Translations under genes and position numbers: made by a program
Assembly (NCBI RefSeq): GCF_027595985.1
Contig: NC_073313.1
Span: 104,613,052 to 104,677,051 of the forward strand
Length of the DNA: 64,000 nt
Origin: Sorex araneus
Taxonomy: Eukaryota; Chordata; Mammalia; Eulipotyphla; Soricidae
Reading direction: 5' to 3'
The notes under the pieces: generated by a model
Told to the model about the DNA's origin: nothing
What the model saw: the letters and a program-made list of their open reading frames with translations, nothing else
Databases searched by the model: none
In this document: piece by piece, positions 1 to 64,000 of the stretch
How positions within the stretch are numbered: position 1 is the stretch's first letter
How the letters are laid out: the number at the start of each line of letters is the position of its first letter

Positions 1-100
1 AAAACTAAGGCAGACCTTTGCAGAAGGAAGGCCTAGTCACAGTTATTAGACAAGAAAGGGAAGTTAAAGGGATTCGGATATATAAAGACTTCAGGGGTCT

Positions 101-279
101 GGGGCTGGAGCGATAGTACAGCAGGTAGGATGTTTGCCTAGCACACAGCCGACCCGGGTTCAACCCCCGGCATCCCATATGGTCCCCCAAGCACCGTCAG
201 GAATAATTCCTGAGTGCAGAGCCAGGAGTGACCCCTGAGCATTGCTGGATGTGACCAAAAGAAGCAAAAAAAAAAAAAG
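101..279 (+). mobile_element. A-tailed shrew SINE (SOR-type), near full length
   Basis: This is a complete tRNA-derived SINE. It has a pol III A-box-like segment near its start and a B-box-like GGTTCAA segment about 50 bases on, then a roughly 90-bp unrelated body, then an A-rich tail (264-279). The short direct repeat ACTTCAGGGG / ATTCAGGGG flanks it. The A-rich end is the type copied by L1 machinery. The same unit recurs dozens of times below on both strands. Confidence 0.95.
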
Positions 280-285
280 AATTCA

Positions 286-466
286 GGGGCCAGAGAGATA
301 ATACTGCAGTGGGGCACTAGCTTTGCACACAAGTGATTCGGGTTCGATCTCTGGCATCACATTTGGTCCTTCAAGCACCACCAGGAGTAATTCCCAAGTG
401 CAGAGCCAGGAGTAACTCCTGAGCACCTCCAGGTTGACCCCAAAACCAAACTAAACAAACAAAAAT
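286..466 (+). mobile_element. A-tailed shrew SINE, older copy
   Basis: A second head-to-tail SINE lies directly after the A tail of the previous one. It has more substitutions in the head and a tail of AAAC units. Insertion into or next to an existing A tail is typical of L1-driven targeting. Confidence 0.9.
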
Positions 467-1335
467 AATTCGAGGTAATACTCCTAGCAAATGACATATT
501 ATTACACATAGAGAACCTTAAAGACGAGAATTTTTTAATTCTATTTACTATTTTGTCTCCAGAAAATCAAATATCTATAACTCAACCTAACAAAGAATTT
601 GACATTTATTTAGTGAGAACTATAAATCACAACTAAAATAAAAATATGCAAGGGGATGAAAACACACTCATTGTTCAAGGATTGGGGTGATAAATACTGT
701 TAAAATGACCATCCTTCCCAAAGCACCATACAAACAATAATCATCAAAATTACCATCACATTCTTTTCAAGGACCTAAAATGAATACTTCTAAAATTGAT
801 ATCAATCAAAAAATTCCCAAGACAGTCACAGCAGTTCTAAGAGAAAAAGAAAGGAGGCATTGCATTCTCTGCCTTTAAACTATACTATAATGTAATAGCA
901 ATCAGAACTGTGTGTTATTAGCATAAAGACAGACTCTCAGACCAATAGAATAGAATTGAGAGCCCAGAGGTTATCATCAGGAATGTATAGTTAATTTGTG
1001 ACAAAAAAATGGGTCAATTAAGTGGAGCAGGGAAAGCTTCTTCAAAAAACGGTGCAGTGAAAACTGGTTGACCACGTTTGAATAAAAGTGAAACTGGACC
1101 CCTTTCTTACATCATACACAAAGTTTAACTCAAAATGGAGTAAAGACTTCTTCAGCATTAGATTCAAACACATAAAATACTTCAAGGAATATATAAACAG
1201 AATTCCTCATAATATGAACATAAGAAGAGTATTCAGTGATTTGAAGCCCTTGGAAAAACATTAAAAGCAAAACCATGAGAACAGACTACATCAAACTAGA
1301 AAGATTTTGCACTGTGAAATGATTACTAAAATAAA
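467..1335 (+). mobile_element. Old L1 ORF2 fragment, first segment
   Basis: All frames are broken, but the nucleotide sequence follows the second half of L1 ORF2: the stretch around 700-1330 with the clauses on 'caccatacaaac', 'agaccaatagaatagaat' and 'gaaactggacccct' has the order seen in mammalian L1s. Many stops and indels make it a dead copy. It resumes at 1558, 2118, 2446, 2763 and 2930, interrupted by SINEs, so one insertion spans about 467-3115. Confidence 0.85.
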
Positions 1336-1342
1336 AATATAC

Positions 1343-1557
1343 TTCACTGTCACTGTCACTGTCATTCCGTTGCTCATCAATTTGCTCGAGCGGGCACAAG
1401 TAACGTCTCCATTGTGAGACTTGTTACTGTTTTTGGCATATCGAATACGTCATGGGTAGTTTACCAGGCTCTGCCGTGCAGGCGAGATACTCTCGGTAGC
1501 TTGCCGGGCTCTCCGAGAGGGACAGAGGAATCGAACCTGGGTCAGCCGCATGCTAGA
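1343..1557 (-). mobile_element. RTE-tailed SINE (type 1), 5'-truncated
   Basis: Read on the minus strand, this has a SINE body containing 'cggagagcccggcaagctac', a 'tatgccaaaaacagtaac' segment, then 'caatggagacgttact', and ends in a tandem CAGTGA-type tail (1343-1363 on the plus strand as CACTGT repeats). The last 60 bases resemble the 3' end of the RTE LINE at 5804-7300. It interrupts the old L1. The tRNA head is only partly present. Confidence 0.85.
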
Positions 1558-1707
1558 GAAAATATGTGTGTATCATACATCTGGCCTAGAGTTAATATAG
1601 AAACCATATAAAGTACTCACAGTGTTCAACAACTAAACAACAACTGTCTCAAAACAAAGTATATGAACAGACACTCCTCAAAGAAGACATACACACATCT
1701 CACAGAC
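1558..1707 (+). mobile_element. Old L1 ORF2 fragment, second segment
   Basis: This short remnant contains the L1 ORF2 clause around 'ctcaaagaagacatacaca', and joins the segment before the SINE at 1343 to the one after 2118. No open frame survives. Confidence 0.6.
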
Positions 1708-1855
1708 ACCATTTCCCTTGCAGGTGGCCAACCTGGGTTCAATCTCTAGCATCTTATTTGGTCCCCCAAGCACCAAAAGGAGTGATCCCTGGGTACAGAG
1801 CAAGAAGTAAACCCTGAGCATCACCAGGCATGGCCCAAAACCAAACAAACAAAAA
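1708..1855 (+). mobile_element. A-tailed shrew SINE, 5'-truncated
   Basis: The copy starts inside the tRNA head at 'ttgcaggtggccaacctggg' and runs through the body to an AAAC-rich tail. It sits inside the old L1. Confidence 0.85.
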
Positions 1856-1899
1856 ATTGTTTCAAAAATTTTATTTTACTGAAGTATTTTTGTATAATT

Positions 1900-2115
1900 T
1901 CATTAGTCATTTAGTTGTAACAAGCAATATAAAATAAATTACTTTGTGCCTGTTAAGGGGGCAGGCGTGGGGGTAGGGTTGGAAACTGGCAACAAAAGTG
2001 GACAGAAGATCACACTGGTGAGGTTGTTGGTTTTAGAATATTGCATACCCATAACAACTGTATTATGAACAACTTTGTAAACCACAATGTTTAAATAAAG
2101 TAAAAAAGAAAAACA
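1900..2115 (+). repeat. L1-like 3' terminus of family A type
   Basis: This piece runs from 'aacaagcaatataaaataaa' through a G-rich region to 'ttaaataaagtaaaa'. It matches, in the same orientation, 11738-11933, and in reverse 16760-16920, 54300-54480 and 57345-57530. It carries an AATAAA-type signal. It was inserted into the old L1, which continues at 2118. Confidence 0.7.
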
Positions 2116-2117
2116 AA

Positions 2118-2587
2118 AGAAGATATACAGATCACTGAAAGGCTTACGAAAAAATGCTCATCATTACTTATTAGGGAACTGCAAATCCCAGTGACAATGA
2201 GATAGCATTTCACACCCGTGAGAAATGGCATATATCCAAAAGTCTGGAAGCAGTCAGTATTGAATATGTGGTGACAAAGGAACCCTCATTGACTGTGGGA
2301 ATGTCATCTGATTTAGTCTTTATTCAAAACAATATGGAGACTGCTCCAAAAATTTTAAAGTATAACACTCACTTATGACCAGGAACTCTTGACATCTATC
2401 CCAAGAACACAAAAAAACAGTAACTTGTCAAAAAGAAAAATAATAAAAAGAAAAGAAATAACATAAGTAATAATAATTTGCAAAGCTTTGTGTGCACTTA
2501 TGTTCTAAGCTGTACTATTTAAAATAGACGGGATTCTGAGAAATCCAAGTGCCCAAGAACAGATGAGTTTATAAAGAACTTGTGGTA
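2118..2587 (+). mobile_element. Old L1 ORF2 fragment, third segment
   Basis: The sequence corresponds to the C-terminal coding part of L1 ORF2 (the region encoding the '[12 protein letters not shown]' block in other L1s, here heavily mutated) and continues to 'aagtgcccaagaacagatga'. Frameshifts are frequent, and an A-rich expansion lies at 2441-2470. Confidence 0.8.
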
Positions 2588-2762
2588 GGAGCCAGAGAGA
2601 TAGTACAGCAGGTCGAACAGACACTTGCATTGCACATGCCTACCAGGTTCAATCTCCAGCACCCCATATGGGCCCCAAACATCCTCCAGGAGTAATTTTT
2701 CAATGAAGAGCCAGGAACATTGCCTCTGGGCATTGCAAGGTATGACCAAAAACAAACATACA
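2588..2762 (+). mobile_element. A-tailed shrew SINE, diverged
   Basis: Full-length head and body with many substitutions and a short AAAC tail. It splits the L1 clause 'aaagaacttgtggta' found at 2575, which restarts as 'agagctgtggtataagg' at 2764. Confidence 0.85.
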
Positions 2763-2785
2763 AAGAGCTGTGGTATAAGGGAGGT

Positions 2786-2929
2786 GGCTACCAGGGAAAT
2801 AGCTCAAAGTGCTTCACTGCATGTTTTGCCTGTGGGAGACCCTAGTTCAATCCCTGGCACTGCAAGGTTATCCTAGTACTGTTAGGTTCCTGAACACAAA
2901 TGAGTGGGACCCAAAAAGAAACCAAAAAA
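2786..2929 (+). mobile_element. A-tailed shrew SINE, strongly decayed
   Basis: The head-like 'ctaccagggaaatagctcaa' and the B-box-like 'agttcaatccctggcac' are recognisable, and the end is 'gggacccaaaaagaaacc'. The body is shortened. Confidence 0.6.
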
Positions 2930-3115
2930 TGTTTAAGGAGTTGTGATCTGTATACACAATGGAATAATACTCAGCTATGAAAAAAGATGAAACCTTGCAT
3001 TTTGCTACAACATAAATGGAACTGGAGGGTGTTGTGCTAAGCAGAGTCAGGAGAAAGACAAACACCAGATGATTCCATTCATATATGGAGTACAAAGAAA
3101 CAAAGCAAGGGAAAA
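2930..3115 (+). mobile_element. Old L1 ORF2 terminus
   Basis: Contains the typical L1 end-of-ORF2 clauses 'acaatggaataatactcagc' and 'atatggagtacaaagaaaca'. This closes the L1 insertion that began near 467. Confidence 0.8.
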
Positions 3116-3170
3116 GACTGTAAGCAATGGAGAAAACCCCCAAGAAATGCCCAATAGTGCTGAGGCTGCT

Positions 3171-3273
3171 GGGTGGGGAATTAATTACTCCTGGCGGTAT
3201 TCGGGTGACCAAACCCTGGTCAACCGTATGCAAGGCAAACAACCTGCCTACTGTACTATTGCTCTGGCCCCTA
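3171..3273 (-). mobile_element. A-tailed shrew SINE, partial
   Basis: Minus-strand head and part of the body; the 3' end and the tail are missing. The interval 3290-3520 holds two further barely recognisable minus-strand SINE pieces, for example 'accatatctgttgtactaca' at 3488. Confidence 0.75.
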
Positions 3274-3518
3274 AAAAGTCTTTTAAAATAACAGTCAGCC
3301 CATTGGTCATGCTCGGAAACCAAGGCCACACATAATGGTGTACAGGAGCACCATGCTAGGTACTGGAGTTTGAACTTAGTACCTTGTTAAGTATACACTA
3401 CTCTGCTACTGGAGCTATTTCCTATGACTTTAAATGCCTTCCTTTCTTGTTTTTTTTAAACTCAGATCTGCCACGTGCAAAGCAAATACCATATCTGTTG
3501 TACTACAGCTCCGATTCC

Positions 3519-3655
3519 TCTTGTTTGTTTTGAGCCACACACAGCCAACCTGGGTTCTATACTGGCTTGGGGCCCATATGGGATGCCGAGAATAGAATTC
3601 AGGTCGGCTGCGTGAAAGACACGTGCCCTACCCACTGCACTATCACTCCAGCAGC
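3519..3655 (-). mobile_element. A-tailed shrew SINE, internally deleted
   Basis: The T-rich start (3519-3531, a tail in reverse), 'gcccatatgggatgcc' and the head 'ctacccactgcactatcact' are clear. About 30 bases of the body are lost. Confidence 0.8.
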
Positions 3656-4239
3656 CTAAATAGATTTTTAAAAATCATCAATAACCACCTCCTAATACAT
3701 CTTTCATGTCAACCTAAGTTCTCAATTTAAATTCTCAAATATTTAATTTCACTTTATTTTGTGTGTATGGGGGGTAACCTGGGATCAAACCCAGGGTCTG
3801 TGCTCTAATGCTGAATTTTAACTACCTGAATTTGTCTGCTGAATGTATCTATTTGTTTTTTAAAACAAAGTTCTCACATATTTGCCATTAATTCATCAAG
3901 TATACTTGTGCAGAAGCATACACACAGCTAGAAGAATCATTTTCTAACCAAACATGTCCAAAGAGTACTAAGGTTTCAATGTGATTTGGCAGGGTGCTAG
4001 TGAAATTGGTACAGTATAAATGAGGGTGCTATCTGATGTGTGATTTCTTAACCAAGCAGCATGATTTTCTCCAATATCTCCTGCTGGAGTTGTACTTGTT
4101 GTACTTAATTGTATTGCAAACTATCATCCAAATCCAATGGAAATGGGACAAGAATGCTTTTATTACTGGCCAGACATCACTGTATCCTGAAAGTCCTTTT
4201 TAAGTCTTTGTTTATTATTTTATTTATTCTTTTATTTAT
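3656..4239. other. Intergenic, no gene seen
   Basis: A/T-rich sequence without a plausible exon. A short SINE-like scrap (minus strand, 'ggtaacctgggatcaaaccc') lies at 3772-3800. The rest matches nothing else in the window. Confidence 0.5.
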
Positions 4240-4402
4240 TTTGCTTTTTTCTGGTCACACCCAGCATTGCTCAGGGGTTACTACTGGCGCTGCACTCAGA
4301 AATTACTCCTGGCGGTGCTTGTTGGACCATATGGGATGGTGCAATAGAATCCAGTTCGGCCACATACAAGGCAAATGCCCTACCCACTGTACTATAGCTC
4401 TG
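4240..4402 (-). mobile_element. A-tailed shrew SINE
   Basis: A nearly full-length minus-strand copy with a T-rich leader made of TTTAT units (the tail in reverse). A few changes lie in the B-box region. A much decayed minus-strand relative follows at 4435-4585. Confidence 0.9.
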
Positions 4403-4589
4403 AATCTGTCCTAAGTAATTTTATCCTTTCGTTTTTGTGTTTTTGGGCCACACTGCTGGGGACCTATTCCCTCCCTACTAAATTCTCAGAGTTTCATCTT
4501 GGAGGTGGTTGGGGGACCATGAAATGCAGATAATCAAACCCAGGCCTCTTGGATGCAAAGCATGTCTTTCCTAATATCCAAGGCCATGG

Positions 4590-4737
4590 AAGACAAAGGT
4601 TAGGAGGACTTGTCAATGGTTGGAAATTACCACAAGAGAGTGGCAGAGGAGGTAGTTAAAATAGAGGAGGGTCCAGTAAGACAATAGTTAGAAATGATCA
4701 CTCTGGACAAGAGCTGAGTGTTTAAAATAGGTAAAGG
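4590..4737 (+). mobile_element. L1 3' untranslated segment, left half
   Basis: It matches 60540-60640 in content ('agttagaa(a/g)tgatc', 'ctggacaa', 'gctgagtg'), which is the L1 3' UTR. The missing right part of such a 3' end reappears at 5695-5803 with its A-rich tail, so later insertions at 4738-5690 split one L1 3' end. Confidence 0.65.
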
Positions 4738-5030
4738 TTGGCGCACATATGCTGCCTGAGCCCATATGCTGCTTGTGCCCACGTGGCCGAGCACATGTGT
4801 CGCCCGAGCACATGTGTCGCCCGCATCTCCCCTCTTGAGATGTGTACTTTCATGCTTTCGTACTTTTGTGTCTAAAGCTCGGTTATGTGTAGGGGCTTCC
4901 ACCCTTGGAGAAGCCCACGTTCTCTCTTGAGCGCGTTATTTTCACTATTTCTCTCTCCCACTTATCCCTTCCTGCTTCCCTCAGAAACCTCTAAATAAAA
5001 TCTGTTTACTTCAAAAAAAATAGGTAAAGG
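4724..5030 (+). mobile_element. Retroposed LTR-like element with A tail and target-site duplication
   Basis: The 279-bp unit 4738-5016 lies between two copies of AAAATAGGTAAAGG (4724-4737 and 5017-5030). It ends with a polyadenylation signal (AATAAA within 'ctaaataaaatctg') followed about 15 bases later by an A run, as in the R-U5 part of an LTR or in a copied polyadenylated RNA. The 5' half has two adjacent copies of a 17-bp unit beginning GAGCACATGTGTCG (about 4790-4823). No coding region is visible. An LTR alone would not carry an A tail, so copying of an RNA by L1 is my inference. Confidence 0.6.
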
Positions 5031-5690
5031 GATCACTTGAATCACTTATCACTTGTTTTCCCCTTGATCTTCGATTTGCTCAAGTGGGTGCCAGTAGCAT
5101 CTCCATTCGTCCCTGTCACGTACTAGTGTAGCCCAATTATATCTGCTTCCTCCAGGAACAGGAAGAGCCTCAGACCATTCATTCAGGATTTTGACGAAGA
5201 AGTCTGGCCATCTCATAGGTGGGTGGCCACGCCATCATTTGACGTCCCATGGAATTCAGTTGGTAAAAGCTCTAGTCCAGTGGTCGTCTCTGAATCGCAT
5301 TACATGTCTGGTCCATCTGATTTTTGACGCCTTGGCAAAGGAAACAGCGTCCCTGATTCTTGGTCATCAATGGAGGTGAGAGCTCCAGATTCCTTCTCTC
5401 ACTTGAGTGAAATATGATACTCCAAGCATAGCTCTTACAATTCCTCTTTGGGATACCCGAATAACATTCTCATTCTGTTACCGTAGGGCCCAGGTCTCTG
5501 AGGCGTATGTTAGTGCAGGAAGAATGGTGGAGTTGAAAATATGTGCCCAGAGCCGGAGCTTCTTCATCCTCTTAACCAGTTCTTCAATGCTCTTGAAGGC
5601 ATTCAACGCTGCTCTCTTCCTCCTGTGCCATTCTGGCACCAAATCATTCCTCATATTGAGTTCTCGACCCAGATTCTCCCTTCCGAAATC
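5031..5690 (-). mobile_element. RTE LINE, 3' fragment, minus strand
   Basis: Minus-strand reading gives the C-terminal part of an RTE polyprotein: an open stretch (5690 down to about 5470) starting near 'LGRELNM', with 'KRMKKLRLWAHIFN' and 'LPALTYASETWAL', homologous to 6681-6880 of the plus-strand copy. It continues through several frameshifts to the 3' tail at 5031-5056 (AAGTGAT-type repeats in reverse). RTE proteins join an endonuclease to a reverse transcriptase; only the region after the reverse transcriptase remains. Not functional. Confidence 0.85.
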
Positions 5691-5694
5691 CGAC

Positions 5695-5803
5695 ACGCCA
5701 TTTTGTCGGTGAAGGCATGGGTGTTTCATCATTGTGTCATTGAAACCCAAATATGGAAGCTTATAACTATCTCACAGTGATTCGATAATTTTTTTTTAAA
5801 AAA
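5695..5803 (+). mobile_element. L1 3' terminus, right half
   Basis: Contains 'catgggtgtttcatcattgt', 'gaaacccaaatatggaagct' and 'ctatctcacagtgattcgat' followed by T- and A-rich sequence, the standard end of the shrew L1s here (compare 25500-25604). It is probably the continuation of 4590-4737. Confidence 0.8.
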
Positions 5804-7300
5804 GAAGCGTACAGCACCTGGTCCAGACAAGGTCAGACCTAAACACCTGAAGAATCTGCCTCCAGTATTCGTCAATACACTGGCTCGGCCCTTCACATGC
5901 TACCTGTCTAAATGCAAGGTTCCATCCCAATGGAAAACCAGTAGGACTTTCCTGTTGTACAAGAAGGGAGACATCCACGACACTAGTAACTATCCCCTGA
6001 TCTGCCAGTTTTCTGGCATCTACAAGTTATTCACATGAGTCATCCCGAATAGGATTGGCAGAACACTAGATGAAGGACAACCATGTGAGCAAGCCAGGTT
6101 CTGAAAAGGATTCAGCACGATTGGCCATATCCACATGGTGACCAAGCTCATTGAGGTTTCGTGAGAGTTCAAGATACCACTCTGTCTAATATTCATTGAT
6201 TTAAAGAAGGCCTTTGATTCTGTTGAGACTGAAGAAATTATCCAAACCTTAGCCAAACAGGGTGTTCAAACTCAATACATCAGGATCCTCCATGAGCTGT
6301 ATTACAGATTCACCACCAGGATCTCATCATTCTACAAAGAAGTGATCATCGATATAAGGAGAGGGTTTCAGCAGGGCGACACCATTTCACTGAAAGTCTT
6401 CAGTGCCACCCTCGAGAACATCATGCGACGACTGAAATGGAAACAAATGGGAGTGAAGATAGACAGTCGGCAACTACACCACATCCGCTTTGCTGATGAC
6501 ATCATTCTCATAACACCAAATTATCAGCCAAGTGGCATGAATGCTGGCGACTTCGACCGTGAGTGTGGAAAGGTCGGACTGCAGCTGAATCTCACGAAGA
6601 CAATGTTCATGAGAAATGGGCTAGTTCCTGATGTTCTATTTGACCTCAACGGAACGAACATCTCCGAATGTAGCAGTTAAGTGTACCTAGGTCGAGAACT
6701 CAATATGACGAATGACTTGGCACCTGATCTATGCAGGAGGAAGAGAGCAGCGTGGGATGCCTCCAAGAGCATCGAAGAAGTGGTTAAAAGGATGAAGAAC
6801 CTCTGGCTCCAGGCACATCTTTTCGACTCCACCATTCTTCCTGCACTAACATACGCTTCAGAGACCTGGGCCCTACAAAAACAGGATGAAAACGCTATTC
6901 GGGTATCCCAAAGAGCGATGCTTGGAGTATCATGTTTCATTCAAGTGAGAGAAGGAATCCGGAGTTCCAACCTTCGCCGATGATCAAGAATCAGGGACGC
7001 TGTCTCCTTTGTCAAGGTGTCAAAAATCAGATGAGCCAGACACGTAATCCGATTTAGAGATGACCGCTAGACTAGAGCTGTTACCGAGTGGATTCCACAG
7101 GACGTCAAAAGACCACGTGGACATGGTCAGACTTCTTCGTCAAGACCCTGAATGAATGATTTGAGGCTCTTTGTGTTACTGGAGCGAGCAGCCGCCATTG
7201 GGCTACACTAGCACACAACAGGGACGAATGGAGACATTACTGGCGTCAGCGCGAACAAATGGAAGAACAACTGGATGACAAGTGATACAAGTTATACAAG
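5804..7300 (+). pseudogene. RTE LINE, reverse transcriptase to 3' end, degenerate
   Basis: Translated in the frame of 6342, this gives a long stretch of RTE reverse transcriptase: 'APGPDKVRPKHLKNLPP' near the start, 'LLYKKGDIHDTSNYPLIC', 'IFIDLKKAFDSVET' (motif A region), 'RRGFQQGDTIS' (motif B) and the catalytic FADD at 6489-6500. In-frame stops include TGA 6036-6038, TAA 6678-6680 and TGA 6981-6983; a frameshift follows near 7120, and the C-terminus reads 'RDEWRHYWRQREQMEEQLDD' before TGA. There is almost no 3' UTR, only ACAAGT-type repeats (7268-7300), as expected for RTE. The 5' end and the endonuclease are missing. The closest families I know are nematode RTEs and the related element reported in the common shrew. 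Confidence 0.9.
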
Positions 7301-8190
7301 TGTTATAATTTGTAAAAGAATGGTCAAAAATGTTTTCTTAGAATGGGGCTTGAGCAATAGCACAGTGAGTAGGGCGTTTTCCTTGTGCACGGCCGGCCCA
7401 CATTTGATTTCCAGCATCCCATATGGTCCCCCAGCAAGGCCAGGAGTAATTCCTGAGTACATGAGCCAGGAGTAACCCCTGTGCATCGCCAGGTGTGACC
7501 CCAAAAGAAAAATAATGTTTTCTTAGAATAAAGTTAGTGAAGATTATGTATCTCAACATGGAGCTATTAATCCCTGCATAAGAGATCACCAAGATGTTGT
7601 TACAGGTTAAGCCTTCTGTGTTGATTTTGTTAATTGAGATTGCATGCCTTCTACATCCCATTCAATCCAATCTGGTGTGCTACTCCTGGTTTATCAGTGT
7701 TATAGAGGTTGAGGGGTCATGAGTTCCACAAAGCCCAAAATTTTTAACGAGGTGATACAGCTGGAGTTAAATTTTTAACTGGGTGGTGTTTGGGGGCATA
7801 AGCATGACTGCCAGGGTTTCTGGAAGTACAAGGAGATGGGAGAAGATAATACATCCCCGACTCTGTGAAAACCTGGAGATTTCAGTCACAAAATCTGCAT
7901 ACCTGAGTTTTTCAGCAGATTAATTTCTGGATGAGGCTCATCTTGAACAGAGGAGTCCGGCCAGAAGCATGGCACGATTGTGGAGTGTGGAGGTTTTCAG
8001 ATAAGGGGACTCTGGGTGAGCACTGGGCTCCTCCTCTCCTCCCTCCCACCCCTAGCTCCAGAATATCCTGGACAACTCAGCCTTTCATGGGGTCCAGAAG
8101 AATCTATAATACTTGTTGATCTCTTTTGATATTTATTTATGAATCTCTGGGTCATGGCCCGTGTAAGAGTGTATATCTTCATATAATTTT
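7300..8190 (-). repeat. Family A noncoding repeat (host of a SINE)
   Basis: Blocks such as 'aagatgttgttacag', 'ggtgtgctactcctggt', 'cagctggagttaaattttta' and 'cctggagatttcagtcac' recur in the same order at 54480-55500 and, partly, at 57530-58150 and 35150-35520. The copy has no long open frame. In related copies the minus-strand 3' end is an L1-like terminus, so orientation is assigned as minus. Confidence 0.65.
7328..7529 (+). mobile_element. A-tailed shrew SINE with target-site duplication
   Basis: SINE 7344-7513 is full length and flanked by AATGTTTTCTTAGAAT at 7328-7343 and 7514-7529 (16/16 identical). It is inserted in family A; removing it restores the 'gttttcttagaa' clause found at 54509-54520. 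Confidence 0.95.
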
Positions 8191-8192
8191 TT

Positions 8193-8292
8193 GGTATGGA
8201 ACACTTCAACAACTTGAATTCATCCTTGACCATATACCATGCTAATCTCATCGATTGTTCCAATTTTAGTATATGTACTGCCAAAGTGAGCA
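8193..8292 (-). pseudogene. U6 spliceosomal RNA pseudogene
   Basis: On the minus strand the sequence follows U6 snRNA from the 5' part (plus-strand complement 'ctgccaaagtgagca' at 8278-8292) through 'aacaattttag'-type and 'gattagcatgg' blocks to the 3' part 'gttccatac'. About 12 positions differ from mammalian U6, including changes in the central ACAGAGA region (here GAGAT-like), and several bases are missing near 8225-8235. The divergence and lack of promoter elements on the right indicate a retroposed, dead copy. Confidence 0.85.
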
Positions 8293-8299
8293 ATATATA

Positions 8300-8418
8300 T
8301 AATTTTTGGACCACATCAAGCTCAGTGCTTGGGGGACCATTTGGTGCCAGGGATCAAACTCCGGGTTCCCACATGAAAAGAAAGTAAACTCCCCCTGCTT
8401 TGAGCCATCTCTCCAATT
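8300..8418 (-). mobile_element. A-tailed shrew SINE, decayed
   Basis: Minus-strand body and head traces ('gcttgggggaccatttggtg', 'gagccatctctccaat'). The tail is absent. The interval to 8524 is A/T-rich and unassigned. Confidence 0.6.
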
Positions 8419-8524
8419 CTACATCTATTTCCTTATAAGGATTTGCTAAAGTTTTCTTTTTTATAGCATACTTTATTATATTAATACAGTATACAATACA
8501 TACAACATTAAAAATATGCTGATG

Positions 8525-8687
8525 CTGGCCAAAGAGATACTATAGGGGTTATGGCATTTGTCTTTCACAGTTTGATTCCTGGCACTTCATATGTCCCTCA
8601 AGCACTGCCCGGAATGATCTCTGACCACAGATCCAGAAGTAAGATCTGAGTACTTCTTGGTGTGACCCTACAACCAAAAGAAAAATT
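8525..8687 (+). mobile_element. A-tailed shrew SINE, old
   Basis: Near full length but strongly diverged; its A tail abuts the T-rich start of the next, oppositely oriented L1. Confidence 0.8.
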
Positions 8688-8689
8688 TT

Positions 8690-9275
8690 TTTGTTTTCTC
8701 AATATTTTTATTTTATTCTATTTTTTATTTTAATGAATCACCATGAGATAGTTACAGGTTTACAAACTTTCATGATTACATTTAAATCAAACAATGTTCG
8801 AGTACCCATCCTTCTACTAGTTCTCATTCTCCACCACCAATGTTCCCAGTATCCCTCCCGCCCCCCCTTCCCCTTCCCACCCCCTGCCTCTGTGGCAGTT
8901 GCATTCCCTCTTTCTCTCTCCTTTTGGGTGTTTTGGTTTGCAACATAGGTACAAAGTGACCATTATGCTTGGTCCATATTCTATTTTCAACACACATCTA
9001 CCATCCCAAGCAATCTCTCCAACCGTAGCTTACTTACTGATCTCTTCTCCATCCCACCAGCCTTTTTCCCCAGCACAGGAGATCAGATTCCAAGCCATGG
9101 AACGATCCTCCTGGCTCATATCTCTACTATGCTTAGGTATTATTCTCCTATTATGTTACTTTATGTTCCACATATGAGTGCAGTCATTCTATGTCTGCCC
9201 CTCTTTCTGACTTATTTCACTTAGTATGATACCCTTCATGTTGATACACTTATGTTCAAATTTCATGAATTCATA
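8690..9275 (-). mobile_element. L1 3' fragment (first of three)
   Basis: The minus strand starts at ORF2 end/3' UTR and runs to the T-rich (poly-A in reverse) edge at 8690. Characteristic clauses are 'ccaccaatgttcccagtatc' and 'cacatatgagtgcagtcatt'. It is 5'-truncated at about 590 bp. Confidence 0.88.
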
Positions 9276-9784
9276 TTTTTAATTCATTATTTTTTATTAA
9301 TGAATCACCGTGTGGGGACAGTTACAGATTTACACACTTTCGTGCTTGTGTTTCAGTCATACAATGCTCGAGTACCCATCCCTCCACCAGTGCCCATTCC
9401 CCTCCACTGATGACCCCAGCATACCTCCCACCCTCCTCCCACCTCCCCCTCCCCCACCCCACCTCTGTGACAGGGCATTCCCTTTTGTTCTCTCTCTCCT
9501 TTTGGGCATTGTGGTTTGCAATGGAGGAATTGGGTGGCCATCGTGTTCAATCTATAGTATGCTTTCAGCACACCTTTCCCATCCCGAGCGTGTCCTCCAA
9601 CCACACTTTATTTGGTGTTCCCTTCTCTATCTGAGCTGCCTTTTCCCCCGGAATGTGAGGCTGGCTTCCAAGCCATGGAGCAAACCTCCTGGTACTTATT
9701 TCTACCATTCCTGGGTGTTAGTCTCCCATTCTGTTGTTTTAAATTCTGCAGGTGTGTGCAATTCTTCTATGTCTGTATCTCGCT
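9276..9784 (-). mobile_element. L1 3' fragment (second of three)
   Basis: Same orientation and same modules as its two neighbours; begins with T-rich sequence at 9276 and ends with the clause near the ORF2 terminus ('ctatgtctgtatctcgc'). 5'-truncated at about 510 bp. Confidence 0.88.
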
Positions 9785-10795
9785 TTTTTTTTCTCCTTTT
9801 TAAATTTTTTTTTTGTTAATGAGTCACCGTGAGGGTACAGTTACAGAGTTTGTGCTTGTGTTACAGTCATGCATTACTCGAGTACCCATCCCTCCACCAG
9901 TGCCCATTCTCCTCCACCGATGGCCCCAGGGTCCCTCCTACCCCCCATCCTGTCCCCCCACCCCACCCTGCCCCTGTGACAGGGAATTCATTTTTGTTCT
10001 CTCTCTCCTTTTGGGACTTGTGGTTTGCAATGGAGGTACTGAGTGACTATCGTGTTTAATCTATAGTCTGCTTTCAACCTGCCTCACCCATCCCGAGTGG
10101 ATCCTCCACCACACTTTAGTTGGTGTTCCCTTCTCTATCTGAGCTGCCTTTTCCCCCAACATGTGAGGCCAGCTTCCAAGCCATGGAGCAAATCTTCATT
10201 GCTACTACTCTTGGGTATTAGTCCCCCATTCTGTTGTTTTATATTCCGCATATGAGTGCAATTTTTCTATGTCCGTCTCTCTCTTTCTGATTCATTTCAC
10301 TTAGCATGATACTTTCCATGCTGATCCACTTACATGCAAATTTCTTGACCTTATCTTTTCTGACAGCTTCATAGTATTCCATTGTGTAGATGTACCAAAG
10401 TTTCTTTAACCAGTCATCTGTTCTTGGGCACTCTGTTTTTTTTCCAAATTCTGGCTATTGTAAACAGTGCTATGATGAACATACAGGTGCAGATGTCATT
10501 TCAACTACACTTTTTTGCCTCTCTGGGGTATATTCCCAAAAGTGGTATTACTGGGTCAAATGGGAGCTCAATTTCTAATTTTTAGAGAAACGACCAAATT
10601 GTTTCCAAAAGGGCTGAACCAGTCGGCATTCCCTCCAGCAGTATAGGAGGGTCCCTTTCTCCCCACATCCACGCCAACAGCGGTTGCTTTTGTTCTTTTG
10701 CCAGTCTCTGTGGGGTGAGGTGGTATCTCATAGTTGTTTTGATCTGCATCTCCCTGATGATTAGTGACGAAGAGCATTTCTTCATGTGTGCCTAA
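9785..10795 (-). mobile_element. L1 3' fragment (third of three), with ORF2 C-terminus
   Basis: It contains the 3' UTR and the coding end of ORF2: the minus strand 10582-10785 reads '[20 protein letters not shown]', the conserved late ORF2 block, then frameshifts. Further toward 9785 come 'tctggctattgtaaacagtg' and the C/T-rich 3' UTR. L1 ORF2 encodes endonuclease and reverse transcriptase; only the region behind the polymerase is left. Confidence 0.92.
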
Positions 10796-10927
10796 TGGCT
10801 CTAGGGCGAATCAAAGTCCTAGGGGATGACCTCAAGAGGAACAATATAAGAATCATTGGAGTACCAGAAGCACAGGGAACTAATCCCAATGAAGATAAAC
10901 AAAAACATTTTCAAGATAAAGGGGGAT
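10796..10927 (+). mobile_element. L1 ORF1 fragment, opposite orientation
   Basis: The plus strand encodes 'DDLKRNNIRIIGVPEAQGTN', the well-known start of the L1 ORF1 RNA-binding core. It directly abuts the minus-strand ORF2 end at 10795. It may be the inverted 5' part of the same insertion with a large internal loss, or an independent fragment. Confidence 0.8.
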
Positions 10928-11138
10928 TCAAGTTAAAGTCAGATTTTTTTCTTTTTGGGCCACACCCAGCGATGCTCAGGGGTTACTCCTGGCTTTGCAC
11001 TCAGTAATTGCTCCTGGCAGTGCTTGGGGGACCATATGGGATGCCGGGGATCGAACCCGGGTCGGCCTAGCCGTGTGCAAGGCAAACGCCCTACCCGCTG
11101 TGCTATCGCTCCGGCCCTCAAGTTACAGTCAGATTTTT
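10928..11138 (-). mobile_element. A-tailed shrew SINE, young, with target-site duplication
   Basis: SINE 10949-11117 is close to consensus and keeps intact A- and B-box-like segments. The direct repeats 10928-10948 and 11118-11138 differ at one base. Inserted beside the L1 ORF1 piece. Confidence 0.96.
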
Positions 11139-11172
11139 AAAGCAAGATAGTTTTTATTTAAAAAAACAAACC

Positions 11173-11291
11173 AGGGGCTGGAGTGATAGTACAGCGGGTA
11201 GGGCGTTTGCCTTGCACGTGGCCGACCTGAGTACAGAGCCAGGAGTGACCCCGGCTGTGATCCAAAAAGAAAAACAAAACAAAACAAAAAC
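11173..11291 (+). mobile_element. A-tailed shrew SINE with internal deletion
   Basis: The head is near consensus up to 'ggccgacc', then jumps to 'tgagtacagagccaggagtg', losing about 60 bp including the B-box. Tail of AAAAC units (11270-11291). Confidence 0.9.
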
Positions 11292-11399
11292 ACCAAATGA
11301 TAGTTTTATTGAACGTGATTTATTTAGAAAGATGTAACGGAAGTGGAAAAGAAGTCCAGCTGAGTTGAACCAGGTTGGTAAAATCTCTGGGCCCAGATC

Positions 11400-11933
11400 T
11401 CTGGAACATTCTTGGGAAAGGAGCAAATTGAGTCACCACCCTGCTGGAAGGCCCAGTGGTCCACCTACACAAAACTTCTGCCTGCATATAAACGGCCAAA
11501 CTGCTGAATCATCCCAGTTCTAGAGCTCTGAGAGCACACGGCCACATATCTCCAGATTTCACAGTAGTGACAGACAATTAGGAGTACAGAAAATTAGATG
11601 GTAAAGTTGCATGTTAAGCCTGCTAAGCTCAATGAGCAAAAACAATAGCACAGAAAGCTCAACTGGTACTTGACAGCTCAGTAAACCTAACACAATGACC
11701 TTAGTAACATCATTATGAAACATATGTTGTAAAAAGTAACATAAAAGTAAACGATTTTGTACCTGCTAAGGAGTCATGCTGGGAAAGGGATTGGGTGGAT
11801 AACTGGGGATGAGGATGTTGGTGGAGGGAAGGTGACATTGTTGGCTGGATTGGAATATTGAATACCTGAAATGACTGTATTAAGAACAACTTTGTAAATA
11901 ATAGTGTTTAAATAAAATTTCAAACATTTTTAA
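11400..11933 (+). repeat. Family A-like body with L1-like 3' terminus
   Basis: The right part (11738-11933) matches 1930-2115 block by block and ends in 'taaataaaatttc', an AATAAA signal. The left part is tentatively the same family by its position and by 'ctccagatttcacag'. No open frame of interest. The interval 11292-11400 is discussed with family D. Confidence 0.55.
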
Positions 11934-11935
11934 AA

Positions 11936-12300
11936 AGAAAGTTGTGAGGGAAGAGAGAGGAAGTACATGTTCAAGAGAAAACATGAACCTCTCCATAGTT
12001 GAGAAAGCAAGCAAATACATAAAAACAAGTAAGTGGGGGCAGGAGTGATAGCACAGTGGGTAGGGCATTTGCTTTGCACGCAGCCGACCCGGATTCCTTT
12101 CCCAGCATCCCATATGCTCCCCTGAGCACCGCCAGGGGTAATTCCTGAGCGCAGAGCCAGGAGTGACCCCTGTGCATCGCCGGGTATGACCCAAAAAGCA
12201 AAAATAAGTAAATAAATAAATAATAAAAACAAGTAAGTGAGATATGTGTTCAAGGGAAAACACAGGTTTAAGGAACCTATACTCAGAATTTTTTTTACTA
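11936..12300 (+). repeat. Family D repeat, split by a SINE
   Basis: The clause set 'gggaagagagaggaagtaca', 'tgttcaagagaaaacatg' and 'cataaaaacaagtaag' resembles 23790-23890 and the complement of 33590-33720. It might be an LTR fragment, but no LTR boundaries are clear. Confidence 0.45.
12019..12239 (+). mobile_element. A-tailed shrew SINE with 17-bp target-site duplication
   Basis: ATAAAAACAAGTAAGTG occurs at 12019-12035 and 12223-12239 without mismatch. The SINE between them has a tail of AAAT units. The head differs from consensus at only a few bases, so the insertion is fairly young. Confidence 0.96.
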
Positions 12301-12867
12301 TGTCAGTGCCCACAGGCTAGAAGTAGTTCAGAGATAAACTTCTTCCTCTCGTCCTGCATGGGAAGGGAGGAGAGAAGAGTATTTATTTCTGTTTTTGAAG
12401 TTATTTCTTTCAGATCTGTTTGTAAAGTTGTTTGAGAGAAAGGGACACATTGAATTCATTTCTATAACCCAAAAGCTTAGCACTGTACTTTATTTATAGT
12501 TGCTAGCCCACAAAAATACCTGCAGAAAAAAATCACTGAACAGAATGATGAATTTAGACTTGCTTCTAATGCCTGGTATATTACAGCAAGGCAAAACCAA
12601 ATGGGCACAAAACAGCCTTCAGGGTTGGGGGAGAGGAGCCCTTCCAATGAGGAGGGTGTTTACAAAATTCTCCCAGTGGCCTTGTGCTTTGTAGTTATTT
12701 GGAAATAGAAAATATGGGCAATAGGGCATTCCTCTGCCTTTTCTAGAAAATTACTTTCATTCACCCTTCCTTTATCTTCTGCTCAGTGGCAGCTAGACAG
12801 TCATTAGAATTCTAGCCTTATACTCATAACATATAACTGATATTCAAAGTCTTTCACAATATTTGTT
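12301..12867. other. Intergenic, no gene seen
   Basis: No repeat that I can match and no convincing exon. The short open frames have no recognisable product. Confidence 0.5.
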
Positions 12868-13034
12868 TGGTTCTTGGGTCCACACTTCACAGAGCTCAGG
12901 CACTACTCCTGTCTCTGTGCTCAATAGTTATTCCTAGCAGTGTTCTGGAGACTATATGCAGTGTCAAGGAATAAATCGGTATCTACTTCTTGCAAGACAA
13001 GTGCCATGCCCCCTGGACTATCTTTCTGATCCCA
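12868..13034 (-). mobile_element. A-tailed shrew SINE, old
   Basis: The full span is recognisable on the minus strand with about a quarter of positions changed. Flanks 13035-13375 show no gene. Confidence 0.75.
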
Positions 13035-13375
13035 GTATGGTTTTACATAGGTTGAAGTTAACCAGAGGAACAAACCCAATAGGAGATATATATTAAAGAA
13101 TTTATTGTAAAGCATTAACATTTATCATATTGAAGGCTGGCTAGGCAAGTCTGAAGTCTGTGTATGAGGCCTTAAGGGAGGGTAATTGGAAACACCCGGA
13201 AAGTGCTAGAATTTAGTCCAAAGCTCCCAAGCAGATTTTTTGTTCCCCAGGGAAACTTCAGTTGTTCTTTAGACCTTCCAACGGATTGGATCACCCAAAG
13301 GATCTATCTAGAACAGTCATTTTCAACGGACCATCTGTTGCAATTCCCCAAGCTTGAAAACCACTGATCTACCAA

Positions 13376-14330
13376 AATAGTGTTTTGTCACTCATTCTTT
13401 TATTGAGGTAATTTTTACAATAGTTTCTATATAATTGTTTTACACTTACAGTGTTTCTGTACCCCCACCACCAGAGTATTAAAATTTGCTCCACCATTAT
13501 CCCATGGTCCCTCTCCTCCCTTAGCAACCGCAGATCACAAGTCTATAGACATGTCTCAGAATTTGTTACCATTGGGGATTATTTAATATCTTGCTTGTTT
13601 CTTCATATTTCACATGTGAGATAGATTATCTTGTTTTCTTCCTTCTGACTCACTTCACGCCACATGATCCCTTCCAGTTCCATCCAGATTGCCAGGGAAC
13701 TGCAAGATGTTAACTTTTTCACGGGCTCACATGAGGCTGACCTAGATTCAATCCCCAATACCCCATAGGGTGCCTCAATCCCTGGTAGGAGTGATTTCTA
13801 AGTGCCTAGCCAAGAGTCAGATCTGAACACCTCTGGATGTGGCCCCAAAATTTAAAAAAGTGTTATCTTTTCTGATAACTGAGTATTCCATTATATACAT
13901 TAATTATCCACTCATTTTTGTCAGACACTTGAATTGATTGCAAACCTTGGGTATAGAAAATAATAATGCAATGGATATAAGTATGCATATAACCTTGCAT
14001 AGTCATATTTTAAAGTGTTCTTCGGGTAGATGCCCAAGAGAGAAATTGCTGAATCATATGGAAGTTCTATTCTCATTTTTTAGAAGTTCCCACACTTTTT
14101 CCCATAGAGTTTGAACTAGAAGACAGACCCATCAATAATGAGCCAGGGAAAAGAATCACCACCACCTGCAACACTGCTTTGTTTCCAACCTTTTTGATGT
14201 AAGCCATTCTCACTGGGATGAGGTGACACCCCATTGTTACTTTGATCTGTATTTCCCTAATAATCAGCGATGATGAGCACTTTTTCATATGCCTAATGGC
14301 CCTCTTTATGTCTTCTATGAGGAAGAATAT
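13376..14330 (-). mobile_element. Old L1 3' fragment, split by a SINE at 13721-13858
   Basis: The minus strand encodes a decayed late-ORF2 block ('[20 protein letters not shown]', about 14210-14300) and, leftward, the ORF2 end and 3' UTR ('ccagttccatccagattgcc' at 13674). Older than the L1s at 9.8 or 25 kb. Confidence 0.85.
13721..13858 (+). mobile_element. A-tailed shrew SINE, 5'-truncated
   Basis: Starts within the head; the body and the 'tggatgtggccccaaaa' end are visible. It interrupts the L1 at 13720/13859. Confidence 0.75.
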
Positions 14331-14689
14331 ACACAAAGTGGTTCTAACTGCCAGTCCACAGACCATGTGCAGACAGATGCCATACATTAGGTGCACAAAG
14401 GTTGAAAACCAATATCTAGAACACTCTTCTCACTTAAGACAATCAATTTATTAAGAACACCAACTCATATCTACAAAATACTTACATATCCTCTAAATTA
14501 GTGTTTGATTCAGTAATAGGGGCTACCATCTATCCATGTTGATGCATAAAATGATTATAAAACAGGCTTCTAGATGCTTTGGTAAACTGGACTCTCAACA
14601 CAATTTTGGTTACACACCTCACCTGCCCAGGCCTTTATTAAAGCTAAACTAATAAGTCTTTACCTGCAGGTCTTATGAGGCCTCAAGGC
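14331..14689. other. Intergenic, no gene seen
   Basis: A/T-rich; no repeats or exons recognised. Confidence 0.4.
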
Positions 14690-15240
14690 ATAGAGGATGG
14701 GCTGGTCCTTCTCATTTCCTTGTCCCTATGGAACCCTGAAGCTCACGCCCTCCGGCTCCTATTTAAGCTCCTTAACACCCATGATCCAGAGACACACAAA
14801 AGAATCTCGAACCGAGCAGCTCACTGCAGAGATTTCTCCAGACCCTAATTATCTAAAATTTTAGAATTCCAGGAGCACGCGTCTGCAAGAAAGCAGCTGT
14901 GCAACATCTTATGCTATTCATAACAAGCAATATAAAATAAATTATCTAGCATCCGCCTTTTAGGCAGGATTCGGTGGTGGAGGAAAAGTTCAAATTAATG
15001 GTGGTGGGGGAGGCTGGAGTTATAGCACAGCGGGTAGGGCGTTTGCTTTCCAGTCAGCTGACCCGGGTTTGATTCCCAGCATCCCATATTGTCCCTTGAG
15101 CACCACTGGAAATAATTCCTGAATGCAGAGCCAGGAGTAATCCCTGTGCATCGCCAGGTATGACCCCCCCAAAAAATCAAAATAATGGTGGTGGGACTGT
15201 TGTTGAAATATTGAATGTAATCCATTACTATGATCAACTT
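14690..15240 (+). repeat. Family A repeat, split by a SINE
   Basis: Blocks 'tatttaagctccttaacacc', 'ccagagacacacaaa', 'atctaaaattttagaattcc' match family A read in the other orientation (complement of 54920-55260). The 3' terminus starts at 'aacaagcaatataaaataaa' (14922) and resumes after the SINE at 15196-15240. Confidence 0.6.
14996..15195 (+). mobile_element. A-tailed shrew SINE with target-site duplication
   Basis: TAATGGTGGTGGG flanks the copy at 14996-15008 and 15183-15195. The SINE is full length and lies in the G-rich part of the family A 3' terminus. Confidence 0.94.
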
Positions 15241-15530
15241 TTTTTTTCCAGTTTTCTTTTTTTTTCTTTTTTTTATTAGTTTATTTTTAATTAGAGAGTC
15301 ATCGTGAAGGTACAGTTACAGATCCATACATCTCTGTGCTCATGCTTCCCCCATACAAAGTTCAATAACCCATCCCTTCACCAGTGCCCATTCTCCACCA
15401 CCCGTAAACCCAACATCCCTCCCCCCCTCCCCAGTCCCGTCTCCCCCCACCCCACCCTGCCACTATGGCAGGGAATTCCCTTTTGTTCTCTCTCTCTGAT
15501 TAGGTGTTGTGGTTTGCAATAAAGGTGTTG
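15241..15530 (-). mobile_element. L1 3' terminus, 5'-truncated
   Basis: T-rich edge, 'agagagtcatcgtgaaggta', the C-rich 3' UTR segment and 'gttctctctctctgattagg'. Only the last 290 bp of the element are present. Confidence 0.88.
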
Positions 15531-15955
15531 ACTTTATAAAAATATATTTTTTTAAAAAATCAGCAAATAATGTAAAAAAATAAGTAAAACCTTGGTAAAA
15601 ACCAAAGGCATCTTACAATGTTTAAAGGTATATGTTTATTATTATCTGTGCCTGGAGTTATTAGAAAACTGACCTAGAAAAGTTTGTGGTTAGAATTAAT
15701 TGTAATAAGTAAAACTAGTTCAAGAGTAATGATTTTGTTTCAAACATTCAGGCCTCTAAAGTCATAAAATTGAATACACAGCTTTTATCCTACCAATGTT
15801 TAATTATCAGAAGTATGTTATTTAGCTGGGGGATTGGATCTGGTCTCACAAGATTTTTGACTAGCCAAAAGACAAAATAAGTACTCATAGTAATAATTTT
15901 CAAGTTATGTTAACTCGGTTGAGAAGCAAAGAAGTAAACCAAAATGCTAAAACAC
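15531..15955. other. Intergenic, no gene seen
   Basis: A/T-rich, unmatched within the window. Confidence 0.4.
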
Positions 15956-16228
15956 TGGAGTAGCACTGTAGAACTGTCATAGCACTGTCGTTCCATTGTT
16001 CATTGATTTGCTTGACCGGGCACCAGTAACCTCTCCATTGTGACACTTATTGTTACTGTTTTTGGCAGTAACAACAAGTTGAATACACCACGGGTAGCTT
16101 GTCAGGCTCTGCCGTGCGGGCAGGATACTCTCGGTAGCTTGCCAGGCTCTCCAAAAGGGATGAAGGAATTGAACCCGGGTTGGCTGCGTGCAAGGCAAAT
16201 GCCCTATTCTCTGTGCTATCGCTCCTGG
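15956..16228 (-). mobile_element. RTE-tailed SINE (type 1), left arm of an inverted pair
   Basis: Complete on the minus strand: tandem tail at the left (GTAGCACTGT-like), the RTE-derived end, the body, then the tRNA-like head up to 'gtgctatcgctcc' at 16216-16228. The head still contains a B-box-like GGGTTCAATTCC in reverse. Confidence 0.9.
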
Positions 16229-16424
16229 GTTCAATTCCTCTGTCCCTCTTGGAGAGCCCAGCAAGCTACCGAGAGTATCCCGCCCAAGGCAGAGTCTGGC
16301 AAGCTACCCTGGCGTATTCGATATGCCAAAAACAGTAACAACAAGTTTCACAATGGAGACATTACTGGTGCCCGCTAAAGCAAATCAATGAACAATGGGA
16401 CAACAGTGCTACAGTGCTACAGTG
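16229..16424 (+). mobile_element. RTE-tailed SINE (type 1), right arm of an inverted pair
   Basis: Begins exactly at the B-box region ('gggttcaattcctctg') directly after the head of the left arm, and runs through body and RTE-like end ('aatggagacattactgg' at 16346-16362) to ACAGTGCT tandem repeats (16400-16424). The first part of the head is missing. Confidence 0.92.
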
Positions 16425-16439
16425 CTCACTTTCCAATTT

Positions 16440-16670
16440 GATTGGTACAGTTGAAATGTGAGAGTTCTTAGAACACTGGAGTAGGGGAGTTATTGGGGGT
16501 GGGTAGGAGACATGGGAGGGAAACTGGGGACACGAGTGCTAGGAAATAATATTTGTGGAGGGATGGGTATTGGAACATTGTATGACTGAAACCCAAACAT
16601 GAGCTGCTTTGTAATGCTCTATCTCATGGTGATTCAATAAAAATATAAATTAATATTAAAAATAAATAAG
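16440..16670 (+). mobile_element. L1 3' terminus
   Basis: Ends with 'ctcatggtgattcaataaaa' followed by an A/T-rich tail. Only the last 230 bp are present. Confidence 0.85.
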
Positions 16671-16749
16671 TAAAATGCTAAAATATTTAAGAAAATATTT
16701 GATCCTTGGGACTTTTGTTAAACTAAATTATAGAGCTACTCAGTGAAAG

Positions 16750-17060
16750 TAAATAATGGATTATTTCAAAGGAATTCAATATGCCAACACCAATATCACC
16801 ACCATTGCACCTTCCCTCCACCATTGTCTCCAATTTTCCCAACCACCTCTAAAGCCTGCCACTATAGCAGGCCCTCAATAATTTATTTCATATTTCTTGT
16901 TTTCAATAGTTTGCTAACAGAATGAGCAAAAATATTTCTTTAGAAGAAAGTTAGTGAAAATTGCTGTATCTTACCATGGAGCCATTATGTCCTTGTACAA
17001 AAGATTACTAAGATGTTGTTACAGGTCACAAGAAATTTTATTATTGAGCTTGTTTTTAAG
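16750..17060 (-). repeat. Family A 3' part
   Basis: 'ccaacaccaatatcaccacc' through 'gcaggccctcaataatttat' and 'aagatgttgttacagg' follow the order of 54360-54600. The family A body stops near 17040. Confidence 0.65.
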
Positions 17061-17640
17061 ACTCTCTCTCAAACCTATAATCGTCAGGAAGATATGTTGA
17101 AATTCCAGATACTGCTCCCGGAGCACTTGGATAGCACGTCATATTGTGCCTGGCTCCTGCTCAACAGTGCCCATGCTGTGCAGCTGGCATGAGGGGCAGC
17201 TTTCAGTGGCGCCCACTTTATTTCTAGGTAAAGGCAGCTGATTCCACAGGTTTTCATACAGGAGAGCAGCAGCCTGATTCCAGCAAGACTTGAGGCCATG
17301 AATTATATGTGAGTTTTTATTGTTGTTCCTGTACATGTATTTAGAGTAACTCAGCAGTCCATGTTCCCTAGCATGACCAGCTGCCTTTGGGAAGAGACTG
17401 GTTGCCTTTGGCACTTGGAAGCCAAGCAGGACACTCCACATTTCCAGTGAATCTTTTTCCCCTCCACAGAAAGCAGCCGGCTTCTTTTTGTTGAAAATTC
17501 TTTCTATCTGTTGGATACAGCAGTGTGAGTTGGCTGCGTATTTTATAGCAATAGTGACTCAATGGCAGCAGAAGCCCAGCCCCCATTGAGCAGACATCAG
17601 GTGTGCTTGCCCAGGGCCCTCAGGCCCTCTGTCCTGCTTC
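17061..17640 (-). other. Unassigned moderately GC-rich block, possible processed copy
   Basis: The base composition differs from the A/T-rich neighbours, and the minus strand has overlapping open stretches of 70-100 codons in all three frames (17084-17299, 17139-17441, 17368-17586). I recognise none of the peptides. On the minus strand the block ends at an A/T-rich segment (17036-17050). It could be a decayed processed pseudogene or a repeat body present once here. Confidence 0.3.
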
Positions 17641-18030
17641 CAAACTCCTTTTGTCATAGGATCTCATGCTTAGCACAAGTATGGTTGTACATTTTTTCCT
17701 AGTCAAACCTGTAATTGTTTAAAGAGAGTTTGACCATCTGCTACAGTAATTGTTTGAAGTTTGACTATCTTCTATTCCGAAAAGGGGAGTGGGGAGACTG
17801 TATTTTGTAGTTCTACGGAATAAGGGCTTTAGGTTTGTTTTTATAATAAAAGCAGGGATCTTTAAAAACACACAAACTGTAAAAATTCTTCCTTGGCTTT
17901 TAGAACCCATTAAAAGTGAAAGAGCGGGCAAAAAGTGAAAGAAAAATGTATGTGAATGAAATTTATGAGGAGAATACAAAGAATAAATTTTGGAGATTTT
18001 TTGGATAAAAAGGATGAAAGTTGAAGTAAC
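17641..18030. other. Intergenic, no gene seen
   Basis: No feature recognised. Confidence 0.4.
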
Positions 18031-18201
18031 TGAGGCTGGAGAGATAGTACAGAGAACACAGCATTTGCCTTGCATGCAGTTGACCTGAGTTCAACCCCTG
18101 GCATCCAACATGTTCCCCCAAGCACCACCAGTAGTAATTCATGAGTGTAGAGCCCGAAGCAAGCCCTGAGCATCACCAGGTGTAGCACCAAAACAAAAAA
18201 T
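18031..18201 (+). mobile_element. A-tailed shrew SINE
   Basis: Full length, moderately diverged, with a short A-rich end. The head keeps 'gagatagtacag' in place of the usual 'gcgatagcacag'. Confidence 0.9.
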
Positions 18202-18424
18202 ATTTGAAGGAACTTGATATGGTTGAGAAGACATGTATATGTAAAAAGGAGGCTTTCTAAAGCCAGGGGAAGGGTGATCCTTGAAAAAATAGGGAATTCT
18301 ATATACGTAAGATAAATAACTGATGGTTTTCAGAATTTTTAAATAAAAGAAGTCAAGACATTATTTGTGTCAGAATGCCTTTATGAACTTATGTCACCAT
18401 GGTCTTGATTTTAAAAAAGTTTAA

Positions 18425-18570
18425 TCTACTGGGGAATTTGGTGGTGGAAAATATGCACTGGTGAAGGGATGGGTGTTTGATGACTGTATGATTGAATTTC
18501 AAACAAAAAAATTTTGTTACTGTATCTCACGGTGAATTAATAAAAAATTTAAAAAATTATAAAAAATAAG
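18425..18570 (+). mobile_element. L1 3' terminus, short
   Basis: From 'gtggtggaaaatatgcactg' to 'ctcacggtgaattaataaaa' and an A/T tail: about 145 bp of the L1 end. The sequence 18202-18424 before it is unassigned. Confidence 0.8.
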
Positions 18571-18685
18571 TTTAATCTCACTTGCAATACTGAATTTTGT
18601 AATTTTTAGCAACTATATCACTGACTAAATATGCAATTAAATCATAATAACTTGTATGAGAGTTTTATGAGAATTTCCAAAGTTT

Positions 18686-18885
18686 AAGAAAAACTGGTCC
18701 GGGGCCAGAGCGATAGCACAGCAGGTAGGGCGTTTGCCTTGCACACGGCCGACCCAGGTTCGATCCCCGGCATCCCATATGGTCCCCCAAGCACTGCCAG
18801 GAGTAATTCCTGAGTGCAAAGCCAGGAGTAACCCCTGAGCATCGCTGGGTGTGACCCAAAAAGAAAAAAAAAGAAAAACTGGTCC
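18686..18885 (+). mobile_element. A-tailed shrew SINE, young, with 15-bp target-site duplication
   Basis: AAGAAAAACTGGTCC is repeated perfectly at 18686-18700 and 18871-18885. The copy 18701-18870 is one of the closest to consensus in the window, with the head 'ggggccagagcgatagcaca'. Confidence 0.97.
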
Positions 18886-19261
18886 TTAAGAATTATTGAC
18901 AAAAACTAGAGTTTCTGCATAAGAATGAATAAACTATTGGAGATTAGTATAATTTTAAACAACTTGGTTGAAGACCATACCATATGTTTGTTTTATGTTT
19001 AAGAGATTCAAGAGACTGTCATTAAGCTAATTAATTACCTGAAACAATGTGGAAGACTGCATCATGATGTAAGTGAAATATTTACTTCTCTCTCTCCTTT
19101 GTGCTTTTAGTATTTTTTTGTTTCAGGCAATGTCTTGTTTGCATAGACACAGACAACAATTTGATAATTCATTAACTCCAAAGTACTAATGTGTGGGTGG
19201 ATCCTGATGGATTCCTGGGCATTTGTCATATTAATTTAACTTAAGTTTTAGTTCACACATA

Positions 19262-19413
19262 CCCACGGGGAGATTGCCAGGCTCTGCCATGCAGGCGGGA
19301 TACTCTTGGTAGCTTGCTGGGCTCTCCGAGAGGGCCGGAGAAATTGAACCCGGGTCGGCTGTGTGCAAGGCAGATGCCTTACCCGCTGTGGTATGGCAGT
19401 AAACAGTGACAGT
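19262..19413 (-). mobile_element. RTE-tailed SINE with 5' inversion
   Basis: The head and half of the body are on the minus strand (19262-19395, head end at 'ccttacccgctgtggtat'), but instead of a tail on the left, plus-strand tail units (AACAGTGACAGTGATACAGTG) follow directly on the right at 19393-19413. This is the arrangement produced by twin priming. Confidence 0.7.
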
Positions 19414-20293
19414 GATACAGTGAAGTTCCAGTTACCCTAAGATTGGCCTTAATTCCTAACACCCTAAAATGTGGATCCCTTTCTGGGACTGGATGGACCC
19501 AGGGCAAACACATGCCACCCTGTCTTCAACACAGGAAGGCCTAAGGGCCCACAGGTAATCAGGGTGCTGCCTTGGGGCAGGTTCTGACCCAGAGGAAGAA
19601 TGCAACAATTGACAGGGACCCTATGGGTTTAGGAAAAGCTGAAACAAACTGCAGTCTGTAGTCTGAGGAGCACGACAGGATGTCTGCAGGAAAAGCCACT
19701 CTGCTCTAATCCTTTATCCCTGAGGCCAAAGAGCCTATTTAAACCCGATCTAAAGTGATTAGACAAAAGGAATTTGTATATTTCCTACTCTATTTATGTA
19801 GAATGCCTGGCAATATTTATCAGAGTATACCTGACTTGTTACTGTGCTTATTTAGTAGATAAGGTGGAAAGAAAACTGTTTCAGTAACATGCCTTTCTGT
19901 TATAAATTAGCACCAACAGCTATACAAATGATATTAAAAGTGTCCAATCTAATCAGAAGATTTGAGATATTCCAGTGGAGAAATCAAATGACTGATGATA
20001 ACAACCTAGTTTATGAGATATGTAGTAGTCTCTGACCTGGAAATGGTAGACTTGCCCAGCCGTCTGGATTTCAGCATACAGCTAAAACCAGTCCTGATCC
20101 AAGCAACTCCCTCCAACTGACTACCAGGAAAGAGTCTTGTAGCCCCTCTAAATCCATATCACCCTGCAACCTTACTCTGACCATGTACCAGAAGCTGATC
20201 AGTCAATACATGGTGAAAGGTTGAGGAGCACGACAGAAACACTAGAAGCCCCGTGGCTCCTCATTGTCATCCTCTCTTCTTGGTAGCAGAAGG

Positions 20294-20554
20294 AGTAGCA
20301 CTGTAGCACTGTAGCATTGTCGTCCCATTGTTCATCGATTTGCTCGAGCAGGCACCAGTAACATCTCCATTGTGTGAGACTTGTTGTTACTGTTTTTGGC
20401 ATATCAAATATGCCACAGGTAGTTTGCCAGGTACTGCCATGTAGGTGGAATACTCTCAATAGCTTTCCAGGCTCTCCAAGAGGGATGGAGGAATCGAACC
20501 CACGTTGGCCTTGTGCGAGGCAAACGCCCTACCTGCTGTACCATGGCTCCCGTC
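20294..20554 (-). mobile_element. RTE-tailed SINE (type 1), full length
   Basis: Minus strand: TAGCACTG tandem tail (20295-20318), RTE-like end with 'gctcgagcaggcaccagt' in complement, body, and a full tRNA-like head ending near 20552. Several CpG-to-TpG changes suggest moderate age. Confidence 0.92.
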
Positions 20555-20708
20555 CTGTAATCCTTTTTCTTGCGGCAGAGCTATCTGTTATGGTCTCTTT
20601 GATTGTTGGCCACCGGGAAGGCCCTACTGATCCTGCTGTATATTTATCTTTGCATCAATTTTTTCCTCCTGCAATATGGGTTTGAAAGTAGTGGGTGAGA
20701 CAGTGCCT

Positions 20709-21466
20709 GAAAGGGGAGATAGGGATGGAGAGAAAAGGAAGAGGAGGAGGAGGAGGAGAAAGAAGAGGAAGAACAGGGAGAAGATAGGAAGAAGAAAAAG
20801 AAAGGAGGAAGAGGAAGAAGAGGAAGAGGAGGAAGAGGAGAATGAAGGAGAAGAAGAGGAAGAAGAAGATGAAGAGGAAGAGGAGGAAGAGGAGGCAGAA
20901 GAAGAGGAAGAAGCAGAAGAGGAAGATGAGGAAAAGGAAGAAGAGGAAGATAAAAAGAAGAAAAAAAGGAAGATAAAAAGAAGAGGAAGATAAAAAGGAG
21001 AAAAAGAGGAAGAGGAGGAAGAAGGAAAAGAGGAAGAAGAAGAAGAGGAAGAGGAAGAAGAGGAAGTTGAAAAGGATGAAGAGGAGGAGGAGGAAGAGGA
21101 AGTGGAAGAGGAAGAAGGAGAATAGGAAGAGGAGGAAGAGGAAGAAGAAGAGGAAGAAGAAAAAGGAGAAGATGATGATGAAGAAGAAGAAGAAGAAGAA
21201 GAAGAAGAAGAAGAAGAAGAAGAAGAAGAAGGAGGAGGAGGAGGAGGAGGAGGAGGAGGAGAAGGAGAAGGAGAGGAGAAGGAGAAGGAGAAGGAGGAGA
21301 AGGAGAAGGAGAAGAAGAAGAAGAAGAAGAAGAAGAAGAAGAAGAAGAAGAAGAAGAAGAAGAAGAAGAAGAAGAGGAAGAGGAAGAAGAAGAAGAAGGG
21401 AGAAGGAGAAGGAGAAGGAGGAGAAGGAGAAGGAGAAGGAGAAGGAGAAGGAGAAGGAGAAGAAGT
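20709..21466 (+). repeat. Polypurine GAA/GGA tract
   Basis: About 760 bases in which the plus strand is almost purely A and G. It includes an uninterrupted GAA run (about 21182-21230), a GGA run (about 21232-21260), a second long GAA run (about 21314-21374) and GGAGAA hexamer repeats near the right edge. The very long serine/leucine/phenylalanine frames on the minus strand are only translations of this repeat. It sits where an L1 3' UTR has a G-rich segment, between family B and an L1 3' terminus. Confidence 0.97.
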
Positions 21467-21470
21467 AGTA

Positions 21471-21650
21471 GGTGGAGGAGTTTCAGGAAAGGGAGTTGAG
21501 GGGTAAATGGAGGAAACCGAGGACATTGGTGCTGGGAAATGTACAATGGTGGAGGGGTGGGTGTTGGAACACTGTATGACTGAAACCCAATAATGAACAG
21601 CTTTATAATAGTCTTTCTCACGGTGATTGAATAATAAAACTTGAAAAATA
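21471..21650 (+). mobile_element. L1 3' terminus
   Basis: 'gaggacattggtgctgggaa' to 'ctcacggtgattgaataata' with an A-rich end. Together with the purine tract it forms the 3' end of the family B copy. Confidence 0.85.
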
Positions 21651-21754
21651 AGGTGGTGGGTTAGAAATACTATGATGCAGATGAGGCAGGTGGAGCAAAA
21701 GCAGGTCTCTATGTTCGCTCATCATCCCCAGGTTTTTCAATATTTTCAAGAGTG

Positions 21755-22742
21755 AAAATATTTAGTAGTAAATGTGCTGAGACTCAGAGTTAGAAAGTAG
21801 AAAAGTTTATTTCAAAGTAGAAGAGAAAAGAAACTCCCCAATTGGGGAGGAGCTTAGTATAGCACTAAGTTAAGGTAAGGAAGTTCTGTGTAGGACACTG
21901 TAAGGGCTCCTGGCATCCCTTATCGGTTGACAAGTGTTTACAAAAGGTGCCAGAAAATTACAAGGCTGTCTAGCAGGTCTAAATCTTTCTGGGCATTTCT
22001 GCCCCTATCTTAGTCTCCCTGTCGGCCTAGGCTCCAGGACAGAGTTTCATGGTCCTGAACATTTCTATGACCCCTAGAGCAGGACTTTGGGAATGAAACT
22101 TGTGAGGCTAATGGGGGAAAGGTGACGAGTGGAAGCTGCCTTGAAGAAGGTGGCTTCCTTCACTGGCAAAGGGAAAGAAATATTCCAGGCCTAATTGCCA
22201 ATTATCTCAGTTTCCCCTTCAGCCTAGACTCCAGGATTGCTTTTTTATCTTAGTTTCTCTGTCAGCTTAGAGTCCAGGGCAGAGTTTTATGCTTGGGGAA
22301 GTCCCGGGAATACTTAGGCAGAGCCTTGTGGGTGGAATGTGTCAGGTTGATGAGGGAGAAATGGAACACCTGGAGAGAAGAAACTGTGGCTTTCTCTCTC
22401 ACTGGCTAAAAGGAAACCGAGTCTCCCTCTTTCACTATGAGAAATGCACTAGTGTAAAAGGATGGGAACATTCTGTAAGTGGCCTTTAGTGCAGGCCCCT
22501 TACCAACTCCGGAAGACTACCAAGTTAGCCTCCAGTGGGAATTTCTTTGCTTGCTATCAAGGAACCTTCTGCTGCCTGAATATGAACTGACCCTGACCCG
22601 GTGACCTATTCCAGCTGTTTCCTGACCTCATTGTAGTTCCAGGAAATAAGCCCCCCACTCCTTCTCAGTGACCTCCTTAGATAATATGAGCACCTGTTAG
22701 CCACCCTGTGGGCTGCAGGAGTTGGCCAGTCACAAACTCAGT
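21755..22742 (-). mobile_element. LTR-like block, probably a solo LTR
   Basis: On the minus strand the last 60 bases include 'ctttgaaataaacttttcta', an AATAAA signal in the position of an R region, and the edge reads ...TTTTCA. Inside, two related units follow each other: 21985-22190 and 22195-22400 share 'tctcagtttcc/tcttagtctcc', 'gactccagg' and 'gagggagaaa/gggggaaag'. No gag, pol or env reading is present. The opposite boundary and a target-site duplication are not resolved. Confidence 0.45.
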
Positions 22743-23007
22743 CACTGTCACTGTCACTGTCATCCCATTGCTCATCGATTCGTTCGAGCGGGCACCAGTA
22801 ACGTGTCTCTTTAAGAGACTTATTGTTACTGTTTTTGGCATATCCAATATGCACAGGTAGCTTGCCAGGCTCTGCCGTGCGGGCTCCATACTCTCGGTAG
22901 CTTGCCGGGCTCTCCGAGAGGGGCGGAGGAATCGAACACGGGTTGGCCGAGTGAAAGGTGAAATCCCAACCGCTGTGCTATCGCTCCAGCCCACAAACAA
23001 ACTCAGT
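22732..23007 (-). mobile_element. RTE-tailed SINE (type 1) with target-site duplication
   Basis: ACAAACTCAGT at 22732-22742 and 22997-23007 flanks the element 22743-22996. Minus strand: CACTGT-type tail, RTE-like end, body and intact head. It is inserted at the right edge of the LTR-like block. Confidence 0.93.
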
Positions 23008-23729
23008 ACCAAGAACTTTTTATCCAGGTTGATGAAGAGCTCAGATGCTCAAGACTCGTGAGGGACTTTCAGGGTCAGATAGATTCCTTAGCTTTGGAAA
23101 GTAATATGCTTTGAAATTTATTCTTTTGTTCTCTCCTGCCAGCTGCCTGCAGATATCCCAACCCCCATTTGATATTCTATTAAGCAGAAGTCTCACCATT
23201 TCTTTCGGAGCACAGCTCTGCTGGATCTTTACCATAATATACAAGTGTTTTCCCACTTATCAGGGAGTGTTGCTTGGTTTTTCACTGACTTTTGGTGAGA
23301 ATTTCTGCGACACTATTAGGTATTGTGGATGAATTTCTTTGAGTAGTATTGTTGCTGGTGGCTCAGTAAAGTTGGGTGGTAAGGGAGGCATACTTAAGAA
23401 CAGAGTGCTTCCACCTCTCTGCGTGACACACCTTGGTCACCGGCACTCAGATAATGCTGGACTTGGATTAGGACTGGATAGTCTGCTGTGAGCACCTACA
23501 TGGCATGGATGCTCATGTCCCACCAGTCTCCATTAAGGCAACTGTCAAGCTGTGACTTGAGCCCTCTTGTTCTGCACAGCATAGGAGATGATCTCTTTCA
23601 CCTGATTCCTCAGGGAGCCATGTGCTCAGACTGGAATGAGGAATTCCTTTATGCAGGAAAGGCAAGTCAGACCTAACACAGATGTTTTGGATCCGTTGCC
23701 TTTCCCTCATAGAAAAGAATTTTCAGAGG
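23008..23729. other. Intergenic, no gene seen
   Basis: No repeat recognised; the short open frames on both strands have no familiar product. It may belong to the LTR-like block to the left. Confidence 0.4.
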
Positions 23730-23960
23730 AAGCAAAATAGTGAAGCAATATCGTTTTTATGGAATAAAACTTACTTAGAAAGATATGAGGGGAGAGAAAG
23801 AAAGTAATTAGGTATGCAAGAGAGAACATGGGCTTCTCCAGAGCAGAAAAACATAAGCAAAGATACAAGCAATCAAGATAAGTGTTCAAGGCATAACAGT
23901 GACCTTGAAGAATATTCATAAATGGTCTCCGGGAAGTAGCTTTTATACAATTTTTCCAAA
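23730..23960 (+). repeat. Family D repeat
   Basis: 'tggaataaaacttacttaga', 'gagagaaagaaagtaattag', 'agagagaacatgggcttctc' and 'aagataagtgttcaag' correspond to 11300-11345 and 11940-12260. LTR origin is possible. Confidence 0.45.
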
Positions 23961-24280
23961 TTTTCTTTCCCCTAGAATTTTGCAACATAAAAGTTAATCT
24001 GGGTGTTGTTATAAGGAAGCCTTGCACTCTGATAGTCTCTTCATGAATTCATCTCTTGCACTTTGATGATATTTTCAAACTTTCACAAAGTTTTCTGTAG
24101 CTTTTTCCTTCCTGAATAATCCACTCCTCTCTGAATGGGCCTTTGGATTTCTGCATCTGTGTGGTGTCTCAGTTTCTCTTCTACAAAGATCTCAGGGTTT
24201 GTATGTCAAAGGGATGCGGTCTCCATGCCTTTGGGCCATCTTCAGGGTTAGGAAATCCTTTCTTAAGTATTACTGTTTAT
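23961..24280. other. Intergenic, no gene seen
   Basis: T-rich, no feature recognised. Confidence 0.4.
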
Positions 24281-24463
24281 TGGGTCAGAGAAATAGTAGA
24301 ACGGGTAAGGTGTTGCCTTTCACGGAGTCGGCCTGGGTTCAATCCCCAGCATCCTATATGGTCTCCTGAGTGCTTCCAAAGGTGATTAGTGAGTGCAAAG
24401 CCAGGAGTAAGTAACCCTCTAAGCATTGTCAGGTGTGGCACAAAACCAAAAGGAAAAAAAAAC
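24281..24463 (+). mobile_element. A-tailed shrew SINE
   Basis: Near full length, moderately diverged. Its A tail was the target of the L1 that follows. Confidence 0.9.
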
Positions 24464-25620
24464 TTTTAAAGGACCCACCCACAGAATGGGAAAGAATATT
24501 TACCCAATATTCATCTGATAAGGGATTAATATCAAGGATATACAAGACACTAGTAGAATTGTATAAAAAAGAAACCTCCAACCCCATCAAAAAATGGAGA
24601 GAAGAAATGAACAGAAGTTTCCTCAAAAAAGAAATAAAAATGGCCAAAAGGCACATGAAAAAAATGCTCCGAATTGCTAGTCATCAGGGAGATGTAAATC
24701 AAAACAACAATGAGATATTATCTCACACCACAGAGACTGGCACATTCAAAAGAACAAAAGCAACCAGTGCTGGTGTGGATGTAGGGAAAAAGGGACGCTC
24801 TTTCACTGATGGTGGGAATGTTGACTAGTCCAGCCTTTCTGGAAAACAATATGGACAGTCCTTCAAAAACTAGAAATTGAGCTTCCATATGACCCCACAA
24901 TACCACTTCTGGGAATACATCCAGAGGATGAAAAAAGCAGAGTATATAGGTACACAGCTGTGTTCACAATAGCCAAAATCTGGAAACAACCTGAGTGCCC
25001 TAAAACAGATGACCGGTTAAAAAACTTTGGTACATCTACACATTGGAATACTATGCAGTTGTTAGGAGAGATGAAGTCATGAAATTTGTTTAGAAATAGA
25101 TAGACATGGAGAGTATCATGCTAAGTGAAAGAGAGGGACAGACATAGAAGGACTGCACTCATTTGTGGAGTATAGAATAACATCACATGAGGCTGACACC
25201 CAAGAACAGTAGATACAAGGGCCAGGAGGATTGCCCCATAGCTGAAAGACTGCTTCATGAGTGGAGAGAAGAAAGCAGATGGAATAGAGAAGGTATCACT
25301 ATGAAAATGATGGTTGGAGGAACCAGTTGGGATGGGAGATGCAGGCCGAAAGTAGACAATGGGACAAACATGATGACCTCTCAATATCTGTGTTGCAAGC
25401 CATAATGCCTAAAAGAGATTATGGATAATATTGTCTGCCATGGAGGCAGGGGGAGGGTGGGAAAGGGAGGTATACCCGGGATATCGGTGGTGGGGAATGG
25501 GTACTGGTGGAGGGATGAGTGTTTGATCATTGTGACATTGTAACCCAAACATGAAAGCTTGTAACTATCTCACGGTGATTCAATAAAATAAAAAATAAAA
25601 AGAAGGAAAAAAAACTTTTA
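24452..25620 (+). mobile_element. L1 3' fragment with ORF2 C-terminus, 3' UTR and target-site duplication
   Basis: GGAAAAAAAA(A)CTTTTA occurs at 24452-24468 and 25605-25620. Between them, the plus strand encodes late ORF2 ('PPTEWERIFTQYSSDKGLIS', 'EIKMAKRHMKK', about 24470-24680), then a frameshift, the ORF2 end, and a 3' UTR ending 'ctcacggtgattcaataaaa'. The element is 5'-truncated at about 1.14 kb. The reading frames are broken, so it encodes nothing functional. It is highly similar to the complement of 61101-61670. Confidence 0.95.
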
Positions 25621-26194
25621 TTATTTCCCCAAAACACATTTCCAGAGCCCTCCTACCTATCTGCCTTCAACTGAATGTATTACTGCATCATATGGTATTT
25701 CATTATTTATTTCATTTTGGGATTACCCAAGTGATGCTTCTGGCCCACTCCTATCATTACTTGGCTAGACTGTACAAGCCTGATGGTTCAATATTCCAGC
25801 CAGGTGATGTAGTGCTTCTTTAACCTGACAGTACTGAAGGGCATGAGGGCTACCCAACAGAACTCAGAGGTCACCAGGACTCCGTGTATAGTTTGGGGGA
25901 TGTGGTAGGAACATGTGATACCAGGATCAAACTCAGGGGCCTCTACATGCAAGGCATTCCATCCAGCCTTAGATCTCTCTCCCCAGCCCCTCTATTTTTA
26001 TTTTTATTTGGGGGTAAGGGATTTGGCCACACCTAGCAGTGTTTTACAGGGTTAGGGATCACAATGGCAGTGACACACAGCTAGGATCCCACGTGGGTAT
26101 GGAGAGAAACTAATGTCAAGGATAGAACTCTTGGTCTCATGCTTACAAGACAGACACTCTACCACTAAGCTATCCATGGGCTCTATATTTTGTT
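25621..26194. other. Intergenic with decayed SINE traces
   Basis: Two strongly decayed minus-strand SINE remnants can be seen (25715-25980 and 26000-26175, the latter with 'ttggccacacctagcagtgt' and 'ctctaccactaagctatcc'). No exon. Confidence 0.5.
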
Positions 26195-26490
26195 TTATTA
26201 GTATCATATTTATCGTCATCATATTTATCATCATCATCATCCTGTTGGTCGTTGATTTTCTCTAGCGGTCTCAGTAACGTCTCCATTCGTCCTAGCCCTG
26301 GGATTTTAGAAGACTCTCTTTACTTGGCCTTATAAATGGTGCTGCATTGGAGGCTCTTTCAGGGTCAGGAGAATGAGACCCATCATTGTTACTGGTTTTG
26401 GCATATGAATATGCCACGGGGAGCTTGCCAGGCTCTCCCATGCAGGCAGGAAACTCTCGGTAGCTTGTCAGGTTCTGCGAGAGGGAAGTA
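26195..26490 (-). mobile_element. RTE-tailed SINE (type 2)
   Basis: Left edge is an ATC-rich tail (26205-26240). On the minus strand it has the body, an additional segment of about 85 bp ('ctgaccctgaaagagcctcc' in complement, about 26290-26380), and the RTE-like end. The tRNA head is replaced or missing on the right. It shares this structure with 46602-46904. Confidence 0.85.
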
Positions 26491-26774
26491 ATATGATTCC
26501 AGGGGTTCTATGACTGCTCCCCATACCCTCCTCCCACATATGCATCTCCCAGTGTGTCTATTCCTCGTACATCTGAAACATTCCGAAGCCAGGCATCCTC
26601 TTAGAAGCTTTATTCCATAGGGTCCCTCCACTGACCATCCTCTTTCAAGATACACTGTTTATATACCTAGCTCTGGAGTTTCCATCCAATACCATTGTTA
26701 GGAGAGTAAGTGTACTCATTCAAACGCAAAGTCTATGCTCAGGGACCATGTGGTAGCAGGGAGTGAACATAAGT
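26491..26774. other. Intergenic, no gene seen
   Basis: Could hold the upstream part of the type 2 SINE; not otherwise matched. Confidence 0.35.
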
Positions 26775-27584
26775 AACATGCACTTTGGGCTGGAGCAATA
26801 GCACAACGGGTAGGGTGTTTGCCTTGCATGCGACCAAACCGGGTAAGATTTCTCAATTCTTCCATCCCTCTCGGAGAGCCCAGCAAGCTACCGAGAGTAT
26901 CTCGCCCACACGGCAGAGCCTGGCAATCTACCCATGGCGTATTTGATATGCCAAAAACAGTAACAAGAAGTCTCACAATGGTCAGGCATAGAAAGATCGC
27001 ATTCATCTGTGGAATATAAAATAACAGAGTGGGAGACTAAGACCCAAGAGTAGTAGACATCTACTACTGTGTGGTCTGTCCCACAGCTTGGAAACTGGCC
27101 TTACATGCTGGGGGAAAAAGCAGCTGAGGTAGAGAAGGGAACACCAAGTAGAGGATGCTGGGAGGACCCATTCGGGTTGGAAGATGTGAACTGAAAGTAG
27201 ACTATAGACCGAACATGAAAGCCACTCAATACCTCTATTGCAAACTACAACACCCAAAAGGAGAGAGAACAAAAGGGAATGCCCTGCCACAGAGGCAGGG
27301 TGGGGTGGTGGGGGATGGGGTGAGGGTGGTGAGAGGGATACTGGGATCATTGGTGGAGGTGAATGGGCACTCGTGGAGGGATGGGTAAACGATCACTGTA
27401 TGAGTGAAATGCAAACACAAAAGTTCATGAGTTTGTAACTGTACATCACAGTGATTCTCTAATAAAAAATTTTTTTAAAAAAGAAGTCTCACAATGGAGA
27501 TGTTACTTGTGTACACTCGAGCTATTCGATGAACAATGGGATGACAGTGATACAGTGATGACAGTGATACAGTGAACATGCACT
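26775..27584 (+). mobile_element. RTE-tailed SINE (type 1), split by an L1
   Basis: The SINE occupies 26787-26981 and 27481-27574, flanked by AACATGCACT (26775-26784, 27575-27584). The head is complete ('gggctggagcaatagcacaa'), the body is intact, and the 3' end carries GACAGTGATACAGT tandem repeats (27542-27574) like those of the RTE LINE. An L1 interrupts it in the 'caatgg' of the RTE-like end. Confidence 0.95.
26965..27497 (+). mobile_element. L1 3' fragment with perfect 17-bp target-site duplication
   Basis: AAGAAGTCTCACAATGG is repeated at 26965-26981 and 27481-27497. The insert 26982-27480 comprises the ORF2 end and the 3' UTR with 'aggagagagaacaaaaggga', the G-rich segment and an A-rich tail. 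It lies within the RTE-tailed SINE and is therefore younger than it. Confidence 0.97.
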
Positions 27585-27616
27585 CTAACCCATTAAGCTA
27601 TCACTCTGATGCTGTT

Positions 27617-28174
27617 GTTTATTTATTTTGGTAGGGTATATTTGGGTGTCACGCCTGATGGTGCTATTCCTGGAGGTGCTGGAGTTAAACCAAGGTCAAC
27701 TACAGGCTATGCAAATACCTTAAGCCCTATACAGCCTCTCTCCCAAGTTTTTAAAGAAATATCCATAATATTTCCCAAAGAGACTGCACCAACTAATATT
27801 TTTTGTCAGGTATGTACCTTTTTTCTCCACAATCCCGCCAGTCATTTTTTGGTGGGGATATACTTGTTGTTTGGGGGCCACATCTGATAGTGTTCAGGTC
27901 TCATGCCTGGTTTTGGGTCACTCCTAGAGGTGCTTGGGAAACCATATGGGGTGCCAGAGATAGAACCCCAGTGGTGGGCATGCAAAGCAGATGCCCTAAC
28001 CTCTGTTCTATCCATTGCCAGTCTGGGGAGCAAACCTGGTGAACCTAAGGGTTTATTCCTGGCTCTGAACTTGGCATTTTCTCTTGGCAGTTCTAGGGGG
28101 ACCCTCTGGGGTGCCAGGGATCAAACCATGTGCAAGGCAAGAACCCTACTCACTATACTACCTCTTTAGCCCTC
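27617..28174 (-). mobile_element. Cluster of three decayed A-tailed SINEs
   Basis: Minus-strand remnants at 27617-27750, 27866-28020 and 28035-28174; each keeps pieces of head and body such as 'gaaaccatatggggtgccag' (27940) and 'ggtgccagggatcaaaccat' (28112). No tails are clear. Confidence 0.7.
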
Positions 28175-28374
28175 ATTAGTCTTTTTTGGTAGAGGCTCTT
28201 CTCACAGTTATAAGTTGCCATCATTCTTATTTTTTAGACTTGTATTTTCTCAACAATGAGACATGTTGATCATTTTCTTTTTCTTTTTTTTGAGCATCTT
28301 CTAATGTGCATGTGGGCCATCTGTACAACTTCGAAGACGTGTCAATTCAGGTCCTTTGCCCTAAATTTTAAAAA

Positions 28375-28480
28375 TTGGGTTGCTGGGGCAAAGACTGTGG
28401 GTAGGAAACTTGTCTTTCATGCAGCTAATCCATGTTCATTTCCCAGAACCCCATATGGTTACCTGAGCCCCACCACTAGT
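28375..28480 (+). mobile_element. A-tailed shrew SINE, partial
   Basis: The first two thirds of a plus-strand copy, ending before the usual 3' part. Confidence 0.7.
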
Positions 28481-28659
28481 AGGTTACCTTTTTGTTTGGG
28501 ACATAGTTTCTTTCACTCCATATACATATAGATTTACCTAAAGCATAATAATAATCTCATCCCTTACTCTACAATAGTAATGATTCCCTATTGCCTGCAG
28601 GATAAAGTCCCACTCAACACCATACCTGCTACTTCAGCAAGAGGAAAGATTCTTTCCTC

Positions 28660-29960
28660 AGAACCTTTCTCTGGAGTAAGAAGGAAGGTGCCTGCCATGT
28701 AGTCAGGGGAGGGGTGGCAGGAAGGATACTGGGAACATTGGTGGTATATTTGGAAGGATAACATTGGGTTGTCCTTGCTCCTCTTACAGGGAGTTTAGGT
28801 TTATTGAGCTACTCCCACAACAGTGCCCCTGAGGCACACCCAATTCCATCAAGCACTGATAATCCTAAATTGCTTTTCTCTTTCCTTTATGTCATTTGCA
28901 TGGTTTGTTTAGCAATTTCTTTTTATAGACACAAGAAGACAGTTGGTGCTATGCTTTTGTGGTATGGAGTTAATTGACTCCAAATAATATTTACTCCTGG
29001 GCCTCCATCATATTTACTTGACTTAGCCTCAGTTGCCCTTACTTCCTAACACCCCCAAAAGGAGGGTCCTGACAAAGGGACTGGATAAACCCAGGGAAAG
29101 CAGTAAGCTTCCCCGGCATCGGAAAGGGACAAGCTAAGAGCAATAAAAAGGTATAATAAGTTAAGAGCATGGTCATGAGACAAACTCTGTCATGACCCAA
29201 AAGAAGTAACTGAATAAGGACCCTGCTGTGGTTAAGAAAGAGTAATCTGGCCTGACGACTGTAGTCTAGGATATATAGCGAGATGTCCCTAGGACGAGTC
29301 AACCATTAAGCTTAATATCTCTTTTTGTGTTCATAAAAATAACTAGAAATATAAGAAGTAAATTTACTATGATTATTTAAGTGGATTACTAGCTGAGGAA
29401 ATGAGAAAAGTACGCCCTAGATGGAATCCCGCCCCTGAGCAGATCTCCTAGTAATCTAGAGTCCTGAACCGCAAATGAGATCTTGTACTTGAGTTAATCT
29501 CCTAGAACTTCCCTCTGAAGGAGTGGCATTACCTCTATTTGTTGTTATAACAATGTTCAACCCCACCTATGTGTACCCCCACCCTTTATGATTTCAAAAT
29601 AACTATGCTTTAAGGGGTAAGAGAGAAAAGAAGAATACGAAGACTAGACGAAAACTAAGAGGACTATGATGAGGAAGAGGATGAGGGTACTATGATGACT
29701 GGGACTAGGACCAAAACTACAACTATGATTGTGCTGTAAGGAGAGAGATCAAACTATGTTGGGGAGGAGAGGGGACAGGCCAGGGGAACGGCTCTTGGCC
29801 ATCAAACACTCGAGTCCCATGTACCCATGCACTTTTCCTTTGAAACTCACAGTGGTGGAAAATGCACACTGGTGGAGGGATGGGTGTTTGATCATTGTGT
29901 GACTGAAACTCAATCATAAAAGCTTTGTAACAGTGATTCAGTTAAATTATTTTTCAAAAA
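28660..29960 (+). repeat. Family B repeat with L1-like 3' terminus
   Basis: Second copy of family B (compare 19060-20690). It runs through a purine-rich region (29620-29700, 'gaagaatacgaagactagac' and 'gatgaggaagaggatgaggg') to an L1 3' terminus at 29840-29960 ('ggagggatgggtgtttgatc', 'gaaactcaatcataaaagct'). No open frame longer than about 90 codons. Confidence 0.55.
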
Positions 29961-30030
29961 ACTTTCTCCATATCTTCACCTTTGCTTTATGCCAAAGGAT
30001 ACCCACCTACTTTCAATATTTTATCTCTCT

Positions 30031-30183
30031 TTTTGTATTTGGCTCACACCCAGTGATGTTCAAGGGCCACTCCTGATGGTGCTAAAGTGGAGGTGTGGGC
30101 CCATATGCAGTGCCATGAATAAAACTTGTTTTTGACCACATGGAAGGCAAATGCCTTAAGCCCTGTCCTATCTCTCCAGCCCT
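30031..30183 (-). mobile_element. A-tailed shrew SINE, diverged
   Basis: Recognisable from 'tggctcacacccagtgatgt' to 'cctatctctccagccct'. The interval 30184-30522 has no gene or repeat that I can name. Confidence 0.8.
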
Positions 30184-30522
30184 CCAGTAGTTTTTATTTC
30201 TAACCCTACTCACTCTTCAAGGTTGAGCTCATGTACTTCCACCACCAAAAGTACATCCAGGATATGTCCTGCGTGGAGAGGTAATAATTTTCACCACTGA
30301 GCATGCACATCAATAGTTTGGGGGTTACTTCTAGGTCTACTTCCAAATCATTCTCTTCTTCCTGGGTACAGGGACACCTGATGAAATATGTTCTAGACTT
30401 TGTTGCAATGTAGGTAAGATTTGCAATAAAGTTATTGCCCCGTGACTTAGCTCTACCAAAGGAATGTGATGGAAAGTGAGATGGACAAATTCCATCTAAA
30501 TTTATTCAAAGGAAATTTCTTT

Positions 30523-30632
30523 TGCTGTTTTTGTGTTATTTGAGCCACACCCTGCAGTGCTCAGGGATTACTCCTCGCTGGGCTCAGGAAATCATATAAG
30601 GTGCCAGAGATTGAAGCAGATTGGACTTATTC
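30523..30632 (-). mobile_element. A-tailed shrew SINE, partial
   Basis: Only the 3' and middle parts are left ('ctgcagtgctcagggattac'). Confidence 0.65.
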
Positions 30633-30852
30633 TCTTTCCTCCTTCCTATGAGCTGGAAGGTGGATGTACTCATGATACAGTATGGCATCATGACCTAGTA
30701 TGTATCAAAATTGACTCCTGACATAGACAAGCCAGCATGTTATGTAAGGAAGAAATTTGTTTTAGTTGAGCTACTGCACGTGACAGCAGCTTACTTACCC
30801 TCTGCCCAAACACAGCGTTCTCTAGGTGTATGTACTAAATCCTGGTGTGTGT

Positions 30853-31024
30853 TGTAGCTGGAGAGATAATGCAGGGGGTAGGGCACTGACGCTGTATGTG
30901 GCCATACTTGGTTCTATCCCCAGCACCCCTTATAGTCCCTTAAGCACATCCAAGAGTGATCCCTGAGCACAGGGTCAGTAATAAGCCCTGACCACCACTG
31001 TGTGAGGCTCCAAACAAACAAAAA
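30853..31024 (+). mobile_element. A-tailed shrew SINE, diverged
   Basis: Full length with an AAACAAACAAAAA tail. The following 31025-31332 contains minus-strand SINE scraps but no gene. Confidence 0.88.
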
Positions 31025-31332
31025 TTGTAGTGTGCCTTATAATTATTTCTATAAATGTCTCATTTTCTTTACTGAAGTCAACTCCTTTAGGGGAGAGGGA
31101 AAGCCTCCCAATTAGTGCCCAGAGGGTACGGGGATCGCTCCCAGCAATTGTCAGCCCACTGGGTCAATGGGGTCAATTCTAGGAACTGAGGATGCAGTGT
31201 TGCTCAAGCCTCACAGTACTGAGGAACCACCAGGGTCACCTAAGCGATGTTTGGAGAGCCATGAGGTGCCAGGGATAGAACATAGATCCTGTGCATGCTA
31301 AGCATTTATCTCTCACCCCTTCTGGTCTTAGG

Positions 31333-31612
31333 AATCCAATTTGGCATGCCCAGATTCAATTCCTGAGGACTGCTTAGAGTCTCCTCCGAATACTTTTAGT
31401 CATAGGCCCCAAACAAAGCAAGCAAACAACAAAAGATTTACTGAAGGGCTGGAGAGATAGTACTGGGAGGGTGTCAAGATGCTTTGCTTTGCAAGCAACT
31501 GACCCCAGTTCAATCCTAAACACCACACGATCTCCTGAGCATCATCAGGAGAAACCCTCAAGCACTGAACTGGGTATAACCCTCAGTACCAAGAGATGTG
31601 GCCCGAAGCCAA
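31333..31612 (+). mobile_element. Two A-tailed SINEs in tandem, decayed
   Basis: A short plus-strand remnant (31333-31430) with a tail of CAAA units is followed by a longer one (31447-31612) that inserted next to the tail. The second has an internal A-rich duplication near its end. Confidence 0.75.
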
Positions 31613-31835
31613 GGGATTTTACTGAATTAATAACTTTCTTGGAGAACAAACACTTGATTGTCCCTTCTATGCCTAGCATACTGCCTTGGTGAATGAACTA
31701 TGATTGGACTACGAATATCTACCTTGCAGTATCCTTCTCTAGCTTGTTTGTGTTTTAACAAGGTAGGGCTCACTGTTTATTCCTGGCTTTGTGCTGAGAG
31801 ATCACTCGTAGAAGTGTTGAAGAGATGATTTAAAG

Positions 31836-32095
31836 GGACCAGAGAGATAGTATAGCAAGTAGGGCACTTGCCTTGCATGCAACTTGACCTGGGTCTGATC
31901 CCTGACACCCCTTATGTTCCCTCAGTATCGCCAGGAGTGTTTCTTGAGCTTAGAGCCAGGAGTAAGACCAGTGCATCATTGGGTGTGACTCAAAGCCAAC
32001 CAAACAAGAGACCATATGAGGTGCTGGGGGAATCAAAACCTTGGTTGGCTGCATGCAAAACAAATGTCTTATCTGTTGTATTATCTCTCCCAGAT
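31836..32095. mobile_element. A-tailed SINE (+) joined to a minus-strand SINE remnant
   Basis: 31836-32008 is a plus-strand copy ending in CAAACAAG. Directly after it, 32010-32095 is the head-side half of a minus-strand copy ('tggctgcatgcaaaacaaat'). Confidence 0.8.
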
Positions 32096-32125
32096 CCATC
32101 AGATGGCAAATTTTGTTAATTGTCT

Positions 32126-32652
32126 TTTGGTGGGGATGGGGGCACCCATAGTGATACTCAGGGGTTGCTGCTGGCTCTGCATGTAGTCCTGCTGATGCTC
32201 GGGGTGCCATATGTAATGCTGGGAATTGAACCCTGGTTAGTTGCATGCGAGGCAAGTGTCTTACCTGCTACCTGCTATACTGTATATCACTCCAGCCCCT
32301 ATTTGTGGGTTTTTATTTTTGTTGTTTGTTTTGGTTTTGGAACCACACCAGGCCATTTCCAGGGTTTATTTCTTTCTTTGTACTCACGGATCACTCCTGG
32401 TGGGGATTGTTGGTGGGACACCATATGGGGTGCTGGGGATTGAACTGAGGTTGGCTTATGGAAGAAAACCCTCTGTACTATCCTTCTGGCTCTCTGTCTT
32501 AATTTTTTTGTTTTGTTCAGATTTGGTTGGTGTTTGGGGGAGAGGGTTGTTCCTAGCAGTGCTCAGGAGACCATGTGTTGCTGAGGATTGAACCCAAAGG
32601 TTCCTACATGAAATATATGTACTCCAGTCCTTTGAGTTATCCCCCCAACCCT
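32126..32652 (-). mobile_element. Row of three A-tailed SINEs, old
   Basis: Minus-strand copies at 32126-32300, 32325-32491 and 32516-32652, each beginning with a T-rich stretch and ending with 'ccagcccc'-like head sequence. The first two keep most of the body. Confidence 0.8.
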
Positions 32653-32811
32653 TCTTTAAGTATTTTAAACCTGGGAATACATTAAGTTTCTTGTAAACAT
32701 ATGAAAAGAATTCAGAAAATGTCTTCCATCAGGATAGGGCAATAGCTCAACAGGCTGGAGCATATGCTTAACTTGCAGGAAGAGTCTTGAATTATAGGGA
32801 ATAGCAGTTAG

Positions 32812-32975
32812 GAAGAAAGAAAAGAAAAGAAAAGAAAAAAAGAAAAGGAAAGGAAAGAAAAGAAAAGAAAAGAAAAGAAAAGAAGAAAAAGGAAGGAAGG
32901 AAAAGAGGAAGAAAGAGAAGGGAAGAAAGAATGAAAGAAGGAAAGAAAGAAAGAAAAATAGAAGGAAGGAAGGAA

Positions 32976-33031
<56 letters not shown>

Positions 33032-33054
33032 GAAGGAAGGAAGGAAGGAAGGAA

Positions 33055-33140
<86 letters not shown>

Positions 33141-33210
33141 AGGAAAGAGTAAGGAAGGAAAGAAAAGAGAGAAAGAAAGATGGGAGGAAGGAAGGAAAGA
33201 GAGAAAGATA
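32812..33210 (+). repeat. GAAA/GGAA microsatellite tract
   Basis: About 400 bases of purine repeats: imperfect AAAAG units, then GAAA (about 32988-33030), GGAA (about 33030-33058) and a second GAAA run (about 33060-33140). It follows a decayed minus-strand or plus-strand SINE scrap and probably grew from an A tail. Confidence 0.97.
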
Positions 33211-33569
33211 ATCAGGAAGGACAAATCCTCATCTCTGGATCTGTTTCACCATGTATGAACTAAAGCTAATGATGAGCTGATTGCTGAAATTCATTCTGTT
33301 TTTACATCTTACATTGTGTTGCACTTAACTGAAATTGTTTAACCTAAAATGGCAGGTTTTTTATTAATTCTAAAATTCTAAAATTGGGCAATATCTCAAA
33401 GGATTGGCACACTTATCTGGAATGCAGAAGCTTGTTGTTTGATTCTGGCAACCGTTGGTGTTTTATTTGAGCACTACTTTGGGAGCTGCCCTTTCCCCAT
33501 CAAATTTTAAAATTTTATAAGCTTTATTTTTTCTGAATCCATTGTTGGAATATGTTAATCTAAACGTAT
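33211..33569. other. Intergenic, no gene seen
   Basis: A/T-rich; a SINE-like scrap may lie at 33390-33500 ('gcaatatctcaaaggattgg'). Confidence 0.4.
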
Positions 33570-33720
33570 TGTAAGAATTAAGGCTTGCTATTCAAGCCAA
33601 TGTTCTCCCTTGAACACATATCTCACTTTGCTTGCTTATTTTCATACTGGAGAAGCCGGTCTTTCGTGTGTATGTACTTCTCTCTCTCACTTCACATCTT
33701 TCCAAACATGTTGTATAGAA
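33570..33720 (-). repeat. Family D repeat, minus strand
   Basis: The complement matches the clauses 'gtgttcaagggagaacat' and 'gagaaagaagtacat' found at 11950-12260 and 23790-23880. Confidence 0.4.
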
Positions 33721-33767
33721 ATAGGTTGGTTAACAACAACAACAACAAAAGGAATTGAGGTTCTTTG

Positions 33768-33934
33768 GCTGGAAAGATAGTACAGGGGTTAAAGTGCTTG
33801 CCTTGCATTCAAGCCAAACGAGGTTCAATCCCTGGCACTACATCTGTTTCCCTGACCAGGATTGATCCCTGAGCAGTAGTAAGTCTGCCCGGAGCACCGC
33901 TGGGTGTGACTCAAAAACAAAACAAAACAAAAAG
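33768..33934 (+). mobile_element. A-tailed shrew SINE
   Basis: Full length with a tail of AAAAC units; inserted downstream of a short AAC repeat (33730-33747). The following 33935-34198 shows no gene. Confidence 0.88.
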
Positions 33935-34198
33935 CATTAATGCTCTATGGTCCAATTAACAATTATCATTATAAAATAACATAACATAGTGGGCAAAAGT
34001 CACATTCAGTGTGTAGGTGACGCTGAGGCTTACATGGAACAGAGAGAAAAACCCAGGTTTTATAATTCATTCAGCCTCTTTATACCAAGTCTCATAAATA
34101 TATTTATCCTCCTTGGCAAGGCTTAGATTAACCACATCTTTACATGATCTTGGATATTTTGGAAAACATATGCTGCCTCACTTGTTTCTATGTGAGTC

Positions 34199-34542
34199 AG
34201 AAATCAAACCCAGAAGTGACCACTAAGTCAATGATGATTGGAGGGATGGGAGACATGTGCGGAAAGTAGACTAAGGACCAAAAATGATGGCCTCTCAGTA
34301 TCTCTATTGCAAACCATGATGCCCAAAAGTAGAAAGAGAGTAAGAAGGAAGGTGCCTGACACAGAGGCAGGTGGTGGGATGGGTTAGGGGTGGTGGTGGA
34401 AGGGATACCAGGGACATTGGTGGTGGAAAAAGAGCTCTGGTGAAAGGATGGATGTTCAAACATTGTATGATTGAAACTCAATCATGACAGCTTTGTAAGT
34501 GCATCTCACAGTGATTCAATAAAAAAAAGAAATCAAACCCAG
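34199..34542 (+). mobile_element. L1 3' terminus with perfect 15-bp target-site duplication
   Basis: AGAAATCAAACCCAG at 34199-34213 and 34528-34542. The 314-bp insert carries the 3' UTR and ends 'ctcacagtgattcaataaaa'. The target was an older SINE-like sequence whose remainder (34543-34596) still shows 'ctctaccactgaattacacc'. Confidence 0.95.
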
Positions 34543-34657
34543 GGTCCTACACAAACAAGGCAGCCTCTCTACCACTGAATTACACCCCAGCTTTCTAAAC
34601 AAGTTTGATTTTGATGACAGTGTTACAGAAGGCAAAGGCAACTTTCTTTTTTTGGAT

Positions 34658-35018
34658 TTTTTCTTTTTTTAAGGGTCACACCCAGTGATGCTGAGGGGTT
34701 ACTCCTGGCTCTGCACTCAGGAATTACTCCTGGAAGTGCTGGGGGACCATATGGGATGCTGGAGATCGAACCTGGGTCAGCCTCATGCAAGGCAAACGCC
34801 CTACCCGCTGTGCTATCACCCTAGCCCTTTTGGATTATTTTATTTATTTATTTTTGGGGGGGTCACACCTGGCAATGCACAGTGCTTGCTCCTGGATCTG
34901 CACTCAAGAAGCACTCCTGGAGGTGCTCAGAGGACCATATGGGATGCTGGGAATTGAACCCGGGTCGACCACGTGCAAGGCAAATGCCTTACCCGCTGTG
35001 CTATCACTTCAGCCCCTT
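34658..35018 (-). mobile_element. Two adjacent young A-tailed SINEs
   Basis: 34658-34828 and 34843-35018 are both near consensus with T-rich leaders. The clause TTTTGGATT(A)TTTT before the first copy and again between the two fits a target-site duplication of the first. Confidence 0.93.
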
Positions 35019-35820
35019 AAATAAATCTTTTTAAACTTTTTTAATTATAATTTTTATAAAGTTGTTCACAATAGTTCCTTACAAATAATGTTCAAACACC
35101 AATTCCACCACCATGCACCTTTCCACCACCATAAGAGGAGATGTATTAAATTTGTTGTATCTCAACCTGGAGCCATCTAAGCCCTTATAAAAGAGTTTAC
35201 AAGCATGTATATTAAAACCAAACAAACCTGTGCTACTTTTGGTACATCAGTGGGCTAGAGTATAAGAGCGTGCAAATGCAGCCGCACGTTCAAAGATATT
35301 CTGTTTTGCTCTCTCCGGGAGCTTTATTTAATAGTCTCTGAGTCTTGGCTATTGATGAGATTATATGGTGCCAGGGGCAGTTTGTGGGTGTGACTGCCAA
35401 GCTACTGGAAAACTGGGGAGCTGGAGGTAGGAGGCCCAGTCCCATTCTGAGCGGGCTTGGAGATCTCAGTCATGGGTCCCTCATACCTGGGTTTTTCTGC
35501 AAGTTCCCCTGTTGGTGAGGCTCGTCCAAGCTGGTAGAGAGTAGCCTTGAACATGGCTGTGGTTAGGTTCTGGAGGTTTTTGCCTGCCAGGATGCTGCTT
35601 GGGGCGGGGAGGGAACCTCAACCCACCCCCTCCGAGGTGCCCCGGTGAAGACAGCCTGGCACAGGGTCAGGACATTCTGTATTTCTCTTTTCCAGGAGCT
35701 TTATTCATTAGTCTCTGGGTCTTGGCTGTTGATGAGATTATATGGAGTGGGGGGCTGGCAATTTGTGAGTGTGACTGCCAAGCTACTGGAAAACTGGGGA
35801 ACTGGGGAAGGAGGTCTTTT
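35019..35820 (-). repeat. Family A repeat with internal duplication
   Basis: Left end is an L1-like terminus ('ccaattccaccaccatgcac'), followed by body blocks. The segment 35300-35420 ('gagctttatttaatagtctc' to 'ctactggaaaactggggagc') is repeated at 35690-35805 ('gagctttattcattagtctc' to 'ctactggaaaactggggaac'), so the body is partly doubled. Confidence 0.65.
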
Positions 35821-36060
35821 TAAACTTCTAAAAAATTGATTTTTTTATTAAAAACACCGTGGTTTACAAAGTTGTTCATTATACAGTTGTTTCAAGCATC
35901 CAGTATTCCAACACCACTAGTGTGACCTTCCCCTGAGCCTTCCCTCCACCAATATCCCCAGTTTCTCCCCAATCCCAACCTGCCCCCTTTAGCACCTCAA
36001 AAATTTACTTTAAATTGCTTATTCCAAGAAAACCTTAAGAGCTGACAAATAGAATGAACA
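35821..36060 (-). repeat. Family C repeat, 3' part
   Basis: 'ttacaaagttgttcat(t/a)', 'acagttgtttcaag', 'ccctccaccaatatccccag' and 'gctta ttccaa' match 51060-51245. The rest of this copy continues at 37121-37400 beyond later insertions. Confidence 0.65.
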
Positions 36061-36129
36061 GAAAATAAATCAGTAAGGATCAACTAGTGATTACTATACG
36101 TATTTTTAAATTTCTTTAAATTTAATAGA

Positions 36130-36540
36130 TAATAAACAGAAGGTCTTTAAGCATTATATTTACCACCACCGCCAAGAACATGCTTGAAACTACTGAAATT
36201 GTTCCTAAGAGCCTTCCATCTTCCATTTCTGATGAGGGTTCAAAGTACAAATCTCTGTGCTACCAACTCACAGAGGAAAAATGACTCAATTAATGACTCA
36301 ATTCTCCTTCTCTCATGAAATTGGTGGGTGGAATAAAGATGCAGACAGCACCGTCACCAGGTCCATGCAAATCTTCATTTAAAACCACTGCTGCAACTGT
36401 TGGTGTTGGGGGAAACACTGGCACAATGGTGGCAGGAAATGAACATTTTGGTGGAGGGTATGATGCTGAAACATTGTAGACATGAAACCCTACCATTAAC
36501 AGTATTATAAATCATGGTGCAAAAGTTTCTTTAAAATTAA
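36130..36540 (+). repeat. L1-like 3' terminus, old
   Basis: 'gttggtgttgggggaaacac', 'catttt ggtggagggtatga' and 'gaaaccctaccattaacagt' resemble the end of family A/C termini in plus orientation. The left part is unassigned. Confidence 0.5.
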
Positions 36541-36610
36541 AAATTTTGCTGCATTATCAGACAGAGTGGCCTCCAAGATACCTAAGAGTCACTTTATTTT
36601 AGTTTAATTT

Positions 36611-36776
36611 TTTGGGTGGGAGAGTTAGCTCTATGGGCTGAGCACATGCATTGCCTGATTGTATGAAGGAGGCCCAGGTATGACTCCCAGAGCATCACAG
36701 GGAGCGAGCCCACCCCTAGTGTACAACTGGGATGAAACCCAAACACCGCCAGGTATGGCCCCCTATCCAAAGAAGG
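36611..36776 (+). mobile_element. A-tailed shrew SINE, old
   Basis: Head to end is recognisable ('gggagagttagctctatggg', 'aggtatggccccctatcc') with many changes. Confidence 0.7.
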
Positions 36777-36795
36777 AAAATGTCTGGAATGGAGA

Positions 36796-36837
<42 letters not shown>

Positions 36838-37120
36838 CTGCCACAGATACAGGCTAGGAGGAGGGTGTGGCAGGAGGGAAACTGGGGATATTGGTACATT
36901 GGTGGTCTGAAATATACACTGGTAGAGGGATGGCTGTTGGAACACTGTATGGTTAGGTGTGGGGTGGGGTGGGGGTGATGGGAGGGATACTGGGGACACT
37001 GGTGCTGGGAAATGTACGGTGGTGGAGGGATGGGTGTTGGGATACTGTATGACTCAAACGTAATCATGAACAGCTTTCTAAGAGTCTATCTCACAGTGAT
37101 TCAAGAAAAAATTTAAATGC
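36777..37120 (+). mobile_element. L1 3' terminus with partial tandem duplication and a GA repeat
   Basis: A pure GA run (36795-36833) sits where other copies have 'aggagagagaac'. Then the module 'ggagggaaactggggatatt...acactgtatg' (36867-36950) is repeated as 'ggagggatactggggacact...atactgtatg' (36980-37052) before the usual end near 37110. Confidence 0.85.
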
Positions 37121-37400
37121 TTCATGTTTTTCCCTATGTAAATAAAAAATTAAAACCATTTAGTGCAATATAAAAAATGGCTATTCTTATTTGCATAAAT
37201 AAGTTTCAACTCTGGAATCTTAAGTATGTTACATTAAATTTTAGTTTGTACTTGGATCTCATTATGGTAAAAATTATATCTCATTTGTCATTAATAACAC
37301 TTTTAAAGCAGTTGTGTGTTACATATTTTGGAGTTTACGTGGACTAGGTAAGGCCTACATATGTCAATTTTTCCTTACACTTTTATAAACACTGTGAAGA
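37121..37400 (-). repeat. Family C repeat, body
   Basis: From 'cctatgtaaataaaaaatta' to 'tccttacacttttataaaca' this runs parallel to 51325-51590 with roughly one change per six bases. It is A/T-rich and noncoding. Confidence 0.7.
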
Positions 37401-37594
37401 CAACTTTCTTTTTCAAGGTAACTGGATGATTCTGGAGACATGCCTTTAATCACTTGCCCCTTGAGACTTGTCTTTCTAGCAAAAGCATCAGTATGCAGTT
37501 ACAAAGGGAAGGTTAGCCCTTTGGATGTGCCTATGATATGGTGTCTGGTGTTTTTTAAAAAAGCACTTTAATTCAGCCCTGGAATAGATAAATC

Positions 37595-37760
37595 AGCGTC
37601 TCAGCGACAGTCCAGCAGGTAGGGTGCTTGGCTTGCAGGCGCCTGAGCCAGGTTCTATATTCAGCGTTCCATAAGTTTCCCTGAGCCCACCAGAAGTGCT
37701 CCCTGAGCACAGGACAGAAGTGGTCTCTGAGCACCTGGTCCAATACCGCCCCCCCAAAGA
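37595..37760 (+). mobile_element. A-tailed shrew SINE, diverged
   Basis: Full span; the tail is replaced by 'cgcccccccaaag'. CpGs are partly kept. Confidence 0.8.
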
Positions 37761-37837
37761 TCTAGTAATAAGAGGCGTTATGTTCAGAAGCATGTCCGTT
37801 TATATTCAGAAATTTCTCGTTTTACTGATTTAGTTAG

Positions 37838-38485
37838 CTTTGGGGCTACACTTACCAGTGCTCTGTACTTGTGGACCGTATGGGGTGCCTGCGAACAAAC
37901 CTGGATTGGCCACACATAAGACAAGTGCCCTGCCCTACTATTGCTCTACTATTGCTCCAGCCCCAGAAACCTCTGTCAGTTTAATACATTGTGACTGGCA
38001 CCCCAAGAAACTGAGTCTGGATTCATTTTGTTTGGGGAGTTCTCAGGGTCACTCCTGGTGTGCTGGGACCTTTCGGTGCCTGGAACCGGAACCTGACAAT
38101 CCAGCATGCAAAACATATGTCCCACTGCCTCTCAAGTCCAGAAACATTTGTTTCGTTGGATTGGGGGCCATAGCTGGTGGCGTTTGGGGTCGTCCCAGTT
38201 GTACACTAGGGGTGGGTTTGCTCCCTGTGGCGCTCTGGGAGTCATACCTGGGCCTCCTTCAGGCCATGCATGCTTTCAGCCCATACAGCTAACTCTCCCG
38301 CTCAAAACTTACTTTCTATTTTTGGCGGGGGCGGGGGGGGGGCAGGGGTGGTTAGGGTTGGGGCCACATCCGGCAGCGTTCAGGCAGGGAGTGCTCCTGG
38401 CTCTGTGTTCAGGGGGACCATTTGCGGTGCCGGACCCACCCAGTGTTGATCGCAGGCAAGATAAGCGCCCAAACACTTGTTCTCT
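37838..38485 (-). mobile_element. Decayed A-tailed SINEs upstream of the PRPS1 promoter
   Basis: Minus-strand remnants at 37838-37978, about 38025-38125, 38150-38295 and 38359-38485. The first and last are clearest ('cctactattgctccagcccc', 'gggaccatttgcggtgccgg'). The last follows a long G run (38324-38363). Confidence 0.75.
38324..38363 (+). promoter_or_regulatory. G-run cluster, G-quadruplex candidate
   Basis: Forty bases with a G5 run, a G10-11 run and then G4, GGG and GGGG separated by short loops. It lies about 370 bp upstream of the TATA-like element and inside a SINE remnant, so it is probably a by-product of repeat decay that could still influence the promoter. Confidence 0.5.
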
Positions 38486-38695
38486 CTTTTTGGCCGGGCG
38501 GAATGGATTTTCTTCAGAAGAAATTGTCAAACAGAGTCTCACTTTCTGGTGCTAGGGGTGGCGTGGGGGAATAAAAGTGGCTGATTTCCCGCTTTGCCAG
38601 CAAGCGCTGGCCCTGTACGTCATCAGCATCCCTCCACCCACAGTCGTACGCGGTTTGTCTCCGCGTTCTTAAGTCAGCGTCCTCGAGCCGCTTAG

Positions 38696-38713
38696 TTATA
38701 AAGGGGCGGGGCC
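38696..38713 (+). promoter_or_regulatory. PRPS1: TATA-like box with adjoining GC box
   Basis: TTATAAAG (38696-38703) runs directly into GGGGCGGGGCC (38703-38713), an Sp1-type site. If the TATA-like box is used, transcription would begin near 38725-38735, giving a leader of about 290 bases. CpG-island genes often use several start sites instead. Confidence 0.55.
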
Positions 38714-38861
38714 ACTTCGTAGTCGCGCCCCCTCGCAGTCCTCTGCCTGATACCTGAAAGTCGGTAAGAGGCGGAGTTAGTGGGCGGGTCCCGCCCCTTC
38801 ACCAGCGCTCGGCCAACCGTAGCAGGAGGGGGGTGTGGCTTTGCGGGTGCCCCCGCCCCCT

Positions 38862-38921
38862 ATGGGGCCGGTAATTTTAGAGCCGCGCGCCCGGCGGGAA
38901 TGTAAGATGGCGGTGTGGTAA
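38862..38921 (+). other. Possible upstream ORFs in the PRPS1 leader
   Basis: Three ATGs precede the main start: 38862 opens a 19-codon frame ending at TAA 38919-38921; 38907 is in the same frame and gives a 4-codon peptide (MAVW); 38900 is an ATG directly followed by TAA, a start-stop element. None is in frame with the main ATG. They matter only if transcription starts upstream of 38862. Confidence 0.4.
38904..38913 (+). promoter_or_regulatory. PRPS1: YY1-type motif
   Basis: AAGATGGCGG matches the core that YY1 binds; in many TATA-less mammalian promoters it lies just downstream of the start site. Its place here, 106 bp before the start codon, is compatible with a start site near 38890. Confidence 0.6.
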
Positions 38922-38940
38922 GCGAGCCGGTTAGTACTGA

Positions 38941-39141
<201 letters not shown>

Positions 39142-39650
39142 TAAGAGCCCAGTGGGGACCCCGCGCCGGCTCACCTGCCGAGGCGGGGCGAGCGGAACTT
39201 GGGCGGCCACGGTAGGGGGATGGGAGCGCAGCGTGAGTTGTGATGCACTGTGGTGAGGGACCAGGGGCTGCTCCCCAGTGATCGTGCCCCCCCCAGGGCT
39301 CTTGCCGTTATTTACCGCTCGGGAAGGTTACGTTTGCCCCCACGGTGCGGTGGGGTGGAGTCAAGATGGAGCGGTGAGCGGGGCCGCCGGTGTGAGAGGC
39401 AGGAGGTGCAGAAGCCAGTGCGCGGCTGGTGGCTGCATTGAGCGACGGAGGGGAGAGACGCTGAGCCGCCGCCGTGGGGACACGTGGCTTTGGAGCTTAA
39501 CTGGTGAGCCACCCGGCTGGGCTGGGCTCCCTCCAGCTTTGGGACCAGCTTGCATAAGAGCACCTAGTGCAGACGAGGGGTCCTCTTGCTGTTGCCCCTC
39601 AAGTCTGAGGGGCCGCTTTTCAATTCGAACCGGTATGGATCGGATTTGGT

Positions 39651-40840
39651 GCAGAGGGAATCTGACATGTACCGAGGACGCCCAAATCGTTCCCCTTAGA
39701 TTGACAAGTGTTGGCTCCTCGCGACTCGAACATTTCTTAGGTCGTGCTTAAATTTAGTTGGACAAAATGATTCCTTAAGCTGATTTCCAGCGTTTCAGTT
39801 TGAGCCTTTCAGAAAGTCTCAGGGGATCTTAATTCAGGAATACTCGACCTTCCCCAGTCCAGCAGCTGGTGCAGATATACAACAAAAGCACACTTCTGAA
39901 GTACTTGACTTCTCCTGGCACTGTGGGTAATTTAGGACTCTTGTGTATCCTTGAATCAACAGAACTAAAGAAAGATAATGGGATAGAAGATCGGGGTCCC
40001 ACAGTGCATTGCAACTGCTCTTTTTTTTTCTATGCCTTGCTAGTTACGTTTAATCCCTGCCCCTCCCCCCACCCCTCTCAGCCACACTCCTTGGGGCTGT
40101 TTTGGGGATAACTTGTTTATTTACCTGTTCCTTTCAATACCTCCTTCCACCTAAGTGTAGAATCTAGTAGTACCTGAATTTTTTGGCGTATTGTTTGATT
40201 TGAGCAATTTTTTCCCCTAACCTCTTTTGTTTCCTCTTTCTTTAATTACTAATGTGTCACTCTGCTTGTAGGTTTTAGATGCTACAGATAAAAGCATTCA
40301 TCTGTACCGGACAGCTTCCTTCTGGATGCGTGGTTCTTGTGCCAGTGGCTGTGATGTAAATGATAGTGCAAACACATGCCATCTGTAACTAAGCAATCCC
40401 TAAGTCAAAAGAGCCTCGCTGAGCTGTTGTCTTGATTAGACCACAGCATTATGATTCATGGGCTAGAATGACAAACTGGATCAACTTTAAAATTGACCAT
40501 ATAACTAGGGGAGGAGAATGATTTTCATTGAAAGCGTGTTTGCCCCCACCACCTCCTTAAGAGAACTGTTAAATTCTTAGGCTTCCAGGGTGGAAACATC
40601 ATTCCCACCCACTTCACATTGACCCTCCCACTTGTGTGTAATGCCACACACTAGAATCTGGCTGTCTTGAAGAAGGTGGGGAGAGGGATATAGTTTTCAA
40701 ACTGTTGTCCCACCAGAATCTATCTGGTAAAGGTGTGTGTGTGAACTTATCAGAACTGGGAGGTGCTTTGTTTATAACTTCCTGTCACTTCGCAAATTTG
40801 AATAATTATTCCCCTTAACATTAAGACTACATGGACTTAA
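39651..40840. other. Intron 1 unique sequence
   Basis: This is the longest repeat-poor stretch of the intron. No exon, RNA gene or repeat was recognised; conserved regulatory sequence is possible given its position behind the CpG island. Confidence 0.5.
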
Positions 40841-41016
40841 ATACCTATCTTGGGGCTGAAGTGATAGCACAGCCGTAGCGACCTGGGTTCGATTCCCAGC
40901 ATCCCATATGGTCCCCTGAGCACGGCCAGGGATAATTCCTGAGTGCAAAGCCAGGAGTGACCCCTGAGCATCGCTGGGTGTGACCCAAAAAGCAAAAAAA
41001 AAATATACCTATCTTG
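40841..41016 (+). mobile_element. A-tailed shrew SINE with internal deletion and target-site duplication
   Basis: ATACCTATCTTG flanks it (40841-40852, 41005-41016). The head lacks about 27 bp between 'agcacagc' and 'gcgacctgggttcg', removing the middle of the tRNA-like part while both box-like segments remain. Otherwise near consensus. Confidence 0.94.
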
Positions 41017-41094
41017 TCTATGCTATTTTAAGATAATAAATCCTTGATGGATAATTCCCTTTTTTTTTGAGCTTGTGCTTTTATTTCTTCTTGT

Positions 41095-41321
41095 TTGTTT
41101 GTTTTTGTTTTGAGGTCACACCCAGCCGTGCTCATTGCTTCTGGATTCTCAGGGCTCACCCATGGAGGGGCTCAGGAGATTAAATGGAATTGAACTTGGG
41201 TTTGTTGCTCTGCAGGGGCTCATTTCAAACAGTGCTCAGGGGACTATTTGGTGCCGGGATCAAACCCAGGTCATCCTCAGGCACAACATTTGCACTAGTC
41301 CTTTGAGCTATCTCCCCAGCC
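41095..41321 (-). mobile_element. A-tailed shrew SINE, expanded or doubled, old
   Basis: Minus-strand T-rich start (TTTG units) and SINE end, then a body that appears twice ('gctcaggagattaaatggaa' and 'gctcaggggactatttggtg'), suggesting one copy inserted in another. Confidence 0.75.
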
Positions 41322-41428
41322 TGAGCTAGCTCTTTGACCATTCTTTGGGGAGTACATCCTTAAAAGGGGACTTAACTAGATTAAAGGTATACACATTTTT
41401 CAGGTCTTTGATACCTATTGCTTAACTG

Positions 41429-41604
41429 CTGGGACTGCAGAAATAGTACAGCGGGTAGGGCATTTGACTTGCATGTAACCAACTCCAGGTCCTGTTCCTG
41501 GTGCTACATGGTCTCCTGAGCACCAGACTGCCAGGAGATCCCGAGTACAGAGCCAGGAGTAAACCTGAGCACCAACTGTCCGCCCCCACCCAAACCAAAA
41601 TAAC
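41429..41604 (+). mobile_element. A-tailed shrew SINE
   Basis: Full length, moderately diverged, with 'cacccaaaccaaaataa' at the end. Confidence 0.88.
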
Positions 41605-41879
41605 AATACATGTAAATGAGCTGCCTCAAAGGAACGTGTTTCAACATTAATTGCACCAATGTGTGTATAAATGAGAGAACTATAGAGGAAGGGAGAGTAA
41701 AAATGATAGATACGTAGTAAGAGCGAGTAGGTTGTAGGTACAACCTGTTCTACCATCAGTGAGTGACTGCCTAATTATCGTCCTATAGGGAGAGCCATAA
41801 AAATTGCATGAATATTTTTTTTAGTTTATTAACCAAGCTGTGTAATCTGAGAGTGGTTTGTGAGTTTTGTTCTGTTGTT

Positions 41880-42245
41880 TTAGAGGGGGGTGGGGTTGGC
41901 CACATCCGCCAGTGCTCAGGTGCTACTCCTGGCTCTGTGCTTGGGGATTGCTTCCTGGCTATGCTCAGGGGACCATGTCTGATCAAAGCTAAGCTTCTCT
42001 TTTTTTAAATTTTTTTAAATGTTATTGAATAACTGTGAGATAGTTACAAGCTTTCATGTTTGGGTTACAATCTCACAATGATCAAACACCCATCCCTCCA
42101 CCAGTGCACATTCCCCACCACCAATATCCAGGTATACCCGCCCTTTCCCACCCTCCCCCTGCCTCTAAGGTAAAGCTAAGCTTCTCACATGTGAAGTTGC
42201 ACTCAGCCAGTTGAGCTCTCTCTGCGCCTCTGGTTCATGAGTTGT
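41880..42245 (-). mobile_element. Decayed A-tailed SINE split by an L1
   Basis: Left part 41880-41984 ('ggccacatccgccagtgctc'), right part from 42187 ('ttgagctctctctgcgcctc'). The two are separated by the L1 terminus below. Confidence 0.75.
41985..42186 (-). mobile_element. Very short L1 3' terminus with perfect target-site duplication
   Basis: AAAGCTAAGCTTCTC occurs at 41985-41999 and 42172-42186. The 172-bp insert is the extreme 3' end of an L1 on the minus strand, nearly identical to the left end of 61101-61670, so it is young and severely 5'-truncated. Confidence 0.96.
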
Positions 42246-43168
42246 TAAGGCTTTACGGAAGTCTTTATGATACTACTGCAGGGAAAGATCAGTCTTTATC
42301 AGCAAAGTTAGAATCCTACATAGTAAAGCAAGGCAATGTCCTAATTTATATACACCACTTGTCTTGTAACCCAGTTAAGTAAACTAGAAGCATGACTTGT
42401 CATAACATCCTTCTGTGCCTGAATCTAAGTTTTAGACCTAAATCTGAACTTGGGAAATGACTGAACTGTTGGTTGATTATCACCAGCAACCAGCAATTGA
42501 TAAAATAACACAAAATGGTACTAATGATCATATTGGGTGGCAAAATGATGCATTTTTCCCTCCTTACCTTTGTTGGTGTGATGATTGGGGGGGTCATGCA
42601 CACACAGAGTTCTTACCGTGGGTCGCACATTTTCAACTGTGGTATTTGCACACACTTGTCTGTGGTGGTCCCTAGATTAAATGCTTCCATTGTGGTGGCT
42701 GGGTTACCAAACAGCAAAGGCCCTGGAACCACACTTGTACGTGTGGGCCAAACTGGGTATCAAACTTACAGCCTCACACAAACATAGCAGTCCTGTATGC
42801 TACTGAACCATCTCCAAGGTGTCTGGTGACTTTTTTCAAACCTTATGTGATATCAGTATATAAAGTTGGTTGGTGTGGGGGGCTTCCAGCAATTTTTAAC
42901 CAACTCGGTTGATGGTTTAATGCAAGGGCCTAAGTATATCCTGTGGGTGCTGGGGATTAATTACCCAGGATTGGGGGCCTTCAGGGCTGCGATCATCCAC
43001 ATGCAAGTCATGTGCCTTCACCCCTATATTGTCTCTTCAGCTTTAGTGTATGTATGTGTATTTGTAAGCCTCTCTATAAATACATTTTTTGCAGCTGAGT
43101 TTGGGCCACACCCAGTGGGGCTGGGGTCTGCTCCCAATTCTGTGCAAATGTACTATCACTCCAGCCCT
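42246..43168 (-). other. Intron with SINE scraps
   Basis: Decayed minus-strand SINE pieces at about 42575-42820, 42885-43045 and 43103-43168 (the last with 'tttgggccacacccagtggg' and 'ctatcactccagccct'). No other feature. Confidence 0.5.
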
Positions 43169-44006
43169 AGAATATATGTTATAAAGCAGTCATCTCTATT
43201 AAAGGTATATTTAGCAAGTGCTCTGATAATTGACAGTGGAAATTTAATTTTATAATTGATACCTCATCTGCTTTCAAGGAAAGATCTGAAGTGTGTTTTT
43301 TTTATAATAGTCACACATGCAAAAGGTTCATTAAGTTGATACATAGGAAACCTTACAGAACAAAGGGTTATAGTAATTGTGCCAAGAATTCAGCATTAAG
43401 TCATTATGGAGGTTTAGCTTTGCCTTAACTGTTTCCCTTGGCTTCCTGGCCGCCAAAGGGATAAAGGTGTATGCAGTGGATTATGTAGTTTTTATTTTCA
43501 TTAAACAAACTATTTAAAGACTTCCAGGCATACAATTCTAAGAATTTTATGGGGGAGATCCTTAAATCATAGTCAGTAACATAATGAACAATGGAAGCAG
43601 ATAATGTTAGTATTTTTGGTGTTGGGGCTGAGAGTGAGGCATTTGTTAAAAAAATCAGCAGCTGTGTGTCTGAATGTGTTATTTTCTGGGTTTATTTGAC
43701 AGTAAGAAACCTTTAAAGAAGCTAATTAACTGTTTGTTGGTCCCTTTCCCCCTTCCCTTTCCTGCCGCTGTTGCAATAACCAGAGAGCACATACAGGCTT
43801 GGTTATGTAACTCCTGTTTTTGCTTGCGGTGCTCGCTGTGGGGCACGCGTTTGGTTGCTGCGCTCAGGCACTCCGGCTCGGTGCTTAGCGGGGGCTGCAC
43901 CCCGGTGCTGCGTAGTTCTGGTTCTCACGTGTGCGTGTCACATCTCCGTGTCACACTCTTGGCCATGGTACCCGTACTTCGTTTTTTGTTGTTTGTTTGC
44001 TTGTTT
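43169..44006. other. Intron 1, nothing recognised
   Basis: A C/T-rich part (43735-43765) and a CG-rich part (43800-43930) stand out, but no repeat or exon can be named. Confidence 0.4.
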
Positions 44007-44156
44007 AAAAGCCACACCGAGCAGTGCTCGGGGATGCTCCTGACTGCTCAGCAGTCACTCTTGGGGGTGCTTGGAGGACCCTAAGAGGTGCCAGGGTAAG
44101 TAGGGTAAGCTGCAGGCAAGGCAAGAGCCTGACCTCCTGTACTGTCTCTCCGGCCT
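44007..44156 (-). mobile_element. A-tailed shrew SINE, diverged
   Basis: 'ccacaccgagcagtgctcgg' to 'gtactgtctctccggcct'. The following 44157-44720 has no feature beyond possible SINE scraps. Confidence 0.78.
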
Positions 44157-44720
44157 GGCTACCTGTAGTCTCTCTTGAATGCTGGTATCTGCTCCAGAGA
44201 TCACACTGTAGGGCGCCTGGGGATCCCCAGACAGCATTGCTTGCTGGAACCAAGCCCAGCGTGTAGGCAGCACTAGGAATCAAACTTGTGGCATGCTGTT
44301 TGCAAGAGGCCACGGAGCCCTTGCCTAGGCCCCACACAAAGAAAGCTTGAGGCTGGGGAAGTAGCCCATCCCTTACACTGCCTTGGATGGATTTGTCAAA
44401 TTGCTTGCCGGTTCCTAACGCTTAATCAAACAACCTGCCTCTCTGGTGAGCAAATGGCAGGCACCGATGGTGTTATTCTGTGTTCTTGAAACAAAAGGCT
44501 CAACTGTTGACTTCTTATTGGAAGTTGATGTGTTTGACTTTCCTTTTAGCTTTATTTTTTATCAGTGTGGGGGAGGGGAGGGTAACAATATACCAAGCAG
44601 TACTCAGAAGTTATTCCATGCAGTGCTCTTGGGGACTTGCAGTGCAAAGCCTTTTTGCCTGCATTGCTTGCTCCAGCCTATTGCTCTTTCTCTAACCTTT
44701 GACTTTCATTTTCTTCTGGG

Positions 44721-44902
44721 TTGATGGGGAGGTTGGGGTCAGGCCCAGCAGTTGCTTAGAGGCTACTTCTAGCTTTGTGCTTATGGGTTCACTTCTGGCA
44801 GTATTTGGAGGACCAGGGATGTGGTGCCAGGCGTTGAACCGGGGTTGGTTGCGTGGAAAGCGAGTGCCTAACCCTCCTGTACTGTATCTGTATCTCTGGC
44901 CT
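44721..44902 (-). mobile_element. A-tailed shrew SINE, diverged
   Basis: Minus strand, with 'gttgaaccggggttggttgc' in the B-box region and a small CTGTAT duplication in the head. Confidence 0.8.
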
Positions 44903-46215
44903 ACTTGAAATTTATTTTCCTCCAGGGAAACAGAAGTCTTGGTCAAAAAGGAAGTAAGGCATGGAGGAGAATTGTGGGTGAGAATAAAATTATGACTTTT
45001 GGGGGCTGTGGCTACACCATCCAGCTGTGCTTCCGGATGCCTCTATGCCTCCACGCCTGCCTCTATGTTTAGAGATGATTTGTAGTGGTTCTGGAAGCCT
45101 AGATTCTAGGCATGCTATGAATGGCAAGCAGTTCAGTTACTTTTTGGTGAGTTTGAGCCTTTTGAGGTACACCGTTGGGCTTTTTTAGCACACTTCTAGA
45201 AAAGGCTATACTTTAAAGCTGATACTACTATTACTATACGAATAGTGTGTTGTATATGCTATTATTACTAAGGCCATATTTTTCTGGGATCTCTTAAGAG
45301 TGAGTGCCCAGCTGTGAAATTTGGCCTCTCCACCTGCTAGTGAGCTTGGGGAGAACTCTTAGACTCCTACGGTTTATAGCTCCCTGTTTCATGGAGTTTC
45401 CGCCCACAGAAGTGCTGCTTAGTTTCAGCAAGACTCAAAACAGACCCTCAAGGTTCCAAAGCCTTTCTGGCCACACTCGCTCCTCTCCTCTCTTCTGCCC
45501 ACGGTTCCCAGCGTCCCCAGAATATGAACTGACTCAGCACTACTGCAATCCTCTGCCCAAGTCCCCCTCTTGGTGCTACTACTTGGAAAGTAGCCCCCAG
45601 CATTATGCCAGAGTGACCAGGGGTCTGACCTCATTTGTTCCCATAGGGCTCCAAATCCCGTGTTGCAGAACAGAGCTGTTTCTTTCATTTTATCCACTTT
45701 CCTATTTGTTTACAGGGGAACATTGAGACTCTATTCCTTACTCTTTGGCGGAGGGGGGGGAGAACGGGACCCCCGCACAGGAGTTTCTAACGTGTCCTTC
45801 CCAACCCCAGGGACCCCAGACAGTGGCCTATCAGGACTGCCTGAGGACTTGTATCCTGGATTGCGCTCACCAGTCCCGGCACTTTAACCCACTGAGCCCT
45901 TTCCTGGGCCCTTTGCTCTCCCGGGAGTCAGAGCCCAGGGCGTTGACCTCAGGCCTACATTTGCCTGGCCAGTGCTTTAAGCCACTGAGTCACTTAAGCC
46001 ACTGTCATGAAACCTGCCCTTTCGGCCTTATCACATCCCACATTCAGCCCACACACCACCCCGTTATTCCCCTACCCCTTTTGAGGCACTTCTTTGTTTT
46101 CATTTCTCCCCCTGATTTGGGCGTTTTCTTCTCGGCAAAAAATGGCTTCACTTTAGTCACTTTACTTTTGAACATCTTTGATTTTCTCTAGAAATTTTCT
46201 TCCTCCTTCTGTCTC
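44903..46215. other. Intron 1, nothing recognised
   Basis: A 1.3-kb interval with a C-rich part (45300-46080). The 140-codon and 148-codon plus-strand frames (45304-45726, 45745-46191) have no familiar domains, no splice-site framing and no repeat match. Confidence 0.45.
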
Positions 46216-47490
46216 TGCAGCTTATTATTTATTTATTATTAGTCACTATGAAATTACAAACTTATTCCTGATTGGGTTTCAGGCATTCAGTGTTTCAACA
46301 CTGGTCCCCTTCCCTGGGGTCCAATTTCCTTTACCAATAAGTTTTGGCACTGTGGTTTGGGGTTTCTAGTACTGTTGCTGAGAGAGTTTCATACATAACA
46401 TTTTATCACCTTTCAGCACCAGCTCCTTCTCCAGGTTGAACACTTCCTCCACCATAGTCATTGCCCTCTCACTGTCCTGTCCCCCGGCCTCTTGAATGGC
46501 ATGTTTCCTACTGAACACCAGTTCTTATGTTTATTTCTGTTGTTTTTGGGTATTCCTTATCCCACTATTACATTGTTTCTTTATATCTTGTATATGAGAT
46601 ATAATATACAGCCTCGTGACACCTTATAGCCTACTTCTGTCTCTGGGATAACCTGGCAAGCTACCAAGAGTTTCCTGCCCACACGGGAGAGCCTTGCAAA
46701 CTCCCCACGGCGTATTCATATGCCAAAACCAGTAACAATGATGGGTCTCATTCCCCTGACCCTGAAAGAGCCTCCAATGTGGCACCATTGGAAAGGACAA
46801 GTAAAGAGAGGCTTCTAAAATTACAGGGCTAGGACTAATGGAGACGTTACTGAGACTGCTCGAGAAATTCGACCATCAACAGAATGGTGATGATGATGAT
46901 GATGATATGAGATAGATCACCCGGTATCTCTCTCCCTCTGACTTAACTTACTCAGCCTGGTATGCTCCAGGTCCCTCCATGTAGCAGCAAATTTCATGAC
47001 TTTATCTTTTCTTATATAATGCCGAATATTATTCCATTGCGTATATGTACCCTAGTTTTTTTATCCACCCATCTATTCTGGGACATTTGGTTGCTTCCAC
47101 ATTTGGGCTATTGTGGATAGTGCTGCAAGGAACATAGGGGTGCAAATGTCTTTTCTCCATTGGGAGGGGGCTCGAGGTATATTCCAAGAAGTGAGGTTGC
47201 TGTGTCAAGTGGAAGATCAATTCCTAGACTTTTTAGGAATGTCCATATTGTTTTCTAGAGAGGATGGACTAGTCGACATTCTCACCAGCAGTGAATGAGA
47301 GTCCCTTTCTCCCTGCATTCAATGCAGCACTGGTTGTTCTTGTTTGTTTTGATGTTTGTCAGTCTCTGTGAGATGATTCCTCATTGTTTTTATTTCCATC
47401 TCCCTGATGATTAGTGATGCAGCTTTTTGTTCATGTGCCTTTTGGCTGTTTGATTTCTTCCTTGAGGAAGTTTCTGTTTGTCTCTTCTCA
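46216..47490 (-). mobile_element. L1 3' fragment split by a SINE
   Basis: Minus strand: ORF2 late block (about 47290-47430), 'cattgcgtatatgtacccta' and 'ggctattgtggatagtgctg' (ORF2 end), and the 3' UTR 46216-46600. 5'-truncated at about 0.97 kb without the SINE. An old copy. Confidence 0.88.
46592..46914 (+). mobile_element. RTE-tailed SINE (type 2) with GAT tail
   Basis: ATATGAGATA flanks it (46592-46601, 46905-46914). The body 'ggcaagctaccaagagtttc' and 'catatgccaaaaccagtaac' is followed by the extra segment with 'ctgaaagagcctccaatgtg', then 'aatggagacgttactgagac' (RTE-like end) and a GATGAT tail (46885-46904). Confidence 0.88.
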
Positions 47491-47702
47491 TTTTTTGTTG
47501 TGACGCCCTGGCTTTTTGGGGCACACTCAGTACAACTGAGGGATTGGAGGGTTCAGGAGATGTTGTTCCCAGCTCTGCCGTGGCATCACTTCCCCAGTGT
47601 TACTTGGTTGGGAATTATGTAGCACCTGGGATCAAACCCAAGCTTTGCGCATGCAAAACTTGCATGCCTCCACATCTCCCCCTTTGAGCCATCTCTCCAA
47701 CC
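47491..47702 (-). mobile_element. A-tailed SINE, old and expanded
   Basis: 'ttttggggcacactcagtac' and 'ttgagccatctctccaacc' are SINE-like; about 40 bp of extra sequence lies in the middle. Confidence 0.55.
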
Positions 47703-47884
47703 TTTTGCGTTTAGTTACTCAGCTATATGTGGTGATGTGGTTAGAAATCCAGAGTTGTGCACTATAAAACATAAAAGGAACTTTGCGTGATACCTCTTAC
47801 TTGGATCTGCCACCATAGTGACTGGTGGAACATGATTACACAGGCTTAGGAAGGTGTTATTTGTTTTTTATTTTAGTTTTTAAG

Positions 47885-48420
47885 TTTGGGGGCCACACCC
47901 AGTGGTGCTCAAGGCTTATGCCTGGGTCTGCATTCAGAGATCATTCTTGGTGGATTCAGAAGACCATATAGGATGCTGGGGAGTGAACCCAGGTTAGCCA
48001 TGTGCAGGGCAAGTGCTCTACCCACTGTACTATCTCTTCATTATTATGATATTTTAATTTGATTTTTTTGTTACTGTTTTTTAGGCCATCCCAACTCTAC
48101 TCAGGGTTAACTCCTAGCTTTGTGTCCTGACAGGGCTTGGGGGACACTATGGTGCTGGGAACCAACCCAGGGTGGCCATGTGTAAGGCAAGGGCCTTAAT
48201 CGTTGTCCTGGGGAAGTATTATTTAACACATCCTGTCTGTTTGCATTTAACTTTTTTTGGTTTCTGGGCCACATCTGGTGGTACTCAGGGCTTACTCGTG
48301 GCTCTGGGCTTAGGGATTATTCCTGGTGGACTTGGGGACCATATGGGATACCGGGGATTAAACTCTGGTAGACCATGGGCAAGGCAAAGGCCCTACCCGC
48401 AGTGTTATTGCTCTGGTCCT
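47885..48420 (-). mobile_element. Row of three A-tailed SINEs
   Basis: Minus strand at 47885-48037, 48080-48215 and 48251-48420. The third is best preserved ('gggaccatatgggataccgg'). Confidence 0.85.
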
Positions 48421-49290
48421 TGCACTTAATTGTTTAATGTGTTGTTGATTGCAACGTAACCAAGATACTAAAATTTTATTGTCATGAAATTTTAAAATTT
48501 TAAATATTTAAAAATTGAGGGTTTTTTTCTCGCCTTTATGGTGCTTTTTTAGTACTGTGTATATCCGGCACATCTCGTTCATTCCTTCATTCACACTGAC
48601 CACATTTTAAGTGCCCAGTAACCTCACAAGGCCAGTGGCTCCTTTATTGGACAGGGCTGCTCTAGTATATGCACTTTGGAAAAATATGGAAGTTGCTATT
48701 CTAGCAAGCCCTTGCTTCCTCCCTGAATGTCTTCTGAAAGGTATGTCACCAGTACCTGAGTTACCATCGCTGACAGAGTCGGTGACTTGGACATTGGTGA
48801 TTAATAGATGTCAGTTCAGTGGTGTGTTCGGGGACACAAAATGGATGTTTTTTTTGTTCATCTGTTTTTCAGTAATGCTAATTCTGGATTCTGCCATCAA
48901 ATTCTATGTAGCTTTCTTATTCCTTATGGAAATTCTTATTCTGCCCCCAAAATAAGTTTCTGTCAGCTGAGTGTCCATAAAAGGGAAGGAGCTTATTTGT
49001 CCAAAAAGCCTTTTTTGGCCAAAGAAGCGGGTGGGACCCACTTTTCTCTAACACAGAAGTTTGAAAGAGAAAGTCAGTTTGCTCAGTGTTCGCAGCTGAA
49101 GGCCTGTAGCATGCTCACATTCTGCCTTAAGTAGGTACAACAGACAGTCTAATCCTGAGGGATATTCATGCATTTACTCACTCATACTGTAAGTAGTCAC
49201 TCAATTTTTCCATGTCGTATTACTATTTTTGTGGCACTTGCATTCCAGTGGCAGACAGAACATAAACGAATGCATGAAAAGCAAGGTGAT
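48421..49290. other. Intron 1, nothing recognised
   Basis: No repeats or exons recognised. The open frames at 48611-48955 and 48808-49134 show no domain. Confidence 0.45.
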
Positions 49291-49468
49291 GGGCCAGAGC
49301 AAAAGTATAACAGGTAAGATGCTTGCCTTGCACGTGACTGGCCTGGATTCGACCCCCAGCCATCCATATGGTCCCTTGAACGCCTCCAGGAGCAGATCCC
49401 TGAGCTTAAAACCAGGAGTGAGCCCTGAGCACCACTGGGTATGGCCTAAACGACAACAATAACAATGA
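49291..49468 (+). mobile_element. A-tailed shrew SINE
   Basis: Full length; tail of AACAAT units. Confidence 0.88.
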
Positions 49469-49536
49469 AATAATAGGGTGGTAAAAAATTGTGTTCTGAG
49501 AGGGGAGAGGGGGTAACCAGGAAGTAGTTGGCAGAG

Positions 49537-49715
49537 CCGAAGGATGTAGCTCAGTGGTCGAGTACCCACCTCACATGCTTAAGGCCTATAATTCGAACCC
49601 TGATGCCATACCACCTGGCCTAGTGCTGTCCCTGGCACTGCCACCGTAATCCCTGACACCACCACCAGCACTGCATCCACCCCCAGCACTGCAACCCTGA
49701 GCAAAAGGACAACAG
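49537..49715 (+). mobile_element. Different tRNA-derived element, ID-like head
   Basis: The head is unlike the shrew SINE: an A-box TAGCTCAGTGG at 49547-49557 and a B-box-like AATTCGAACCC at 49590-49600, spaced as in a tRNA gene of the alanine type. A CACTG-rich segment and an A/G-rich end (49690-49740) follow. No other copy was noticed in the window. It is a diverged SINE or a tRNA pseudogene. Confidence 0.65.
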
Positions 49716-50026
49716 AGGAAAAAGAAGGGAGAAAAGTAATTTAAAAAAATAACTGGGATGAATTACTCTAGTTTCCGCTCCATGCTGAGATCCAGGGTCT
49801 CTCCAGGTTACCTGGGCATGTGTGGCCGCAACCCAGAGTCAGCTTAGTCTCACCCACACTTGCCCTAGGTACTTTTATTCCCCCACTTTGCTTGTTGGTG
49901 GTGCTCAGGGGCTCCTGGTGCTTTCTGAGGCGTGGTGCATGGCTCTTGGCTCTGCTCAACCTTGCAGTGCTCTTGCCTATTGGCCATCTTCCTGGCCCTA
50001 CCTTATATGCTTTTGTTTTGATTTTA

Positions 50027-50356
50027 TTTTGTTTCTCGAGGGCCACATCTGGTGCTGCTAAGGGACCCATATGTGGTGCCGTGGATTGAATGAACCTGGG
50101 GTCCAGCTGCATGCACGGCAAGAGCTTTTTTCCCTCAAGGCAAGAGCTTTAACCCCTATACTGTCTTTCCAGCCCCTACTTTTTTTTTTTTGCTTTTTGG
50201 GTCACACCCAGTGATGCACAGGGGTCACTCCTGGCTTTGCACTCAGGAATTACCCCTGGCGATGCTCAGGGGACCATGTGAGATGCTGGAAATAGAACCC
50301 AGATTGGCCTCATGCAAGGCAAACGCCCTACTCTCTTTGCTATCTCTCTAGCCCCC
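50027..50356 (-). mobile_element. Older SINE with a young SINE inserted beside it
   Basis: 50027-50177 is a decayed minus-strand copy with an AAGAGCTTT duplication. 50179-50356 is close to consensus, with a pure T leader. CCAGCCCCTACTT borders the young copy on both sides (about 50170-50182 and 50355-50367). Confidence 0.92.
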
Positions 50357-50646
50357 AGCCCCTACTTCTTAAGCCAATGAGCTTTTTTTCTGGGCCACTC
50401 AGACCCCTCCTTAATTTTATTATGGAGAAGTAGAGAGACTCATCAAATCAGACAACCCACCTTCTACCCAGCACCCATTCAATAGTCAGCGATAAATGGC
50501 TAATTTGTTTCATCTATTGCTTTTCCCCTCTCGACAGTCCCAGAACTGAAGTATTTTTAAAAATTCAAGTAATTATTCAATAGCTAAGCAAAACTAGACA
50601 TATCATTGCACAAATGTTTTTGCTGCTTATTTCTGTCTTTTTGTTT

Positions 50647-50816
50647 GTTTTGTTTTTGGTCCATACCTAGTGGTGCTCAGAGCTTACTCCTGGCTCTTCA
50701 CTCAGGAATCACTCCCGGTGGTGGTCAGGGGACCATCAGCGATGCCAGGGATCAAATCACTATGTCTGAGTCGGCCATGTGCCATGGGTACCTTGCCCAC
50801 TGCACTCTCTAGCCCC
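50647..50816 (-). mobile_element. A-tailed shrew SINE
   Basis: Full length, moderately diverged. 50920-50978 is another head-side scrap. 50357-50646 between has no feature. Confidence 0.85.
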
Positions 50817-51054
50817 TTGAACGGAATCTATCTGACAGAGAATAGACCTACAATTTTTCACATTTGAAATTAAAAAATTGTTAAATAAATTTTAATATTT
50901 GTCTTCAGCTAGATGGCAGATTCTTAGACAAGGTATAAGCTTCACCCACTGTACTTGTACAATGTCTCCAGCCCCAATATTTCAGTCTTTTAATAAAACA
51001 TCAACCACTCCTGATTTCAAATTTCACTCTCTTAAAAGTGCTTTTAATTTTGAT

Positions 51055-51600
51055 TCAATTTTTAAGATCATTTTTATTAATAGCACTGTGATTTACAAAG
51101 TTGTTCATTTTACAGTTGTTTCAAGTATTTAGTGCTCCAATACCGTCATTGTGATCTTCCCTCCACCAGTATCCCCAGTTTCCCTCCTAATCCCACCCTG
51201 CCCCCTTAGGCACATAACAAATTTACTTTTTTGCTTATTCCAACAAAAGTTTAAGAAATGGAAATAGAATAATCAGAAAATAAATCAGTAAAAGCCAGGT
51301 TGTGATTTCTATATGATTTTGACCTATGTAAATAAGAAAATTGAAACCATTTAATGCAATATAATAAAGTGCCTGTTCTTATTTACATATGTAAGTTTTC
51401 AACTCTGGACTCTAAAGTATTACATTAAATGTTTTACTGAGATCTTGTCATGGTAATACTCATGCCTCACCTGTCACTAGTAAAATTTTTAAAGCAATTC
51501 TATGTTCATAAATTTTGGAATTTACATGGAATAGATAAAGCCTAGAAATGTAAATTTTCCCTTACACCTTATTATATAAACACTGTCTTAGAAAGTTGCT
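51055..51600 (-). repeat. Family C repeat, second copy
   Basis: Uninterrupted counterpart of 35821-36060 plus 37121-37400: an L1-like terminus on the left and an A/T-rich body on the right. Noncoding. Confidence 0.7.
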
Positions 51601-51764
51601 CATGATTTGTTATAAGCATTCATTTGACAAAACATAGACAGAAGACTTAACCTGTAACAGCATCCTAATGATCTCACATGCAAGGACTTAAAATCTTCAT
51701 GGTGAGATACAACAATTTACATTAATTTTCTTTTGAGGTCATCAGTTTTTGATCATTCTGTTAG

Positions 51765-51905
51765 CAAAATTATTTATAACATGCAATATAAAATAAATTA
51801 TTGAGGGCCTGCTATGGGGGCAGGCTTAAGTAGCAGCTGGGAAAATTGGAGACAATGGTGAAGGAAAGATGCAGTGGTGATGGGATTGGTGTTGGAATTT
51901 TAATT
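51765..51905 (+). repeat. Family A-type 3' terminus
   Basis: 'catgcaatataaaataaatt', 'gggcctgctatgggggcagg' and the 'gatgggattggtgttggaat' clause match the start and middle of other termini; the end is lost. The next interval (51930-52155) has a decayed minus-strand SINE. Confidence 0.55.
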
Positions 51906-52263
51906 TAATTTCCGGGTTTTTTTTGTGTATGATGGGGAGCTTTCTGGTGGAACTTAGGAAATGAGAAACCATATGATACGTGGTCTTGCAATGCAGGCTT
52001 GACCCGTTTGTGCTAGGGCCCAGTAATGTACTGCAGCTTGGGCCTGGAGGTGCTGAGGGAAGCAGGGCCACATCTGGTGCTACTCCGGAGGCCAGGCAGT
52101 GCTAAGAGTGGAACTCAAGACATGCACTTCCTGCCCTTTGAGCTATCTTTCTGGCCCCTTAAAATGTCTTTCTTTAAACTGTGAACTGAAATCAATATGC
52201 AGCTATGGTTGGTTTAGTGCAGTTGATTGATTCTTTTAAATCACCATTAAGAATTATTTTAGA

Positions 52264-52565
52264 GGGGCCAGAGAAATAATACAGCAGTTAAGGTGCTGCC
52301 TTGCAAGTGGCTGACGGGGTTCGATCCCTGCCATCCCATATGGTCCCCTGAACTCTACCAGGAGTGATTTCCTGAGTGCAGACCAGGGTTACTCCTGGTT
52401 CTGCACTCAGGAATTACTCCTGGCAGTGCTTGGGGGACCATATGGGATGCCGGGGATTGAACCCGGGTCGGCCGCATGCAAGGCAAACGCCCTACCCACT
52501 GTGCTATCGCTCCGGCCCCCCAGGAGTAACTTCTGAGCCTCATTTGGTGTGGCCCAAAAGCCAAA
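52264..52565 (+). mobile_element. A-tailed SINE (+) containing an inverted SINE (-)
   Basis: The outer plus-strand copy is 52264-52385 and 52520-52565. Between them 52386-52519 is a near-consensus minus-strand copy that begins in the middle of the body and so lacks the A tail and the last 50 bp. The result is an inverted repeat with nearly no spacer. Confidence 0.88.
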
Positions 52566-52579
52566 AGTGATCTTAACAG

Positions 52580-52757
52580 GGCTGGAGCGATAGTGATAGC
52601 ACAGCGGGTAGGGCATTTGCCTTGAACGCGGCCAACCCGGGTTCAATTCCCAGTATCCCATATGATTCCCTGAGCACCTCCAAAGAGTAATCCCTGACTG
52701 CAGAGCCAGGAGTAACCCTTGTGCATCGCCGGGTGTGACTCCAAAAGGAAAAAAAAA
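52580..52757 (+). mobile_element. A-tailed shrew SINE with a small head duplication
   Basis: Near consensus, but GATAGT is doubled in the head ('gcgatagtgatagcacagcg'). Bordered by GTGATCTTAACAG / CTGATCTTACAG. Confidence 0.93.
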
Positions 52758-52772
52758 CCTGATCTTACAGAG

Positions 52773-53070
52773 GGACCAGAATTTTAGTACATGCGTAGGG
52801 TGCTTACCTTGCATGTGACCAACCTGGGTTTGAGCCTCAGTACCACAGATGCTTCCCTGAGCCCTTCCAGAAGTGATCCATAAGCACAGAACCAGGTTTA
52901 AGTCCTGAGCACTGCCCGGTGTGCCCCCCCCCCCCGCCCCAAATAAAACCTCCAAGATAATTTTACAGAGAATCCAAGAGGTAAGCTACTACCCATTGTC
53001 CCCTGAGCAGAGAGCCAAGACTAGCCCTTGAGCACTGCCAGGTGTGGCTCCCAACCCTCTACCCCCAAAT
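52773..53070 (+). mobile_element. Two old A-tailed SINEs
   Basis: 52773-52947 is full length with a run of 13 Cs before the tail; 52975-53070 is a partial copy. Minus-strand scraps follow at 53140-53215 and 53230-53385. Confidence 0.78.
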
Positions 53071-53385
53071 CATTGTAATCTTCTAAATTCCTAGGGAAGT
53101 TACGTTTATGTCTCTTTTTTTAAAATTTTCATTGAAGACCCTCCTGGCAACTGTGAATGGAACCGAGGACCATGCATGTACGCTACCATTTGAGTGATGG
53201 CCCTGCCCTGGGAAGTCGCTTTAATCATTCTTCATGGGGGAGGGGTTGGGGCTCTTCCTGGCTCTATGCTGAGGGATCACTCCTGTTGGTGGTTGGGGCA
53301 CCTTCTGTGCTATGAGGGATACAACTGGGCTCGGTCACATTGAAGGCAAATGTGCCTCCCCGTCTGTACTAAGTCTCTGGCCCCA

Positions 53386-54299
53386 GAAGTCCCTTTGAAT
53401 ACGCTGGTCAGGGAAGAAAGATGTTTAGATTGGCGGACTGAGGCATGAACGAGCAGGTTGTAGGAAGGTCATTCTTCATGGTAGGAGGACACATGCAGGC
53501 TGTGAAGTGAGAAAGGGTATGTCATTCAGGAGCGTTAGGAAGGCAGTGTGATGACTCAGGGTTCCCCATTTAATTTGGCCTGATGCCCACTTTCCGGGAA
53601 AGAAAAATCACCAGCAGGAAGAAAAAAATGAAAATAAACGCGTACTCTACCCCCTGGAAATCTACATTCCTTAAGTAAGCAGACAGAAAATGCAGTTTCC
53701 CAACCCCCTTCCCCATCTCCCCCACCCCCACCCCCACCCCACGAGCCTAGTGGCATCTGAGGCAGCTCCTGTGCCCTGGATGGTCTTGCTCATTTGGGGA
53801 CTTGCTGGACTATGAGTATTGCAGGCTAAGCTAGGGAGACAGTATTTGGCGATAAGCCGTTTTTCAATTAACTTCAAATGAAAGGTCTTCAAATTCTTTC
53901 AGAGTCTTACATACATTTATGAAAAATTATGAAATTTAATCTAACCACCAGACTAGGTTGTTTTTGACTTAATTCCAGCAGTATCTTTGCTTTCGGTAAT
54001 AGTTTTATGACCTCAGCTTTTATTGAGGGCTGCAGTAATGGTTCATTGAAGTATGCACTTTATGTAGCAATTTACCAGGCTTTTAAACAAATTACATATC
54101 TTGGAGAAACTGTTGGACATTTAGTACAGGAGGTACAAAGAGGTCAAGAAAAACATTGAGAATTGCATAGCTATTTAGTAGGAAAGAGTCTATAATATTT
54201 CTAACTTTGAAAGCAGTGTCATCGCATTGACACCGTATTTGTTTGCAGTAATGAGAGTGATTTTATTTATAAAGTTTGAAATTTGGTTGACTCCAGTCT
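53386..54299. other. Intron 1, nothing recognised
   Basis: No repeat or exon recognised. A CCCCA-rich stretch lies at 53700-53740. Confidence 0.45.
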
Positions 54300-54608
54300 C
54301 TTTAACTTCGAATTTTATTTTTATAAAGCCTTTCATGATAATTTATTAGACTCAATATTCCAAAACCAATCGCACCACCATTGTACCTTCTCACCACATT
54401 ATTTCGATTTTTCCTGAGCCACCACCCAAGCCTGCCCCAAGAGAAGGCCCTAAATAAGTTTTTTTCGTATTGCCTGTTGTGAATAATGTTTTTAAAATGA
54501 TCAGAAAAGGTTTTCTTAGAAGAGAGTGTGTGAAGATTGTTGTCTCTCACCCTGGAGCCATAAACCATTGTTAAAGAGATTACTAATGTGTTCACAGGTT
54601 GAGCCTTG

Positions 54609-54818
54609 TGTACTAATATTTTCTTTTTTTTTTTTTTGCTTTTTGGGTCACACCTGGAGATGCACAGGGGTTACTCCTGGCTCTGCACTCAGGAATTACC
54701 CTTGGCCGTGCTCAGGGGACCATATGGGATGCTGGGATTTTAACCCGGGTCGGCCGCGTGCAAGGCAAACGCCCTACCCGCTGTGCTATCTCTCCAGCCC
54801 CAGTGTGCCAATACTTTC
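54609..54818 (-). mobile_element. Young A-tailed SINE in family A
   Basis: SINE about 54624-54801 near consensus with a 15-T leader. The flank TGTACTAATATTTTCT on the left resembles TGTGCCAATACTTTCT on the right, a slightly diverged target-site duplication. Confidence 0.94.
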
Positions 54819-54957
54819 TAATCGAGATTGGTTGCCTTCTACTTTACATCCCGTCCAATGTGGTATGCTACTCCTGGTACACCAGTTGTGTAGAGTATGA
54901 GATGTCACACAGCCGTGCACTCCAGGAATTCTAAAATTTTAAATAGGGTGATGCAGC

Positions 54958-55161
54958 TGGAGTTAAATTTTTTTTTTTGCTTTTTTTTGGGTCACACCCA
55001 GCAATGCACAGTAGTCACTCCTGGCTCATGCACTCAGGAATCACCCCTGGCGGTGCTCAGGGGACCATATGGGATGCTGGGATTTGAACCCGGGTCGGCC
55101 GCCTGCAAGGCAAACGCCCTACCCGCTGTGCTATCACTCCAGCCCCTGGAGTTAAATTTTT
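54958..55161 (-). mobile_element. Young A-tailed SINE with perfect target-site duplication
   Basis: TGGAGTTAAATTTTT at 54958-54972 and 55147-55161. The SINE is near consensus with one 2-bp insertion ('ctggctcatgcactcagg'). Confidence 0.97.
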
Positions 55162-55593
55162 AACTGGATGATGACTTTGTGGTCTGGAGACATATCTGCA
55201 GCTTGTTGATCTCTCTCAGAGTTATTTGTGAGTCTCTGGATTGTGGCCAGTTAGCGAGCTTACATAGAGGTGGAGCAGTTTATGGAGGTGACTGCCAGGC
55301 TGCCAGAAGAATGGTGATGGGGCAAGGTTGCCCATCCCCAACTCCCTGAGAGCCTGGAGATTTTGGTCATGAAACCCACATGCCTGAGTTTTAAAACAAA
55401 TTCATTCGGGGATGAGCTTGTCCCAAGCCTGTGGAGATCAGCCTTGAGCATGGTGGCGACTGGGTTCTGGAGGTTTTCAGCTGCTAGGGCTGGTGGAGGG
55501 CTCAGGCACCTCACTCTGTGGTGCCCTGGGTGAGTCTCAGCCTGACTCCAGCCTTTTGCTTTTTATCATATGTCTGTGGGTAATTTGGTTATT

Positions 55594-55793
55594 TCCAGTT
55601 CTTTGCTTTTTTTTTTCTTTTTGGGTCACACCCGGCAATGCACAGGGGTTACTCCTGGTTCTGCACTCAGGAATCACCCCGGGCAGTGCTCAGGGGACTA
55701 TGGGATGCTGGGAATCAACCCGGGTCGGCCACGTGCAATGCAAATGCCCTACCCACTGTGTTATCACTTCAGCCCCTCCAGTTCTTTGCTTTT
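55594..55793 (-). mobile_element. Young A-tailed SINE with perfect 17-bp target-site duplication
   Basis: TCCAGTTCTTTGCTTTT at 55594-55610 and 55777-55793. Near consensus except for the loss of CAT in 'gggaccatatggga'. Confidence 0.97.
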
Positions 55794-55837
55794 GTAAACA
55801 TGTTTAATTAACATGTAGCCCTTTTTTTGCTGCATGG

Positions 55838-55968
55838 AGCCAGAGCCATAGTGCAAGTGGGTATGGCACTTGCCTTGGATGCAGCTGACTGGGTTCCACC
55901 CCATATGGTTCCCTGCGCCCGCCAGAGCCAGAAATAAACTATGAGCATAGCTGGGTGTTACCTCCCAA
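55838..55968 (+). mobile_element. A-tailed shrew SINE, internally deleted
   Basis: The middle of the body is missing ('gggttccaccccatatggtt'). Confidence 0.82.
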
Positions 55969-56160
55969 AATTCTGTTGTAATGTGACAAATAGGATATCA
56001 GCATTGATAAAGCCAAGATATGGGGGGAAATAAAAGTAAAAGAAATCTTTATGTGTCACAAAGATCCTTTCCTACCTTTCTGCTCCCCTTCTTGTTCATT
56101 TGTTTTGAATTGCCTTTGTCTGGATTTGGTCTCAAGGTGAGATGTGAGATGTGTGTTATA

Positions 56161-56352
56161 AAATGAGTTGAGGGGGCTGGAGTGATAGCATAGCGGGTAG
56201 GGCGTTTGCCTTGCACGCGGCCGACCAGGGTTCAAATCCCAGCATCCCATATGGTCCCCTGAGCACCGCCGGGGGTGATTCCTGAGTGCAGAGCCAGGAG
56301 TAACCCCTGTGCATCTCCAGGTGTGACCCAAAAACAAAAAAAAATGAGTTGA
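56161..56352 (+). mobile_element. Young A-tailed SINE with target-site duplication
   Basis: AAATGAGTTGA at 56161-56171 and 56342-56352; SINE near consensus between them. Confidence 0.96.
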
Positions 56353-56363
56353 AAATATTCTCT

Positions 56364-56540
56364 GGGGCCGGAGCGATAGTACAGCGGGTAGAGCATTTGC
56401 CTTGCATGTGGCCGACCCGGGTTCAATCCCTGGCATCCCATATGGTCACCAAAGCACCACCAGAAGTAATTGCTAAGTGCAGAGCCAGGAGTAATCCCTG
56501 AGCATTGATGGGTGTGACCCCCCCAAAAAAAAGAAAAAAT
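56364..56540 (+). mobile_element. A-tailed SINE inside a tandem duplication
   Basis: Full length; shares the private variants 'tggtcaccaaagcaccacca' and 'attgatgggtgtgac' with the next SINE at 56690-56858, which is its duplicate. Confidence 0.95.
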
Positions 56541-57005
56541 AGTCTCATCTGTTTTCTGGGAAAAGTTGTAGAAAGTTGTGTTCTTTTTTTTAATAGAATT
56601 CAGTGAACCAGTTTGGGGCTGGTCTTCCTAGAATTTTATTGGTTCCATTTATTCCCCTCTGCATTTTCTTTACAACAAAAGCATGCCCGGAGTCATAGTA
56701 CAGCGGGTAGGGCATTTGCCTTGCATGTGGCCGACCCGGGTTCGATCCCTGGCATCCCATATGGTCACCAAAGCACCACCAGAAGTAATTGCTAAGTGCA
56801 GAGCCAGGAGTAATCCCTGAGCATTGATGGGTGTGACCTCCCCAAAAAAAGAAAAAATAGTCTCATCTGTTTTCTGGGAAAAGTTGTAGAAAGTTGTGTT
56901 CTTTTTTTTTAATAGAATTCAGTGAACCAGTTTGGGGCTGGTCTTCCTAGAATTTTATTGGTTCCATTTATTCCCCTCTGCATTTTCTTTACAACAAAAG
57001 CATGC
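56368..57005 (+). repeat. 319-bp direct tandem duplication
   Basis: Unit 1 is 56368-56686 and unit 2 is 56687-57005. Each holds most of a SINE and about 150 bp of unique intron ending 'acaacaaaagcatgcc'. The units differ at about ten positions, mostly in homopolymers. The break points share only a few bases (GCC/CCGG). Confidence 0.95.
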
Positions 57006-57319
57006 CCTGTTCCTTATTTTTTAAAAGGATCCTTTTAATTGTTCCTTGAATAGAGAAAGAATAAATATTAAATAACTGTCTTCTTTGTCCACTTCTTCTG
57101 GTAATGGAATTATATCCTGTTGAGGAAGTTTTCCTCATTCATGATGGGGGGAATCCACCGTTTGATCTACTCTTCATCTGTATACAGCTATGCGTGCACT
57201 CTTGCCCACAAACATCCCTAACTCACCTAGAATATTAATTGGGAATATGCTGGTGCTCTCAGGTGTCACCTCCAAGCCCTGACTTGACTTTTATTTGAAG
57301 TTTATATCCGCTTATTTGG
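57006..57319. other. Intron 1, nothing recognised
   Basis: No feature recognised. Confidence 0.4.
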
Positions 57320-58160
57320 ATTTATTTAGAAATACACCTTATTTTAGACACCGTGCATTATAAACTTGTTCAGGATGATTTGTTACAGACATTCAGTATT
57401 AAACACCAATCCCACCACCACTGAAATCTTCCCTCCACCACGGTCTCCATTTGCCCAACCACCCATTATGCCTGCCTTCATCGAGGCTCACAATAATTTA
57501 TTTTATGTTGCTTGTTACCACTAAATGGCTACTGAAATGATAAAAAAATATTCCCATAGAAGAAAATTCATGAAAATTGTATCTCACCATGGGGACTGGC
57601 GATGCACAGGGGTTACTCCTGGCTCTGCACTCAGGAATTACTCCTGGTGGTACTCAGGGGACCTTATGGGATGCTGGGAATCGAACCCGGGTCGGCTGCG
57701 TGCAAGGCAAACGCCCTACCCGCTGTGCTATCACTCCAGTCCAAGGGACATTAAGTCTTTGAGGGTTTACTAAGCTGTTGTGTCAGGCCTTCTGTGTTAA
57801 CGTTTTTGTTAGTCAAGATTGGTTGGCTTCTGCATTACATCCCATCCAATCTGGCATGCTACTACTGGGATGTTAGTGTTGCAGAGTTTGGAGATGTCCA
57901 GAAAATCCGGACTATTTAACTGGGCAGTCCAGCCCGAGGCATGGCTGCAGCTTTGGGGTATGGGAGTGGCTGTCCAGGGGTTTTGTTTGGTTGGGAGTTG
58001 GCCCACCCCCATCTATGATTGCCCCAGATGTGTCAGCCAGGAATAGGTGTCCAAGAAATTTTTGTGGCTAAATGATCTCTTTCAAAGTTTATCAAGTCTT
58101 CTGAAACAAGGCCTCTTAGATGAGCTTACATAGCAGCAGCAGTGGGACCTATGAGTGGAC
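57320..58160 (-). repeat. Family A repeat, interrupted by a SINE
   Basis: L1-like terminus 57345-57530, then 'ggttggcttctgcattacat', 'catgctactactgggatgtt' and other body blocks. The right part has diverged more than the 54-kb copy. Confidence 0.65.
57596..57743 (-). mobile_element. SINE without A tail
   Basis: Near consensus on the minus strand but starting at 'ggcgatgcacaggggttact', so the last 15 bp and the whole A tail are missing, which is unusual for so young a copy. Confidence 0.92.
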
Positions 58161-58241
58161 ATTTTTCCTTCCCTCCGTCCTCCAATAAGCAAGACAAATG
58201 TTTTAGAGCTGAGCTATATATCCCTGGTTCCTGAGGTGGTT

Positions 58242-59004
58242 TATTTATTTGTTTTGGGTTTTGGAACACACCTGGTGATGCTCAAGGCTTATTTCTGGGC
58301 CTGTGTTTAGGGATTACTTCTGGCTGACTCAGGGGGTTCATATTCGTTGCTGAGTATCAAACCTTGCTTGGACACACTTTACACACTGTACTATCTCTCT
58401 TCAACCGCAAGTTGCCTTATTTTTAATCATTGTTTTTTAAGGGGGTCATACTCTCTGGGACTCCTCCTGGTCCAGTGCTCAGGAAACTCTCCTAGCTGTG
58501 ATCAGAGGACCATGCAGTGTTGGAGATTGAATCTGACTTTGCCGCAGGCTCTATATGAACTCTAGCCCTTTGAGCCTTCCACCGCACCCCCATACCTTAT
58601 TCTTGATAAGAATCAAATTATGGATATTAAAACGTGTTTTATGGTAATATAGAGCCCTGCTATAAATTAGACTATCTTATAGAATTGAGGGGGGATGGTA
58701 GGCCACACCTGGTGGTGCTCACAATTGACTCCCTGTACTGTGCTTGAATGGTACCTGACAGTGCTCGCAGGAGTCTTTGTAATTCTGAGAATTGAACTGG
58801 TGTCAGCTGCATGCAAGACTCTGAAATTTATCCTTTTGTTTTGGGGCCACATTCGGCAGTATTCGGGGCCTACTCCAGGCCCTGCAGTTGGGGATCGCTC
58901 CTGGTGGGGGTGGGGTGAGGAGTCCATATGCTATTTCATTTTTTAAATTCGGTTGGCTGCATATAAAGCAAGCACCCTAATTGCTCTACTGTCTCTTTGG
59001 CCCC
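58242..59004 (-). mobile_element. Row of four decayed A-tailed SINEs
   Basis: Minus strand at 58242-58402, 58437-58590, 58690-58815 and 58834-59004. The second and third lack parts of the head. 59005-59247 after them is unassigned. Confidence 0.72.
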
Positions 59005-59247
59005 CTTATTTAATATTTCAGGAGTGCACTATCTTCTGTAGTTGGCCTCATTACCAAACAGTAGTGCTTCATCTCTCATGGGACCTTTTTACTTCTTTTA
59101 CTAAATATGTGACAAACTTAGGTGCTGAATCAACTCTGCATTCACACATACTATATATGAAGGAAATTAGGCTCAGGTTTCCCATGGGAAAGGATGGTGC
59201 AATTGCTTGCAAACTCTTTGGTTAGTCTTTGTCATGTTAAAATATTG

Positions 59248-59422
59248 AAGCCAGATCTATAGTACAGGGATTAGGGCACTTGCCTTGATTGCAGCCAACG
59301 GGTTTGATCCCCGGCACCACATATGGCCCCCTGAGCACCACCAGAAGTGATTCCTGAGTGCAGGGCCAGGAGTAAGCCCTGAGCACTGCTATGTGTGGCC
59401 CAAAAACCAAAAGAAAAAGAAG
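59248..59422 (+). mobile_element. A-tailed shrew SINE
   Basis: Near full length with 'caaaaaccaaaagaaaaaga' at its end. Confidence 0.9.
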
Positions 59423-59442
59423 GTAATCTTTTGATCATACAT

Positions 59443-59698
59443 TGGCGGGGAGCAATAGCATAGCGGGTAGGGTGTTTGCCTTGCATGCGGCCAACCGGGG
59501 TTCAATTCCTCCGTCCCTCTCGGAGAGCCTGCAAGCTACCGAGAGTATCCCTCCCGAATGGCAGAGCCTGGCAAGCAACCCATGGCATATTCAGTATGTC
59601 AAAAAAACACTAACAACAAGTCTCACAATGGAGACGTTACTGGTGCCTGCTCCAGCAAATCAATGAACAATAGAAAGACAGTGCTTCAGTGCTACATT
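59443..59698 (+). mobile_element. RTE-tailed SINE (type 1), sense orientation, near PRPS1 exon 2
   Basis: Complete head ('gagcaatagcatagcgggta'), body, RTE-like end ('caatggagacgttactggtg' at 59625-59644) and GTGCTTCAGTGCTACA tail. TACATTG flanks it. It ends 172 bp before the exon 2 acceptor. Confidence 0.94.
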
Positions 59699-59799
59699 GT
59701 GGGGGATGTCCTGAAGGCAAAGTCGGAGCTGTGGTGCATGCATATATAGCCCATTTACAACATACCAGTAGGGCTGCTGCACTTGTTAGACCTTACTGA

Positions 59800-60893
<1,094 letters not shown>

Positions 60894-60990
60894 CGGGCCC
60901 CACTCAGTGGCGCTCAGGACTTACCTCAGGTTTACACTCAGAGATTACTACTGGTGGAGCACATTGGATGCCTAGAGTTATCGGGCCCTA
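60894..60990 (-). mobile_element. A-tailed shrew SINE, partial
   Basis: Minus strand 3' half ('gggccccactcagtggcgct'), cut near the head. It was probably the older target region of the L1. Confidence 0.7.
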
Positions 60991-61088
60991 TTTTTTTAAA
61001 ATCAGGAAAGCAGGAGCACTTTCCCAAAGTACAAAAATTCCTTTGTCACCAGAATCATTTCTTAGGTAATGTCTGATCTTCCTATGAC

Positions 61089-61682
61089 CCAACAGATTGG
61101 ATTTTTAAAAAAATTTATTGAATTTCCGTGAGATAGTTACAAGCTTTCATGTTTGGGTTACACTCTCACAATGATCAAACACCCATCCTTCCACCAGTGC
61201 ATATTCCCCACCACCAATATCCCGGGTATACCCTCCCTTCCCACCCTCCCTCTGCCTCCATGGCAGACAATATTAACCATAATCTCTTTGGGGCATTATG
61301 GCTTGCAACACAGACATTGAGAGATCATCATGTTTGTCCCATTGTCTACTTTCGGCCTGCATCTCCCATCCCAACTGGTTCCTCCAGCCATCATTTTCTT
61401 GGTGATCCCTTCTCTATTCCATCTGCCTTCTCCCCTCAGCTCATGAAGCAGGCTTCCAGCTGTGGGGCAATCCCCCTGGCCTTTGTATCTACTGTCCTTG
61501 GGTGTCAGCCTCATGTGATGTTATTCTATTCTCCACAAATGAGTGTAGTCCTTCTATGTCTGTCCTTCTCTTTCTGACTCATTTCACTTAGCATGATACT
61601 CTCCATGTCTATCCATTTATAAGCAAATTTCATGACTTCATCTCTCCTAACAGCTGCGTAGTATTCCATTCCAACAGATTGG
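61089..61682 (-). mobile_element. L1 3' fragment, young, with target-site duplication
   Basis: CCAACAGATTGG at 61089-61100 and 61671-61682. The minus-strand insert (570 bp) runs from 'cgtagtattccatt' (ORF2 end) to the T/A-rich edge and is nearly identical in complement to 25090-25600, so the two belong to one recent subfamily. Confidence 0.96.
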
Positions 61683-63100
61683 TTTATATATTAAGCTACA
61701 CATCAGTAACGTATGCGTGCATGTGTTTTTCTATGTATACTCATTGGTGTGGGCAAGGCTGGGGGAACCATGCAGTGCTGGGGATCAAAACTCAGACTCC
61801 CAGAATTGGGTCAGGAGCCTGGGGAGCTGACTACAGGGCCGGCCTCCGAGGGGCTCTCCCCCAACCTAGCCCCTGAGGCTCACAAGAGGTGCTCATTTTT
61901 GTTAAAACTTGCCCAAGGGGGCTTCCAAATAGAAGATGGCAGTGACACAGCAGCAAGCGCTGAGGGACGGCACCTCTCAGTGCTCTGAACAGCGATGGGG
62001 GCACGGAATTTCTGCATGAGTGAATGTGGGTGCCCCTTGGATATTCTGGCTCGGGGAGAGTGCCATTAAATGAAACCAGCTGAGTGCAGTGACGCTGCAG
62101 CTGGAGGAGCTGCCACACCTCTGGCACTGTGAGCAGCGGCAGAGTTTTAAGGGGTCTGAGAAGGGCTCTTCAGGTCCGACTTGGCACCACTGTGAACAGC
62201 ACTTGGCACCACTGTGAGCCCGGAGATTGAAGTCCCAGAGTTGAGGAGGCACCCTGGGTTCCCACCATGGGACCCCCATGATTCATTGTCAGTGGGGTGG
62301 CCCCCACCCCCATTTCTTCCCCTGACCAGCCCACACCGCCACAGCATATTATAGAGGAAATCCTCCCTGAGCGCCACCTGTCTGGAGACTGAAGACGGGG
62401 GTGTGTACCCCCTAGTCAGGTTCTGGTGGACAGGTGGCTGCAGCCTGCCCAGAGTGCCCAAGCTGCATAGTGTAGCAGCCCTGGACTGGGTCCACGGCTG
62501 CTATCAGTACTGGGGCCCAGGCAGGCCAACCTGGACCCACAGGGCGAAGGAATTAGCAGTCTGATGGTGCCCTTACACTTCCTGATACTCCAAGAGGCAC
62601 GCTACTGTGCCTCTGGCTGGACTCCAACAACTAAGGACCAAGTTTCCCGAGGAATTAAACCTAGGGAGATAGGTGTGGGAGAGAGGCCCACAAACCACCT
62701 CTGGCTCAGCCACACAAGCTCACTGTCCGGCTTCAGGGTCCCATAAGTAAATCTTGAAAAAGATCAGAAGCTGCAATTAATTTTGGATCCAGACAAAGCT
62801 GTACAAATGGGTTACATTGGAGGGGGGCCATGTTTCCAGTGCCCACCCAAGCTGAGCCCCCAGAATCCGCTTATTCCCACAATCCAAAATCATTGCCATG
62901 GTCAGAGCCATACTCCACCGTATCAGGATGGACCAGAATAGGATATTCTGCTGAGAATTCAGGTATAAGGGTTTTGTGACTGAAATCTCCAGGCCCTCAC
63001 AGGGTCGGGAATAACTACTTCCCCCACCTTCCTGTACCTCCGGAAGCCCTGGCAGTCTCATCCACAACCCAGAGCTGCCACCCAGTTGCAAACCATAATG

Positions 63101-63141
<41 letters not shown>

Positions 63142-63325
63142 CAAGAAGAAAGGTGCCTGCCACATAGGTGGGTGGGGGCTTGAGGGGTGCGGAGCGGGGT
63201 GGGAAACTGGGGTCATTGGTAGTGGAAAATGTATATTGGTGCAGGGGGGTATGAGTGTTGAAACATTGTATGACTGGAATCCAATCATGAATAGCTTTGT
63301 GATGATCTATCTCTAGGTAATTTTA
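61683..63325 (+). repeat. Family A-like repeat with L1 3' terminus
   Basis: 62960-63060 ('ttgtgactgaaatctccagg', 'agccctggcagtctcatcca') corresponds to the complement of 55290-55390. The end is an L1 3' UTR with a GA run (63104-63134) and 'gaatccaatcatgaatagct'. The G/C-rich part 61950-62750 has no counterpart elsewhere in the window and no recognisable coding sequence. A SINE scrap lies at 61750-61800. Confidence 0.5.
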
Positions 63326-63328
63326 TTT

Positions 63329-63630
63329 TAAAAAATCATATTAAATTAAATACATAAATAATTCAGAAATGTCACTGTCATCCCGTTGCTCATCGATTTG
63401 TTCGAGCGGGCACCAGTAACGTCTCTCATTGAGAGACTTATTGTTACTGTTTTTGGCATATCCAATACGCACGGGTAGCTTGCCAGGCTCTGCCGCACAG
63501 GCTCAGTACTCTCGGTAGCTTGCCGGGCTCTCCGAGAAGGGCGGAGGAATCGAACTGGGTCGGCTGCATGAAAGGCAAACGCCCAACCGCTGTGCTATAA
63601 AAAATTATATTAAATTAAATACATAAATAA
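63329..63630 (-). mobile_element. RTE-tailed SINE (type 1) with unusually long target-site duplication
   Basis: Direct repeats of 33 bp at 63329-63361 and 63598-63630 (one mismatch, A/T-rich) flank the minus-strand SINE about 63372-63597. It has a CACTGT-type tail, the RTE-like end, the body and the tRNA-like head with a short deletion. Confidence 0.92.
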
Positions 63631-63758
63631 ATAAATAATAAATAAATATCAGGGCTCCTGCATGCAAAACATGTGCTTAGTGCATTGAACTGTCTCAACT
63701 CACTAAATTTTAATTTGTATCAGGAAGATTAAGCCCTAAAGCCAGTAGAGTAGAATCT

Positions 63759-63941
63759 TTTTGTTTGTTTGTTTTTATTTTTTGTGCCACACCCAGTGGT
63801 GCTTGTGACTTATTCCTGGCTCTGCACTCAGGGATCTCTTCAGGCAGGCTGTGGGGAACCAAATGGGGTGCCAGGGAGGAAACCCAGGTGGGCTGCATGC
63901 AAGGCAAACACCGTACCTACTGTACTGTTGCTCTGACCCTA
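63759..63941 (-). mobile_element. A-tailed shrew SINE
   Basis: Minus strand with a TTTG-unit leader; moderately diverged head. Confidence 0.88.
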
Positions 63942-63947
63942 GAATCT

Positions 63948-64000
63948 TTTTTTGTTTTTGATTTTTGGGCCAATTCTGCCTGTCTTACTCCTTGGTCTGC
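63948..64000 (-). mobile_element. A-tailed shrew SINE, cut by the window edge
   Basis: T-rich leader and the first bases of a minus-strand copy ('tttttgggccaattctgcct'). Confidence 0.65.

Follow-up and report, generated by a model that had tools for sequence, protein, structure and literature searches.

In the shrew Sorex araneus, SINE copies were identified whose 3' end is, by sequence comparison, homologous to the last coding piece of an RTE LINE with affinity to RTE proteins of strongylid nematodes. The SINE is very probably composed of a tRNA-Ala head, a 3' end of the RTE1_Sar type (about 60 nt of former C-terminal codons followed by a tandem tail) and a body for which the 5' end of this LINE is the most likely source, and it would be moved by this RTE. 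The comparisons directly support that the 3' ends are homologous, that the RTE has its relatives in nematodes and that two longer, related elements contain an RTE 5' piece. The statements on the family are based on one stretch of 64 kb, which was analysed as a whole and is called the window here; it contains nine short and two long elements.

Two decayed copies of the RTE LINE are present in the window. The plus-strand copy at 5802..7310, the end of which is approximate, extends from the RT domain to the C-terminus. An RVT_1 domain was identified in it with an E value of 2.7e-20, and its frame closes with HNRDEWRHYWRQREQMEEQLDDK, followed by TGA at 7283-7285, with the tandem tail starting directly after the stop. 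The minus-strand copy at 5034..5672 comprises the C-terminal part and was the query that found the nematode relatives. Within 5034-7310, the two copies are arranged in opposite orientation with an A-tailed fragment (about 5718-5800) between them. The plus copy may begin upstream of this fragment, as indicated by a weak profile match (4.3 bits) at 5670-5717.

The similarity between the SINE and the RTE is evident on the nucleotide level. The window contains the 17-mer AATGGAGACATTACTGG at two places, 7227-7243 in the RTE and 16352-16368 in the SINE; the identity had been reported in the earlier note and stands, while the positions given there, 16346-16362 and 7219-7235, are off by 6-8 nt. With the plus RTE copy as query, seven further elements were found by blastn on both strands, one of them long and the other six short SINE copies, with 75-82% identity over 57-63 aligned columns. 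The SINE consensus was shown to be 81% identical to the plus copy over 63 columns (E 9.4e-11) and 79% identical to the minus copy over 66 columns (E 1.4e-8); the Smith-Waterman scores were 34 and 32, with a maximum of 13 for each among 5000 random sequences. In an alignment of 12 tails, homology extends from AATGGAGA across the RTE stop into the tandem tail, as expected from the earlier proposal that the SINE end lines up with the last RTE codons, the stop and the tail. The reading GAGCAAATCGA claimed for the minus RTE copy is also present. A conserved RNA fold was not predicted for the shared 3' end (0 pairs).

For the protein level, a profile was built from 42 C-termini of strongylid-nematode RTEs, with no SINE included, and all six frames of the window were scanned with it; among the 120 fetched relatives of the minus copy, the motif was recognised close to the end of 46, of which 42 had sufficient length for the profile. 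The profile matched the minus RTE copy with 55.1 bits and the plus copy with 37.3 bits; eight SINE copies were matched as well, with 24.5, 21.5, 17.7, 16.2, 15.7, 14.9, 13.4 and 6.3 bits. All SINE matches lie inside profile positions 11-28, the same place as in the RTE copies. Other matches were found for one long element (7.3 bits, and separately 3.6 bits) and for one stray position (2.1 bits). Seven of the eight SINE matches exceed the best value of 20 random windows, 6.5 bits; the eighth, at 27492-27545 in a SINE split by an insertion, is below this maximum with its 6.3 bits and is not significant alone. The profile thus matched eight of the nine short copies in frame, the ninth (19259-19397) being without that region. 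The long element at 46605-46920 is absent among the listed matches, and its RTE 3' end was assigned by comparison with the second long element and with the consensus of the SINE.

Since the profile never included a SINE, these matches show that the SINE 3' end is former coding sequence from the C-terminus of the RTE; the central proposal of the earlier note is thereby supported. The consensus peptide WRRYWCPLEQIDEQ is identical to WRRYWRPLEQIDDQ from Nippostrongylus at 12 of 14 positions. Among the 19 hand-picked nematode proteins that were compared, the number of identities was 10-11 for Haemonchus, 10 for Heligmosomoides, 8-9 for Angiostrongylus, 7 for Necator and Parelaphostrongylus and 6 for Ancylostoma, and the motif terminates RTE proteins in seven nematode genera. 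The homology of its 3' end to the partner LINE is the feature by which the SINE belongs to those paired with LINEs of the RTE clade.

The copy described in the earlier note (16224..16426, plus strand; 17.7 bits) is missing most of its head, contains the RTE 3' end from 16352 and ends in ACAGTGCT repeats. It is joined head to head, within 15960-16426, to a copy with a tRNA-like head (15960..16225, minus strand; 13.4 bits), and the plus copy begins near its B box. A further plus-strand copy with head was identified at 59449..59699 (15.7 bits), with the RTE 3' end from 59627. Two minus-strand copies are of full length, one at 20295..20556 (16.2 bits) and one at 22743..22992 (14.9 bits), the latter with an (ACAGTG)n tail and the flanking repeat ACTGAGTTTGT. 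The minus-strand copy at 63373..63598, with 24.5 bits the top SINE in the profile search, has a flanking repeat of 33 bp with one mismatch. The minus-strand copy at 1345..1556 (21.5 bits) has a partial head and an (ACAGTG)n tail.

One plus-strand copy is divided by a later A-tailed insertion into head and body (26787..26981) and RTE 3' end with tail (27478..27570; 6.3 bits, as given above). The insertion (26982-27475) is L1-like, and GAAGTCTCACAATGG is repeated on both of its sides; the split SINE is therefore older than the A-tailed insertion. At 19259..19397 on the minus strand, head and body were identified without the RTE 3' end, and a SINE-type tail in forward orientation is present at about 19402-19420 on the plus strand. 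This arrangement of an inverted head and body followed by a forward tail (19259-19420) looks like a 5' inversion (twin priming) of a SINE.

The tRNA-like head is not confined to this family. ARAGORN identified a tRNA-Ala(TGC) in one of the nine SINE copies, at 59447-59521, and made the same call for the heads of four A-tailed SINEs. In the SINE consensus, the head contains motifs resembling the A and B boxes of pol III, as is found in tRNA-derived SINEs. The head consensus was matched at 46 places in the window. Eight of these belong to RTE-tailed SINEs, and many others coincide with A-tailed SINEs, the heads of which are up to 94% identical. One of these, at 7345..7515 on the plus strand, has a similar tRNA-like head, no RTE part and the flanking repeat AATGTTTTCTTAGAAT, identified by eye. 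The A-tailed SINEs are provisionally designated SOR-type by us; SOR has been described as a shrew T- SINE (PMC8466645). They differ from the RTE-tailed SINE in having another body, an A-rich 3' end and no RTE part; the possibility that the RTE-tailed SINE is one of them was rejected, as the bodies differ and only the head is common.

Primers and a probe specific for a SINE of the Soricidae have been published (PMC8608897, Table 1). In the window, the forward primer matches exactly at 40891 and the reverse primer at nine places, for example at 34698; the probe matches exactly nowhere, with one mismatch at best. The designation of the element as a shrew SINE is in agreement with these primer matches to SINEs of the window.

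Two long elements give information on the origin of the SINE body. The element at 46605..46920 (plus strand) has no recognisable tRNA head and consists of a SINE-type body, an RTE 5' piece (46722-46829, matched by the Haemonchus extension described below), the RTE 3' end (46837-46872, by the SINE consensus) and a (GAT)n tail; its 5' boundary was placed by eye from the flanking repeat ATATGAGATA. In the second, at 26200..26486 (minus strand; 7.3 bits in the profile search), the RTE 5' piece extends from 26402 to 26295 (26402-26295) and the RTE 3' end covers 26291-26236, followed by a (GAT)n-type tail. The two share 86.8% identity over 266 columns, and their bodies agree with that of the SINE at 88% and 83% of about 100 columns. 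Beyond the body, the long elements contain about 100 nt that the short SINE is without, and then the RTE 3' end.

Four of the fetched nematode RTE proteins, P0143 from Haemonchus and P0138, P0194 and P0230 from Necator, contain an in-frame stretch upstream of the usual start. The ORF of strongylid RTEs may thus start earlier than in the other proteins, and a relative of that stretch is kept in the long elements. In the window, the extension of Haemonchus P0143 gave good matches to the long elements only, with 61% identity over 36 residues (E 3.6e-11) and 56% identity (E 1.6e-9). The scores were 47.8 and 43.1 bits, while the four queries together reached no more than 27.7 bits in 50 random windows, and the next match in the window was at 0.41. 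From this match together with the RTE 3' end, it follows that the long elements are RTEs reduced to their two ends, headless like elements of the Bov-A2 type with LINE 5' and 3' ends. The RTE 5' assignment is thus based on a single protein, from Haemonchus.

The short SINE contains no more than about 25 nt of the significant P0143 match. For the upstream part of the body, the score against Necator P0138 was reached by 2 of 2000 shuffles for one long element and by 151 of 2000 for the other, which is weak, and the similarity was not significant for the short-SINE consensus (319 of 2000). When P0230 and P0194 were compared in this way, the first long element was the only one with a distinct score (12 and 34 of 2000 shuffles), and for two of the three Necator extensions the best matches in the window fall elsewhere (E 0.14 and 0.15). 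The short SINE has the tRNA head and the LINE 3' end of a Bov-tA-type architecture, with about 25 nt of significant 5' match in its body and weak similarity in the rest.

A possible, if rather doubtful, reading of these values is that the RTE contributed no more than the 3' end and a small part of the body, while roughly the first 85 nt of the latter came from elsewhere and were joined to RTE pieces in the long elements. The short-consensus upstream body, not significantly similar to the Necator extension, and the only weak similarity of one long element are in its favour. Against it, there is no break in either long element between the body and the significant match to Haemonchus, and the body of one of them matches the Necator extension in the expected order. 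Because of this unbroken passage, the whole body is preferred here as RTE 5' end: the short-SINE body of about 110 nt most likely derives from the 5' end of the LINE that also supplied the 3' end, and its first part, the remaining 85 nt or so, would share this origin.

The tails and the flanking sequences bear on the machinery by which the SINE was inserted. The RTE-tailed SINEs end in repeats of ACAGTG, ACAGTGAT or ACAGTGCT, comparable to ACAAGTGAT in the RTE, and are without poly(A); such a tandem tail in place of poly(A) is a feature of SINEs paired with RTE-clade LINEs. The different tail units, (GAT)n, ACAGTG, ACAGTGAT and ACAGTGCT, found across 46605-46920, 26200-26486, 1345-1556 and 27478-27570 may mark successive source elements. 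Flanking repeats were identified by script for three of the 11 elements, with 33 bp (63598-63373), 11 bp (22992-22743) and 10 bp (the long element at 46605-46920), and AACATGCACT was recognised by eye at the split SINE. At the remaining elements, one flanking repeat is doubtful (59449-59699), one is decayed as judged by eye (20295-20556), and none is clear elsewhere. The SINE is thus present in nine dispersed copies, with flanking target repeats among them. By eye, the target repeats start with a T-to-A step (T|A) at a few sites, which are too few and too ambiguous to be counted.

The tandem tails in place of poly(A) and the flanking repeats are supporting signs for insertion driven by the RTE. 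It is very unlikely that the RTE parts are passive, with the RTE sequence gained by template switching and the SINE moved by L1, as the A-tailed SINEs probably are. The tRNA-like head common with the A-tailed SINEs would fit such an origin, as would the A-tailed insertion held by one SINE, and LINE/small-RNA chimeras formed by template switching have been documented (PMC4476161). However, the RTE-tailed copies finish in ACAGTG-type repeats, RTE-type 3' ends are found in the short and the long family alike, and the pairing of SINEs with RTE-clade LINEs is a known pattern (PMC3747384). Since the SINE ends in the last coding piece of the RTE and probably also contains a piece of its front end, it likely spread on the copying machinery of the RTE.

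The divergence of the copies does not contradict this partnership, for which SINE copies older than the RTE would have been contrary evidence. The mean pairwise K2P distance was 0.171 (0.078-0.209) among seven SINE copies, 0.149 between the two long elements, 0.210 between the two RTE copies and 0.160 among ten chosen A-tailed SINEs; without CpG sites, it was 0.099, 0.110, 0.178 and 0.095, respectively. The distance of the nine SINE copies to their own consensus ranges from 0.07 to 0.16. Judged by 0.171 versus 0.210, in one window and with one RTE pair, the SINE is not older than the RTE.

The relatives of the RTE were identified at the protein level. With stops read as X, the minus copy found 338 relatives at E <= 1e-3, with a best identity of 62% among the best 120 of them. 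The RT part of the plus copy found 393; among the best 120 of these, named relatives reach 69%, a value obtained with Ancylostoma ceylanicum proteins, and one other protein reaches 70%. For both queries, all relatives bearing an organism name among the best 120 belong to Nippostrongylus, Necator, Heligmosomoides, Angiostrongylus, Haemonchus, Parelaphostrongylus or Ancylostoma, and the three of these genera that were looked up are placed in the superfamily Strongyloidea in the NCBI taxonomy. In a midpoint-rooted tree of both window copies and 33 proteins chosen from the matches, with no outgroup beyond these nematodes, both copies group with Nippostrongylus and Heligmosomoides (support 99/94). 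An element of this kind, RTE1_Sar, has been described by Dunemann and Wasmuth, who reported its horizontal transfer between strongylid nematodes and Sorex araneus and no hits in reads of hedgehog, solenodon and star-nosed mole (PMC6542046). The RTE of the window fits the RTE1_Sar type, and its sequence supports the nematode affinity.

It is highly improbable that the RTE was inherited vertically as an old LINE of mammals and resembles nematode elements through slow evolution or contamination. The rooting of the window tree leaves room for this reading, and decayed mammalian copies are rarely annotated as proteins, so that the searches favour nematodes. However, 69% identity to Ancylostoma ceylanicum over the RT part, and 70% to the one other protein, among the best 120 of 393, the published absence from the reads of the three other species (PMC6542046), and the decayed state of the RTE copies and their position among shrew SINEs speak against this reading. 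The preferred reading remains a nematode-derived RTE from which the SINE obtained its end. The reverse direction, in which the RTE got its 3' end from the SINE, would also explain the common sequence but is extremely improbable, as RTE proteins from seven genera of nematodes naturally end in this motif. Chance similarity between short sequences has a negligible probability, with profile, 5'-extension and Smith-Waterman scores above the random controls and the consensus alignments at E 9.4e-11 and 1.4e-8.

Searches were also made outside the window. Pattern scans for further SINE copies in viral contigs gave one stretch in each of two scans (L001 and L004) and none in a third, and a pattern scan of genome contigs gave two contigs of Pirellula MAGs (L002 and L003); all were taken as chance matches. 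A nematode RTE protein matched four stretches of viral contigs, none of which was confirmed (0 of 4), the RTE protein had one match with 26% identity in plasmid records, and the SINE had no match in phage records. Used as a protein query, the open frame of the SINE found six short proteins with 74-80% identity. A report on this SINE was not found in searches of the open-access literature, although an entry in Repbase, Dfam or SINEBase may exist; the word "SINE" is absent from the main text of PMC6542046 by word search, as are the words shrew and Sorex from PMC3747384. An RTE-paired SINE is of a known kind, and this shrew member seems to be undescribed in the open-access literature.

For the origin of the SINE, the following order of events is proposed. 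An RTE would have entered the shrew lineage from a strongylid nematode, as published for Sorex araneus and re-tested for its relationship in the present tree. An internal deletion would have produced a short element of RTE 5' and 3' ends, represented by the long elements. The SINE would then have arisen by the loss of about 100 nt more and by fusion to the tRNA-Ala-like head also used by the A-tailed SINEs, both presumably following the internal deletion. The expected pol III transcript of the SINE, promoted by its tRNA-like head, would end in the RTE-derived 3' part and the tail, so that the reverse transcriptase of the RTE could recognise the shared 3' end and insert the SINE RNA by target-primed reverse transcription; in this way, the RTE would move the SINE.

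If this is correct, a mammalian SINE family would be worm-derived except for its tRNA head, with some two thirds to three quarters of the sequence coming from the worm, and the birth of a SINE from a newly arrived RTE would be a repeatable outcome of horizontal transfer. A mammalian SINE on a worm-derived LINE would be a second case beside Bov-B/Bov-tA, and makes it possible to test whether RTE LINEs gained by horizontal transfer give rise to SINEs as a rule. Since a SINE cannot predate the RTE by which it is copied, its distribution among other shrews could help to date the RTE transfer. The SINE also shows a route from the last codons of an ORF to a non-coding tail.

In ruminants, the body of Bov-tA also contains Bov-B 5' sequence, and the shared 3' end of Bov-B is itself coding. 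The comparison with Bov-tA made in the earlier note may be closer than was claimed, as the related long elements also carry the RTE 5' end. RTE-tailed SINEs have been listed for marsupials, springhare, ruminants, horse and afrotherians (PMC3747384), and Bov-A2, RTESINE1 and RTE1-N1_LA are given as elements with a LINE 5' end (PMC3747384, Table 1). RTESINE1 from opossum and RTE1-N1_LA from elephant combine an RTE 5' end with an RTE tail, like the long elements, in other hosts and with other RTEs (Table 1 of PMC3747384). The Sauria SINE has the 3' end of an RTE-clade LINE, the reptilian Bov-B, and the tail repeats differ between SINE and LINE there; it differs in its reptile host and its Bov-B partner (PMC13295347). 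RTE1_Sar has the same shrew host, nematode relatives and tree neighbours as the RTE of the window (PMC6542046), the comparison being made on these three features.

The nearest parallels are Bov-A2 for the long elements and Bov-tA for the short SINE. Bov-A2 is composed of Bov-B 5' end and Bov-B tail, and the long elements are built alike; Bov-tA is composed of a tRNA head and the Bov-B tail (PMC3747384, Table 1), as the shrew SINE is of a tRNA head and the RTE 3' end. The SINE is not Bov-tA itself: its head is tRNA-Ala-like versus tRNA-Glu, its partner a strongylid-type RTE versus Bov-B, and its host another. The Bov-B LINE was also acquired horizontally, according to PMC8620236, as has been published for the shrew RTE. 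After the transfer from nematode to shrew, the path of ruminant Bov-B has probably been repeated, from a LINE through a headless two-end element to a tRNA-headed SINE.
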